This document shows positions 1-40,034 of a stretch of DNA of 40,034 nt, piece after piece; position 1 is the stretch's first letter, and each line of letters starts with the position of its first letter. Position numbers and translations under genes: made by a program. Source of the DNA: Patescibacteria group bacterium (GTDB taxonomy: Bacteria; Patescibacteriota; Minisyncoccia; Phycocordibacterales; UBA9973); assembly GCA_030916965.1 (NCBI GenBank), contig JAUPVQ010000025.1:1-40034 (forward strand). Direction: 5' to 3'. The notes below the pieces were generated by a model. That model ran no database searches. It saw only the letters and a program-made list of their open reading frames with translations, and was not told the DNA's origin.

Positions 1-1
1 T

Positions 2-430
2 ATTTTAATTTCTACAGTGGCTGTAGTACTTGCAGGATTTATCACAATTGTTGCTGATATGTTTATAAGATCACAACTCTTTGGTGGTAATCGTGATAGT
101 GACAATAAAGCTGGGGGAGTATTGGTGATTGTTGGTATCGTGCTTGCAATACTTGCACCAATATTTGCGAGCCTTATACAATTGGCAATTTCTCGTAAAA
201 GGGAATTCCTTGCCGATGCATCAGGGGCACTACTTACTCGCTATCCAGAAGGATTGGCTAGCGCATTGCAGAAGATTTCGCAATATTCGCAACCGATGGC
301 CAAAGCAAGCAAGGCAACAGCGCACTTGTTTATTGCCAACCCATTCGGTGCAAATAAAATAAAAAGTTTGTTTTCAACTCATCCACCAGTGCAAGCAAGA
401 GTAGAAGCATTGTTGGGAAAGAAAATTTAA
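2..430 (+). CDS. htpX: M48 (HtpX-like) membrane metalloprotease, C-terminal part
   Basis: The 5' part, including the HEXXH zinc site, lies before the window; the frame is open from base 2. What remains has two hydrophobic segments (around VVLAGFITIVADMF and VLVIVGIVLAILAPIF), then SRKREFLADASGA, where the Glu of the REF-x-AD signature is the third zinc ligand of M48 proteases, and a C-terminal STHPP-x-Q-x-R-x-x-L motif that is typical of HtpX. HtpX is an inner-membrane protease that degrades damaged membrane proteins, with its active site on the cytoplasmic side. The stop at 428-430 is 14 nt before the tRNA. Family assignment is confident; the exact subfamily (HtpX or another M48B protein) is inferred. 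Confidence 0.85.
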   Translation: MLISTVAVVLAGFITIVADMFIRSQLFGGNRDSDNKAGGVLVIVGIVLAILAPIFASLIQLAISRKREFLADASGALLTRYPEGLASALQKISQYSQPMAKASKATAHLFIANPFGANKIKSLFSTHPPVQARVEALLGKKI

Positions 431-444
431 AGATATAACAACAA

Positions 445-529
445 GGAGGATTCGCATAGCGGTCTAGTGCGCACGCTTGGAAAGCGTGTGTGGGTAAAAC
501 CACCAGGAGTTCGAATCTCCTATCCTCCG
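445..529 (+). tRNA. tRNA-Ser (GGA)
   Basis: The 7-bp acceptor stem GGAGGAT (445-451) pairs with ATCCTCC (522-528), followed by discriminator G (529), the expected base for serine. The anticodon arm is CACGC (472-476), loop TTGGAAA, GCGTG (484-488), giving anticodon GGA at 479-481. A long variable arm with a GTGG/CCAC stem and a T arm containing GTTCGAATC follow, as in class II tRNA-Ser. CCA is not encoded (CAA follows). A weak -10 (TATAAC, 434-439) lies 5 nt before the mature 5' end. Confidence 0.95.
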
Positions 530-532
530 CAA

Positions 533-1225
533 ATGCAAAATCAAGGGAAATCATGGGAACAGGAATATAGGAAACCACAATTAATGACTGGGGACAATAA
601 ACCACAGGCAGATGTTTTGCGATTTTTAAAGTATTTAAAAAAGGAAGAGAAGTATAAAGTTGAAGATAGAAATATTTTAGATCTTGGCTCGGGCACAGGC
701 CGGAATGCAAATTATTTAGCAAGTTTGGACAATACTGTCATCGGTATAGAAATATCTGAAACTGCATTAAAAATTGCGAAAGTTAATGCAACAAAAGAAA
801 ATCTAAATATTGATTACAGGTTAGGAGATATAGGAAGGGAATATGATATACAAAATGAAGGTATTGATATTATTCTGGATGTCACATCTTCAAACTCGTT
901 GAATGAAAAAGGTAGGGAAATTTATTTGAAAGAAATGCACAGAGTTATTAAAAAAGGTGGCTATGTATTTGTGCGAGCACTTTGCAAAGATGGCAATACA
1001 AATGTAAAGAACTTATTAAAAGATAGTCCAGGTGGTGAGTACGACACGTACTATATGAAAGATTTGGATTTAATCGAACGAGTCTTTAGCCAGAAGGATA
1101 TTCGAGATATGTATAGTAAATATTTCAAAATTTTGAAATTAGAAAAGAAGACTGGCTATGCAAAAGTTGCAGGTAGGATATACAAGCGTGATTATTGGAT
1201 GATGTACCTACAAAAAATTAATTAG
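533..1225 (+). CDS. class I SAM-dependent methyltransferase
   Basis: A 230-residue protein with a Rossmann-fold SAM-binding site: motif I is NILDLGSGTGRNANYL, followed by an acidic strand end (VIGIEIS). An N-terminal SWEQEYRKP segment is common in small stand-alone methyltransferases of this type. The substrate cannot be told from sequence. The frame is open further upstream, into the tRNA, so the first usable start is ATG 533, four bases after the tRNA discriminator; an internal ATG at 584 is a weaker alternative because it would remove the conserved WEQEY segment. There is no room for a promoter or Shine-Dalgarno between tRNA and ATG, so the gene is probably cotranscribed with the tRNA. Its last 8 bases overlap the 3' end of the convergent membrane gene. 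Confidence 0.8.
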   Translation: MQNQGKSWEQEYRKPQLMTGDNKPQADVLRFLKYLKKEEKYKVEDRNILDLGSGTGRNANYLASLDNTVIGIEISETALKIAKVNATKENLNIDYRLGDIGREYDIQNEGIDIILDVTSSNSLNEKGREIYLKEMHRVIKKGGYVFVRALCKDGNTNVKNLLKDSPGGEYDTYYMKDLDLIERVFSQKDIRDMYSKYFKILKLEKKTGYAKVAGRIYKRDYWMMYLQKIN

Positions 1226-1676
1226 AATGTTGATGTCTATGCATCGGATGTAATTGCGAGGCTATACCCATAGCGCAGGCAATAACGACCAGATTCTTGA
1301 TGATATATTGGCCTTCAAGGCTTGGAACAAGGAATCCACTCCAAGTGACTTCAGGGAGCATAAATAGGGGCATAAATGTAGTAATCATATGAAGTAGCAA
1401 CATTGGCAACACAATTCGCTCTAATCCCTTGATCAAAAATAGTATACCAATAACACACTCAAAAATTCCAAAAAGAATTATAAATGTATCGAAGCTCATA
1501 AATGAAATAGTAGCCTCGAACAATTTCTGCACGAGTGGGGCCGCAGGGGATAAGCCGAAAACTTTTAAAATTCCGAACCAAAAGAAAATTACAAATAATC
1601 CAAATCGTGCCATTCCTAACCAATACTTTTGAAAAAAGTGTATAAGTCGCACATCTAAAGTTATATATTCTTGCAT
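1218..1676 (-). CDS. DoxX/DUF417-like four-helix membrane protein
   Basis: A 152-residue protein with about four hydrophobic helices and the segment GLFVIFFWFGILKVFGLSPA near the N-terminus, which resembles the FWxGxxKF motif of DoxX and DUF417 (YkgB-like) membrane proteins. The C-terminus is histidine-rich (HPMHRHQH). These families are linked to small-molecule or redox stress handling at the membrane, but no specific function can be given. The start ATG (1674-1676) is preceded by a perfect TATAAT (minus strand, 1688-1683) with a 6-nt gap, the same geometry as many other genes here. It is divergent from the M24 peptidase gene, the two promoters sharing the 44 bp between them. Confidence 0.6.
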   Translation of the reverse strand: MQEYITLDVRLIHFFQKYWLGMARFGLFVIFFWFGILKVFGLSPAAPLVQKLFEATISFMSFDTFIILFGIFECVIGILFLIKGLERIVLPMLLLHMITTFMPLFMLPEVTWSGFLVPSLEGQYIIKNLVVIACAMGIASQLHPMHRHQHSN

Positions 1677-1682
1677 TTTAAT

Positions 1683-1688
1683 ATTATA
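1683..1688 (-). promoter_or_regulatory. -10 box (TATAAT), leaderless promoter of the DoxX-like gene
   Basis: TATAAT on the minus strand ends 6 nt before ATG 1676, so the predicted start of transcription falls on the start codon. No clear -35 is visible. Confidence 0.65.
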
Positions 1689-1708
1689 ACAAGTTTCTTA
1701 ATTAATGC

Positions 1709-1714
1709 TATATT
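1709..1714 (+). promoter_or_regulatory. extended -10 box (TGC-TATATT) of the M24 peptidase gene
   Basis: TGCTATATT is followed by GTACCT and ATG 1721: a 6-nt gap between the -10 hexamer and the start codon, and no Shine-Dalgarno. Confidence 0.6.
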
Positions 1715-1720
1715 GTACCT

Positions 1721-2404
1721 ATGGCACAAATAAAGACAAAAGAACAAATAAAAAAAGTCGCACAAGCGTGCAAGATTACCGATCTGATTTTCTCTAAAAT
1801 TATACAGAATTTTTATTTCAAAACAGAGAATGAATTGAAAGCTTTTATCTTGCAAGAAATTAAAAGTAGAGGCTTGAAGCCAAGCTTCGACCCGATTGTC
1901 ACAAGTGGCGGACGTGCAGGGAACGAGATTCATCCGCAAGCTACTGATTCAAAGTTGAAAGGTTTTGTAATTATAGATATGGGTGTAATTTATGAAAAAT
2001 ATATGTCGGACATGACCCGCACAATTTTCATCGGTACTCCGACCCTGAAAGAGAAACAAATCTATAATAAACTATTAATCTCGCAGGTCAGCGCAATCGT
2101 GAATGTAAAAGATGGCGTAAATGCTAGTATGATAGATGCATATACTCGCAAGCTACTTGGTAAAGATGCAAAATATTTTATTCATATGCTGGGTCACGGG
2201 GTAGGGACCAAAATCCACGAAGAGCCGAAATTGTATCACAAACTCACCAAGCCAGTATTGAAGGCAGGCATGATAATAACAATCGAGCCAGGCCTGTATG
2301 TTAAGAATCGGTATGGAATAAGAATAGAAGACACAATAGAAGTCACCAAAAAAGGCTTTAAAATCCTAACCAAATCCCCAAAAGAATTAATTTGGATAAT
2401 GTGA
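1721..2404 (+). CDS. M24 family metallopeptidase (Xaa-Pro aminopeptidase-like)
   Basis: A 227-residue pita-bread-fold peptidase. All five metal ligands of the family are visible: D86 (VIIDMG), D97 (SDMTRT), H159 (GHGVG), E189 (IEPGLY) and E203 (RIEDT); H71 is a likely substrate-side histidine. The SDMTRT and FDPIVTSGG motifs fit Xaa-Pro dipeptidase/aminopeptidase P better than methionine aminopeptidase, but the N-terminal creatinase-like domain of PepP/PepQ is missing, so the enzyme is a bare catalytic domain. It could trim N-terminal residues or hydrolyse X-Pro peptides in the cytoplasm. Start ATG 1721 is fixed by the -10 box 6 nt upstream. Its last codons (ELIWIM-stop) recur at 2954-2981 after the next gene. 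Confidence 0.8.
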   Translation: MAQIKTKEQIKKVAQACKITDLIFSKIIQNFYFKTENELKAFILQEIKSRGLKPSFDPIVTSGGRAGNEIHPQATDSKLKGFVIIDMGVIYEKYMSDMTRTIFIGTPTLKEKQIYNKLLISQVSAIVNVKDGVNASMIDAYTRKLLGKDAKYFIHMLGHGVGTKIHEEPKLYHKLTKPVLKAGMIITIEPGLYVKNRYGIRIEDTIEVTKKGFKILTKSPKELIWIM

Positions 2405-2411
2405 TAGAATA
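2384..2411 (+). repeat. 28-bp direct repeat, copy 1 (3' end of peptidase plus -10 box)
   Basis: The repeat starts GAATTAATTTGG and ends GTGATAGAATA; it matches 2954-2981 at 27 of 28 positions (T2400 versus A2970). It holds the last codons and stop of the peptidase and the -10 box of the CPBP gene. Confidence 0.85.
2405..2410 (+). promoter_or_regulatory. extended -10 box (TGA-TAGAAT) of the CPBP protease gene
   Basis: TGATAGAAT overlaps the stop codon of the peptidase gene, and AAAAAT (6 nt) separates it from ATG 2417, consistent with leaderless transcription. Confidence 0.55.
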
Positions 2412-2416
2412 AAAAT

Positions 2417-2950
2417 ATGACATTCGCGGAACAAATATTTATAATCTCAACTAGTTTAGTATTGATTGTTTTGGCATTAACTATCAAAAGGATTGATTGG
2501 GGAAAATTGGGCTTCAAGCCTAAATCAATTTTGCAGGGCTGGGGATCAATATTAATTTTCAATATTATTATTTTTACTCTCGTACAGCTCACTATTACTT
2601 ATAAATTTATAAGCCTTCCGGAGTGGGTTCTTGACCAAGATCCTTTGTTGCCATTAATCATAATATGTTTCCTCCAAGAAATATTATTTAGGGGATTAGT
2701 AATACGATTCTTAGAACGCTGGGGTCAAAAAAAGGCATTATGGATGAGTATCGTGATATTTGTGGGCTTCCATATGATAGCACCTTATTCATGGTCTAAA
2801 ACCGGACTCATTTTCGCATGCTTAACTTTCTTCGCAGGATATTTTTGGGGTTGGCATTTCTTAAAGTTTAGGAATATATACATGCTTGGAGTTTCTCATT
2901 TCTTAGTGAATTTAAGCTTTAATTATGTAGTTTTTAGCGTACTTTCATAG
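2417..2950 (+). CDS. CPBP family intramembrane metalloprotease (CAAX/Abi type)
   Basis: A 177-residue polytopic protein with the three CPBP motifs: QEILFRG (normally EExxxR), FVGFH (FxxxH) and a C-terminal SHFLVN. The first Glu of motif 1 is Gln here; such QE variants occur in the family, but this Glu is important in characterised Rce1-type enzymes, so activity is not certain. CPBP proteins cleave in the membrane; bacterial members act in peptide maturation, immunity to self-made bacteriocins or unknown roles. The gene sits exactly between two 28-bp direct repeats that carry the 3' end of the upstream peptidase gene, which suggests it was inserted there. Start ATG 2417 lies 6 nt after a -10 box. 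Confidence 0.75.
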   Translation: MTFAEQIFIISTSLVLIVLALTIKRIDWGKLGFKPKSILQGWGSILIFNIIIFTLVQLTITYKFISLPEWVLDQDPLLPLIIICFLQEILFRGLVIRFLERWGQKKALWMSIVIFVGFHMIAPYSWSKTGLIFACLTFFAGYFWGWHFLKFRNIYMLGVSHFLVNLSFNYVVFSVLS

Positions 2951-2953
2951 CGG

Positions 2954-2981
2954 GAATTAATTTGGATAAAGTGATAGAATA
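2954..2981 (+). repeat. 28-bp direct repeat, copy 2 (peptidase 3'-end relic plus murI -10 box)
   Basis: Nearly identical to 2384-2411. Read in the peptidase frame it encodes ELIWIK and a stop, i.e. a second version of the peptidase C-terminus without the rest of the gene. Confidence 0.8.
2975..2980 (+). promoter_or_regulatory. extended -10 box (TGA-TAGAAT) of murI
   Basis: Inside repeat copy 2; TAGAAT ends 8 nt before ATG 2989, leaving at most a 1-3 nt leader. Confidence 0.5.
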
Positions 2982-2988
2982 GGAATAT

Positions 2989-3768
2989 ATGAAGATAGGT
3001 ATATTTGATTCGGGACTTGGGGGGCTTTGGGTGCTGGCGCACTTGGAGAGAGAAATGCCAGAACATGAGTATGTTTTTCTTGCCGACCAAGCCCATGTAC
3101 CTTATGGTGAACGGACAGCAGAAGAGATTGTAAATCTCTCTTTTAAGAATACAGATTTCCTTCTTGCACTGGGTTGCCAAATGATTGTGGTTGCTTGCAA
3201 TACTGCTACCTCGGCTGCTATCAACAAATTACGAGAGAAATATAGTGATATCCAATTTGTCGGCATGGAGCCGGCGATCAAGCCTGCTACCGAGAATTCA
3301 AAGACTGGGCACATTGGAGTCTTGGCTACTAAATTAACAATCGAGGGAGAGAAAATAAAAGAAAGTATCAATAAATTTGCAAACGGAACAGAGGTACATA
3401 CTTGCATTGGGCAAGGACTTGTCGAGCTTGTAGAAGATGGGAAGTCGGATACAGATGAAGCAGAAGAATTACTGAAGAAATATTTAGAACCATTACTCGT
3501 AGAAAATATCGATCAACTTGTTCTAGGCTGTACTCACTATCCATTTTTAATAAAAAGAATCCAAAAAATTCTAGGGGATAAAGTAAATATTATAGATCCT
3601 GCACCGGCTGTGGTAAATAGAGTGAAATTCTTATTGGAGGAAAAAGGCGTAGTATTAAATGATGGTGTGGGTAATATGAAATTGTTTACAACAGGAGATG
3701 AAAACAAAATGCAGAAATTTACTCAAGAATTATTCCCAAATATTAATGTGGCTCATATAGCAATTTAA
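2989..3768 (+). CDS. murI: glutamate racemase
   Basis: A 259-residue, full-length enzyme that makes D-glutamate for peptidoglycan. The N-terminus GIFDSGLGG holds the catalytic-region Asp/Ser, and the two catalytic cysteines are C70 (VACNTATS) and C181 (LGCTHYPF). VPYGERT is the usual substrate-loop motif. The start is ATG 2989, close behind a -10 box that lies in the duplicated 28-bp repeat. The helicase-nuclease gene follows after 14 bp with its own -10 box. Presence of murI together with a CE4 deacetylase and a LysM protein elsewhere in the window implies a real peptidoglycan wall. Confidence 0.95.
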   Translation: MKIGIFDSGLGGLWVLAHLEREMPEHEYVFLADQAHVPYGERTAEEIVNLSFKNTDFLLALGCQMIVVACNTATSAAINKLREKYSDIQFVGMEPAIKPATENSKTGHIGVLATKLTIEGEKIKESINKFANGTEVHTCIGQGLVELVEDGKSDTDEAEELLKKYLEPLLVENIDQLVLGCTHYPFLIKRIQKILGDKVNIIDPAPAVVNRVKFLLEEKGVVLNDGVGNMKLFTTGDENKMQKFTQELFPNINVAHIAI

Positions 3769-3770
3769 GC

Positions 3771-3776
3771 TATAAT
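3771..3776 (+). promoter_or_regulatory. -10 box (TATAAT) of the helicase-nuclease gene
   Basis: A perfect TATAAT directly after the murI stop; TAGGGT (6 nt) then ATG 3783. Predicted leaderless start. Confidence 0.65.
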
Positions 3777-3782
3777 TAGGGT

Positions 3783-6773
3783 ATGAAGAATGACATTTTC
3801 AAACAAGCATATGGCAAACTCAATCCCGCTCAAAAGGAAGCTGTGGATACTATAGACGGCCCTGTAATGGTTATAGCAGGCCCTGGGACGGGCAAAACAC
3901 AGGTTCTGAGCCTCCGTATTGCCAATATCTTGGTCAAGACTGATACAAAGGCTGACGGGGTACTGTGTCTGACATTTACGAATTCGGGCGTGCGCGCTAT
4001 GCGAGCACGCCTATTGGACCTGATTGGTCCCACAGCAACACAAATCAAAATCTCTACATTCCACTCTTTTGCCGGCAATATTGTCGATGAATTTTTCGGA
4101 GTTTTGAATCTTGAGCAACCACCAACAATTATTGATGACGCAGAGAGCGTGGCACTTGTGGACGAGATTTTGGAACAAGGTATTTGGGAACATTTGCGTC
4201 CACGCGGAGACGCTGGCAAATATTTCCGTGATATTAAATCCCTCATTTCTATTTTAAAAAGAGAGAATATAACTCCCGACGAATTGTTAGTATCTATTAA
4301 ATCGGATATTCATAATCTTGAAAATGATGAGAGCAGTATATCTACAAGAGGTGAGAGCAAAGGTAGTTTGAAAAAAGAAATTATCACAAAGATTGCGGGA
4401 TTAGAAAGAACACAAGAAATTGTAAAATTTTATGAAGAATACGAGAAATTAAAAATGGATCGCAATCTCTGTGATTATGATGACATTCTCAAGTATGCAC
4501 TCGATATTATCAAGACATCCGAAGATGCCCAAGCTGAAATTCGTGAAAGGTACAACTATATATTGGTAGACGAGCACCAAGATTCGAGCAATGTGCAGAA
4601 CAATTTGTTGCGTGCAATCTGGAGCGATACAGAATTGCCAAATATTTTCGTAGTTGGAGATGACAGGCAACTCATCTACGGCTTTGGTGGAGCAAGCTTG
4701 GAATATTTCGAAGAGTTCAAAACACTTTTTGGGCGGGCCAAATTAATCACACTTATAGAGAATTACCGTTCAACACAAGCTATACTCGATACTGCAGACA
4801 ATATGTTAGCGAGCACCCTGACTCTCGAGAAGTTGAAGAGTAACACAAAGGAAATGCATAAATTGAATCTCGTAGAGTGCAACTACCCCAGAGACGAAAT
4901 TATTATGGCCGGTCTCGCAATAAAAGAAAAAATTGCAAACGGTATGGACCCAAATGAATGCGCAATACTTGTACCAAAGAATTACCAAGTCAAAAACGCA
5001 GTCCAGATATTACGTGATATGGATATACCAGTGGCCTCAGCCAACACTCTCACACTGTTTGAGGTACATGATGCTCGCACATTTATCAATGTGTTGAAGG
5101 TGGTAAATGATCCATATGACAATGTGGCATTGGGTGAGATTCTTTTTGATCCAATCTACAATATACCACCACTAGAGGCCCACAAATTTTTGCAGAGCGT
5201 GGACAAGTATAAATTGTCTGTAAGTGATTTATTAAAGAATTCTACACCAACACTAATATCGGATCTTGATCCAATTACAAATCTCGGCAAGAATCTTGAG
5301 AAATATATAAATGAGAAAAACAATAAAGATGTTTACGAGCTCATCCAGTATGTTGGCGAACACCTATTGTTGGACGAGGCTCAGGATCACGACAGTTTGA
5401 TCAAGAGGGTGGAAGTCGTGCGGACAATGCTCCACTTAGCACTCCTTATAAGGGAGAAATGTCAAAGAGACAATAAGCAATTCACATTAAAATTATTCCT
5501 AGAATTCATTGAGCGTTTGCAGAATTACAACCAAGACATACCTCTTGCAGTATTCTATGGCGACCACGGGGTCAAGGTGATCACATTACACTCATCCAAA
5601 GGTTTGGAATTCGATTTCGTATGGATCGCGCATATGGATGAGAAGTCTATCATGCATACCAAACGTCAAGCATTTACACTACCCAAAAAGGTGGCGGATC
5701 ATATAGAAGAGAAAGATGTAAGCATGGTAAAAAGACAATTGTATGTAGCTCTCACACGGGCAAAGAGATTCTGCACATTTTCATATTCTACAATGAGCTT
5801 AAATGGAGCAGGGCAGGAGCTCGCACATATAATCACCGAATTGCCAGAAGTATTTTTCGAGAAAAAGTCATCGACAGATGTAGAAAAGGAAATCTTAGGA
5901 AATGATCCGAAATTGTATGTGACAAAAGGCGCGACAAAAGAAAACACATTTAATATAAAAGATCTGACAGACATGGTAGCCGAGGAATATATGAAGACAA
6001 AAGTGTCTGTGACAATGCTCAACAACTTCTTTGAATGCCCATGGAAGTGGTACTTCCGCAATTTGCTCCGACTGCCCGATGCAATGTCGGAGAGTTTGGT
6101 CTATGGGAATGTAGTACATGGAAGCATAGAGCAAATTCTAAAAGATAATAAAAGCAAATTAGATGATATTATCCTAGAGCAAATTCATAAACAAAATATA
6201 TACGATGAAGTTACGATCAAGAGATTGTCTACCCAAGCCCACAAACTTTTGAGTACTTGGGTGAAAGATAGATTGCCTGAGATTGAAAAGGGGTATGTTA
6301 GCGAGCGCTCGGTGTCATATAGGGATCCACAATTTACCAATTTGTCTTTTTATGGCAAGATCGACTTAACAGAGAGATTTAAAGATGGCTCTGTACGAGT
6401 GACAGACTTCAAGACTGGTAGTGTCAAGACAAAAAATGATATCGAGAAGCGTGATGAAGATGGACGTCTAAGTGGATATTTGCGTCAGCTCGCAATGTAT
6501 TCATATTTGATAAATGGATCAGAGAAGGGGATAAAAGTTGCGGAATCGCAATTGGAATTCTTGGAAGCAAAAGATAATGAAAAAAATTCAATTTATAAAA
6601 CTCAAATATCTGGCGAAGAAATAGATTTACTCGTGCGAGATATTGCAGAATATGACGAATATCTTAAAAATGGGGAATGGGTAAATAGGGAGTGCCACTT
6701 CCAATCCTACGGCACCGCCAAAGAGTGTCCAAAATGTAAAAGAGCCTTGATTTATAAAGGATTGACAAAATAG
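3783..6773 (+). CDS. UvrD/Rep-family superfamily 1 helicase fused to a PD-(D/E)XK nuclease
   Basis: A 996-residue protein. Helicase motifs in order: Q-motif region LNPAQKEAV; Walker A GPGTGKT (33-39); motif II VDEHQDSS; GDDRQLIYGFGGAS (motif III); motif IV ENYRSTQ; motif V VITLHSSKGLEFDFVW; motif VI YVALTRAK. The C-terminal quarter is a RecB/AddB-like nuclease: a cysteine in FECPWKWYF (C752), then KIDLTE and VTDFKTG (catalytic Asp and DxK), and CHFQSYGTAKECPKC (C971, C982, C985). The four cysteines are arranged as in iron-sulfur nucleases of the AddAB type. This suggests one polypeptide doing helicase and end resection in recombinational repair. It is preceded by a -10 box 6 nt from the ATG. 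The final codons overlap the -35 of the next gene. Confidence 0.88.
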   Translation: MKNDIFKQAYGKLNPAQKEAVDTIDGPVMVIAGPGTGKTQVLSLRIANILVKTDTKADGVLCLTFTNSGVRAMRARLLDLIGPTATQIKISTFHSFAGNIVDEFFGVLNLEQPPTIIDDAESVALVDEILEQGIWEHLRPRGDAGKYFRDIKSLISILKRENITPDELLVSIKSDIHNLENDESSISTRGESKGSLKKEIITKIAGLERTQEIVKFYEEYEKLKMDRNLCDYDDILKYALDIIKTSEDAQAEIRERYNYILVDEHQDSSNVQNNLLRAIWSDTELPNIFVVGDDRQLIYGFGGASLEYFEEFKTLFGRAKLITLIENYRSTQAILDTADNMLASTLTLEKLKSNTKEMHKLNLVECNYPRDEIIMAGLAIKEKIANGMDPNECAILVPKNYQVKNAVQILRDMDIPVASANTLTLFEVHDARTFINVLKVVNDPYDNVALGEILFDPIYNIPPLEAHKFLQSVDKYKLSVSDLLKNSTPTLISDLDPITNLGKNLEKYINEKNNKDVYELIQYVGEHLLLDEAQDHDSLIKRVEVVRTMLHLALLIREKCQRDNKQFTLKLFLEFIERLQNYNQDIPLAVFYGDHGVKVITLHSSKGLEFDFVWIAHMDEKSIMHTKRQAFTLPKKVADHIEEKDVSMVKRQLYVALTRAKRFCTFSYSTMSLNGAGQELAHIITELPEVFFEKKSSTDVEKEILGNDPKLYVTKGATKENTFNIKDLTDMVAEEYMKTKVSVTMLNNFFECPWKWYFRNLLRLPDAMSESLVYGNVVHGSIEQILKDNKSKLDDIILEQIHKQNIYDEVTIKRLSTQAHKLLSTWVKDRLPEIEKGYVSERSVSYRDPQFTNLSFYGKIDLTERFKDGSVRVTDFKTGSVKTKNDIEKRDEDGRLSGYLRQLAMYSYLINGSEKGIKVAESQLEFLEAKDNEKNSIYKTQISGEEIDLLVRDIAEYDEYLKNGEWVNRECHFQSYGTAKECPKCKRALIYKGLTK

Positions 6774-6791
6774 GCTTATTTGTGCTATAAT
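6762..6791 (+). promoter_or_regulatory. strong promoter (TTGACA, 18 bp, TGC-TATAAT) of the 88-aa gene
   Basis: TTGACA 6762-6767 overlaps the last helicase codons and TATAAT is at 6786-6791, with an extended TGC. Transcription is expected near 6798, giving a leader of about 26 nt. The sequence is almost the same as the promoter at 21060-21089. Confidence 0.85.
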
Positions 6792-6823
6792 ACTTGAAAA
6801 TCACCTTACAAACTACTAAAATC

Positions 6824-7090
6824 ATGGAAGAACAGCAGCAAGAACCCAAAAACGACTTTAAGTCTTTTTCGGCCCGACAATTATCAATTGTGTTTATAGG
6901 AACACAAATCAATTCTTTACGATATACAATAAGTCCTAATAAGGATAAATTGATATCAATAGGCAGGGCATTTATAGATTTATTTTCCTCTTTAGAAAAA
7001 GAAGGAAAACCTACTCCGGCCAGAGAAAGACAAGAGTATTTGAACTGGATAAATGATGTAAAATTTGTACGTCCTTACACGTTTAAATAA
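6824..7090 (+). CDS. small protein of unknown function (88 aa)
   Basis: I do not recognise this protein. It starts MEEQQQEPKNDFKSFSARQL and is soluble and mildly basic, with no membrane segment or metal motif; the C-terminal half (ERQEYLNWINDVKFVRPY) looks helical. The frame is open upstream to a TTG at 6794, but this lies before the predicted transcription start (about 6798), so ATG 6824 is chosen. It has its own strong promoter and a strong terminator, so it is a single-gene unit with high expected expression. Coding status is likely but unproven. Confidence 0.6.
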   Translation: MEEQQQEPKNDFKSFSARQLSIVFIGTQINSLRYTISPNKDKLISIGRAFIDLFSSLEKEGKPTPARERQEYLNWINDVKFVRPYTFK

Positions 7091-7110
7091 CTGTTTAATT
7101 AAAAAATTTA

Positions 7111-7146
7111 AAGAACCTTATTGTTTATTCAATAAGGTTCTTTTTT
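7111..7146 (+). terminator. rho-independent terminator, shared by convergent genes
   Basis: Perfect 13-bp stem AAGAACCTTATTG / CAATAAGGTTCTT with loop TTTATT and a T tract. A run of A before the stem lets it also act for the minus-strand small gene, whose stop is at 7145-7147. Confidence 0.85.
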
Positions 7147-7240
7147 ATTTAACCCCATTATCAAGCCATCCGAGGTAGAAGCCTACTACTAGGAAAACAC
7201 ATAGGATAATGATTAAGAATGTTCTTGTACGAGAATTCAT
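7145..7240 (-). CDS. 31-residue single-pass membrane protein
   Basis: A short frame starting MNSRTRT, continuing into about 17 hydrophobic residues (FLIIILCVFLVVGFYLG) and ending WLDNGVK. The basic N-terminus and hydrophobic core fit a small N-in membrane protein. The main support is the promoter: TATAAT on the minus strand (7252-7247) lies exactly 6 nt before the ATG, the spacing seen at most genes here, and a terminator follows the stop. I do not recognise a family. It is divergent from the 76-aa gene at 7285 with the two -10 boxes only 20 bp apart. Confidence 0.6.
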   Translation of the reverse strand: MNSRTRTFLIIILCVFLVVGFYLGWLDNGVK

Positions 7241-7246
7241 GTATAT

Positions 7247-7252
7247 ATTATA
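7247..7252 (-). promoter_or_regulatory. extended -10 box (TGC-TATAAT) of the 31-aa membrane protein gene
   Basis: Perfect TATAAT with upstream TGC, then ATATAC and the ATG at 7240 on the minus strand; 6-nt gap. Confidence 0.6.
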
Positions 7253-7272
7253 GCATGCAAAAAAGATTGTGA

Positions 7273-7278
7273 TATAAT
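7273..7278 (+). promoter_or_regulatory. extended -10 box (TGA-TATAAT) of the 76-aa gene
   Basis: TATAAT followed by TTATGC and ATG 7285: 6-nt gap. No -35 is evident. An ATG at 7281 is in another frame. Confidence 0.6.
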
Positions 7279-7284
7279 TTATGC

Positions 7285-7515
7285 ATGCCAACAATACACA
7301 ATCATACTGTTTCTTATGATGAAAGTTCAGACAGCTTGCGAAAGGCTGCTTATTATCTACAGCATACCCTCAGTAGCGAAAAGAGAGAAGAACTTTTTAC
7401 TGAAGCAAAAACATCATCAGCGAGAAAGGCTCGCTTTTCTGTTTCTGGATACGGATATTTTAAACTAAAGAGAGAAAATGGCCAGTTTACCCTTTCCAAA
7501 ACCGACAATTACTAA
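7285..7515 (+). CDS. small protein of unknown function (76 aa)
   Basis: Not recognised. The protein has an acidic/polar N-terminal half with likely helices (SLRKAAYYLQHTL, KREELFTEAKT) and a basic C-terminal half that could form strands (ARFSVSGYGYFKLKRE, QFTLSKT). No membrane segment or cysteine. The start is fixed by the -10 box 6 nt upstream. It lies just before pheS, which has its own promoter, so the two need not be functionally linked. Confidence 0.6.
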   Translation: MPTIHNHTVSYDESSDSLRKAAYYLQHTLSSEKREELFTEAKTSSARKARFSVSGYGYFKLKRENGQFTLSKTDNY

Positions 7516-7528
7516 AATAAAATTTAGA

Positions 7529-7557
7529 TTGAAAAAAGACCCTAAAAAGGTTATATT
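7529..7557 (+). promoter_or_regulatory. promoter (TTGAAA, 17 bp, TATATT) of pheST
   Basis: TTGAAA 7529-7534 and TATATT 7552-7557 with a 17-bp spacer; TAACCT (6 nt) then ATG 7564. Leaderless by position. Confidence 0.7.
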
Positions 7558-7563
7558 TAACCT

Positions 7564-8295
7564 ATGGAAAATACTGAAATAGCCAAGGGTACAATACACC
7601 CACTGACACTGCTAGCCGAGGAGGCTTATTCTGTATTCACTAATCTCGGGTTTGAAGTTGCTATGGCTCCTGAACTCGAGACAACTTGGTATAATTTTGA
7701 TGCCCTCAATGTACCCAAGGATCACCCAGCGCGTGATATGCAAGACACATTTTATATAAAAGAAAAGCCGGGTTTTGCTTTGCGAACCCATGCTACTAAT
7801 TCAACTGCTCGCTCGCTCAAAAATATGGCAGAAAGTGGGCAAACAGAAGGAGCATATATTTCTATTGGTAAAGTATTTCGCAATGAATCTACAGACGCAA
7901 CTCATGAAATGCAATTCTATCAGATCGATGGATGTATGCTTGCCCCGATAGAAGCGGGGGTTGGTTCGACTGCAAATCTCGCTAACATGAAGGCGGTCTT
8001 GATAGAATTTTATAAAAAAGCACTCGGCGAAAATATTGAAATAGAATTCCGCCCAAGCTTCTTCCCATTTACCGAACCATCTGTGGAAGTTCATGCCAAA
8101 TTTAATGGCAAGTGGCTCGAAATGATGGGCGGGGGAATGATTCATCCAAATGTACTGAAGAACGCAGGACTCGACCCAGAGAAAGTCCAAGGATTTGCTT
8201 TCGGCGGAGGGCTTGATCGTATAGCAATGATCCGCTGGAATATTCCCGATGTGCGATTATTTTACCAAGGAGATCTAAGACTCAATCAATTTTAA
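7564..8295 (+). CDS. pheS: phenylalanyl-tRNA synthetase alpha subunit, N-terminally short
   Basis: A 243-residue class II synthetase core. Motif 2 is VFRNESTDATHEMQFYQIDG and motif 3 is FGGGLDRIAMIRW; the phenylalanine-site region FFPFTEPS is present. Typical PheS is about 330-340 residues; here the N-terminal coiled coil that contacts tRNA-Phe is absent, and the protein begins straight at the catalytic fold (HPLTLLAEEAYSVF). The promoter 6 nt upstream of ATG 7564 shows that this is a true start and not a truncated reading. It charges tRNA-Phe together with PheT, encoded 1 nt downstream. Confidence 0.93.
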   Translation: MENTEIAKGTIHPLTLLAEEAYSVFTNLGFEVAMAPELETTWYNFDALNVPKDHPARDMQDTFYIKEKPGFALRTHATNSTARSLKNMAESGQTEGAYISIGKVFRNESTDATHEMQFYQIDGCMLAPIEAGVGSTANLANMKAVLIEFYKKALGENIEIEFRPSFFPFTEPSVEVHAKFNGKWLEMMGGGMIHPNVLKNAGLDPEKVQGFAFGGGLDRIAMIRWNIPDVRLFYQGDLRLNQF

Positions 8296-8296
8296 T

Positions 8297-10240
8297 ATGA
8301 AAATTTCTTACAACTGGCTCAAATGGTACATACCCGAGGCTCCTACTGCAGAAAAACTGCATGATGTTATTACCTATCACCTTACTGAAGTGGAGGGGAT
8401 GGAGAAATTGGCGGACGGTGATACTATTTTGGATATAAATATTCTTCCAAACAGAGCACATGATTTACTATCACACTCGGGTGTTGCTCGCGAACTTTCG
8501 GGACAACTTGGCCTAGCATTTACTGACCCTACAAAGACTTATACAGATATAATGGCTAAAAAACCCCAGTACCAAAGCAAGCTTGGTACGGGGCAAGGAA
8601 ATTTACAAGTAGATATAAGAAATTTGAATTGTCGTAGGTATTCTGCAAGAATAGTAAAGAATATCAAAGTTGGTCCATCCCCAGAATGGGTGGTCAAGCA
8701 CCTTGAGAGTGTAGGACAAAGAAGTATAAATAATATTGTTGATGCGACCAACCTCGTAATGTTTAATTGTGGGCAACCGGTACACGCATTTGATGCAAGG
8801 AAATTTGAGGATAAAAAAGTTGTAATCACAAATGCAAGTGAAGGTAGTGAATTGGAGCTTGTTGGCAAAGATAAAATTGTAGCAAAATTAAAGGATACTG
8901 ATTTGGTAATAGGTAATAGTGCCGGTGTTATCCTTGCACTTGGTGGGGTAAAGGGTGGCACGAATTCTGGAGTTGCCGATGATACAACAGATTTAATTCT
9001 CGAAGTTGCCAATTTCGCCCCTACAAGTATACGCAAAACGGCACGACGTATCGGAGTACTCTCTGACTCTGCTAAGAGATTTGAAAATGATCTATCACCA
9101 GAACTCTGTACTTTTGGAATGCTTGAGCTCTCGGCATTGATTTCCGAAATGTGCCCGGATGCAGTATTTGAAGAAATTGTAGATATGTACCCGGTAGTAG
9201 ATTTTGGCGAAGCACAAAGTGCAAGTGATGAAATCACATCGCCAAAATTCACTAGCCGGGTGTATCCAAATAAGCAAGAGGAGAGAAAAATATCTTTTAC
9301 TACAGAATTTGTAAATAAAAAAGTCGGTGGCAATATAACAAATGATGAGGTGGAACAAATACTCAAAAACTATAAATTTACATACGAGAATAATAATGGA
9401 AATTTCATAGTTGTTGTACCAAGCTTGAGACTTGATTTAGAGAATCCAATTGACATGGCAGAAGAAATTGGACGGATTTATGGCTATGATAAATTAGTAC
9501 CAGTATTGCCACAGATTTCTTTTCAGGCGAAACAAAATGATACATACCAGAAAATTCTTGTAGTTAGGAATCATTTAATTAATGAAGGATATAGGGAAGT
9601 AATGACTTACGCTTTTGGCAAGAAAGGGGAAGTGGAAGTAATGGCTTCGGCAAGCGATAAAAACTTCTTGCGTACAAATCTGACAGATGGGCTGAAAGCT
9701 AGCTTTGAGATGAATCGCCTGAATGCACCACTTCTCGGAATTGATGCAGTAAAAATTTTTGAAATTGGAAATGTATTTAAAAAAGATAAGGAAGAAATTC
9801 ATGTTGCTTGCGCAGACAAGAAAGGAGTAACAGAATTTAGCCTAGATGAGTTCCTCACAAAATTTGGTATAGACTCAAAAAAGTCCTCGGATCTCCTCTC
9901 TGGAGATTTGGTAATCTCCAGTACGGAGGCGACTGTTTTTGATCCAATCCCAAATTTTGTGCTGTGGTCCGTCTATCCTTTCATCACTCGTGATTTATCT
10001 TTATGGGTGAGTAATGATAATGATAAAGATGTAGTTTTGGAAATTATAAAAAATGAGGGAGGAAGTCTATTGGTAAAAGACCCACAAATACTTGATCGCT
10101 TTGAAAAAGAAGGCAAAATTTCTTTTGCTTTCCGAATGGTTTTCCAATCATATGAGCGAACTTTGTCCGATGAGGAGGTAAGTAAAATAATGGACCAAAT
10201 TAATCAAAAAGTGATGGAAAAAGGTTATATACCAAGGTAA
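8297..10240 (+). CDS. pheT: phenylalanyl-tRNA synthetase beta subunit, without EMAP domain
   Basis: A 647-residue beta subunit (usual length about 790-800). The N-terminus MKISYNWLKWYIP and EVEGME run directly into ILDINILPNRAHDLLSHSGVARE, so the OB-fold EMAP/Trbp111-like domain that normally sits after about residue 40 is missing. B3/B4 editing-module sequence, the B5 domain and the catalytic-like core follow, and the C-terminal FDX-ACB domain (FITRDLSLWV to SYERTLSDEEV) is retained. The start is 1 nt after the pheS stop, with no Shine-Dalgarno, so translation is likely coupled. A weak terminator follows, overlapping the gyrB promoter. Confidence 0.93.
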   Translation: MKISYNWLKWYIPEAPTAEKLHDVITYHLTEVEGMEKLADGDTILDINILPNRAHDLLSHSGVARELSGQLGLAFTDPTKTYTDIMAKKPQYQSKLGTGQGNLQVDIRNLNCRRYSARIVKNIKVGPSPEWVVKHLESVGQRSINNIVDATNLVMFNCGQPVHAFDARKFEDKKVVITNASEGSELELVGKDKIVAKLKDTDLVIGNSAGVILALGGVKGGTNSGVADDTTDLILEVANFAPTSIRKTARRIGVLSDSAKRFENDLSPELCTFGMLELSALISEMCPDAVFEEIVDMYPVVDFGEAQSASDEITSPKFTSRVYPNKQEERKISFTTEFVNKKVGGNITNDEVEQILKNYKFTYENNNGNFIVVVPSLRLDLENPIDMAEEIGRIYGYDKLVPVLPQISFQAKQNDTYQKILVVRNHLINEGYREVMTYAFGKKGEVEVMASASDKNFLRTNLTDGLKASFEMNRLNAPLLGIDAVKIFEIGNVFKKDKEEIHVACADKKGVTEFSLDEFLTKFGIDSKKSSDLLSGDLVISSTEATVFDPIPNFVLWSVYPFITRDLSLWVSNDNDKDVVLEIIKNEGGSLLVKDPQILDRFEKEGKISFAFRMVFQSYERTLSDEEVSKIMDQINQKVMEKGYIPR

Positions 10241-10278
10241 AAAAGGCCTCTAAAAGCTTGGAATTACCAGGCTTTTTT
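10241..10278 (+). terminator. weak terminator overlapping the gyrB promoter
   Basis: AAAAG(G)CCT (10241-10249) pairs with AGGCTTTT (10269-10276), one bulged G, T tract to 10278. The -35 of gyrB lies in its loop. Confidence 0.5.
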
Positions 10279-10286
10279 GTTATAAT
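10258..10286 (+). promoter_or_regulatory. promoter (TTGGAA, 17 bp, TATAAT) of gyrB
   Basis: TTGGAA 10258-10263, 17-bp spacer, TATAAT 10281-10286; ATG of gyrB 10 nt further on, giving a leader of a few nucleotides. Confidence 0.75.
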
Positions 10287-10296
10287 AAATGAATAT

Positions 10297-12390
10297 ATGG
10301 CAAAAGACGAATCATCGAAGAAAGGTAAATACGGAGCTAATGAAATCAGTGTTTTGGAGGGCTTGGAGCCGGTACGCCGAAGGCCTGGAATGTATATTGG
10401 ATCAACAGGTATTGAGGGCCTACACCACCTGGTGTGGGAAATTTTTGATAACTCTCGGGATGAAGCGATGGGAGGATTCTGTAATCGTATTGAGGTCACA
10501 CTTCTACCAAGCAACCGTGTACGTGTAGTAGACAATGGACGTGGTATCCCTGTGGATATGCACTCAAAGACAAAAGTATCAGCGCTCGAAACTGTTATGA
10601 CTACGCTCCATGCTGGAGGTAAATTTGGTGGGGACGAAAGTGGATACAAAGTTTCCGGAGGGTTGCACGGTGTGGGTGCATCTGTTGTAAACGCTCTTTC
10701 TATTTTTACACGAGCCGAGGTTCACCGCGATGGTGGCCACTACATGCAGGAATATTCACAAGGTAAAAAGAAAGCCGCTGTAAAGAAGATTGGTAACTCA
10801 AAAGCCAACGGTACTATTATTACATTTGAGCCAGACCAAGAAATCTTTAAACAAGTTAAATTTGATTGGAATACAATCGTCAATCATTTGCGCCAGCAAG
10901 CATACTTGGTAAAAGGTTTGCGTATTCATATTATAGACGCGCGAGAGATGGGCGAACAAGTACTGACTAAAAAGAAGACAGATGTAAATGATACATACTG
11001 GTTCGCAGACTTGAATTTGGAATTGCCATCAACTACATTCTACTTCGAAGGGGGACTGGTATCACTTGTATCTTTCTATAACAAACTCCAGAAGCCAATT
11101 CACCCAACAGTATTTTATGTAGAGAAGGAGATTGATGATGTAGGTGTAGAAGTAGCACTCCAATATGTAGATGATATGCAATCTCGCATCGTACCTTTTG
11201 CCAACAATATCTACAACCCAGAAGGTGGTACACATATTACTGGGTTCAAAACAGCTCTTACTCGCATACTCAATACTTATGGCAAGAAAAATAATCTGAT
11301 CAAAGAAGCAGATGGTGGATTTACAGGAGATGACGTATTGGAGGGATTGATGGCAGTAGTGTCTGTTAAATTGCGCGAGATCCAATTTGAAGGCCAGACA
11401 AAAGGTAAATTGGGTAGTACCGAAGCTCAAGGTGCAGTAGCGACAGTCTTTGGTGACGCATTCTCCAACTTCCTTGAGGAAAATCCTGATGAAGCGAAAT
11501 CAATCATCAACAAATCACTTCTTGCAATGCGTGCTCGCAAAGCTGCAAAAGCTGCCAAAGATTCTGTGCTTCGTAAGGGGGCATTGGAGGGTATGACTCT
11601 TCCAGGTAAGCTTGCCGACTGTCAAACAAAAGACGCCGAGAGCGCCGAGCTATTCATTGTGGAGGGAGATTCTGCGGGTGGTACAGCAAAGATGGGCCGA
11701 GATCGCAAGACCCAAGCCATATTGCCACTTCGTGGAAAGATACTCAATGTGGAGCGTGCACGTCTTGATAGAATGCTAGGTAGTGAACAAATTAAAAATT
11801 TGGTTATTGCTATGGGTACATCTATCGGAGATACATTTGATTTGAGTAAAATGCGTTATCACAAAATAATTATCGCAACCGATGCCGACGTGGACGGAGC
11901 GCACATTCGTACGCTTATCCTGACACTCCTATACAGATACTTCCGACAAATAATTGACGCAGGATTTATTTATATTGCGCAACCTCCACTATTCAAAATC
12001 AAAAAGGGTAAAGAAATCTTCTACGCATACAGCGACGCAGAGCGTGACCGCATACTTGGCGCAGATGCACCACGCCTCGAAGAGATGCTAACAGAATCTG
12101 CAGAAGAGGGTACAGTTGAAGAAGAGACAAATGAAGAGGAGGAAGAAAAAGATTCCAAGAAACCAAAGTCTGCTAAAATTCATATCCAAAGATACAAAGG
12201 TCTCGGAGAAATGAATGCTGAGGAATTGTGGGAGACAACTATGGATCCAGGCAGGCGTATCATCAAGCAAGTAGGTATCACCGATGCCGAAGACGCCAAC
12301 AAAGTATTTGATATGCTCATGGGTAGTGAAGTCCCACCAAGAAAGTCATTCATCCAAGCCAACGCCAAATACGCAAATCTGGACATATAA
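10297..12390 (+). CDS. gyrB: DNA gyrase subunit B
   Basis: A 697-residue type IIA topoisomerase subunit. GHKL ATPase motifs are EIFDNSRDEA, DNGRGIPV and GGLHGVGASVVNALS; the transducer follows; the TOPRIM domain has VEGDSAGGTA and DADVDGAHIRTL. The C-terminal QRYKGLGEMNAEELWETTMDP matches GyrB rather than ParE. The segment just before it carries an acidic insertion (around 12105-12160, rich in Glu and then Lys) of the kind that is variable in GyrB. The frame is open upstream to 10258, but the promoter lies there, so MAKDESS (ATG 10297) is taken as the start. It supplies negative supercoiling with GyrA, which is not in this window. Confidence 0.95.
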   Translation: MAKDESSKKGKYGANEISVLEGLEPVRRRPGMYIGSTGIEGLHHLVWEIFDNSRDEAMGGFCNRIEVTLLPSNRVRVVDNGRGIPVDMHSKTKVSALETVMTTLHAGGKFGGDESGYKVSGGLHGVGASVVNALSIFTRAEVHRDGGHYMQEYSQGKKKAAVKKIGNSKANGTIITFEPDQEIFKQVKFDWNTIVNHLRQQAYLVKGLRIHIIDAREMGEQVLTKKKTDVNDTYWFADLNLELPSTTFYFEGGLVSLVSFYNKLQKPIHPTVFYVEKEIDDVGVEVALQYVDDMQSRIVPFANNIYNPEGGTHITGFKTALTRILNTYGKKNNLIKEADGGFTGDDVLEGLMAVVSVKLREIQFEGQTKGKLGSTEAQGAVATVFGDAFSNFLEENPDEAKSIINKSLLAMRARKAAKAAKDSVLRKGALEGMTLPGKLADCQTKDAESAELFIVEGDSAGGTAKMGRDRKTQAILPLRGKILNVERARLDRMLGSEQIKNLVIAMGTSIGDTFDLSKMRYHKIIIATDADVDGAHIRTLILTLLYRYFRQIIDAGFIYIAQPPLFKIKKGKEIFYAYSDAERDRILGADAPRLEEMLTESAEEGTVEEETNEEEEEKDSKKPKSAKIHIQRYKGLGEMNAEELWETTMDPGRRIIKQVGITDAEDANKVFDMLMGSEVPPRKSFIQANAKYANLDI

Positions 12391-12398
12391 TTTATTAG

Positions 12399-12404
12399 TA
12401 GTAT
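12399..12404 (+). promoter_or_regulatory. possible -10 box (TAGTAT) of the 228-aa anchored protein gene
   Basis: TAGTAT ends 10 nt before ATG 12415. No -35 found; read-through from gyrB is equally possible. Confidence 0.4.
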
Positions 12405-12414
12405 CATATATGAT

Positions 12415-13101
12415 ATGAATAAAAAAATCATTGTTTCTTTGCTCACTATAGTTTTATTTGTTGGTGGTTTGTTTGCATTACTTAAATTGAATGTTGATAA
12501 AACTCTTAAAGATACGACAGATATTTATAATAATAATGAAAATGAAAATGAAAATGAAAGTAACACAAAATCCGTTAAGACGTATATATCATCAAAATTA
12601 GGCATAAGTTTTACTTATCCTGAAAAGATAAACTTTGTTTTTGGTTCTCCAACATTTGGAAATGAAGCACAGGGCAGTCTCTCTTTTATGTTTAGAGAAG
12701 AAGGTAATAAGCTTTATATTATAGGTGATATAAAAGAAGAACAGACAGAAAGACAACCCTCTCAAGGAGATGAATATTTTATAGAATTTTTTTCCAAGAA
12801 AGATAAAGAAACTTTTAAAGAAGCTATAGAAAACCAATTTTTGAAAGGGAATAAAATTTGTTTTGTGGACAACCCATCAAAAGATATATATGTTCTTTCT
12901 CTTATTCCAGAGGAAGCCGCAAAATTTGAAATAGGAGATTCATTTTGTAATGCTACAAAATACGGAGATGGCTATTTTTCCATTCTTAGTAGCAATAGAT
13001 ATATGTTTGTGCAATCTAGTGGACAAGAGCCTTACTTTGGACAAGGAGATGTTATGGAATTTTGGCCACCTGTACTTAATAAAAATCTTAAGTTGCAATA
13101 A
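12415..13101 (+). CDS. N-terminally anchored extracytoplasmic protein, unknown
   Basis: A 228-residue protein with a basic N-terminus and one hydrophobic segment (IIVSLLTIVLFVGGLFALL), then a polar linker with NENENENE and a C-terminal globular part facing outside (YISSKLGISFTYPEKINFVF and onwards). The YxSxxxGxSFxYP pattern is common in surface proteins of CPR bacteria; I cannot assign a function. The linker is encoded by four tandem AATGAA hexamers. Convergent with thrS, sharing one terminator. Confidence 0.65.
   Translation: MNKKIIVSLLTIVLFVGGLFALLKLNVDKTLKDTTDIYNNNENENENESNTKSVKTYISSKLGISFTYPEKINFVFGSPTFGNEAQGSLSFMFREEGNKLYIIGDIKEEQTERQPSQGDEYFIEFFSKKDKETFKEAIENQFLKGNKICFVDNPSKDIYVLSLIPEEAAKFEIGDSFCNATKYGDGYFSILSSNRYMFVQSSGQEPYFGQGDVMEFWPPVLNKNLKLQ
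12535..12558 (+). repeat. hexanucleotide microsatellite (AATGAA)x4
   Basis: Four perfect AATGAA units in frame, encoding Asn-Glu repeats in the linker of the anchored protein. Unit loss or gain would keep the frame. Confidence 0.9.
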
Positions 13102-13121
13102 AATTCTACAAAAATTAAAAT

Positions 13122-13150
13122 AAAAAACCGCTCGTTACGAGCGGTTTTTT
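13122..13150. terminator. bidirectional terminator; thrS stop codon in its loop
   Basis: Stem AAAAAACCGCTCG / CGAGCGGTTTTTT with loop TTA. The loop is, on the minus strand, the TAA stop of thrS, so the last thrS codons form one arm. Confidence 0.9.
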
Positions 13151-14874
13151 ATTTCTTTTTCTAAATGCTCTATAAATTCATCTTGGGACATTTGGATTTT
13201 TGTGCCGTCTATTTTCTCTATTGTTAGATTTCCACTTTCGATTTCTTTATCTCCTAGGACTATGATGTATGGAGTGTTGTATTTCTTTGCATGGTGGATT
13301 CTTTTGCCCAATGATTCATTGCTACTGATTTTCTCTACACGAATAAATTTATTGATAAGGGTATCAAATAGTTTAGTTGCAGCTTCGTCGTGATTCTCTC
13401 GGACAGGAATGATTGCAACTTGTATTGGAGATAGCCATGTAGGGAACTTACCAGCGATATGTTCGATGAGTACAGACATGAATCTGTCGATTGATCCCAT
13501 GATCGCAGCGTGAATCATTACAACTCTTTCTTTTTCACCTTTTTCATTTGTACAATTAAGATCGAAACGTTCTGGCATATTCATATCGAGCTGGATTGTC
13601 GCTACTTGCCATTCACGGCCGATAGCATCTTTGGCCATAAAATCAAGCTTAGGACCATAAAATGCAGCTTCACCAACACCTTCAAATGTCTCTACACCCT
13701 TCTCGACTGCTAGATTTGTGAGAGTTTGTTCAGCTAATACCCACTTCTCTTTATCACCAATATAATTATTGAAATTTTCCGGGTCATGTTTAGAGATACG
13801 AACACGCAATTCGAATCCAAAAGTTTTGTAAAAAGCTTGTACAATATCAAAAACTTTCAGGAATTCCTCGCGAGTTTGGTCCATACGACAGAATACATGA
13901 GCATCGTCTTGTGTAAAAGCACGCAAGCGTGAAAGTCCAGACAATTCACCAGATTGTTCGTCGCGATAGCATGTAGTTGTGTTGGCGTATCTCTGAGGAA
14001 GCTCTTTGTAACTCCAAGGTTTGCGGTCGAAAATTTGAGTGTGGTGTGGACAGTTCATCGGCTTCATTGCAAATTCGTGGCCCTCACGAGACGTCACATG
14101 GAAGAGGTCATCTTTGAATTTATCCCAGTGACCACTCTTCTCATATAATTCTTTTTTTGTAATATGTGGAATTTCTACTTTTTCATAGCCTGCACTTTTT
14201 CTTAATTCCCAAACATATTCATCGAGTAAGTTGCGCACCATTGTACCGCGTGGTGTCCAGAGTGGAAGTCCCGGGCCAATAAGATCTGAGAATGTAAACA
14301 AATCTAATTCCTTACCCAATTTTTTATGGTCGCGAGCGTGAGCTTCGTCACGGCGATCAGTATACGCATCTAAATCATTTTTGTTTTCGAATGCCAATCC
14401 ATACACGCGAGTGAGCATTTTGTTCTTTTCATCACCACGCCAGTACGCGCCTGCCACTCGGTCGAGCTTCCAGCCAGCCATATCAATATCACCCATATTT
14501 TCTACATGGCCGCCACGACATAGATCTGTAAACGATCCCGAAGTGTATAGAGTTATCTCTTCACCCTTATCCTTGATTCCATCTATTAGTTCATTTTTAT
14601 ATTCATTTTCAGAAAATGTTGATTTAGCAGAACTTTCACTTACCACTTCTTTTTCAAAAGTTGACCAAGACTTTATTTGTATACGCATTTCGGCTTCAAT
14701 CTTTACAAGATCATCTTCGTGTATTTTGCCTACAATATCTACATCATAGTAGAATCCGTTGTCGATAGCAGGACCAAGCGTTAATTTGCTCCCGGGATAA
14801 AGCTTCATCAAAGAAGAGCCCAATAAATGGGCGAGTGAGTGGCGTATATGAGCCAATTTTTCAGTATTTTCCAT
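13135..14874 (-). CDS. thrS: threonyl-tRNA synthetase without TGS domain
   Basis: A 579-residue class II synthetase (usual length about 640). It begins directly with the editing domain (HSLAHLLGSSL for HxxxH, then CRGGH), so the N-terminal TGS domain is missing. The catalytic core has the zinc Cys/His in MNCPHHTQIF, class II motif 2 around RYANTTTCYRDEQSGEL and motif 3 GSIDRFM; the C-terminal anticodon-binding domain follows (PIQVAIIPV to IVLGDKE). The frame is open a further 18 codons upstream, but a TATTAT -10 box lies 6 nt before MENTEKLAH, so ATG 14874 is taken as the start. The first 16 nt of the gene are the same as those of pheS. Confidence 0.94.
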   Translation of the reverse strand: MENTEKLAHIRHSLAHLLGSSLMKLYPGSKLTLGPAIDNGFYYDVDIVGKIHEDDLVKIEAEMRIQIKSWSTFEKEVVSESSAKSTFSENEYKNELIDGIKDKGEEITLYTSGSFTDLCRGGHVENMGDIDMAGWKLDRVAGAYWRGDEKNKMLTRVYGLAFENKNDLDAYTDRRDEAHARDHKKLGKELDLFTFSDLIGPGLPLWTPRGTMVRNLLDEYVWELRKSAGYEKVEIPHITKKELYEKSGHWDKFKDDLFHVTSREGHEFAMKPMNCPHHTQIFDRKPWSYKELPQRYANTTTCYRDEQSGELSGLSRLRAFTQDDAHVFCRMDQTREEFLKVFDIVQAFYKTFGFELRVRISKHDPENFNNYIGDKEKWVLAEQTLTNLAVEKGVETFEGVGEAAFYGPKLDFMAKDAIGREWQVATIQLDMNMPERFDLNCTNEKGEKERVVMIHAAIMGSIDRFMSVLIEHIAGKFPTWLSPIQVAIIPVRENHDEAATKLFDTLINKFIRVEKISSNESLGKRIHHAKKYNTPYIIVLGDKEIESGNLTIEKIDGTKIQMSQDEFIEHLEKEIKNRS

Positions 14875-14880
14875 CCCTAT

Positions 14881-14909
14881 ATAATAGCACAAAAGCCTTG
14901 TTTTGTAAG
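14881..14909 (-). promoter_or_regulatory. promoter (CTTACA, 17 bp, TGC-TATTAT) of thrS
   Basis: On the minus strand CTTACA (14909-14904), 17-bp spacer, TATTAT (14886-14881); ATAGGG (6 nt) then ATG. Decides the thrS start. Confidence 0.7.
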
Positions 14910-14921
14910 GTTTTATAAATA

Positions 14922-14950
14922 TTGACATATTACATATAATGTGATACTAT
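14922..14950 (+). promoter_or_regulatory. strong promoter (TTGACA, 17 bp, TGA-TACTAT) of the Nudix gene
   Basis: TTGACA 14922-14927 and TACTAT 14945-14950, spacer 17. Predicted start near 14957, giving a leader of about 53 nt that holds the shared leader motif. Confidence 0.8.
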
Positions 14951-14963
14951 ATAACAAAATAAT

Positions 14964-14990
14964 GGGAAGCCGAAAACAAAAGAGTAGGCA
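14964..14990 (+). promoter_or_regulatory. shared leader motif, copy 1 (Nudix gene)
   Basis: GGGAAGCCGAAAA then AGAGTAGGCA; it matches 21165-21193 and ends 19 nt before the start codon, as there. GCC and GGC can pair. Function unknown. Confidence 0.5.
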
Positions 14991-15009
14991 ATAATTAAAG
15001 ATATTTATA

Positions 15010-15585
15010 ATGGATTTTTTAAAAAAAGAAGAGTTAGCTGAAAAGCTTAAAGATTTAGAAGAACAAGGTTTCGATAAGATTCACTTGCCAGGAGGAAGTT
15101 CCTGGGACAATAGTTTTTGTTCAAGTGTGATTATTCCAGTTTATCATCACGAGTCCAAGGATGTTTATTTTGTTGGAGTTCCTTATAACTCTAGTTATGA
15201 GCAGAGTAATGGGAATAACAAAAAAGCAAACGAAACTCCGGAAGAAACTGCATTACGAGAAGTAATGGAAGAAACTGGAATTCGCGGGTATGCATCTGAT
15301 TTAATTTTTTTAAAAAATAGTAGTCATAGTGTTCCTGATAGGTTCGATACATCAAAAACACATTATAAAAATTATTTTTTATTAAAAACTTTTACAGGAA
15401 TAATTTTTGATTTTGAAGGTGCAAATCATATTGATCCTGGAGTAGCAGCTCCTTTATTGTTCCCCTCACGTTACTTTAAAGAGATTTTATTTAAAAATCA
15501 TCAAATAGCACTAAAAGAGGCTGTAGATGTTTTAATGGGTGAGCATATAGATTATTGTTATGCTCTCATGAATTTAAATAGATAA
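15010..15585 (+). CDS. Nudix-family hydrolase, variant Nudix box
   Basis: A 191-residue protein with a Nudix box KANETPEETALREVMEETGI: the REVMEETG core with its metal-binding glutamates is intact, while the leading Gly of the GX5EX7REUXEEXGU pattern is Asn. An N-terminal helical region and LPGGSSWDNSFCSSVIIPVY precede it. Nudix enzymes hydrolyse nucleoside diphosphates linked to a second group; the substrate cannot be told. It has its own strong promoter and a leader sharing a motif with the LysM gene leader, which sets it apart from the leaderless housekeeping genes around it. Confidence 0.75.
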   Translation: MDFLKKEELAEKLKDLEEQGFDKIHLPGGSSWDNSFCSSVIIPVYHHESKDVYFVGVPYNSSYEQSNGNNKKANETPEETALREVMEETGIRGYASDLIFLKNSSHSVPDRFDTSKTHYKNYFLLKTFTGIIFDFEGANHIDPGVAAPLLFPSRYFKEILFKNHQIALKEAVDVLMGEHIDYCYALMNLNR

Positions 15586-15605
15586 AGTAATAACTTATAA
15601 ATAAG

Positions 15606-15640
15606 AAGGGCTTCGTAAGAGGCCCTTTAAATTTGCCTTT
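15606..15640 (+). terminator. probable terminator after the Nudix gene
   Basis: AAGGGCTT / AGGCCCTT stem (one G-T pair) with loop CGTAAG, followed by an interrupted T-rich stretch. The rpmF -35 lies in this tract. Confidence 0.5.
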
Positions 15641-15660
15641 TTTGTAAAAATTGGTATACT
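15633..15660 (+). promoter_or_regulatory. promoter (TTGCCT, 16 bp, TATACT) of rpmF
   Basis: TATACT 15655-15660, then CTTCTT (6 nt) and ATG 15667. Leaderless by position; the -35 is weak. Confidence 0.6.
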
Positions 15661-15666
15661 CTTCTT

Positions 15667-15888
15667 ATGGTTATACGAATGAGACATACACGATCCCACA
15701 CAGGGAATCGTCGAAGCCACCACGCTTTGAAGGGCACTAATTTTACTGCTTGTTCTAATTGTGCGGCACCTCGCGCTACACACACAGTTTGTACAAATTG
15801 TGGTATGTATCGAGGACGTAAAGTATTGGACGTAGTAAAGAAAGTAGAGAAAAAGCAGGCAAAAAAGACTGTAAAAAAGTCAAAATAG
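15667..15888 (+). CDS. rpmF: 50S ribosomal protein bL32
   Basis: A 73-residue ribosomal protein with the typical RMRHTRSHTGNRRSHHAL start and the zinc ribbon CSNC...CTNCG. The C-terminus is lysine-rich (KKVEKKQAKKTVKKSK). It sits in the 50S subunit near the peptidyl-transferase region. rpmF upstream of nusB-rnc is a common arrangement in this lineage. The start is ATG 15667, 6 nt after the -10 box; an internal ATG four codons later (MRHTRSH) would also give a normal bL32 but has no such support. Confidence 0.95.
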   Translation: MVIRMRHTRSHTGNRRSHHALKGTNFTACSNCAAPRATHTVCTNCGMYRGRKVLDVVKKVEKKQAKKTVKKSK

Positions 15889-15903
15889 TTTGGTAGTTAT
15901 TGC

Positions 15904-15928
15904 TTAGTGGTAGAAATTTTGCCACTAA
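15904..15928 (+). other. small hairpin between rpmF and nusB
   Basis: TTAGTGG (15904-15910) pairs with CCACTAA (15922-15928); no T tract, so it is more likely an mRNA-processing or stability element than a terminator. Confidence 0.4.
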
Positions 15929-15946
15929 TATAAAGTTACTTAAAAT

Positions 15947-16864
15947 ATGGCAAACCGGCACCTTTCAAGATCAATAGTTCTGCAGACACTCTTTGAGTGG
16001 GACTTCGCTGTGTCGAAAGACAAGGACGAGCCGAGTGTGATGCTAGAACGAAATATCGAAGAATTTGGTCCAGGACTAAATGACGATGAATTTATTGCCA
16101 AGCTCTATAATGGTGTACTCTTAAAAAAAGAAATAATCGACGAGATTATTACTAATGCTGCGCCAGATTGGCCGCTTGCAAAGATTTCAATTGTAGACCG
16201 CAATATATTGCGACTTGGACTTTTTGAATTACTGTTTGGTGATCGCGAGCAAGTCCCTCCAAAAGTTGCTATCAATGAGGCTATCGAACTTGCCAAAAGT
16301 TTCGGTGGTGAGAATTCCAGCCGTTTCGTAAACGGAGTGCTAGGTGCTGTTTATAAAGAAATAGGTGAGCCAGGCAAAGATGATTTCAACAAAAAGAAAT
16401 TCCCTAAGAAGGTTGTCGAAACTGACCCTGCAAAATTCCCAATCGAGAAAAAGGCCGGTGCAGTAGTATATGCACGCAATGAAGGCAAAATATATTTTGC
16501 ATTTGTGCACGATGTGTTTGGCTACTGGACCCTTTCAAAGGGAGGAATAGAAGCTGGCGAGGACGAAGAGCAGGGCGCAATCCGTGAAATTAAAGAGGAG
16601 ATGGGGCTTGATATAAAGATAGTAGAATTCCTAGATCGCAACGAATACATCGCATCACATCCAATCCAAGGCAAGATACGCAAACAGGTTACATTTTTCC
16701 TCGGTGAATCTGAATACAAAGATTTGGTATTGGAGAAGGGTACAGGAGGACTCGATGATGCAAGATGGTTTGCTATGGAGGAAGTACCTGAATTAAAAAT
16801 GTACGATAACATGATACCACTTTTGACTAAGTCAATGGAAATATTAAATAAAAAAAATGATTGA
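15947..16864 (+). CDS. nusB: NusB antitermination factor fused to a Nudix domain
   Basis: A 305-residue two-domain protein. Residues 1-140 are NusB: RSIVLQTLFEWDF, then the DRNILRLGLFEL helix and NEAIELAKSFGGENSSRFVNGVLG, the standard NusB end. After a basic linker (KKKFPKKV) residues about 165-305 form a Nudix hydrolase with a canonical box from G199 (GGIEAGEDEEQGAIREIKEE then MGL). NusB with NusE binds boxA in rRNA leader transcripts; the Nudix partner is of the MutT/Ap4A-hydrolase type. The fusion is in one continuous frame with no sign of a frameshift. The gene overlaps rnc by 8 bp. No clear promoter, so it is probably cotranscribed with rpmF. Confidence 0.88.
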   Translation: MANRHLSRSIVLQTLFEWDFAVSKDKDEPSVMLERNIEEFGPGLNDDEFIAKLYNGVLLKKEIIDEIITNAAPDWPLAKISIVDRNILRLGLFELLFGDREQVPPKVAINEAIELAKSFGGENSSRFVNGVLGAVYKEIGEPGKDDFNKKKFPKKVVETDPAKFPIEKKAGAVVYARNEGKIYFAFVHDVFGYWTLSKGGIEAGEDEEQGAIREIKEEMGLDIKIVEFLDRNEYIASHPIQGKIRKQVTFFLGESEYKDLVLEKGTGGLDDARWFAMEEVPELKMYDNMIPLLTKSMEILNKKND

Positions 16865-17552
16865 TTTCTCACAATTTGAAAAGAAGACTGGAATAATATT
16901 TAATGACAAAAAGCTCCTAGAACAAGCCTTTATTCATCGTTCATATATCAATGAGAATTCTGGTAACAAAATTTCGCACAACGAACGACTGGAATTCCTC
17001 GGTGATGCAGTGCTTGAGCTTGTTGTGACAAGCTATCTATATACAAAATATCCTGACAGAGACGAAGGGGAATTGACAGCATACCGCTCATCGCTTGTGA
17101 ATGCTGTGATAGTGGGTGAAGTAGCAAGTGAACTCGCCATGAATGAATTCCTCTTACTTTCACGCGGAGAGGCCAAGGATATGGGCAAGGCTCGCACATA
17201 CATACTCGCAAATACATACGAGGCATATGTGGGTGCTGTGTATCTCGACCAGGGTTATGAGGTTGCACGAGATTTCATTACAAAAACTATTTTGACCAAA
17301 CTTGATGAAATAGTAGAGAAGAAGTTGTGGCGCGATGCCAAGAGTCTAGTTCAAGAAAAATGCCAAGAGTACGAAGGTGTTACACCTGCTTACAAAGTCC
17401 TCAACGAAGCGGGCCCTGATCATGACAAGCACTTTACTGTAGGAATATTTTTCGGAAATTCACGTGTTGCAGAGGGTAAAGGCAAGAGTAAACAAGAGGC
17501 CGAGCAAGCCGCAGCGCGCAATGCATTAGAAATAAAAAATTGGCTCGATTAA
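16857..17552 (+). CDS. rnc: ribonuclease III
   Basis: A 231-residue enzyme with an N-terminal endonuclease domain and a C-terminal dsRNA-binding domain (DAKSLVQEKCQEYEG to GKGKSKQEAEQAAARNAL). The signature is NERLEFLGDAVLEL, with E43, E46 and D50, and E122 in NTYEAYVGAVYLD. At the position of the catalytic-site Asp (E. coli D114) there is Asn (N119). It processes rRNA and other double-stranded RNA. The ATG lies inside the end of nusB (8-bp overlap), so translation is coupled. smc follows after 2 nt, the usual rnc-smc order. Confidence 0.94.
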   Translation: MIDFSQFEKKTGIIFNDKKLLEQAFIHRSYINENSGNKISHNERLEFLGDAVLELVVTSYLYTKYPDRDEGELTAYRSSLVNAVIVGEVASELAMNEFLLLSRGEAKDMGKARTYILANTYEAYVGAVYLDQGYEVARDFITKTILTKLDEIVEKKLWRDAKSLVQEKCQEYEGVTPAYKVLNEAGPDHDKHFTVGIFFGNSRVAEGKGKSKQEAEQAAARNALEIKNWLD

Positions 17553-17554
17553 AT

Positions 17555-19816
17555 ATGTTGATGCTAAAAAATATAGAATTGAATGGTTTCAAATCTTTCG
17601 GTAAGAAAAGTATCGTCAATTTTACTACACCGATTACATCTATTGTAGGACCAAACGGTTCAGGAAAAAGTAATATTGTAGAAGCAATCCGATTCGTATT
17701 AGGTGAACAATCTATGAAGTCACTTCGTGGAAAGGGAGGAGTGGATTTGATATTCAAAGGTAGCAAGATAATGCCAAAGGCCAATCGCGCATCAGTTGCG
17801 ATTGTTTTTGATAATAGTAAAAAGAAATTCAACTTTACCAACAGTGGACTTGGAGTACCACTTGATTATGATGAGATCACAATAATGCGTGAAGTCGTAA
17901 CAGATGGGGTAAATAAATACAGTATCAATGGCACTGATGTGAGGCTGAAAGATATTGTGGATTTGCTTGCATCGGTCAATATTGGTAGCTCAGGGCACCA
18001 TATAATCTCGCAAGGGGAGGCGGACCGTGTACTCAATGCATCGAGCAAGGATCGCCGAGCAATGATCGAAGACGCATTGGGCTTGAAAATATACCAATAC
18101 AGAATAAAAGAAAGTGAAAGGAAGCTCGAGAAAACAAATATAAATATGAAAGAAGTGCAGTCACTTCGCCGGGAGATTGCACCACATATTAATTTCCTAA
18201 AGAAGCAGGTGGAAAAGATAGAGAAGGCTCAGTCGCTACGTGGAGAACTTGCAGTACTTTTCAAAGATTATCTATCACGCGAATCTTTTTATATACAAAA
18301 TGAAAACAAGAGATTGAATAATTTGCGCCGAGTTTCGGATGAGAAAATCTTGGTAATAGACAATCGTATAGCCGAGCTACCAAGTAGCAATTCCGTGCAA
18401 TCAAATGCGAGCGTGGAGAAGAATCGATTGTCTGAACAATTGCGCAAAACTAATTCTTCGCTTTCGGATCTGGCACGAGCACTCGGACGACTAGAGGGGA
18501 TGATCGATGGAGCGCACGATGTGGTCAAGCAAGAAGAGACTGTAAAAGGTGCTGTCCCACGCTATGAATGGGACAACTTGATCAATCTCTGTGAAGAAGA
18601 GATTAACAAAATGCTCGAGAGTGAGGATGTATCAATGGTCCACAACACTTTGCGTGCTCTGAAAGAGCGATTGAAAGTATTGCGAGACGGAGAGAGTAAT
18701 ACGATAGAGGAAGGTCAAAATAATGATATAAAGAATCGTATTGCAACATTGGAAGCTGAGCGCGAAAATATCCAAAGAGAAATAGAGAATCTAAAAAAAG
18801 AAGAAATTGAAATCCGAGAGAAGATTAAAGTTTGTGACGAGGAAGATAAGCAAGTTTCCGAATCACTTCGCGAAGGGGAGCGTATGCGCTATGAGCTCAT
18901 GCGGGAAAAGAATGAAGCAGTATCTGATCTACATGCACTCAAGTACGAAGAAGAGAAATTAAATCAAAACAAAAATATTTTTGAAAGTGATAGTCAAGAG
19001 GCCAATGCACTCGTCGGTATAGAGATGGTAAATTTAGAAAATACTGTAGAGAATTTAGACGTGCCTCGTATCGAGCAAGAGGAAGCTCGTCGCAAAATCG
19101 AACGAATTAAAATCAGGTTGGAAGATGCGGGTATAGGTAGTAGCTCAGAGACACTGAAAGAGTACAACGATACCGTTGAGCGCGATCAATTCCTAGCAAA
19201 AGAATTGGAAGACTTGGCAAATAGTGTCGTAACACTGAAGAAAATAATTGTAGACCTCAAAGATACACTCGATACAGAATTCAAAACTGGTGTGGAGAAG
19301 ATCAATAAACAATTTCAAGAATTCTTTGCACTTATGTTCGGAGGAGGATCGGCATTCCTATCTATCGTACTCGAGCACAAAAAGGTCCGTAAAGATGAAG
19401 ACGTAGAGGATATGACAGAAGGAGAAGGGGAAGAAGATGACGGCACAGAGCTCGCATTTGAGCGCGGAATCGAAATCAATGTTTCCTTACCACAAAAGAA
19501 AGTGAAAGATCTGCATATGCTATCTGGAGGAGAGAGATCTCTAACATCTATTGCGCTCTTATTCGCAATGTCACAAGTTAATCCACCACCATTCCTCGTG
19601 CTCGACGAGACAGATGCCGCACTCGACGAAGCCAACTCTCGCAAGTATGGCAACATGCTTGAGAACCTTTCCAAGTATTCACAACTGATCGTAGTAACTC
19701 ACAATAGGGAAACAATGTCTCGTGCCCAAGTCCTCTACGGAGTAACAGTCGGAGCCGAAGGTGCATCCAAGCTCCTCTCCATCAAACTCGAAGACGCGAG
19801 CCTTTACGCGAAATAA
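17555..19816 (+). CDS. smc: short SMC chromosome-segregation ATPase without visible hinge
   Basis: About 753 residues, against about 1150-1200 for normal SMC. The N-terminal head has MLKNIELNGFKSFG, Walker A GPNGSGKSN and HHIISQGEADRVL; the C-terminal head has the signature LSGGERSLTSIALLFA, Walker B FLVLDETDAALDE and VVTHNRETM. Between them are heptad-rich coiled-coil stretches, but I see no conserved hinge sequence; the middle (RALGRLEGMIDGAHDV to EEEINKML) could at most be a minimal turn. An acidic loop (DVEDMTEGEGEEDDG) precedes the signature. Start is ATG 17555 or 17561, just after the rnc stop. Its last 16 sense codons recur at 20964-21011. It might act more like a compact SbcC/RecN-type tether. 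Confidence 0.88.
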   Translation: MLMLKNIELNGFKSFGKKSIVNFTTPITSIVGPNGSGKSNIVEAIRFVLGEQSMKSLRGKGGVDLIFKGSKIMPKANRASVAIVFDNSKKKFNFTNSGLGVPLDYDEITIMREVVTDGVNKYSINGTDVRLKDIVDLLASVNIGSSGHHIISQGEADRVLNASSKDRRAMIEDALGLKIYQYRIKESERKLEKTNINMKEVQSLRREIAPHINFLKKQVEKIEKAQSLRGELAVLFKDYLSRESFYIQNENKRLNNLRRVSDEKILVIDNRIAELPSSNSVQSNASVEKNRLSEQLRKTNSSLSDLARALGRLEGMIDGAHDVVKQEETVKGAVPRYEWDNLINLCEEEINKMLESEDVSMVHNTLRALKERLKVLRDGESNTIEEGQNNDIKNRIATLEAERENIQREIENLKKEEIEIREKIKVCDEEDKQVSESLREGERMRYELMREKNEAVSDLHALKYEEEKLNQNKNIFESDSQEANALVGIEMVNLENTVENLDVPRIEQEEARRKIERIKIRLEDAGIGSSSETLKEYNDTVERDQFLAKELEDLANSVVTLKKIIVDLKDTLDTEFKTGVEKINKQFQEFFALMFGGGSAFLSIVLEHKKVRKDEDVEDMTEGEGEEDDGTELAFERGIEINVSLPQKKVKDLHMLSGGERSLTSIALLFAMSQVNPPPFLVLDETDAALDEANSRKYGNMLENLSKYSQLIVVTHNRETMSRAQVLYGVTVGAEGASKLLSIKLEDASLYAK

Positions 19817-19827
19817 CTTTAAAAAAT

Positions 19828-20205
19828 ATGAAAACAAAAATCTTACTAGTTATTATTTTAATCTTAATCATTGCTCTTTTTATAACCAACAAGAAAGTTG
19901 TCATTATTCCTTTTTCTAATACTGTTACGTTGATCGCAGTAGAGGATACTTCTGGTGGCGTCCTTACTGGAGGAAATTCTCAGTATTATAATGTGTCTAT
20001 CAACGCATCTTCCTCGCTCGGGACTTCAGTGATTACTATTGTGTATGATACTTGGGCAGTGGTCCCAAACCCTGTAGTAGAAGAGCGCAAAATTGAACAG
20101 ACTATCACTATTAACCAAGGTGAAAATTTAATTGGGAAACTGGTAATTGGAAAAATCACTAAAGTGTTAGTAAATGGTAAGGAAATTCCATTTAAACAAA
20201 AATAA
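19828..20205 (+). CDS. small N-terminally anchored protein, unknown
   Basis: A 125-residue protein with a basic start and a long hydrophobic segment (ILLVIILILIIALFI), then a strand-rich extracytoplasmic part (VTLIAVEDTSGGVLTGG, SSLGTSVITIVYDTWAVV, GENLIGKLVIGKITKVLVNG). I do not recognise a family. It begins 11 bp after the smc stop with no evident promoter, and lies in a segment that looks inserted between smc and a relic of the smc 3' end, together with the RAYT gene. Confidence 0.6.
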   Translation: MKTKILLVIILILIIALFITNKKVVIIPFSNTVTLIAVEDTSGGVLTGGNSQYYNVSINASSSLGTSVITIVYDTWAVVPNPVVEERKIEQTITINQGENLIGKLVIGKITKVLVNGKEIPFKQK

Positions 20206-20212
20206 TAAACAA

Positions 20213-20237
20213 TTCCGCTAGGCAAGACCTAGCGGAA
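20213..20237 (+). repeat. REP-like palindrome, left copy
   Basis: Perfect 10-bp arms TTCCGCTAGG / CCTAGCGGAA with loop CAAGA. The core (CCGCTAGG, loop, CCTAGCGG and following AAA) is the same as the right copy at 20924-20944. It may also end transcription of the upstream gene. Confidence 0.92.
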
Positions 20238-20252
20238 AAATAGCAAACAGTT

Positions 20253-20258
20253 TATAAT
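20253..20258 (+). promoter_or_regulatory. -10 box (TATAAT) of the RAYT gene
   Basis: TATAAT, then CAGTAT (6 nt) and ATG 20265; lies just after the left palindrome. Confidence 0.6.
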
Positions 20259-20264
20259 CAGTAT

Positions 20265-20930
20265 ATGTCTATACGAAAAGTAAACCTAGTTCCGGGTGAA
20301 TATTATCACATATACAATCGTGGAAATAGTAAACAAAAGATTTTTAATGATAATGAAGATTATTTGAGATTTTTAGGTTTACTATTTGCTTGCAATCAAG
20401 AAGCAAACTTCAAGATTGATAATTTAAATAAAGGCCAAAATTTATACGATATAGATAGATCCAAACAACTAGTTTCTATTGGCAGTTATTGTTTAATGCC
20501 AAATCATTTTCACCTAATCATTACAGATACTAGAGAAGGTAATATTAGTAAGTTCATGCAAAAAGTTACAACTGCTTATGTTATGTATTACAATAAAAAA
20601 TATAAAAGGACTGGTAGTTTATTTGAGGGAAAATTTAAATCACAACATGCAGGAACAAATAAGTATCTGAAGTATCTTTTTGCATATACTCATTTAAATC
20701 CCGTAAAGTTGATAGATAGCGATTGGAAAGAAAAGGGGATTAAAAATAAAAAAGAAACACTTGAATATTTACATAAATATGCATATTCTAGTTTTCTTGA
20801 CTATGCGGGAGCAGAGCGAGTTCAAAGTAAAATCTTAAGTAGAAAAGATTTCCCTGATTATTTTCCGAGTAAAAATTTGTTCCAAAAGGAAATTTTTGAA
20901 TGGCTTTCGTATGGCGATGTATCCCGCTAG
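20265..20930 (+). CDS. REP-associated tyrosine transposase (RAYT, IS200-like Y1 family)
   Basis: A 221-residue Y1 HUH nuclease. It starts RKVNLVPGEYYHIYNRGNSKQ, typical of the family, and has the metal-binding HxH in CLMPNHFHLII (H81, H83). The catalytic tyrosine is expected in TTAYVMYYNKKY (Y105-Y109), followed by TGSLFEGKFKS and YLFAYTHLNPVK. RAYTs are domesticated single-copy relatives of IS200 transposases that bind and cleave REP hairpins. Here the gene lies between two copies of the same palindrome, and the last three bases of coding sequence plus the TAG stop are inside the right one. All motifs are intact, so it could be active. Confidence 0.9.
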   Translation: MSIRKVNLVPGEYYHIYNRGNSKQKIFNDNEDYLRFLGLLFACNQEANFKIDNLNKGQNLYDIDRSKQLVSIGSYCLMPNHFHLIITDTREGNISKFMQKVTTAYVMYYNKKYKRTGSLFEGKFKSQHAGTNKYLKYLFAYTHLNPVKLIDSDWKEKGIKNKKETLEYLHKYAYSSFLDYAGAERVQSKILSRKDFPDYFPSKNLFQKEIFEWLSYGDVSR

Positions 20931-20944
20931 GCAAGACCTAGCGG
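20924..20944 (+). repeat. REP-like palindrome, right copy, containing the RAYT stop codon
   Basis: CCGCTAGG / CCTAGCGG with loop CAAGA, the same core and orientation as the left copy. TAG at 20928-20930 is the RAYT stop. Confidence 0.92.
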
Positions 20945-20963
20945 AAAGGAAGAATATAACAAT

Positions 20964-21017
20964 TCAAAGCTACTCTCTATAAAACTCGAAGACGCGAGCC
21001 TTTACGCGAAATCCTAA
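20964..21017 (+). pseudogene. relic of an smc 3' end
   Basis: Bases 20964-21011 match smc 19766-19813 at 44 of 48 positions; the last 29 are the same. In frame it reads SKLLSIKLEDASLYAK, then Ser and stop, and all four differences are synonymous. The rest of smc is absent. It sits just before a good terminator, which may be the original smc terminator. Confidence 0.85.
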
Positions 21018-21029
21018 CCGTCTACCCCA

Positions 21030-21057
21030 AAAAGCCCTTGATTACCAAGGGTTTTTT
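21030..21057 (+). terminator. rho-independent terminator after the smc relic
   Basis: CCCTTG (21035-21040), loop ATTAC, CAAGGG, then six T; A-rich upstream arm extends the stem. Confidence 0.85.
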
Positions 21058-21059
21058 AC

Positions 21060-21089
21060 TTGACAAATAGGCATATATTGTGCTATAAT
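21060..21089 (+). promoter_or_regulatory. strong promoter (TTGACA, 18 bp, TGC-TATAAT) of the LysM gene
   Basis: TTGACA 21060-21065 and TATAAT 21084-21089. Predicted start near 21096, giving a leader of about 117 nt. Nearly the same sequence as the promoter at 6762-6791. Confidence 0.88.
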
Positions 21090-21095
21090 ACTACC

Positions 21096-21212
21096 AGTAT
21101 GAAACTATCTCACATTATGTCCCATGGAGGGATATACGTTTGTGAATAGGCAAGTAGTACGTCCGGGAGCCGAAAAGGAGATAGAGTAGGCAAGTTCTTT
21201 AATAATTTTTCA
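21096..21212 (+). promoter_or_regulatory. structured 5' leader of the LysM gene with a 16-codon upstream frame
   Basis: CTATCTC near 21107 can pair with GAGATAG near 21178, enclosing a TCCC/GGGA hairpin and an ACGT-ACGT pairing, i.e. a possible three-way junction. ATG 21099 opens a short frame (MKLSHIMSHGGIYVCE, stop TAG 21147-21149) only 9 nt after the -10 box, in the same frame as the LysM gene. The shared leader motif is at 21165-21193. Not a riboswitch class that I recognise. Confidence 0.45.
21165..21193 (+). promoter_or_regulatory. shared leader motif, copy 2 (LysM gene)
   Basis: GGGAGCCGAAAA then AGAGTAGGCAA, as at 14964-14990; it ends 19 nt before the start codon. Confidence 0.5.
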
Positions 21213-22316
21213 ATGTTTTTACTAAAAAAACAAGTTTTGTTCGCCGTACTTTTATGTATCGGCCTGGGTGTTGCAGCACAACAACACACGAGTGTTAATC
21301 CGAATTTTTCACACTTTGGAATGCAGACAAGGTATTATCATGTTGGGCCTGGGGATAACCTATGGAACCTAGCAGGAAAACTTTATGGTGATCCAACAAT
21401 GTGGAGACGCCTTGCGGAAGAGAATGGTTTGTCTGATGAGGTCTTTAAAGGCCCAAAAGGTAAGTACAACAAAAACCAGGAATATTGTCCTCTGGATGAA
21501 TCTTTGGTTTTAAAATACTACACCTTCGGTGACACCTCTGAGGTTGCTCCAATTCAAACTCCAACTCAAAAGGATGAAGCTTTAGTTCCTCCCGTACCAC
21601 TTGAGGATGGAAATGCAGACACAATTGCATTATGGGTGATAGCTTCACTTATGGGCTTAATTATTCTTTTGTATCTTATTTCAAGGTTCAGAAGGGAAAA
21701 AAAGGAGAGGGAAGCAGATCCAGTTGGGTCTGGTGCACCTCAGGTAGTTGGAGGCGTGGATGAAGCAAATGCTACACAGAGAATTATGAACATTGCAGAG
21801 GCAAGAGGAATGACTCCACTTAGAGTGACAAACATTCAAAGAGGAAGATTGTTCGGTCGTGGTAATGTATCGTACGCTGATGTACCATCTGGTTTAACCA
21901 AAAGGTTTACTGGTGAAGTAGGTTATAGGGGAATTATCCTTCGTACAGACGCAACACAGGAAACTATCTACTTCCTTCAAGGTTGCGGAAATGATGCGCA
22001 GGAAAAATTTTTCACTAACCTTCGATTTGTTGCCGATGAAATTCAACCCGAAGCATTCAGAGCTTACAATGAGGAACATCGTGTTCCAATTGTAGATTCT
22101 ACTGAAGAGCAAAAAGGTAGCACTATCGAGCCAGCGCCAAAACCGTTCAATTCAAAAGAACAAACTTTTGTTCTTGCGGATAAAATTATCGAAAAAGGTT
22201 TAGAAACTTACTTTGAGGTTTCGATTGACGGTATGAAGTTCAAACTTGATACCACCACTCAAAAGAAAAATCAGGTGAAGCAGGTAAAACCTTCTGATAA
22301 ACCGTCCGCTGAGTAA
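21213..22316 (+). CDS. LysM-domain membrane protein
   Basis: A 367-residue protein with an N-terminal signal-like segment (LLKKQVLFAVLLCIGLGVAAQQ), a LysM domain (YYHVGPGDNLWNLAGKLYGD, then MWRRLAEENGL), a proline-rich linker and a transmembrane helix (TIALWVIASLMGLIILLYLI) followed by a basic stretch RFRREKKERE. The rest (about 200 residues) would be cytoplasmic if the helix runs out-to-in. LysM binds peptidoglycan, so the protein may link the wall to the cytoplasmic face. The cytoplasmic domain is not recognised. It has its own strong promoter, long leader and terminator. Confidence 0.75.
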   Translation: MFLLKKQVLFAVLLCIGLGVAAQQHTSVNPNFSHFGMQTRYYHVGPGDNLWNLAGKLYGDPTMWRRLAEENGLSDEVFKGPKGKYNKNQEYCPLDESLVLKYYTFGDTSEVAPIQTPTQKDEALVPPVPLEDGNADTIALWVIASLMGLIILLYLISRFRREKKEREADPVGSGAPQVVGGVDEANATQRIMNIAEARGMTPLRVTNIQRGRLFGRGNVSYADVPSGLTKRFTGEVGYRGIILRTDATQETIYFLQGCGNDAQEKFFTNLRFVADEIQPEAFRAYNEEHRVPIVDSTEEQKGSTIEPAPKPFNSKEQTFVLADKIIEKGLETYFEVSIDGMKFKLDTTTQKKNQVKQVKPSDKPSAE

Positions 22317-22339
22317 CAGCGCGAGCAAACAAAAAAATC

Positions 22340-22374
22340 CAAACCCGAGAAGTTTTACTTCCCGGGTTTGTTTT
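22340..22374 (+). terminator. rho-independent terminator after the LysM gene
   Basis: CAAACCCG-A-GAAGT / ACTTC-C-CGGGTTTG, loop TTT, one A-C mismatch, followed by TTTT. Confidence 0.9.
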
Positions 22375-22408
22375 ATTTTATATCTTTTGGATCTATGAAT
22401 ATATAACC

Positions 22409-23179
22409 CTATTTCTCTATTTCAGTTAGGAGGGCGTCGAGGTTGTCGGTGTCCCATTGGTGTTCGTGCATTAGGATTGTTGTACCTGGGTGGAGATCTT
22501 TGATTACATTATTTATAAACACTTTCTGGTCTCGAGCACTTTTCTCCCAATCTTTGGTAGACCCTGACCAGTTCATTGATATCATATTTTGCTTTTTTAA
22601 ATATTCCCTAGAAAATGTACTACTGACTCCAAATGGCGAACGGAAGAATATTGGATTCGAGCCTGTAATTTCTTTGATAAGTTTTGAATTACTATCTATT
22701 TCTTTCAAAGCTACACTTTCTTTTATTTTATTCAAATTCTGGTGGCTCCAAGTATGGCTACCTATTGCGTGGCCTGCATCAAATTCTTTTTTGATTACAC
22801 CTTTATAATCTTTGTCATGCATGCCGTTGATAAAGAAAATTGCTTTTACATTATGTTTCGCTAGTATGGCCATTAAATTCTCGGATTGATTACTTGGTCC
22901 GTCATCTATAGTCAAGAGTACCACCTTTTTATTTCCATTTGGGTCAGTTGGTACGACATTGAAATATTTATCAATTTTGTAACTTGCGATTGATTTTGTA
23001 GTATTTGTATTCTCTGCGACCTTGTCTACTATCTTTGTATCAGTTTTGACCACGGAAGCAACAGTATCCATAGGATAAGAATCAGTATTTTTATTTTTAA
23101 ATATTATAAAGACAATTACTACGATGATTAGTATTATAAATATAATATAGAATTTTTTGGATTTTTTAGATAAAGACAT
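22409..23179 (-). CDS. membrane-anchored polysaccharide deacetylase (CE4, NodB homology)
   Basis: A 256-residue protein: basic N-terminus and one hydrophobic anchor (FYIIFIILIIVVIVFIIF), then a linker and a NodB domain. CE4 motifs are TIDDGPS (catalytic base and metal Asp), SHTWSH (metal His pair), RSPFG and ILMHEHQWD. The usual substrate is N-acetylglucosamine in peptidoglycan or another surface glycan, deacetylated outside the cell. The start overlaps the 3' end of rnr by 14 bp on the same strand, so the two genes form an operon transcribed from the rnr promoter. Confidence 0.88.
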   Translation of the reverse strand: MSLSKKSKKFYIIFIILIIVVIVFIIFKNKNTDSYPMDTVASVVKTDTKIVDKVAENTNTTKSIASYKIDKYFNVVPTDPNGNKKVVLLTIDDGPSNQSENLMAILAKHNVKAIFFINGMHDKDYKGVIKKEFDAGHAIGSHTWSHQNLNKIKESVALKEIDSNSKLIKEITGSNPIFFRSPFGVSSTFSREYLKKQNMISMNWSGSTKDWEKSARDQKVFINNVIKDLHPGTTILMHEHQWDTDNLDALLTEIEK

Positions 23180-25118
23180 AATCGATTATTTTTTTATTCA
23201 TATCGGCATTTTTGACTTGGATTCGAGCATTGTCGCCAAGTGTATACTTCTTGCCTGTCTTCTTGCCCTTTATCGTCATATGTTTCTTGTCGAATGTATA
23301 GTAGTCATCTCCAAGCTCTCGCATGCGGATCATACCTTCGCATTTAGTACTCTTCTCCTCTACGTATAGGCCCCATTCACTCATGCCTGTAATAATACCA
23401 TCGAATTTGTCACCAATACGACTCGCCATATACTCGACTTGTTTGTATTTGATACTTGCGCGCTCGGCTTCGGCAGCTTCCTTCTCGCGATTGGATGCTT
23501 CGATACTCATTGCTTCGTATTCATAAAATCGCTCTTTTGGTACAACGTGATCACTCAGGAATTCTGCAAGCAAGCGATGGATGATGACATCTGGGTATCG
23601 GCGGATAGGGGAAGTGAAGTGAGTGTAATATTTAAATGCCAATCCATAGTGGCCGATATTTTTGGTAGTATAGATTGCTTTGGCCATTGTGCGGATGATT
23701 GCTGTGTGGACAGTATCGCGAAGCGGGCTCGTCTCGAGCTTGATGACAAGCTGATTGATCTCCTCGCTTGGAATTATGCCGTCTTTTAATTTAACTGTAT
23801 GACCGAGGCGCTTGAGAAAGAATGCGAGGTCCTGCATCTTGTCTTTGTTGGGCTTGTCGTGCACACGATAGAGTACGAGTGGATGAGCATTCTTTTTGTT
23901 GGTCGACATAAATTCAGCTACACGACGATTGGCAAGTAGCATAAATTCCTCGATGAGTTTGTGTGTATCGCCACGCTTCTTGATATACACACTTACTGGC
24001 ACACCGTGCTCGTTTAATTTGAATTTAACTTCATCGGAATCAAGTGATATAGCACCATCCTCGTACCTCTTTTTCAGAAGTTTCTTGGCAATTTGATTTA
24101 GTGTATTTAATTCTTTGTAAAATTCACCCTCTTTTTTATCGAGTACTGATTGCGCATTTTCGTAAGAGAATCTTTTGTCAGAATGTATAACAGTACGGCC
24201 GAACCATTGTTTGTGCACAACACCATTTTTATCTATTTCAAAAATTGAAGAGAATGTGAGGCGGTCGACATCAGGCTTGAGACTACAAAGATCGTTGGAT
24301 AATTCTTCGGGCAACATTGGGATAGTCCGGTCTACAAGGTACACAGATGTACCACGACGACGGGCCTCGGTGTCGAGAGCTGTACCGGTTTGTACATAGT
24401 GCGAAACATCCGCAATATGGATTCCTATTTCATACATTCCATTTGCCAATTCTTTAAATGAGATTGCATCGTCGAAATCTTTGGCATCATCGGGGTCGAT
24501 AGTAAAGGTGACAGTATCGCGCATGTCACGACGATTCTTGACCTCAGACTCCTGGATACCATTTTCTGCAATATTTTTGGATTCTGTTACAACACCCGGT
24601 GGAAATATTGCGTCGAAACCTTTTTCAAGAGCGATGGCTTCCATCTCGGCGTTGTGCTCCATCGGAGTACCCAATACTTTGGTCACTTCACCTATAGGAG
24701 CCTTCTTGTGATCGGTCCAATTTGTAATTGTAACGAAAATTTTCTGCCCAACTTTGGCACCATTGAGTTTATCTTTTGGAATTACTATATCTGCATACAT
24801 TTTCAAGTCACTTGGAATTAGGAAATATATATCATTCTCAACTTCCAATATTCCAGCAAAGCCTTGTTTGCTACGGCGTAGGATTTCTACCACTTGGCCT
24901 GTTTGAATTTTGTCTTTGGCTTTTGGGTGGAGCAATATTTTAACTGTGTCGCCGTGACATGCAGTACGGAGGAAATTGTGGTCGATCTCTACGACATCAT
25001 CACTATTTTTGATCCGTAAGCGCCCCAATCCTTTACCCGAAATTGAAATAGCACCTTCCATGTATCGGTCGCTAGGATTACCCCTCTGAGTTTTGTGTTC
25101 ATTTTTACCTTTTTGCAT
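23166..25118 (-). CDS. rnr: ribonuclease R (RNase II/R family 3'-5' exoribonuclease)
   Basis: A 650-residue enzyme with N-terminal cold-shock OB domains, the RNB catalytic domain (TIDPDDAKDFDDAIS with the metal aspartates; ADVSHYV; LVDRTIPMLPEELSNDLCSL; HFTSPIRRYPDVIIHRLL) and a C-terminal S1 domain (FDGIITGMSEWGLYVE). It degrades structured RNA. The frame is open 46 codons further upstream, but a TGC-TATACT -10 box lies 6 nt before ATG 25118 (MQKGKNEH), which is chosen. The extra upstream frame would also cover a REP-like repeat and is not protein-like. Confidence 0.94.
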   Translation of the reverse strand: MQKGKNEHKTQRGNPSDRYMEGAISISGKGLGRLRIKNSDDVVEIDHNFLRTACHGDTVKILLHPKAKDKIQTGQVVEILRRSKQGFAGILEVENDIYFLIPSDLKMYADIVIPKDKLNGAKVGQKIFVTITNWTDHKKAPIGEVTKVLGTPMEHNAEMEAIALEKGFDAIFPPGVVTESKNIAENGIQESEVKNRRDMRDTVTFTIDPDDAKDFDDAISFKELANGMYEIGIHIADVSHYVQTGTALDTEARRRGTSVYLVDRTIPMLPEELSNDLCSLKPDVDRLTFSSIFEIDKNGVVHKQWFGRTVIHSDKRFSYENAQSVLDKKEGEFYKELNTLNQIAKKLLKKRYEDGAISLDSDEVKFKLNEHGVPVSVYIKKRGDTHKLIEEFMLLANRRVAEFMSTNKKNAHPLVLYRVHDKPNKDKMQDLAFFLKRLGHTVKLKDGIIPSEEINQLVIKLETSPLRDTVHTAIIRTMAKAIYTTKNIGHYGLAFKYYTHFTSPIRRYPDVIIHRLLAEFLSDHVVPKERFYEYEAMSIEASNREKEAAEAERASIKYKQVEYMASRIGDKFDGIITGMSEWGLYVEEKSTKCEGMIRMRELGDDYYTFDKKHMTIKGKKTGKKYTLGDNARIQVKNADMNKKIIDYVFI

Positions 25119-25124
25119 ATATGG

Positions 25125-25130
25125 AGTATA
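25125..25130 (-). promoter_or_regulatory. extended -10 box (TGC-TATACT) of rnr
   Basis: On the minus strand TATACT, then CCATAT (6 nt), then ATG 25118. Decides the rnr start. Confidence 0.65.
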
Positions 25131-25160
25131 GCATAAAATGATTTGTCCGACTCGTAAAAT

Positions 25161-25204
25161 GCACCTCACACCCGACCCCTCTTCACAGTAGTGGCGAAGG
25201 GAAC
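25161..25204 (-). repeat. REP-like imperfect palindrome, left copy
   Basis: GC-rich block (CACCTCACACCCGACCCC then TCTTCAC, AGTA, GTGGCGAAGGG) in AT-rich surroundings; its reverse complement resembles 25841-25880. Similar CCTCACCCC-type repeats are common between genes of many bacteria. Confidence 0.6.
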
Positions 25205-25208
25205 ATAC

Positions 25209-25236
25209 TTGATTAAATCTATATTTATGGTAATGT
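25209..25236 (+). promoter_or_regulatory. possible promoter (TTGATT, 16 bp, TAATGT) of the 177-aa gene
   Basis: TTGATT 25209-25214, TAATGT 25231-25236; ATG 18 nt further on. Moderate match only. Confidence 0.4.
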
Positions 25237-25254
25237 AAAAAGAAAAAAATAATC

Positions 25255-25788
25255 ATGTATTCTAAAATATTTCAAGTAGAAAAAAGGTACCAATCGGTAC
25301 TTCTTGTTTGTAATGACCTTATCTTACGTTTTCCAGATGTTTTTACCGCATTTTTCAATTGCACGTTAATGGAAAAGTTTGATTTAAGTGTTTGTCCTGC
25401 GCACCAAGGCGGTGTTTTGGGAGAGGACGTAGAATTAATAAATTGCGAACCATTAGGTTTACAAAATAATTTGAATCACCTTTCCCCTAAAACGAAAAAA
25501 ATTTTAGAGTATTATGAAAGAATGCTAAATAAATATTTAGTTTATGGTATTACTGGCTGTTATATGCCATATGTTTTATTCGATTCTAAAAAGAAAGAAT
25601 ATGATAATTTTTTCTTGAATTCAAGTTATCTATTTAAGTATTTTAACCTTGGATTGATGGAGCTTGAAGCTGAATTAGATAAAAATAAATCTTTTGACGA
25701 AAGACAAATTTTTTCTAAAGATGTTTTTAAAAGATTAATAATAGAAACAGAACCATCTCTTATGTCTCCGTATTTAACGGGGATCTAA
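25255..25788 (+). CDS. protein of unknown function (177 aa)
   Basis: Not recognised. A soluble protein with mixed helix and no membrane segment; cysteines at several places (VCNDL, FFNCTL, SVCPAHQGG, INCEPLG, TGCYMP) do not form a clear zinc motif. The codon use is more AT-rich than in neighbouring housekeeping genes. It lies between two inverted REP-like repeats, as a stand-alone gene with its own terminator, which suggests an accessory gene. Confidence 0.6.
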   Translation: MYSKIFQVEKRYQSVLLVCNDLILRFPDVFTAFFNCTLMEKFDLSVCPAHQGGVLGEDVELINCEPLGLQNNLNHLSPKTKKILEYYERMLNKYLVYGITGCYMPYVLFDSKKKEYDNFFLNSSYLFKYFNLGLMELEAELDKNKSFDERQIFSKDVFKRLIIETEPSLMSPYLTGI

Positions 25789-25793
25789 AATTT

Positions 25794-25832
25794 AAAGCCA
25801 CCACACAAGAGTCACTCTGTTGGTGGCTTTTG
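25794..25832 (+). terminator. rho-independent terminator after the 177-aa gene
   Basis: AAAGCCACCA pairs with TGGTGGCTTT; an inner AGAG-TCA-CTCT hairpin closes the top. TTTTG follows. Confidence 0.85.
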
Positions 25833-25840
25833 TATTAAAT

Positions 25841-25880
25841 CTCTCCAGAGTGCTGGCGAGGGGCAGGGGGTGAGGCGAAT
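25841..25880 (+). repeat. REP-like imperfect palindrome, right copy (inverted)
   Basis: CTCTCCAG, AGTG, CTGGCGAG hairpin followed by GGGCAGGGGGTGAGGCG; inverted relative to 25161-25204. Confidence 0.6.
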
Positions 25881-25900
25881 CTTTAGGCCAATTCCAGCCC

Positions 25901-25929
25901 TTGATTCAAAATCCATTGTGTGCTAGTAT
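25901..25929 (+). promoter_or_regulatory. promoter (TTGATT, 17 bp, TGC-TAGTAT) of rpsP
   Basis: TTGATT 25901-25906, TAGTAT 25924-25929, then GGCTCT (6 nt) and ATG 25936. Confidence 0.7.
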
Positions 25930-25935
25930 GGCTCT

Positions 25936-26241
25936 ATGTTAAAAATTCGATTACAAAGAACAGGACGCAAGAACGACCCGGCATTCCGAGTTGTTTTGAC
26001 TGATTCAAAAAACGCTACTAAGAGTGGTAAATTCTTGGAAATCCTAGGATCTTATAATGTTAAAAGTGGTGAAGTTCTTTTCAAGGGTGACCGCATAAAA
26101 GAATGGATCAAGAACGGTGCACAAGTATCTGATACAGTACACAATTTCCTAGTTGGCCAAAAAATTATCGACGGAAAGAAAAAGAATTCACTTTCTCGCA
26201 AATCTCCTACAGTAAAGCGTAAAGAACTTAAAAAAGCTTAA
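25936..26241 (+). CDS. rpsP: 30S ribosomal protein bS16
   Basis: A 101-residue ribosomal protein starting MLKIRLQRTGRKNDPAFRVV, the standard bS16 opening, with the usual ILGSYN segment and a WIKNGAQVSDTVHNFL helix. The basic tail (KRKELKKA) is normal. It belongs to the 5' domain of the 30S subunit. The gene starts the classical rpsP-khpA-(rimM)-trmD cluster; rimM is missing here. A strong terminator follows, so most transcripts probably end before khpA. Confidence 0.96.
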   Translation: MLKIRLQRTGRKNDPAFRVVLTDSKNATKSGKFLEILGSYNVKSGEVLFKGDRIKEWIKNGAQVSDTVHNFLVGQKIIDGKKKNSLSRKSPTVKRKELKKA

Positions 26242-26243
26242 AC

Positions 26244-26269
26244 AAAAAATCCCCATTAGGGGATTTTTT
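26244..26269 (+). terminator. rho-independent terminator after rpsP
   Basis: Perfect AAAAAATCCCC / GGGGATTTTTT stem with loop ATTA. Confidence 0.93.
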
Positions 26270-26271
26270 GT

Positions 26272-26301
26272 TTGTATTATTTGTATTGATTATGATACAA
26301 T
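26272..26301 (+). promoter_or_regulatory. promoter (TTGTAT, 18 bp, TGA-TACAAT) of khpA
   Basis: TTGTAT 26272-26277, TACAAT 26296-26301. Predicted start near 26308; the leader of about 57 nt has an ACAACTAT / ATAGCTGT hairpin (one mismatch, 26310-26332). Confidence 0.5.
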
Positions 26302-26364
26302 ATATTGATACAACTATTGTCGGGATAGCTGTAGCAGATATTAAAATTAACAGAAATTAAGAAT

Positions 26365-26733
26365 ATGTCAGACGACAAAGCATTTTTAGAATACGTAGTA
26401 AAAGCATTAGTAGATAACCCAAATGATGTAGTAGTAGATCGTACAGTAGATGAGATGGGTGTATTGATCACAATGACAGTCAATCCTGCCGACATGGGCA
26501 AGATCATCGGCCGCCAAGGAAATACAGCCAAGGCTATCCGTACATTATTGCGTGTTATCGGTATGAAGAACAACGCACGTGTAAACTTGAAGATCAACGA
26601 ACCAGAAGGTGCAGAGCCAAGACCTCCTCGTGAACCTCGCGAGCATGTAGCTCATACACCTGCTCCTGTGCACCACCAAAGTGACGCAGCGAAAAGTGTA
26701 GATGACGCAATGCAAGATTTGAAAGGAATATAG
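26365..26733 (+). CDS. khpA: KH-domain RNA-binding protein (KhpA-like)
   Basis: A 122-residue protein: an N-terminal KH domain of the KhpA/YlqC type (LEYVVKALVDNPNDV; GKIIGRQGNTAKAIRTLL with the GxxG loop as GRQG; INEPEG) and a C-terminal extension of about 35 residues rich in Pro, Arg and His (PRPPREPREHVAHTPAPVHH) that normal 75-80 residue KhpA lacks. KhpA binds small and structured RNAs and in Firmicutes works with KhpB. Its place between rpsP and trmD is conserved in many bacteria. A promoter with a leader precedes it. Confidence 0.88.
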   Translation: MSDDKAFLEYVVKALVDNPNDVVVDRTVDEMGVLITMTVNPADMGKIIGRQGNTAKAIRTLLRVIGMKNNARVNLKINEPEGAEPRPPREPREHVAHTPAPVHHQSDAAKSVDDAMQDLKGI

Positions 26734-26770
26734 AGAATTAGTGACTAGCTTCTAGGGGCTAGGGACTAGT

Positions 26771-26809
26771 AAGAAATGCTCTGTCGGCTAGCCGGCGGGG
26801 CATTTCTTT
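26771..26809 (+). terminator. hairpin terminator after khpA
   Basis: AAGAAATGC / GCATTTCTT (9 bp, perfect) around an inner CGGCTAGCCG palindrome; short T tract. It ends just before the -10 box of the helicase gene. Confidence 0.6.
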
Positions 26810-26811
26810 GT

Positions 26812-26817
26812 TATGAT
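26812..26817 (+). promoter_or_regulatory. -10 box (TATGAT) of the repeat helicase gene
   Basis: TATGAT, then GTGTTT (6 nt), then ATG 26824. It decides the start against an in-frame upstream option at 26776 that would lie in the terminator hairpin. Confidence 0.55.
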
Positions 26818-26823
26818 GTGTTT

Positions 26824-29517
26824 ATGAAATTTGAATCATTTCCTCGACCTAAATCAACAGAAGAACTAACGGGTCAAACAGAAAAAGTAAGCCAAAATCT
26901 GGACACGGGCCTCGTTCACGAATCAATGAAAAAGGATTTGGAGCTTTTGTCTATTTCTGAACTCAAAGGAAAATACAAGGTTCGTTACAATGCGTATCTA
27001 GCGATGTTACGGGCTGAAAAACAAGGTAAAAGTCTGGATGCAAGAGATTTAGAAAAAGCTCAAATCTATATAACTGCTTTTAATAATCTAGACAACTATA
27101 TCCTAGAGCAAGAACATGGGGAACGAAAAGTGCTTCGTGGAAGACAGATCCATGTGTTCGATGCAATTCGAGATAAATTAGAAGAGGGAATTACTCGTGG
27201 GTATATTAAGCTACCAACTGGTGTGGGTAAAACAGTTTTATTTTCTCAGGTGGTGGAGGCTCTTAAAATGAAAGCCTTTATTGGAGTGCCGAGTTTGCCT
27301 TTGGTTCGGCAGACAAGTGACAAGCTCGAAACTTTCACCAGCAGAACATACGGAGTCTATACAGGAGAAAAAAAAGATTTAACAAAAGAGATTACAACCA
27401 TTACCTACCAGTCGCTGATAAGTGCAGTTCGAAATAACGTTATTAAACCCGATAGTGTTCCTATCTTTATTGCCGATGAAGCACATAAAGCATCAGGTCC
27501 TGAAACCACTAAAGCAATGAAGGACTTTGAGTTAGTATTAGAATTTACTGCAACACCAGGACACGATCTGCCTGAAAAAATATATGAGATGAAATTAAAA
27601 GAGGCTATTCAAGAGGGGCTTGTTTGTCGGACAAAAACAATTCATGCTTATACGAATGTGGATTTATCTAGCGTGCCAATTATTGCAGGAGAGTATGATC
27701 CAAAGATTTTGGAGAAAGTAGTAAATAATCATGGCAGAAACATGGCGGCGCTTGAGCTATATAAAAATAAATTTCAGTCTCTAAAAGGAATGGTAAATTG
27801 TACTGGAGTACAGCATGCGAAAGATGTTGCAGAGTTGTTTGTAAAAAATGGAGTAAAAGCAATTGCAGTTTATGGTGATATGCAAATAGACGAGAAAAAT
27901 AGAATTCTAGGTTATGTCGATAAAGATGGCGTCCGGCATCCAAGTATGATTGAAACAGGGGAAGTGCAGGTGATAACAAATGCCAAGCTCCTTATTGAAG
28001 GCTTTGACGAACAAAGTATATCTGTAGCTATAAATCTTGACCCGACGATGTCCCCAACAAAAGCGGAACAACGCGGAGGAAGAGCTCTTAGATTGGATGA
28101 TAATAATCAAGATAAATGGGGATATGTGATTGATTTTATTGATCAAAACAGCAAAAGAAAATGTGTTTTATTTTCTCAGATTCTTGAAGGTGCGGAAGTT
28201 ATACCATACGAATCTGAAGAACGAGGACCAAGAGAATTAGATGAAAATCAAGCACCACGAGAATCAACACCACCAATTGATTTGAGTGATATAAATATTG
28301 AGGGACTTCGTGTTGTTGTAGATACACATGAAATTATGGAAGTTACAAAAGAACATGAACAATCTCAAGAAAAAAAGGAAAAATGGACATATCAAACTCT
28401 TCAAGATGATGTAATTAAAAATGGTATTAAGTCATCTCACGATTATGCAAACAAGCAAAAAGAAAATGGATGGCCAGCTATTGCAACAATTATTATGTTT
28501 CCTGAATTCCCTAAAAACATTGACAAAACAAATGATTGGCAAACGTTTTTAGGGTTAGAGAAATTTGATTTTGAAAAATTGCGTCAAGATGTAATTAGTA
28601 AGGGAATTAAATCTTCTAAATACTATAAGAATCATAGGCAAGAGAATAAATGGCCTGTTATTAGCACTCTTGTAAATTTACCTGAATTTCCTAGAAATTC
28701 TGATGGTACAACTGATTGGAAGACATTTTTAGGGTTAGAGAAATTTGATTTTGAAAAATTGCGTCAAGATGTTATAAGTAAAAATATTCAAGGAGCTAAA
28801 GAATATGAGAGGGCACAAAAACTAAATAAATGGCCTAAAGCAATAACCAATAGGTCCGAATTTCCAAAAAACCCAGATGGTTCTAACGATTGGAATACAT
28901 TTTTAAATACAGATAGAGAATACAAAGAAAGAAAAATTTGGACTTATGCAACCTTGCACGAAGACGTACTTAATAAAGAAATTAAATCTTCTAAAGATTA
29001 CGCAAAGAGTCAAAAAGAAAATGGATGGCCTACTGCTAAAACCCTTACTTCTATGCCCGAATTTCCTAAAACTCAAGATGTAATAAATGATTGGAACAAG
29101 TATTTAAATATAAGTAAGGAAAAAAGAAATTGGACATACGAAACTTTACGTGCAGATGTAATAAGTAAAGGAATCAAATCTTCTCGCGAATATTTAAACG
29201 AACAACAAAAAAATAACTGGTATTCTAATGCAACACTTGTTAATATGCCAGAATTCCCTAAAAATCCTGATGGAACTAACGATTGGAATACATTTTTAAA
29301 TACAGATAGAGAATACAAAGAAAGAAAAATTTGGACTTATGAAAATTTACGCCAAGATGTTATTAGTAAGGGTATTAAATCATCAAAAGAATATGCAAAG
29401 AAAAGAAAAGAAAATGAATGGCCTGATTCTGAAACATTGCGTAATAAATCTTGGTTACCAAAACATTCTGATGGGACAAATGATTGGAGGACTTTTTTAG
29501 GTAGGGATAAAAAATAA
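26824..29517 (+). CDS. superfamily 2 DEAD/DEAH-like helicase with six C-terminal repeats
   Basis: An 897-residue protein. Residues about 110-480 are an SF2 helicase of the type III restriction/UvrB-like kind: RGRQIHVFDAI (Q-region), Walker A LPTGVGKTVLF, IADEAHKA (DEAH), EFTATPG (motif III), VNCTGVQHA, VITNAKLLIEGFDEQS (motif V) and QRGGRALRLDD (motif VI). From W521 to the end are six repeats of 60-67 residues (starts 521, 581, 641, 706, 770, 837) with the pattern LRxDVIxKGIKSSKxY, a WP centre, PEFPKNxDG and NDWxTFLG. They resemble what I recall of the phage-integrase repeat unit, a probable nucleic-acid-binding module. The gene separates khpA from trmD, where rimM is usually found; trmD begins 3 nt after it. 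Confidence 0.82.
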   Translation: MKFESFPRPKSTEELTGQTEKVSQNLDTGLVHESMKKDLELLSISELKGKYKVRYNAYLAMLRAEKQGKSLDARDLEKAQIYITAFNNLDNYILEQEHGERKVLRGRQIHVFDAIRDKLEEGITRGYIKLPTGVGKTVLFSQVVEALKMKAFIGVPSLPLVRQTSDKLETFTSRTYGVYTGEKKDLTKEITTITYQSLISAVRNNVIKPDSVPIFIADEAHKASGPETTKAMKDFELVLEFTATPGHDLPEKIYEMKLKEAIQEGLVCRTKTIHAYTNVDLSSVPIIAGEYDPKILEKVVNNHGRNMAALELYKNKFQSLKGMVNCTGVQHAKDVAELFVKNGVKAIAVYGDMQIDEKNRILGYVDKDGVRHPSMIETGEVQVITNAKLLIEGFDEQSISVAINLDPTMSPTKAEQRGGRALRLDDNNQDKWGYVIDFIDQNSKRKCVLFSQILEGAEVIPYESEERGPRELDENQAPRESTPPIDLSDINIEGLRVVVDTHEIMEVTKEHEQSQEKKEKWTYQTLQDDVIKNGIKSSHDYANKQKENGWPAIATIIMFPEFPKNIDKTNDWQTFLGLEKFDFEKLRQDVISKGIKSSKYYKNHRQENKWPVISTLVNLPEFPRNSDGTTDWKTFLGLEKFDFEKLRQDVISKNIQGAKEYERAQKLNKWPKAITNRSEFPKNPDGSNDWNTFLNTDREYKERKIWTYATLHEDVLNKEIKSSKDYAKSQKENGWPTAKTLTSMPEFPKTQDVINDWNKYLNISKEKRNWTYETLRADVISKGIKSSREYLNEQQKNNWYSNATLVNMPEFPKNPDGTNDWNTFLNTDREYKERKIWTYENLRQDVISKGIKSSKEYAKKRKENEWPDSETLRNKSWLPKHSDGTNDWRTFLGRDKK
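28384..29514 (+). repeat. six tandem 60-67-codon repeats in the helicase gene
   Basis: Besides the protein pattern there are exact DNA duplications: 28546-28592 equals 28726-28772 (47 bp, 180 bp apart) and 28883-28948 equals 29276-29341 (66 bp, 393 bp apart), a sign of recent duplication or gene conversion. Confidence 0.9.
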
Positions 29518-29520
29518 TTT

Positions 29521-30213
29521 ATGCAATTTCACATCATCACATTGTTCCCAAATATGTTCGACTCGTACCTTTCTGAGAGTATTTTGGCGCGGGCAATCAA
29601 GGAGAAGAAGATAAAAGTGACCTTTGTAAATCCTCGTAAATTTGTAACCGGTAAATACAAGAAAGTCTGGCCAGATGGAAATATTTCCCAACAGATAGAC
29701 GAGCGCCCTTATGGCGGAGGTCCAGGCATGGTCATGATGGCAGAGCCTGTGATTAAAGCAGTAGAAAGTGTAATTAGAAAAGTAGTAAGTAGTAAGCAGA
29801 AAGTAGTAAGGAAAATCAAAATAATTAATTTCTCTCCAAGTGGAAAAAAGTTCGATACAGCTTATGCAAAAAGTGCTGTGAAAAAATACACAGATATAAT
29901 CTTGATCTCTGGAAGATACGAAGGCATCGATGCTCGTGTAGACAAAATACTAAAGACTGAGAAAATTTCAATAGGGGATTATGTACTGACTGGTGGCGAA
30001 TTGCCAGCGATGATCATGATCGACTGTATAGCTCGCCAAGTAAAAGGTGTGTTGGGCAACTTCGACTCCCGTGAAGAAGAACGCGTTTCCTCATCAGAAA
30101 CATACACAAGACCAGAAGTAATTGAATACAAAGGCAAAAAATACAAAGTTCCAAAAGTCCTCCTTTCAGGTAACCACAAAGATATAGAAAATTGGAAACA
30201 AAATAAAAAATAA
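29521..30213 (+). CDS. trmD: tRNA (guanine37-N1)-methyltransferase
   Basis: A 230-residue SPOUT methyltransferase that makes m1G37 and prevents frameshifting. It begins MQFHIITLFPNMFDSYL and contains ERPYGGGPGMVMMAEP, LISGRYEGIDARV and the trefoil-knot SAM site SIGDYVLTGGELPAM, then GVLGNFDSREEE and the YTRPEVIEYKG segment, all standard. A short Lys/Val/Ser-rich insert (RKVVSSKQKVVRKIK) is encoded by AGTAGTAAG-like repeats near 29780-29815. Its ATG lies 3 nt after the helicase stop without a Shine-Dalgarno, so it depends on the upstream transcript. Confidence 0.95.
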   Translation: MQFHIITLFPNMFDSYLSESILARAIKEKKIKVTFVNPRKFVTGKYKKVWPDGNISQQIDERPYGGGPGMVMMAEPVIKAVESVIRKVVSSKQKVVRKIKIINFSPSGKKFDTAYAKSAVKKYTDIILISGRYEGIDARVDKILKTEKISIGDYVLTGGELPAMIMIDCIARQVKGVLGNFDSREEERVSSSETYTRPEVIEYKGKKYKVPKVLLSGNHKDIENWKQNKK

Positions 30214-30235
30214 CTTACAACTGAAAACTAATATG

Positions 30236-30269
30236 AAAAGCAATTTTGTATGTACAAAATTGCTTTTTT
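30236..30269 (+). terminator. rho-independent terminator after trmD
   Basis: Perfect 15-bp stem AAAAGCAATTTTGTA / TACAAAATTGCTTTT with a 2-nt gap (TG) at the top, then T tract. Because of it the ATG at 30233 is rejected as start of the next gene. Confidence 0.9.
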
Positions 30270-30295
30270 GTGTTATTGTATTAAAAAAATTTAAA

Positions 30296-30805
30296 ATGAA
30301 AAAAATATACCAATTAATCCCACTTGTTGCACTTTTAGTGCTAATTTCACCTATTCATACTTCTGCGCAAATTGTCTATCCAGACAGTGTAAAATCCTTC
30401 ATTATTGTTAAAAATACCCCAATGAATAACAAAACATGGAAAGAAGACGGGTATTCTTATTACTTCTTTTCAAAGATGCCAACGATAAACGAAGCTCTAG
30501 ATACAAGAATTTTTTATGTAGGATTCGAAGATTCACTAGTAAGTGAGACTACAAGCGATAAATTACTAAAGTACACAGCAAGTAATGGAATAAGGTTGCT
30601 ACTTTTACCACTCGTCCACGATAAAAATAGTTTGTCATCTTATAATGTTCAGCTTTACTTGCAGCAGCGTTGTGAGTTCGACAAAGTGAGTTCTTCTCTG
30701 GCTATATCAGAAATGATAACAGCCTATAAACAAGTATTGAAAGAAGGTAATCCAAATAAAGATTGGACTACACTGCTTGACTTCGATATTGGTAAAAAGA
30801 AATAA
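30296..30805 (+). CDS. secreted protein of unknown function (169 aa)
   Basis: A clear signal peptide: MKKIYQLIPLVALLVLISP followed by IHTSAQ and an A-Q or AQI cleavage region. The mature part (about 144 residues) has aromatic-rich segments (DGYSYYFFSKMP, RIFYVGFEDS) and a helical end; I do not recognise a family. The start ATG 30296 gives the signal peptide a normal length; the upstream frame runs into the trmD terminator. No convincing -10 box at the usual distance; TATTGT near 30276 is a guess. It is followed by a strong bidirectional terminator. Confidence 0.7.
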   Translation: MKKIYQLIPLVALLVLISPIHTSAQIVYPDSVKSFIIVKNTPMNNKTWKEDGYSYYFFSKMPTINEALDTRIFYVGFEDSLVSETTSDKLLKYTASNGIRLLLLPLVHDKNSLSSYNVQLYLQQRCEFDKVSSSLAISEMITAYKQVLKEGNPNKDWTTLLDFDIGKKK

Positions 30806-30836
30806 AAAAAGGCTCTGATTTTTCAGAGCCTTTTTT
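30804..30836. terminator. bidirectional terminator
   Basis: GGCTCTGA / TCAGAGCC with loop TTTT, flanked by seven A and six T, between the secreted protein gene and the convergent GNAT gene. Confidence 0.93.
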
Positions 30837-30843
30837 ATTAAAT

Positions 30844-31374
30844 TTATAATTTAATTTTATAACGAAGTCTTGATATCTTCTTGTATTTAACTTGGTTGAT
30901 TAATTTACCACCATTACTTTCAATAATTTTCTTTGAGCCAATATTAGATGCGTCGCAGGTAATGAGGGCATTTTTTATACCCAGCTTTTTTGCTAGGGGT
31001 AATGCCCGCGCGAGCATCTGGGTGCCGTAGCCTTTTTGTCTTTCAGACGGCACAACTGTGTATCCTATATGCCCACCAATTACACGCAAACCTTTATTCA
31101 ACTTATGGCGGATATCTACACGACCGACAACTTTATTACCAACAATTGCCCAATACAGAGTAGAGGGTACACGGCCTTTTGCTATATTTATACCATTTCG
31201 TTTTTCTCGAGCTTTTTTGAAATAGGGTCCAAAGTCTTTAGGTGTATATAATGGAATATGTACTCCGAGAGCAGTCTTTTCTCCTGCTTTTTCAAACTCC
31301 TTGAAAGCCTTTAAGTAAGCTCGAGAATATTTTATCGATGGCAAAACCAGCTTAACTTTTCCAGACTTTTTCAT
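30844..31374 (-). CDS. GNAT-family N-acetyltransferase
   Basis: A 176-residue protein with the GNAT fold: VVGRVDIRHKL (strand), HIGYTVVPSERQKGYGTQML as motif A (the RQKGYG acetyl-CoA pyrophosphate loop), then ALITCDASNIGSKKIIESNGG as motif B. It belongs to the group that includes predicted ribosomal/small-molecule acetyltransferases; the substrate is unknown. The start ATG 31374 lies 6 nt after a TAAAAT -10 box on the minus strand. It is divergent from the Zn-ribbon gene and their -35 boxes overlap. Confidence 0.85.
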   Translation of the reverse strand: MKKSGKVKLVLPSIKYSRAYLKAFKEFEKAGEKTALGVHIPLYTPKDFGPYFKKAREKRNGINIAKGRVPSTLYWAIVGNKVVGRVDIRHKLNKGLRVIGGHIGYTVVPSERQKGYGTQMLARALPLAKKLGIKNALITCDASNIGSKKIIESNGGKLINQVKYKKISRLRYKIKL

Positions 31375-31380
31375 ATATAA

Positions 31381-31408
31381 ATTTTAGCATACAAACAACA
31401 ATTGACAA
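31381..31408 (-). promoter_or_regulatory. promoter (TTGTCA, 16 bp, TGC-TAAAAT) of the GNAT gene
   Basis: On the minus strand -35 TTGTCA (31408-31403) and -10 TAAAAT (31386-31381); TTATAT (6 nt) then ATG. Its -35 overlaps that of the opposite promoter. Confidence 0.6.
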
Positions 31409-31430
31409 AGTGTCATAAATATGCTATCAT
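31402..31430 (+). promoter_or_regulatory. strong promoter (TTGACA, 17 bp, TGC-TATCAT) of the Zn-ribbon gene
   Basis: TTGACA 31402-31407, TATCAT 31425-31430. Predicted start near 31437, leader of about 93 nt. Confidence 0.8.
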
Positions 31431-31474
31431 TCCGATGATAATTGTTCTTTAATGTTTGGTTTTTTGAGGTTGGG

Positions 31475-31528
31475 TTAGCTGAATTATTTTTGTTTCTATT
31501 TTACAGGGAATAAAAATAATTCAACTAA
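31475..31528 (+). promoter_or_regulatory. hairpin directly before the start codon
   Basis: TGAATTATTTTT (31480-31491) pairs with AAAAATAATTCA (31512-31523); after one C-A mismatch TTAG (31475-31478) pairs with CTAA (31525-31528). The stem ends 1 nt before ATG 31530. Loop of 20 nt, no T tract after it. Confidence 0.65.
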
Positions 31529-31529
31529 T

Positions 31530-31910
31530 ATGTTCAATAATTTATTTAAATCAAACAAAGACAAAGAATCGCTTGAGGGTTTTTTCCACCTACTTTCCGC
31601 AATAGGCGGTAATAGTGATACTGGCAACGGTGTTCCATCCTCAGATGCAGATGACTTTTCAAAAGGTGCGAGGTTTATTCCTTATGAAGTAACTGACGCA
31701 AGACGAGAAGGTAAGCAAGTCACATTCGTAAAACAATGTGGTCAATGCTGCTGGTATTGGCAAATGCCAGACGGAACAAAGATCTACCATTGGGAACGAT
31801 TTGAGTTTGAAAACATTGCTAAGGCTAACGGAAAGGTTGCTTCAGGAGATGTAGGCCCTTGTCCTAAATGTGGAAATGTTCACACTAAGGGAGGTATGGT
31901 AAATCCATAA
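31530..31910 (+). CDS. small protein with paired cysteines, unknown (126 aa)
   Basis: Not recognised as a family. The C-terminal half has CGQCC...(about 40 residues)...CPKCG, a spacing compatible with a zinc ribbon, with aromatic residues between (WYWQMPDGTKIYHWERFEF). The N-terminal 50 residues are polar and low in structure. It might bind nucleic acid or protein through the ribbon. It belongs to the small class of genes with a strong -35 and a structured leader, and has its own terminator. Confidence 0.65.
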   Translation: MFNNLFKSNKDKESLEGFFHLLSAIGGNSDTGNGVPSSDADDFSKGARFIPYEVTDARREGKQVTFVKQCGQCCWYWQMPDGTKIYHWERFEFENIAKANGKVASGDVGPCPKCGNVHTKGGMVNP

Positions 31911-31930
31911 ACACAACCCACTAAAAAACT

Positions 31931-31967
31931 AAAAAAGGTACCTACACTATGTGCAAGGACCTTTTTT
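31931..31967 (+). terminator. rho-independent terminator before rpoB
   Basis: AAAAAAGGT / ACCTTTTTT with a 19-nt interior that allows a further CCT-AGG pairing. Confidence 0.75.
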
Positions 31968-31998
31968 GCATGTTATTTTGTGTTTCGGAACTATTTCC

Positions 31999-32027
31999 TT
32001 GACTATTTTGGTATTTTGGTATAATAT
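31999..32027 (+). promoter_or_regulatory. promoter of rpoBC
   Basis: TTGACT 31999-32004; -10 either TATAAT (32020-32025, 15-bp spacer) or TAATAT (32022-32027, 17-bp spacer). Predicted start near 32033. Confidence 0.75.
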
Positions 32028-32032
32028 AACCC

Positions 32033-32197
32033 CTAGATTGAACTGATTGAGTTATTGCCTTTTTCGATCAATGTTTATCGAGATTCTCTGTTGGTAGCAG
32101 GGAAGACTCATCTATTAATAGGTAAAATTTAATAAAAATACACGTAAAATTTCCACTATATAAGTGGTATTTAGTTTTTACGTTTATTTATTTTATT
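32033..32197 (+). promoter_or_regulatory. long structured 5' leader of rpoB
   Basis: About 165 nt without a gene. A nested hairpin lies near the end: CGTAAAA (32143-32149) with TTTTACG (32176-32182) enclosing CCACT (32153-32157) with AGTGG (32163-32167). A smaller TCGAT/ATCGA pairing is upstream. There is no Shine-Dalgarno; the last bases before ATG are AT-rich. Confidence 0.5.
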
Positions 32198-35100
32198 ATG
32201 AAAAAAACAGCCACACGCGAGAAGAAGTATTTTTCACGGTATAAAAAGCCGTTGGTCGAGTTTCCAAATTTAATTGAAAACCAACTTACATCGTTTGCAT
32301 GGTTAGTAGAGAAAGGCATCGGAGAAGTTTTTAAAGAATTCTCTCCAATCAATGACTACTCTGACAAGAAGTTCCAACTGGACTTCACATCATTTGCTCT
32401 TGGTGAACCAAAATTCACAGAAGAGTATTCCAAAATAAACAAATTGACTTACGAAGGTCAATTGAAGGTGCGCGTCAAACTTTTAAATAAAACAATCGGT
32501 ACTTCAAAGGAACAAGAAATATTTATGGCAGATATTCCTTTGATGACAAATCACGGAACTTTCATCATCAATGGTGTAGAGCGTGTTATCGTACCACAAC
32601 TTGCCCGATCTTTCGGAGTATTCTTTATGGATCAAGAAGCAAAAGGCAAAAAGTATTTCGGAGCAAAGATCATTCCAGCACGTGGCGTATGGATTGAGAT
32701 AGAGTCCGATGCAGATGGTGCTATATATGTGCGTATCGACAAGAAGCGCAAGTTCTCTGTGGCATCACTTTTGCGTGTATTAGGTTTGCATACAAACGAG
32801 GCAATAGAGAAAGAATTCTCAAAGGATGAGAAAGTATTAAATACTGTAAAAATTTGTCTTGAGAAGGACCCAGCAAAGAATGTTCAAGATTCATACATAG
32901 AAATATACAAAAGATTGCGTGATGGCGACTTAGCAACTCCTGATAATGCTCGCGACTTTATAAATACACTTCTTTCTAGTGAGCGGTATGACCTTTCGCC
33001 TGTCGGACGATTCCGATTCAACAAGCGTTTCGATAAAAGTATGGATGAGAAAGAAATGGAACGCCGTACAATATCATCAAGCGACTTGGTAAATATAATC
33101 ACAAACATTGTAGCACTCAACAACACACTTGGAGCAAAGGCAGATGATATCGACCACCTCGGTCAACGTCGTGTCCGCTACGTAGGTGAAATGATGCAAC
33201 AAAAAGTGCGTATGGGTATGGCGCAAATCAAGCGTAATGTTCAGGATCGTATGTCTACTATTGATGTAGGCACTACACTACCAATCCAGATCATCAACCA
33301 GCGTCCACTCCAAGCTCGTATCAAAGAATTCTTTACAGCCAACCAATTGTCACAATTCATGAACCAAGAAAATGTGATGGCGGAAGTCGAGCACTTGCGT
33401 ACACTTTCAGCGCTCGGACCCGGAGGTCTTACACGTGAGCGTGCAGGACTCGAAGTTCGTGACGTGCATACATCCCACTATGGTCGTGTATGTCCTATCC
33501 ACACACCTGAAGGTCCGAACATCGGTCTGATCTTGCACTTGTCTACATATGCAAAGATCAATGAATTCGGTATTATCGAAACTCCATATATCAAAGTGAA
33601 GAATGGCAAGATAACTGGCGAAGTTGAATACCTAAATGCTCTTGAAGAAGAGAAATTCAACATTGCTCATGCTGGACTTAAATATGACGAGAAAGGAAAT
33701 ATTGAAGAAGATCTTGTGGAAGCTCGCGTACAAACAAAGCCAGGTATCGTTCACAAAAATGAAATCGACTATGTTGACGTAGCGACAAACCAAGCTTTCT
33801 CAGTTGCGACATCTATGATCCCATTCCTAGAACACGATGCATCAGAAAGATCACTCATGGGAAGTAATATGCAAAAGCAAGCTGTGCCGTGTGTGGTTCC
33901 AGAAGCACCGCTTGTAGCAACAGGTATGGAAGAATCAGCATCACGAGATAGTGGTCGCTTGGTAGTATCTGAAGTCAATGGAAAGGTAAGCTACGTAGAT
34001 GGCAAGAAAATTACAGTTACAGACGAAAAAGGCAAAGATCATGTTTATCCACTTATCAACTTCTCTCGTACAAACAACTTCTCAGTATTTCATCAGCGTC
34101 CAAGTGTGTCACTTGGTGATTCTGTAAAGAAAAAGCAAGTACTCGCAGATACAAGTACTACAGACCGTGGACAAATCGCTCTTGGACAAAATGCACTCGT
34201 TGCATTTATGTCATGGGGTGGAGCCAACTACGAAGATGCGATCATTCTATCTGAGCGATTGGTAAAGAAAAGTAAATTTACAAGTATCTATATAACTGAG
34301 TTCGTATGTAATGTGCGTGATACAAAATTGGGCCCCGAGATTACAACTCGTGATATTCCAAACGTTGGTGAAAATAAATTGAAGGACCTCGACGAAGACG
34401 GTATTATCCGTATCGGTGCCGAAGTTCGTGAGAACGATATCTTGGTAGGTAAGATTACTCCAAAAGGTGAGACTGAACTTACTCCAGAAGAGCGATTACT
34501 CCGTTCAATCTTTGCTGAGAAAGCTCGTGATGTAAAAGATACATCACTACGTCTTGAACACGGCAAGAAAGGAAGAATCGTTGGTGTTAAAATATTCTCT
34601 CGTGATCAAGGACACAATTTGGAATCTGGAATCATCAAAAGAGTTGTTGTAGAAGTTGCACAAATTCGAAATATTTCTGTTGGAGACAAGCTCGCAGGAC
34701 GCCACGGTAACAAAGGTGTTATTTCAACAATCCTTCCAGAAGAAGAGATGCCATTTATGGCCGACGGTACACCTGTTGATATCATCCTGACACCACTTGG
34801 TGTGCCATCTCGTATGAACCTCGGACAAATTCTTGAAATGCATCTTGGTTATGCTGCTCATGAATTAAATTACCAAGCAATCGTACCACCATTCTCTAGT
34901 GCGACAGTTCCTGAAATTCGTGATGAATTGGTAAAAGCTGGTATGCCAGAAAACGGACGAGTAACACTATATGATGGACGTACAGGAGATGCCTTTGACC
35001 AAGATGTAGCTGTAGGATATATGTACATGCTCAAACTGCACCACATGGTGGAAGACAAACTTCACATGCGTTCTATCGGTCCGTACTCACTTATCACACA

Positions 35101-35374
35101 GCAACCACTCGGAGGTAAAGCTCAAGGTGGAGGACAAAGATTCGGAGAAATGGAGGTCTGGGCTCTCGAAGGACATGGCGCTGCTCATACACTACGCGAA
35201 ATGCTTACAATCAAATCTGATGATATTATCGGTCGGTCACAGACATTCGATGCGATTATCAAAGGTAATCCAATGGGGGAACCAAATGCACCAGCATCAT
35301 TCTCCGTATTGCTCAACTACCTACGAGGATTGTCACTCGATGTCGAATTAAAAAAGGATGACCTTACTAACTAA
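32198..35374 (+). CDS. rpoB: RNA polymerase beta subunit
   Basis: A 1058-residue, compact beta subunit. N-terminal protrusion/lobe sequence LVEFPNLIENQLTSF and MTNHGTFIINGVERV, the fork region SALGPGGLTRERAG, HTPEGPNIGLI, the catalytic-cleft GDKLAGRHGNKGVIS, and the C-terminal switch/clamp GGKAQGGGQRFGEMEVWALE. In the rifampicin pocket N389, A395 and T402 replace E. coli D516, S522 and R529, while H399 and S404 (H526, S531) are kept. Its promoter has a long structured leader. rpoC follows after 13 bp. No rplJ-rplL pair lies upstream, unlike in many bacteria. Confidence 0.97.
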   Translation: MKKTATREKKYFSRYKKPLVEFPNLIENQLTSFAWLVEKGIGEVFKEFSPINDYSDKKFQLDFTSFALGEPKFTEEYSKINKLTYEGQLKVRVKLLNKTIGTSKEQEIFMADIPLMTNHGTFIINGVERVIVPQLARSFGVFFMDQEAKGKKYFGAKIIPARGVWIEIESDADGAIYVRIDKKRKFSVASLLRVLGLHTNEAIEKEFSKDEKVLNTVKICLEKDPAKNVQDSYIEIYKRLRDGDLATPDNARDFINTLLSSERYDLSPVGRFRFNKRFDKSMDEKEMERRTISSSDLVNIITNIVALNNTLGAKADDIDHLGQRRVRYVGEMMQQKVRMGMAQIKRNVQDRMSTIDVGTTLPIQIINQRPLQARIKEFFTANQLSQFMNQENVMAEVEHLRTLSALGPGGLTRERAGLEVRDVHTSHYGRVCPIHTPEGPNIGLILHLSTYAKINEFGIIETPYIKVKNGKITGEVEYLNALEEEKFNIAHAGLKYDEKGNIEEDLVEARVQTKPGIVHKNEIDYVDVATNQAFSVATSMIPFLEHDASERSLMGSNMQKQAVPCVVPEAPLVATGMEESASRDSGRLVVSEVNGKVSYVDGKKITVTDEKGKDHVYPLINFSRTNNFSVFHQRPSVSLGDSVKKKQVLADTSTTDRGQIALGQNALVAFMSWGGANYEDAIILSERLVKKSKFTSIYITEFVCNVRDTKLGPEITTRDIPNVGENKLKDLDEDGIIRIGAEVRENDILVGKITPKGETELTPEERLLRSIFAEKARDVKDTSLRLEHGKKGRIVGVKIFSRDQGHNLESGIIKRVVVEVAQIRNISVGDKLAGRHGNKGVISTILPEEEMPFMADGTPVDIILTPLGVPSRMNLGQILEMHLGYAAHELNYQAIVPPFSSATVPEIRDELVKAGMPENGRVTLYDGRTGDAFDQDVAVGYMYMLKLHHMVEDKLHMRSIGPYSLITQQPLGGKAQGGGQRFGEMEVWALEGHGAAHTLREMLTIKSDDIIGRSQTFDAIIKGNPMGEPNAPASFSVLLNYLRGLSLDVELKKDDLTN

Positions 35375-35387
35375 TAAATAAAATTTT

Positions 35388-38300
35388 ATGAAAACAATAG
35401 ATACATCAGATTTTAATTCAATACATATCAAGCTCGCATCTCCTGACCGAATCCGCGAGTGGTCATTTGGCGAAGTTACAAAGCCAGAGACTATCAACTA
35501 CCGTACAGGCCGATCCGAAAGATCAGGACTATTTGACGAACGAATATTCGGACCAGAGAAGGACTACGAGTGTTACTGTGGTAAATACCGACGCATCCGC
35601 TACAAGGATATCGTTTGTGAGAAATGCGGAGTGGAAGTTACACGAAGTATTGTTCGACGTGAGCGTATGGGTCATATCGAGCTTGCAAGTCCTGTCGCAC
35701 ACATCTGGTTCCTACGTGGAGTACCAAGCCGTATGTCTACATTGCTTAACATACCAGTTGCTGATCTAGAAAAAGTAATCTACTTTGCTGGATATGTGAT
35801 CACAAATGTTCACAATGAAGAAAAGGAAAATGTCCTAAAGAATCTAGAAAGTGAATTCAAGGCAAAGATAAAGTCAGCTCCAGACGAAGAAGGCAAAGAG
35901 AAATTGAAAGAACTTCTAACAAATACAAAACGTGAGATCAATGATATCGTTCCAGGTAAAGTGCTTAATGAAATATCTTACCACCACTTCTCACTGAAGT
36001 ATGGTAGCTGTTTCGAAGCGAGTATCGGTGCCGAAGCAATATATAAAATATTCTGTACACTTGATTTGGAAAAATTGAAGAAGGAGACAGAGGCTATGTT
36101 GCCAAAAGCAAGTGCAGTTGAGAAAGAGAAATTGGAGAAGAGAATGTCTCTAATCCGCTCAATGCTTTACTCAAAGATCCGTCCTGAATGGATGTTCCTA
36201 AACGTAATCCCAGTTATCCCTCCAGCACTTCGCCCTATGGTTGCGCTAGATGGTGGACGTCATGCTACAAGTGATATCAACGACTTGTACCGCCGTGTGA
36301 TCAACCGTAACAATCGTTTGAAGAAACTCAAGGAGATCGGTGCACCAGACGTAATCTTGCGTAACGAAAAGCGTATTTTGCAAGAAGCTGTAGATGCACT
36401 TATCGACAACTCAATTGCAAAGCAAAACGATTCACAAGCTGTGTCCGCAAGTCAGAAGCGAGCACTCAAATCTCTTTCAGATAACTTGAAATCAAAACAA
36501 GGTCTATTTCGTCAGAACTTGCTCGGTAAGCGCGTGGACTATTCAGGACGTTCTGTTATCGTTGTCGGTCCAAATTTGAAATTGAATCAATGTGGACTTC
36601 CAAAGCATATGGCTCTGGAACTCTTCCGACCATTTGTGATTTCCAAAATTCTCGAAACAGAATTGGCTTTCAACATCCGTGGAGCAAATAAACTTATCGA
36701 AGAAAGTGTGCCAGAAGTATGGGCAATCCTCGAAGAAGTTATCCGTGGTAAATTCGTACTCCTAAACCGTGCACCGACTTTGCACCGTCTTGGTATTCAA
36801 GCTTTCAACCCGATATTGATCGAAGGTAATGCGATCCAAGTGCACCCACTCGTTTGTACTGGATTCAACGCCGACTTCGACGGAGACCAGATGGCTGTAT
36901 ACGTGCCACTATCTGATGCTGCACAAGCTGAAGCTCGTGACTATATGGCTGCGAACAAGAACTTGCTCAAGCCTCAAGATGGCGCTCCAATCGTGAACCC
37001 AAAGATGGATATCGTGCTTGGATGTTACTGGATGACAAAGACTGTAAGTGGAGAGAAAGGAGAAGGAATGATCTTTACAAGTCCAAACCAAGCGATCACC
37101 GCTTTCGACCTCAATGCAATTACATTCCGCGCAAAGATCAAAGTACTCGGAAGTGAGAAGCCAAAGTACAAAGAATTTGGTGGTGTGCCATTCGAGACGA
37201 CAGTTGGACGACTATTCTTCAACAGTATTTTGCCAGAAGATTTCCCATATTTAAATGAAGAAATTACAGTTAAGAGAATGGGACAATTGGTAGATGAGAT
37301 TATTACACTTTATGGTATTGATGCGACTCCACCAGTGCTCGACAAGATCAAGAGCTTCGGTTACCGCTATGCTACATACGCTGGTATAACATGGGGAATC
37401 GACAGTGTGAAAGTTCCAGAAGGCAAAGCCGCAATTGTCAAAGCTCACCGCGCAGAAGAAGCTACAATCATAGAACAATGGAATGATGGACTTTTGTCTG
37501 AAGATGAGAAATGCCAAAAGGTTATCGAAATCTGGGAACAAGCCAAAAAGGAAATCGAGAAATGTATTCCGGCCTCTTTGGATACTAAAGGTTCTACATA
37601 CGACCTTGTTATGTCTGGAGCCCGCGGAAACATGGGATCACTCGTACAGATGTGTGGTATGAAAGGTTTGATCGTGAATACATCTGGTCAAACATTGGAC
37701 TTCCCAATTATCCCTTCTTATATCGAAGGATTGTCACCACTTGAATACTTCATTACTACACACGGATCTCGTAAGGGTCTTGCCGATACTGCGCTCAACA
37801 CTGCAAAGGCTGGATATCTAACACGCCGTCTAGTAGATGTGGCACAAGATGTTGTGGTTACAGAAGCTGATTGTGGTACAAAAGAAGGCAAGATAGTAGA
37901 GCGAGTAGATGACTCACTTGTAGAATATGTACACGGAAGAATATTGCTTGCAGATGTAAAAGATGCAGATGGTAATGTTTTGTACAAAAAAGGATTCCTA
38001 GTAGACAAAGAAGCTGCGAAGAAAATGGAGAAAGCTGGAGTAAATTCTGCACTAGTTCGATCACCACTTGCATGTGAGACAGTACACGGAATTTGTCAGA
38101 CTTGTTATGGTCTTGATTTGGGACGAAACTGTCTAATCGAGATCGGCCAAGCAGTTGGAATTATCGCAGCGCAAGCTATCGGTGAGCCAGGTACACAGCT
38201 AACACTTCGAACTTTCAAAGCTGGAGGTGTGACAGGTGTCGACATTACAGCCGGATTGCCTCGTGTTGAAGAAATTTTTGAACGCCGAATTCCAAAGAAC

Positions 38301-39008
38301 CCAGCATTGATCAACCATGCAGACGGACAAGTAATCGAAATACTTGATAGTGGTAATGGTAAGACAATCAAAATTCTTGGAGATGATATAACAAATACAA
38401 AGACTCGCGAGATGGAATATGATGTTCCATTCCGAAGACAAGTATTGGTAAAGAAAGGCGAGCATATCAAGAAAGGTCACATACTTACAGATGGATCTGC
38501 TGATATAAATGAAATTGTTAAATACGCCGACAAAGAGGCTGCTGAGGAATACATCGTACGCGAAATCAACAAAGTTTATGACTTGCAAAGTGCATCTATC
38601 TCACGTAAGCATATCGAAATTATCATTCGCCAAATGTTCTCTCGAAAGCGTATTAAAGATGCAGGAGATTCAACATTCTCTCCAGGTGAAATCGTAGAAT
38701 CTATTGAATTGATAGAAGAAAATAATCGTACAGAGAAATTCGGTGGCCGTCCTGCAAAAGCAGAAACAATCGTACTTGGAATCTCTGAGGTGTCATTGAC
38801 TACAAAGTCATGGCTATCTGCGGCATCGTTCCAAAACACAAACCGAGTTCTTATCAACAATGCTATCCGTGGAGGGGTTGACGATTTGAGAGGTTTGAAG
38901 GAAAATGTTATTGTAGGAAACTTGATCCCAGCTGGAACTGGATTCGGCGCAGAGAAAGTTTCAAAGAAAGCTCCAAACGTTGAAATTAATCAAGAAGCTC
39001 AAGCTTAA
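35388..39008 (+). CDS. rpoC: RNA polymerase beta-prime subunit
   Basis: A 1206-residue catalytic subunit. The first zinc site is C62, C64, C77, C80 ([20 protein letters not shown]); [11 protein letters not shown] carries the three catalytic aspartates; the bridge/trigger region includes [20 protein letters not shown] and [25 protein letters not shown]; the second zinc site is formed by DCGT and [29 protein letters not shown] near the end is standard. Start ATG 35388 has no Shine-Dalgarno and depends on the rpoB transcript. dnaG starts 6 nt after its stop. Confidence 0.97.
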
Positions 39009-39014
39009 AAAATT

Positions 39015-40034
39015 ATGCATGACAGGACTAATTCACCTGTAACAGAGATAAAGACACGTCTTTCCATTACGGACGTTCTTTCCTCTTACATAGAATTGAT
39101 TCCGTCTGGTGTAAATTACAAAGCAAAGTGCCCATTTCACAATGAGAAAACTCCGTCATTCTTTATCTCACCAGTTCGAAATGGGTACTACTGTTTTGGT
39201 TGTGGTGCCAAAGGAGACATATTTTCCTTCGTAGAAAATTTCGAAGGAGTAGATTTCAAAGGTGCTCTCAAAACATTGGCTGAGCGTGCGGGTGTGCCAC
39301 TTGTATACACAAAACAAGAGGGAGATAATCGAACTATTCTTTATGAAATAATGGACAAAGCGACCCAGTATTTTGAAAATGAATTTGCAAAATCAAATGA
39401 GGCGCGAGCGTATTTGATCAGTCGTGGTTTGACTGACGAGACTATTAAATCTTTTCAAGTTGGATATGCTCCAGATGGATGGAGAAATCTTTCTGATTAT
39501 TTAATTAAGATGGGTTATACTCAAAGTGATTTGGATAAAGTTGGATTGATAAAGATTTCTGAGAAGGGTATATATGATAGATTCCGATCAAGAATTATGT
39601 TCCCAATTTCAGATTCAAGTGGCAGAATAATTGCCTTTTCGGGTAGATTGTTTGGTAAGGAAAGTGATACAGAGGCAAAATATTTAAACAGTCCTGACAC
39701 AGTACTCTTCAATAAATCAAATGTACTTTTTGGTATAGACAAAGCAAAGTTAGCAATCCGACAGCGTGGGTACGCTGTGATAGTAGAAGGGCAATTGGAT
39801 CTACTTTTGTCGCACCAGATGGGAGTTACAAATACTGTTGCAGTTTCGGGAACTGCACTTTCGTCAACAGTAATTGATGCAGAAAATAGTATAAATAATC
39901 TCGGATTGATACGCCGACTTTCGAGTAATATTATTTTTGCTTTTGATGGAGATAGTGCAGGTGTGCGGGCAGCAGGCCGGAGTGCACTTATAGCACTGTC
40001 GCTTGATATGCAGGTCAAGATTGCTGTACTACCA
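39015..40034 (+). CDS. dnaG: DNA primase, N-terminal part (continues past the window)
   Basis: The frame from ATG 39015 is open to the end of the window (340 codons). The CHC2 zinc ribbon is C39, H42, C60, C63 (CPFHNEKTPSFF and YYCFGCGAKGD), then the primase N-terminal core (MFPISDSSGRIIAFSGR) and the TOPRIM domain, with VEGQLDLL (metal Glu) and FAFDGDSAGVRAA. It makes RNA primers for replication. rpoC-dnaG is an unusual pairing compared with rpsU-dnaG-rpoD; the 6-nt gap and lack of a promoter suggest that it is read from the rpoBC transcript. Start without Shine-Dalgarno. Confidence 0.95.
   Translation, partial: MHDRTNSPVTEIKTRLSITDVLSSYIELIPSGVNYKAKCPFHNEKTPSFFISPVRNGYYCFGCGAKGDIFSFVENFEGVDFKGALKTLAERAGVPLVYTKQEGDNRTILYEIMDKATQYFENEFAKSNEARAYLISRGLTDETIKSFQVGYAPDGWRNLSDYLIKMGYTQSDLDKVGLIKISEKGIYDRFRSRIMFPISDSSGRIIAFSGRLFGKESDTEAKYLNSPDTVLFNKSNVLFGIDKAKLAIRQRGYAVIVEGQLDLLLSHQMGVTNTVAVSGTALSSTVIDAENSINNLGLIRRLSSNIIFAFDGDSAGVRAAGRSALIALSLDMQVKIAVLP

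Follow-up and report, generated by a model that had tools for sequence, protein, structure and literature searches.

Described RAYT systems and the element in the window

REP/RAYT systems have been described mainly from larger genomes, and the REPs of proteobacteria usually exceed 100 copies per genome. REPtrons built on GTAG REPs occur mainly in Proteobacteria and comprise subclasses 2.2, 2.4, and 2.5 (PMC3733652; PMC6006769). Y---N is the signature of TnpAREP proteins, Y---Q that of IS200 enzymes, and an enrichment of RAYT-type genes in large genomes has been reported (PMC6006769). In RAYT group 5 (subclass 2.6) of Bacteroidetes, the gene is flanked by atypical hairpins that recur at other places in the genome (PMC6006769), and in TIRtrons a RAYT-like gene (TIRYT) lies between matched terminal repeats unlike GTAG REPs, some of these repeats being self-complementary and dispersed (PMC3733652). 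Among the Rickettsia palindromic elements (RPE), RPE-4 and RPE-6 belong to the CGTC class and have no associated transposase (PMC3733652).

We analyzed a stretch of 40,034 nt (hereafter the window) from a Patescibacteria genome of 730 kb (0.73 Mb; 42 contigs), the genome-wide work on this host being based on pattern searches and sequence stretches. The host is related to Ca. Nomurabacteria, and the nearest named relatives of its RAYT are found chiefly in Candidatus Nomurabacteria. An intact RAYT-like gene (20265..20930, + strand, 221 aa) lies between two identical 21-bp palindromes of the same orientation, CCGCTAGG-CAAGA-CCTAGCGG, the left one at 20215..20235 (+ strand; its perfect stem reaches 20213-20237) and the right one at 20924..20944 (+ strand). 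This arrangement had been proposed in an earlier note on this DNA, and it was right in every detail as judged by coordinates and by an exact-match search, which returned these two + strand copies and no others in the whole window; allowing up to three mismatches, no further palindrome was found there (mean of 100 shuffles, 0.00). The likeness of the two sides runs beyond the palindrome to 27 nt (ATYCCGCTAGGCAAGACCTAGCGGAAA) at 96%, and single-stranded DNA folding of the two palindromes gave z of -7.4 and -5.3 relative to shuffled sequence. The two loops share one orientation here and are inverted with respect to each other in many relatives. The reading frame ends in ...GTA TCC CGC TAG; as the note had also read, the last Arg codon and the stop (20928..20930, + strand) are supplied by the right palindrome, the TAG lying in its stem. 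An Rfam scan of 15-25 kb of the window gave no family match, and comparison with PHROGs gave no meaningful match.

The assignment of the product to the RAYT-type HuH/Y1 proteins was borne out by domain, motif, and fold. The protein matched Pfam Y1_Tnp (PF01797) at 6.5e-9, and its HFH motif (residues 81-83, H81-x-H83), catalytic Tyr141, and Asn145 were invariant across an alignment of 52 sequences (the window protein and 51 relatives), such that the Y---Q motif of IS200/IS605 is absent from all of them. The AlphaFold model (pLDDT 92) found its top fold match in 4er8, the E. coli RAYT with its REP hairpin (Foldseek E 1.7e-6), and the VIA fold comparison gave Z 14.6 over 154 aa for 4er8 versus Z 9.3 over 102 for IS608; by Foldseek and VIA together the model is nearer to RAYT than to IS608 or ISDra2. 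A resemblance to Thg1-type proteins (Z about 7) was taken as a shared palm-like arrangement and rejected as kinship. The sole NCBIfam family match was REP_Tyr_transpos, at 38.3 bits, below its equivalog cut-off of 80 bits.

We read the system as a GTAG-less REPtron, namely a domesticated or semi-mobile gene for a RAYT (TnpAREP)-type ssDNA nuclease flanked on either side by cognate hairpins of its own, and give this reading a probability of about 0.82. With GTAG REPtrons it shares the HuH Y1 protein with Y---N, flanking hairpins with dispersed copies, a hairpin that overlaps the gene end and supplies the TAG, in-frame copies within genes (often DNA repair genes), and dimers. It differs from them in having no GTAG/GTGG or CGTC tag, in its conserved loop-proximal core (AGGCAAGACCT) with a variable stem, in its few copies, in its occurrence in Patescibacteria genomes of 0.5-0.9 Mb, and in scoring under the NCBIfam threshold for RAYTs. 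Among published systems, Bacteroidetes subclass 2.6 with its atypical hairpins and the TIRtrons come closest (PMC6006769; PMC3733652). The former, compared by description, belongs to a phylum different from that of the host; in contrast to the latter, every repeat here forms a short, perfect hairpin whose apex is conserved. A literature search for RAYT/REP in Patescibacteria found no linking paper, an absence that is weak evidence, and the locus looks like a REP/RAYT system spreading hairpins in a group for which none was found described. A streamlined 0.7-Mb lineage with low-copy, untagged, RAYT-matched hairpins would stand in contrast to the REP/RAYT of large genomes.

Pairing of gene and hairpins, and the spread of hairpins

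Matched hairpins recur around relatives of the gene. Among 63 distinct relatives collected from public genomes, 45 carried a palindrome on both flanks, typically 15-60 nt 5' of the start codon on one side and, on the other, at the stop or immediately beyond it. The arms differ from element to element (stems foreign to the window element include TGCGTTAGG and TGAGCTAGG), and within an element the left and right arms were 0.906 identical, against a mean of 0.567 and a maximum of 0.660 when pairs were shuffled (n = 45; 2000 shuffles). Agreement was perfect in 34 of the 45 elements (shuffled mean 3.7, maximum 11), and the pairing was kept across about 60% protein identity. The hairpin apex broadly tracks the protein tree, with CAAGA/TCTTG in most of the near clade, AAG/CTT in its neighbors, and CCG/CGG in more distant relatives. 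These 45 natural pairs of protein and stem form a ready panel for asking how a hairpin is read by its RAYT, which is hard to address in GTAG systems because their tag is constant.

The earlier note had called a gene ending within its own REP an unusual form, a description that has to be withdrawn. Of the 31 near-clade relatives with a right palindrome, 16 have the stop wholly within it, which makes this a common habit of the family, and TAG-supplying REPs had already been described (PMC3733652). The stop would come to lie there because the right hairpin abuts the gene and overlaps its 3' end, an arrangement shared by about half of the near relatives. A second RAYT of the host (contig C40), 65% identical to that of the window and with the stem ACGTTAGG, ends within its palindrome too. 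RAYT-like genes reach up to seven per genome in this 0.7-Mb lineage, and the multiple copies in a genome are divergent and occupy different loci. At one locus of a related genome (L124; G012:C1, about 12426-13810), the order is rnhB, palindrome, RAYT, palindrome, a short gene, and a third palindrome with the same stem; the short gene, which from its sequence we take to resemble a CyaB-type protein, is a possible passenger between cognate hairpins.

Isolated copies, which the note had proposed to look for, were found both in the host genome and throughout the genus. The 11-bp core AGGCAAGACCT occurs 11 times in the host, four of these copies flanking the RAYTs of the window and C40, and 118 times in 24 genomes of the genus, versus three for the reversed control. 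Beyond the genus, counts were 0-1 in most genomes, like the control, with a few exceptions (for example G456 and G494). At 71 of 91 dispersed cores the pairing continued into a stem of at least 6 bp, about 1.4 being expected by chance. The stem of a dispersed copy equaled that of its own genome's RAYT in 16 of 45 cases, whereas shuffling among genomes gave a mean of 3.9 and reached 16 in none of 5000 trials, and dispersed copies were commoner in genomes with a near-clade RAYT (one-sided p 0.007). The hairpins have spread, and they pair with the local gene.

Kinship to REPs, as the note had suggested, was upheld in this dispersal and pairing but not in the canonical tag. GTAG/GTGG stood 5' of the hairpin foot in 2 of 92 palindromes (0.6 expected by shuffling) and CGTC in 0 of 92 (0.9 expected), and around the palindromes no conserved target or tag base appeared past a weak A/T bias; conservation lies in the loop-proximal core, the stem being variable. 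Isolated hairpins outnumber full RAYT units. Against the reading as a GTAG-less REPtron stand this missing tag, the NCBIfam score below cut-off, a copy number of 0-17 cores per genome where canonical REPs often exceed 100, and the many dispersed copies for which no matching RAYT was found in the same genome.

REPIN-like inverted dimers were present in two genomes, G014 and G003; one locus of the latter (L149, contig C32) holds two copies of such dimers with a CAAAGG-type palindrome, 33 nt apart, and no RAYT with a stem of this type was found in that genome. Some dispersed copies of the ATCTTACAGG type, with A-tract/T-tract flanks, recur in several genomes and look like old bidirectional terminators. 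Another palindrome, lengthened by A/T tracts and straight after what we take from its sequence to be a Clp-type ATPase gene (L077; G000:C24:10328), looks to have been taken over as a transcription terminator.

Homology with characterized enzymes suggests how hairpins might spread. The Y1 protein would bind its own hairpin as ssDNA, for example on the lagging-strand template, recognizing the apex through the conserved loop-proximal core AGG-CAAGA-CCT together with element-specific stem bases; cleavage and strand transfer, that is, nicking and rejoining via Tyr141, would thereby carry hairpins into new positions, some of them in frame within loops of genes.

Insertion sites and competing explanations

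The insertion site in the window is the 3' end of an smc-like gene (SMC_N; 17540..19816, + strand). Between this gene and a 49-nt remnant of its 3' end (20964..21012, + strand), which is joined to the native terminator, lie about 1.15 kb made up of an orphan ORF of 125 aa (19828..20205, + strand) and the palindrome-RAYT-palindrome unit. The remnant is 92% identical to 19766-19814, the four differences of this direct repeat all falling at third codon positions. No homologue of the orphan ORF was found by Pfam, by NCBIfam, or in 24 genomes of the genus other than the host. In the sister genome G014, the terminator and the next gene (21213..22316, + strand in the window; weak LysM match) come straight after smc, the site being empty and without palindrome, and the other relatives examined have something else downstream of smc. 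The RAYT gene is therefore not fixed at this site. The outcome that the note had set against its own reading, a palindrome found nowhere else and a gene fixed in all relatives, is not what these genomes hold, for copies are spread and the G014 site is empty; an empty site with one palindrome, its expected mark of mobility, is not what G014 holds at smc either.

Given that the insert is not bounded by the palindromes and that the empty site lacks one, transposition of the unit is no more likely at smc than recombination with donor DNA, and an insert larger than the palindrome-bounded unit makes this site no proof of whole-unit transposition. The proposal of a mobile unit thus stood as far as the hairpins are spread and the gene is not fixed, and fell short at the bounds of the unit, given the orphan ORF and the 49-nt remnant. 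A cleaner case was found in the genome G023, in which a RAYT bounded by palindromes separates rnhB from a convergent gene; the same site in G004, G009, and G013 has a terminator-like hairpin only, or nothing. This site fits a unit bounded by hairpins, the relatives being too diverged for exact ends.

The smc site also bears on a possible but unlikely explanation, in which the system is dead, the RAYT and palindromes are immobile relics, differences between sites arose by homologous recombination and loss, and the smc insert came with donor DNA. The confinement of differences between the smc 3' end of the insert and the remnant to third codon positions agrees with it, and an insert that includes an orphan ORF and has a right edge without palindrome is what homology-assisted recombination would give. 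A dead system is harder to reconcile with an intact ORF that retains its catalytic residues, with left/right pairing maintained over about 60% protein identity, and with copies specific to single genomes, such as the rnhB copy that is missing from the sister G014.

It is improbable, in our view, that the element is an IS200/IS605-like insertion sequence whose palindromes are subterminal LE/RE hairpins and whose REP-gene-REP unit transposes as ssDNA. With IS608 and ISDra2 it has in common the Y1 fold, the HuH motif, and a single Y1 gene with a hairpin at each end; the several divergent copies per genome at differing loci, and the G023 unit exactly between rnhB and the next gene, would also be expected of such an element. 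The protein departs from that family in its Y---N in place of Y---Q, in a longer C-terminal part, and in a fold nearer to RAYT. The unit departs from it as well: isolated hairpins are more numerous than full units, no near-identical pair of copies was seen in any genome (the host paralogue being the 65% one), the smc insert ends elsewhere than at the palindromes, and no unit boundaries were seen.

That the palindromes are ordinary transcription terminators flanking the gene by chance is highly improbable, and was rejected, for although some dispersed copies with A-tract/T-tract flanks lie at gene ends (as after the Clp-type gene of G000) and single copies could still be terminators, the + strand of the window runs on as AAAAATAG and AAAGGAAG without T runs, a terminator scan of the window copies gave only one match (minus strand, left copy), left and right stems covary per element and match the local RAYT, the core is highly enriched, and copies lie in frame within conserved genes.

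Palindromes within genes

Returning to the proposed GTAG-less REPtron, its hairpins lie in frame within rnhB, recJ, and a PaaX-like gene in the host genome, and within rnhA, argS, dapF, a tRNA methyltransferase-type gene, and others in relatives, the usual peptide being xRQDLx; essential genes are among those that carry them. In argS, in-frame copies of two genomes have the same loop and unlike stems. The RPE of Rickettsia offer a parallel, being palindromes that sit in frame in conserved genes where the genome is reduced, but here there is also a cognate RAYT. The copies in rnhA, rnhB, recJ, argS, and dapF add one more bacterial case to those known of a palindrome becoming part of a protein.

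Where relatives could be aligned, in-frame palindromes occupy loops of variable length. A plain insertion of 21 nt would lengthen a protein by 7 aa, whereas the change in the three alignable genes was about -1 aa (PaaX-like), +2 aa (rnhA), and +2 to +4 aa (recJ), and the palindrome-bearing loop of rnhB is no longer than that of relatives; the exact inserted bases in rnhB, recJ, rnhA, and the PaaX-like gene are unreadable, as the loops vary among relatives. Later trimming would explain such small gains, as would overwriting. From the small change in loop length one may conjecture that an apex-recognizing RAYT, having no foot tag to read, spreads hairpins by overwriting resident sequence and not by adding to it, for example through single-strand templated conversion, although we regard this as doubtful.

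Also observed was a second kind of dispersed element, about 70-90 nt long, in which variable yet paired arms flank a constant core CGCTTTACCCTAAAGGGCTCCGACGCG. Its exact core is absent from the host genome and occurs 8-12 times in each of G012, G004, and G001, and compensatory change was seen at 12 of 25 arm pairs (seven copies). It lies in frame in rnhB of many genomes of the genus (L223-L228, L230, L232, and L235; other loci are L243, L263, L130, L273, L274, and L281). At the same rnhB loop, other genomes bear a different in-frame stem-loop of the GCGAGGTCCTCGGATGAGGGAGGACGAGG type (L222, L229, L231, and L237), and one loop has thus taken unrelated palindromes.
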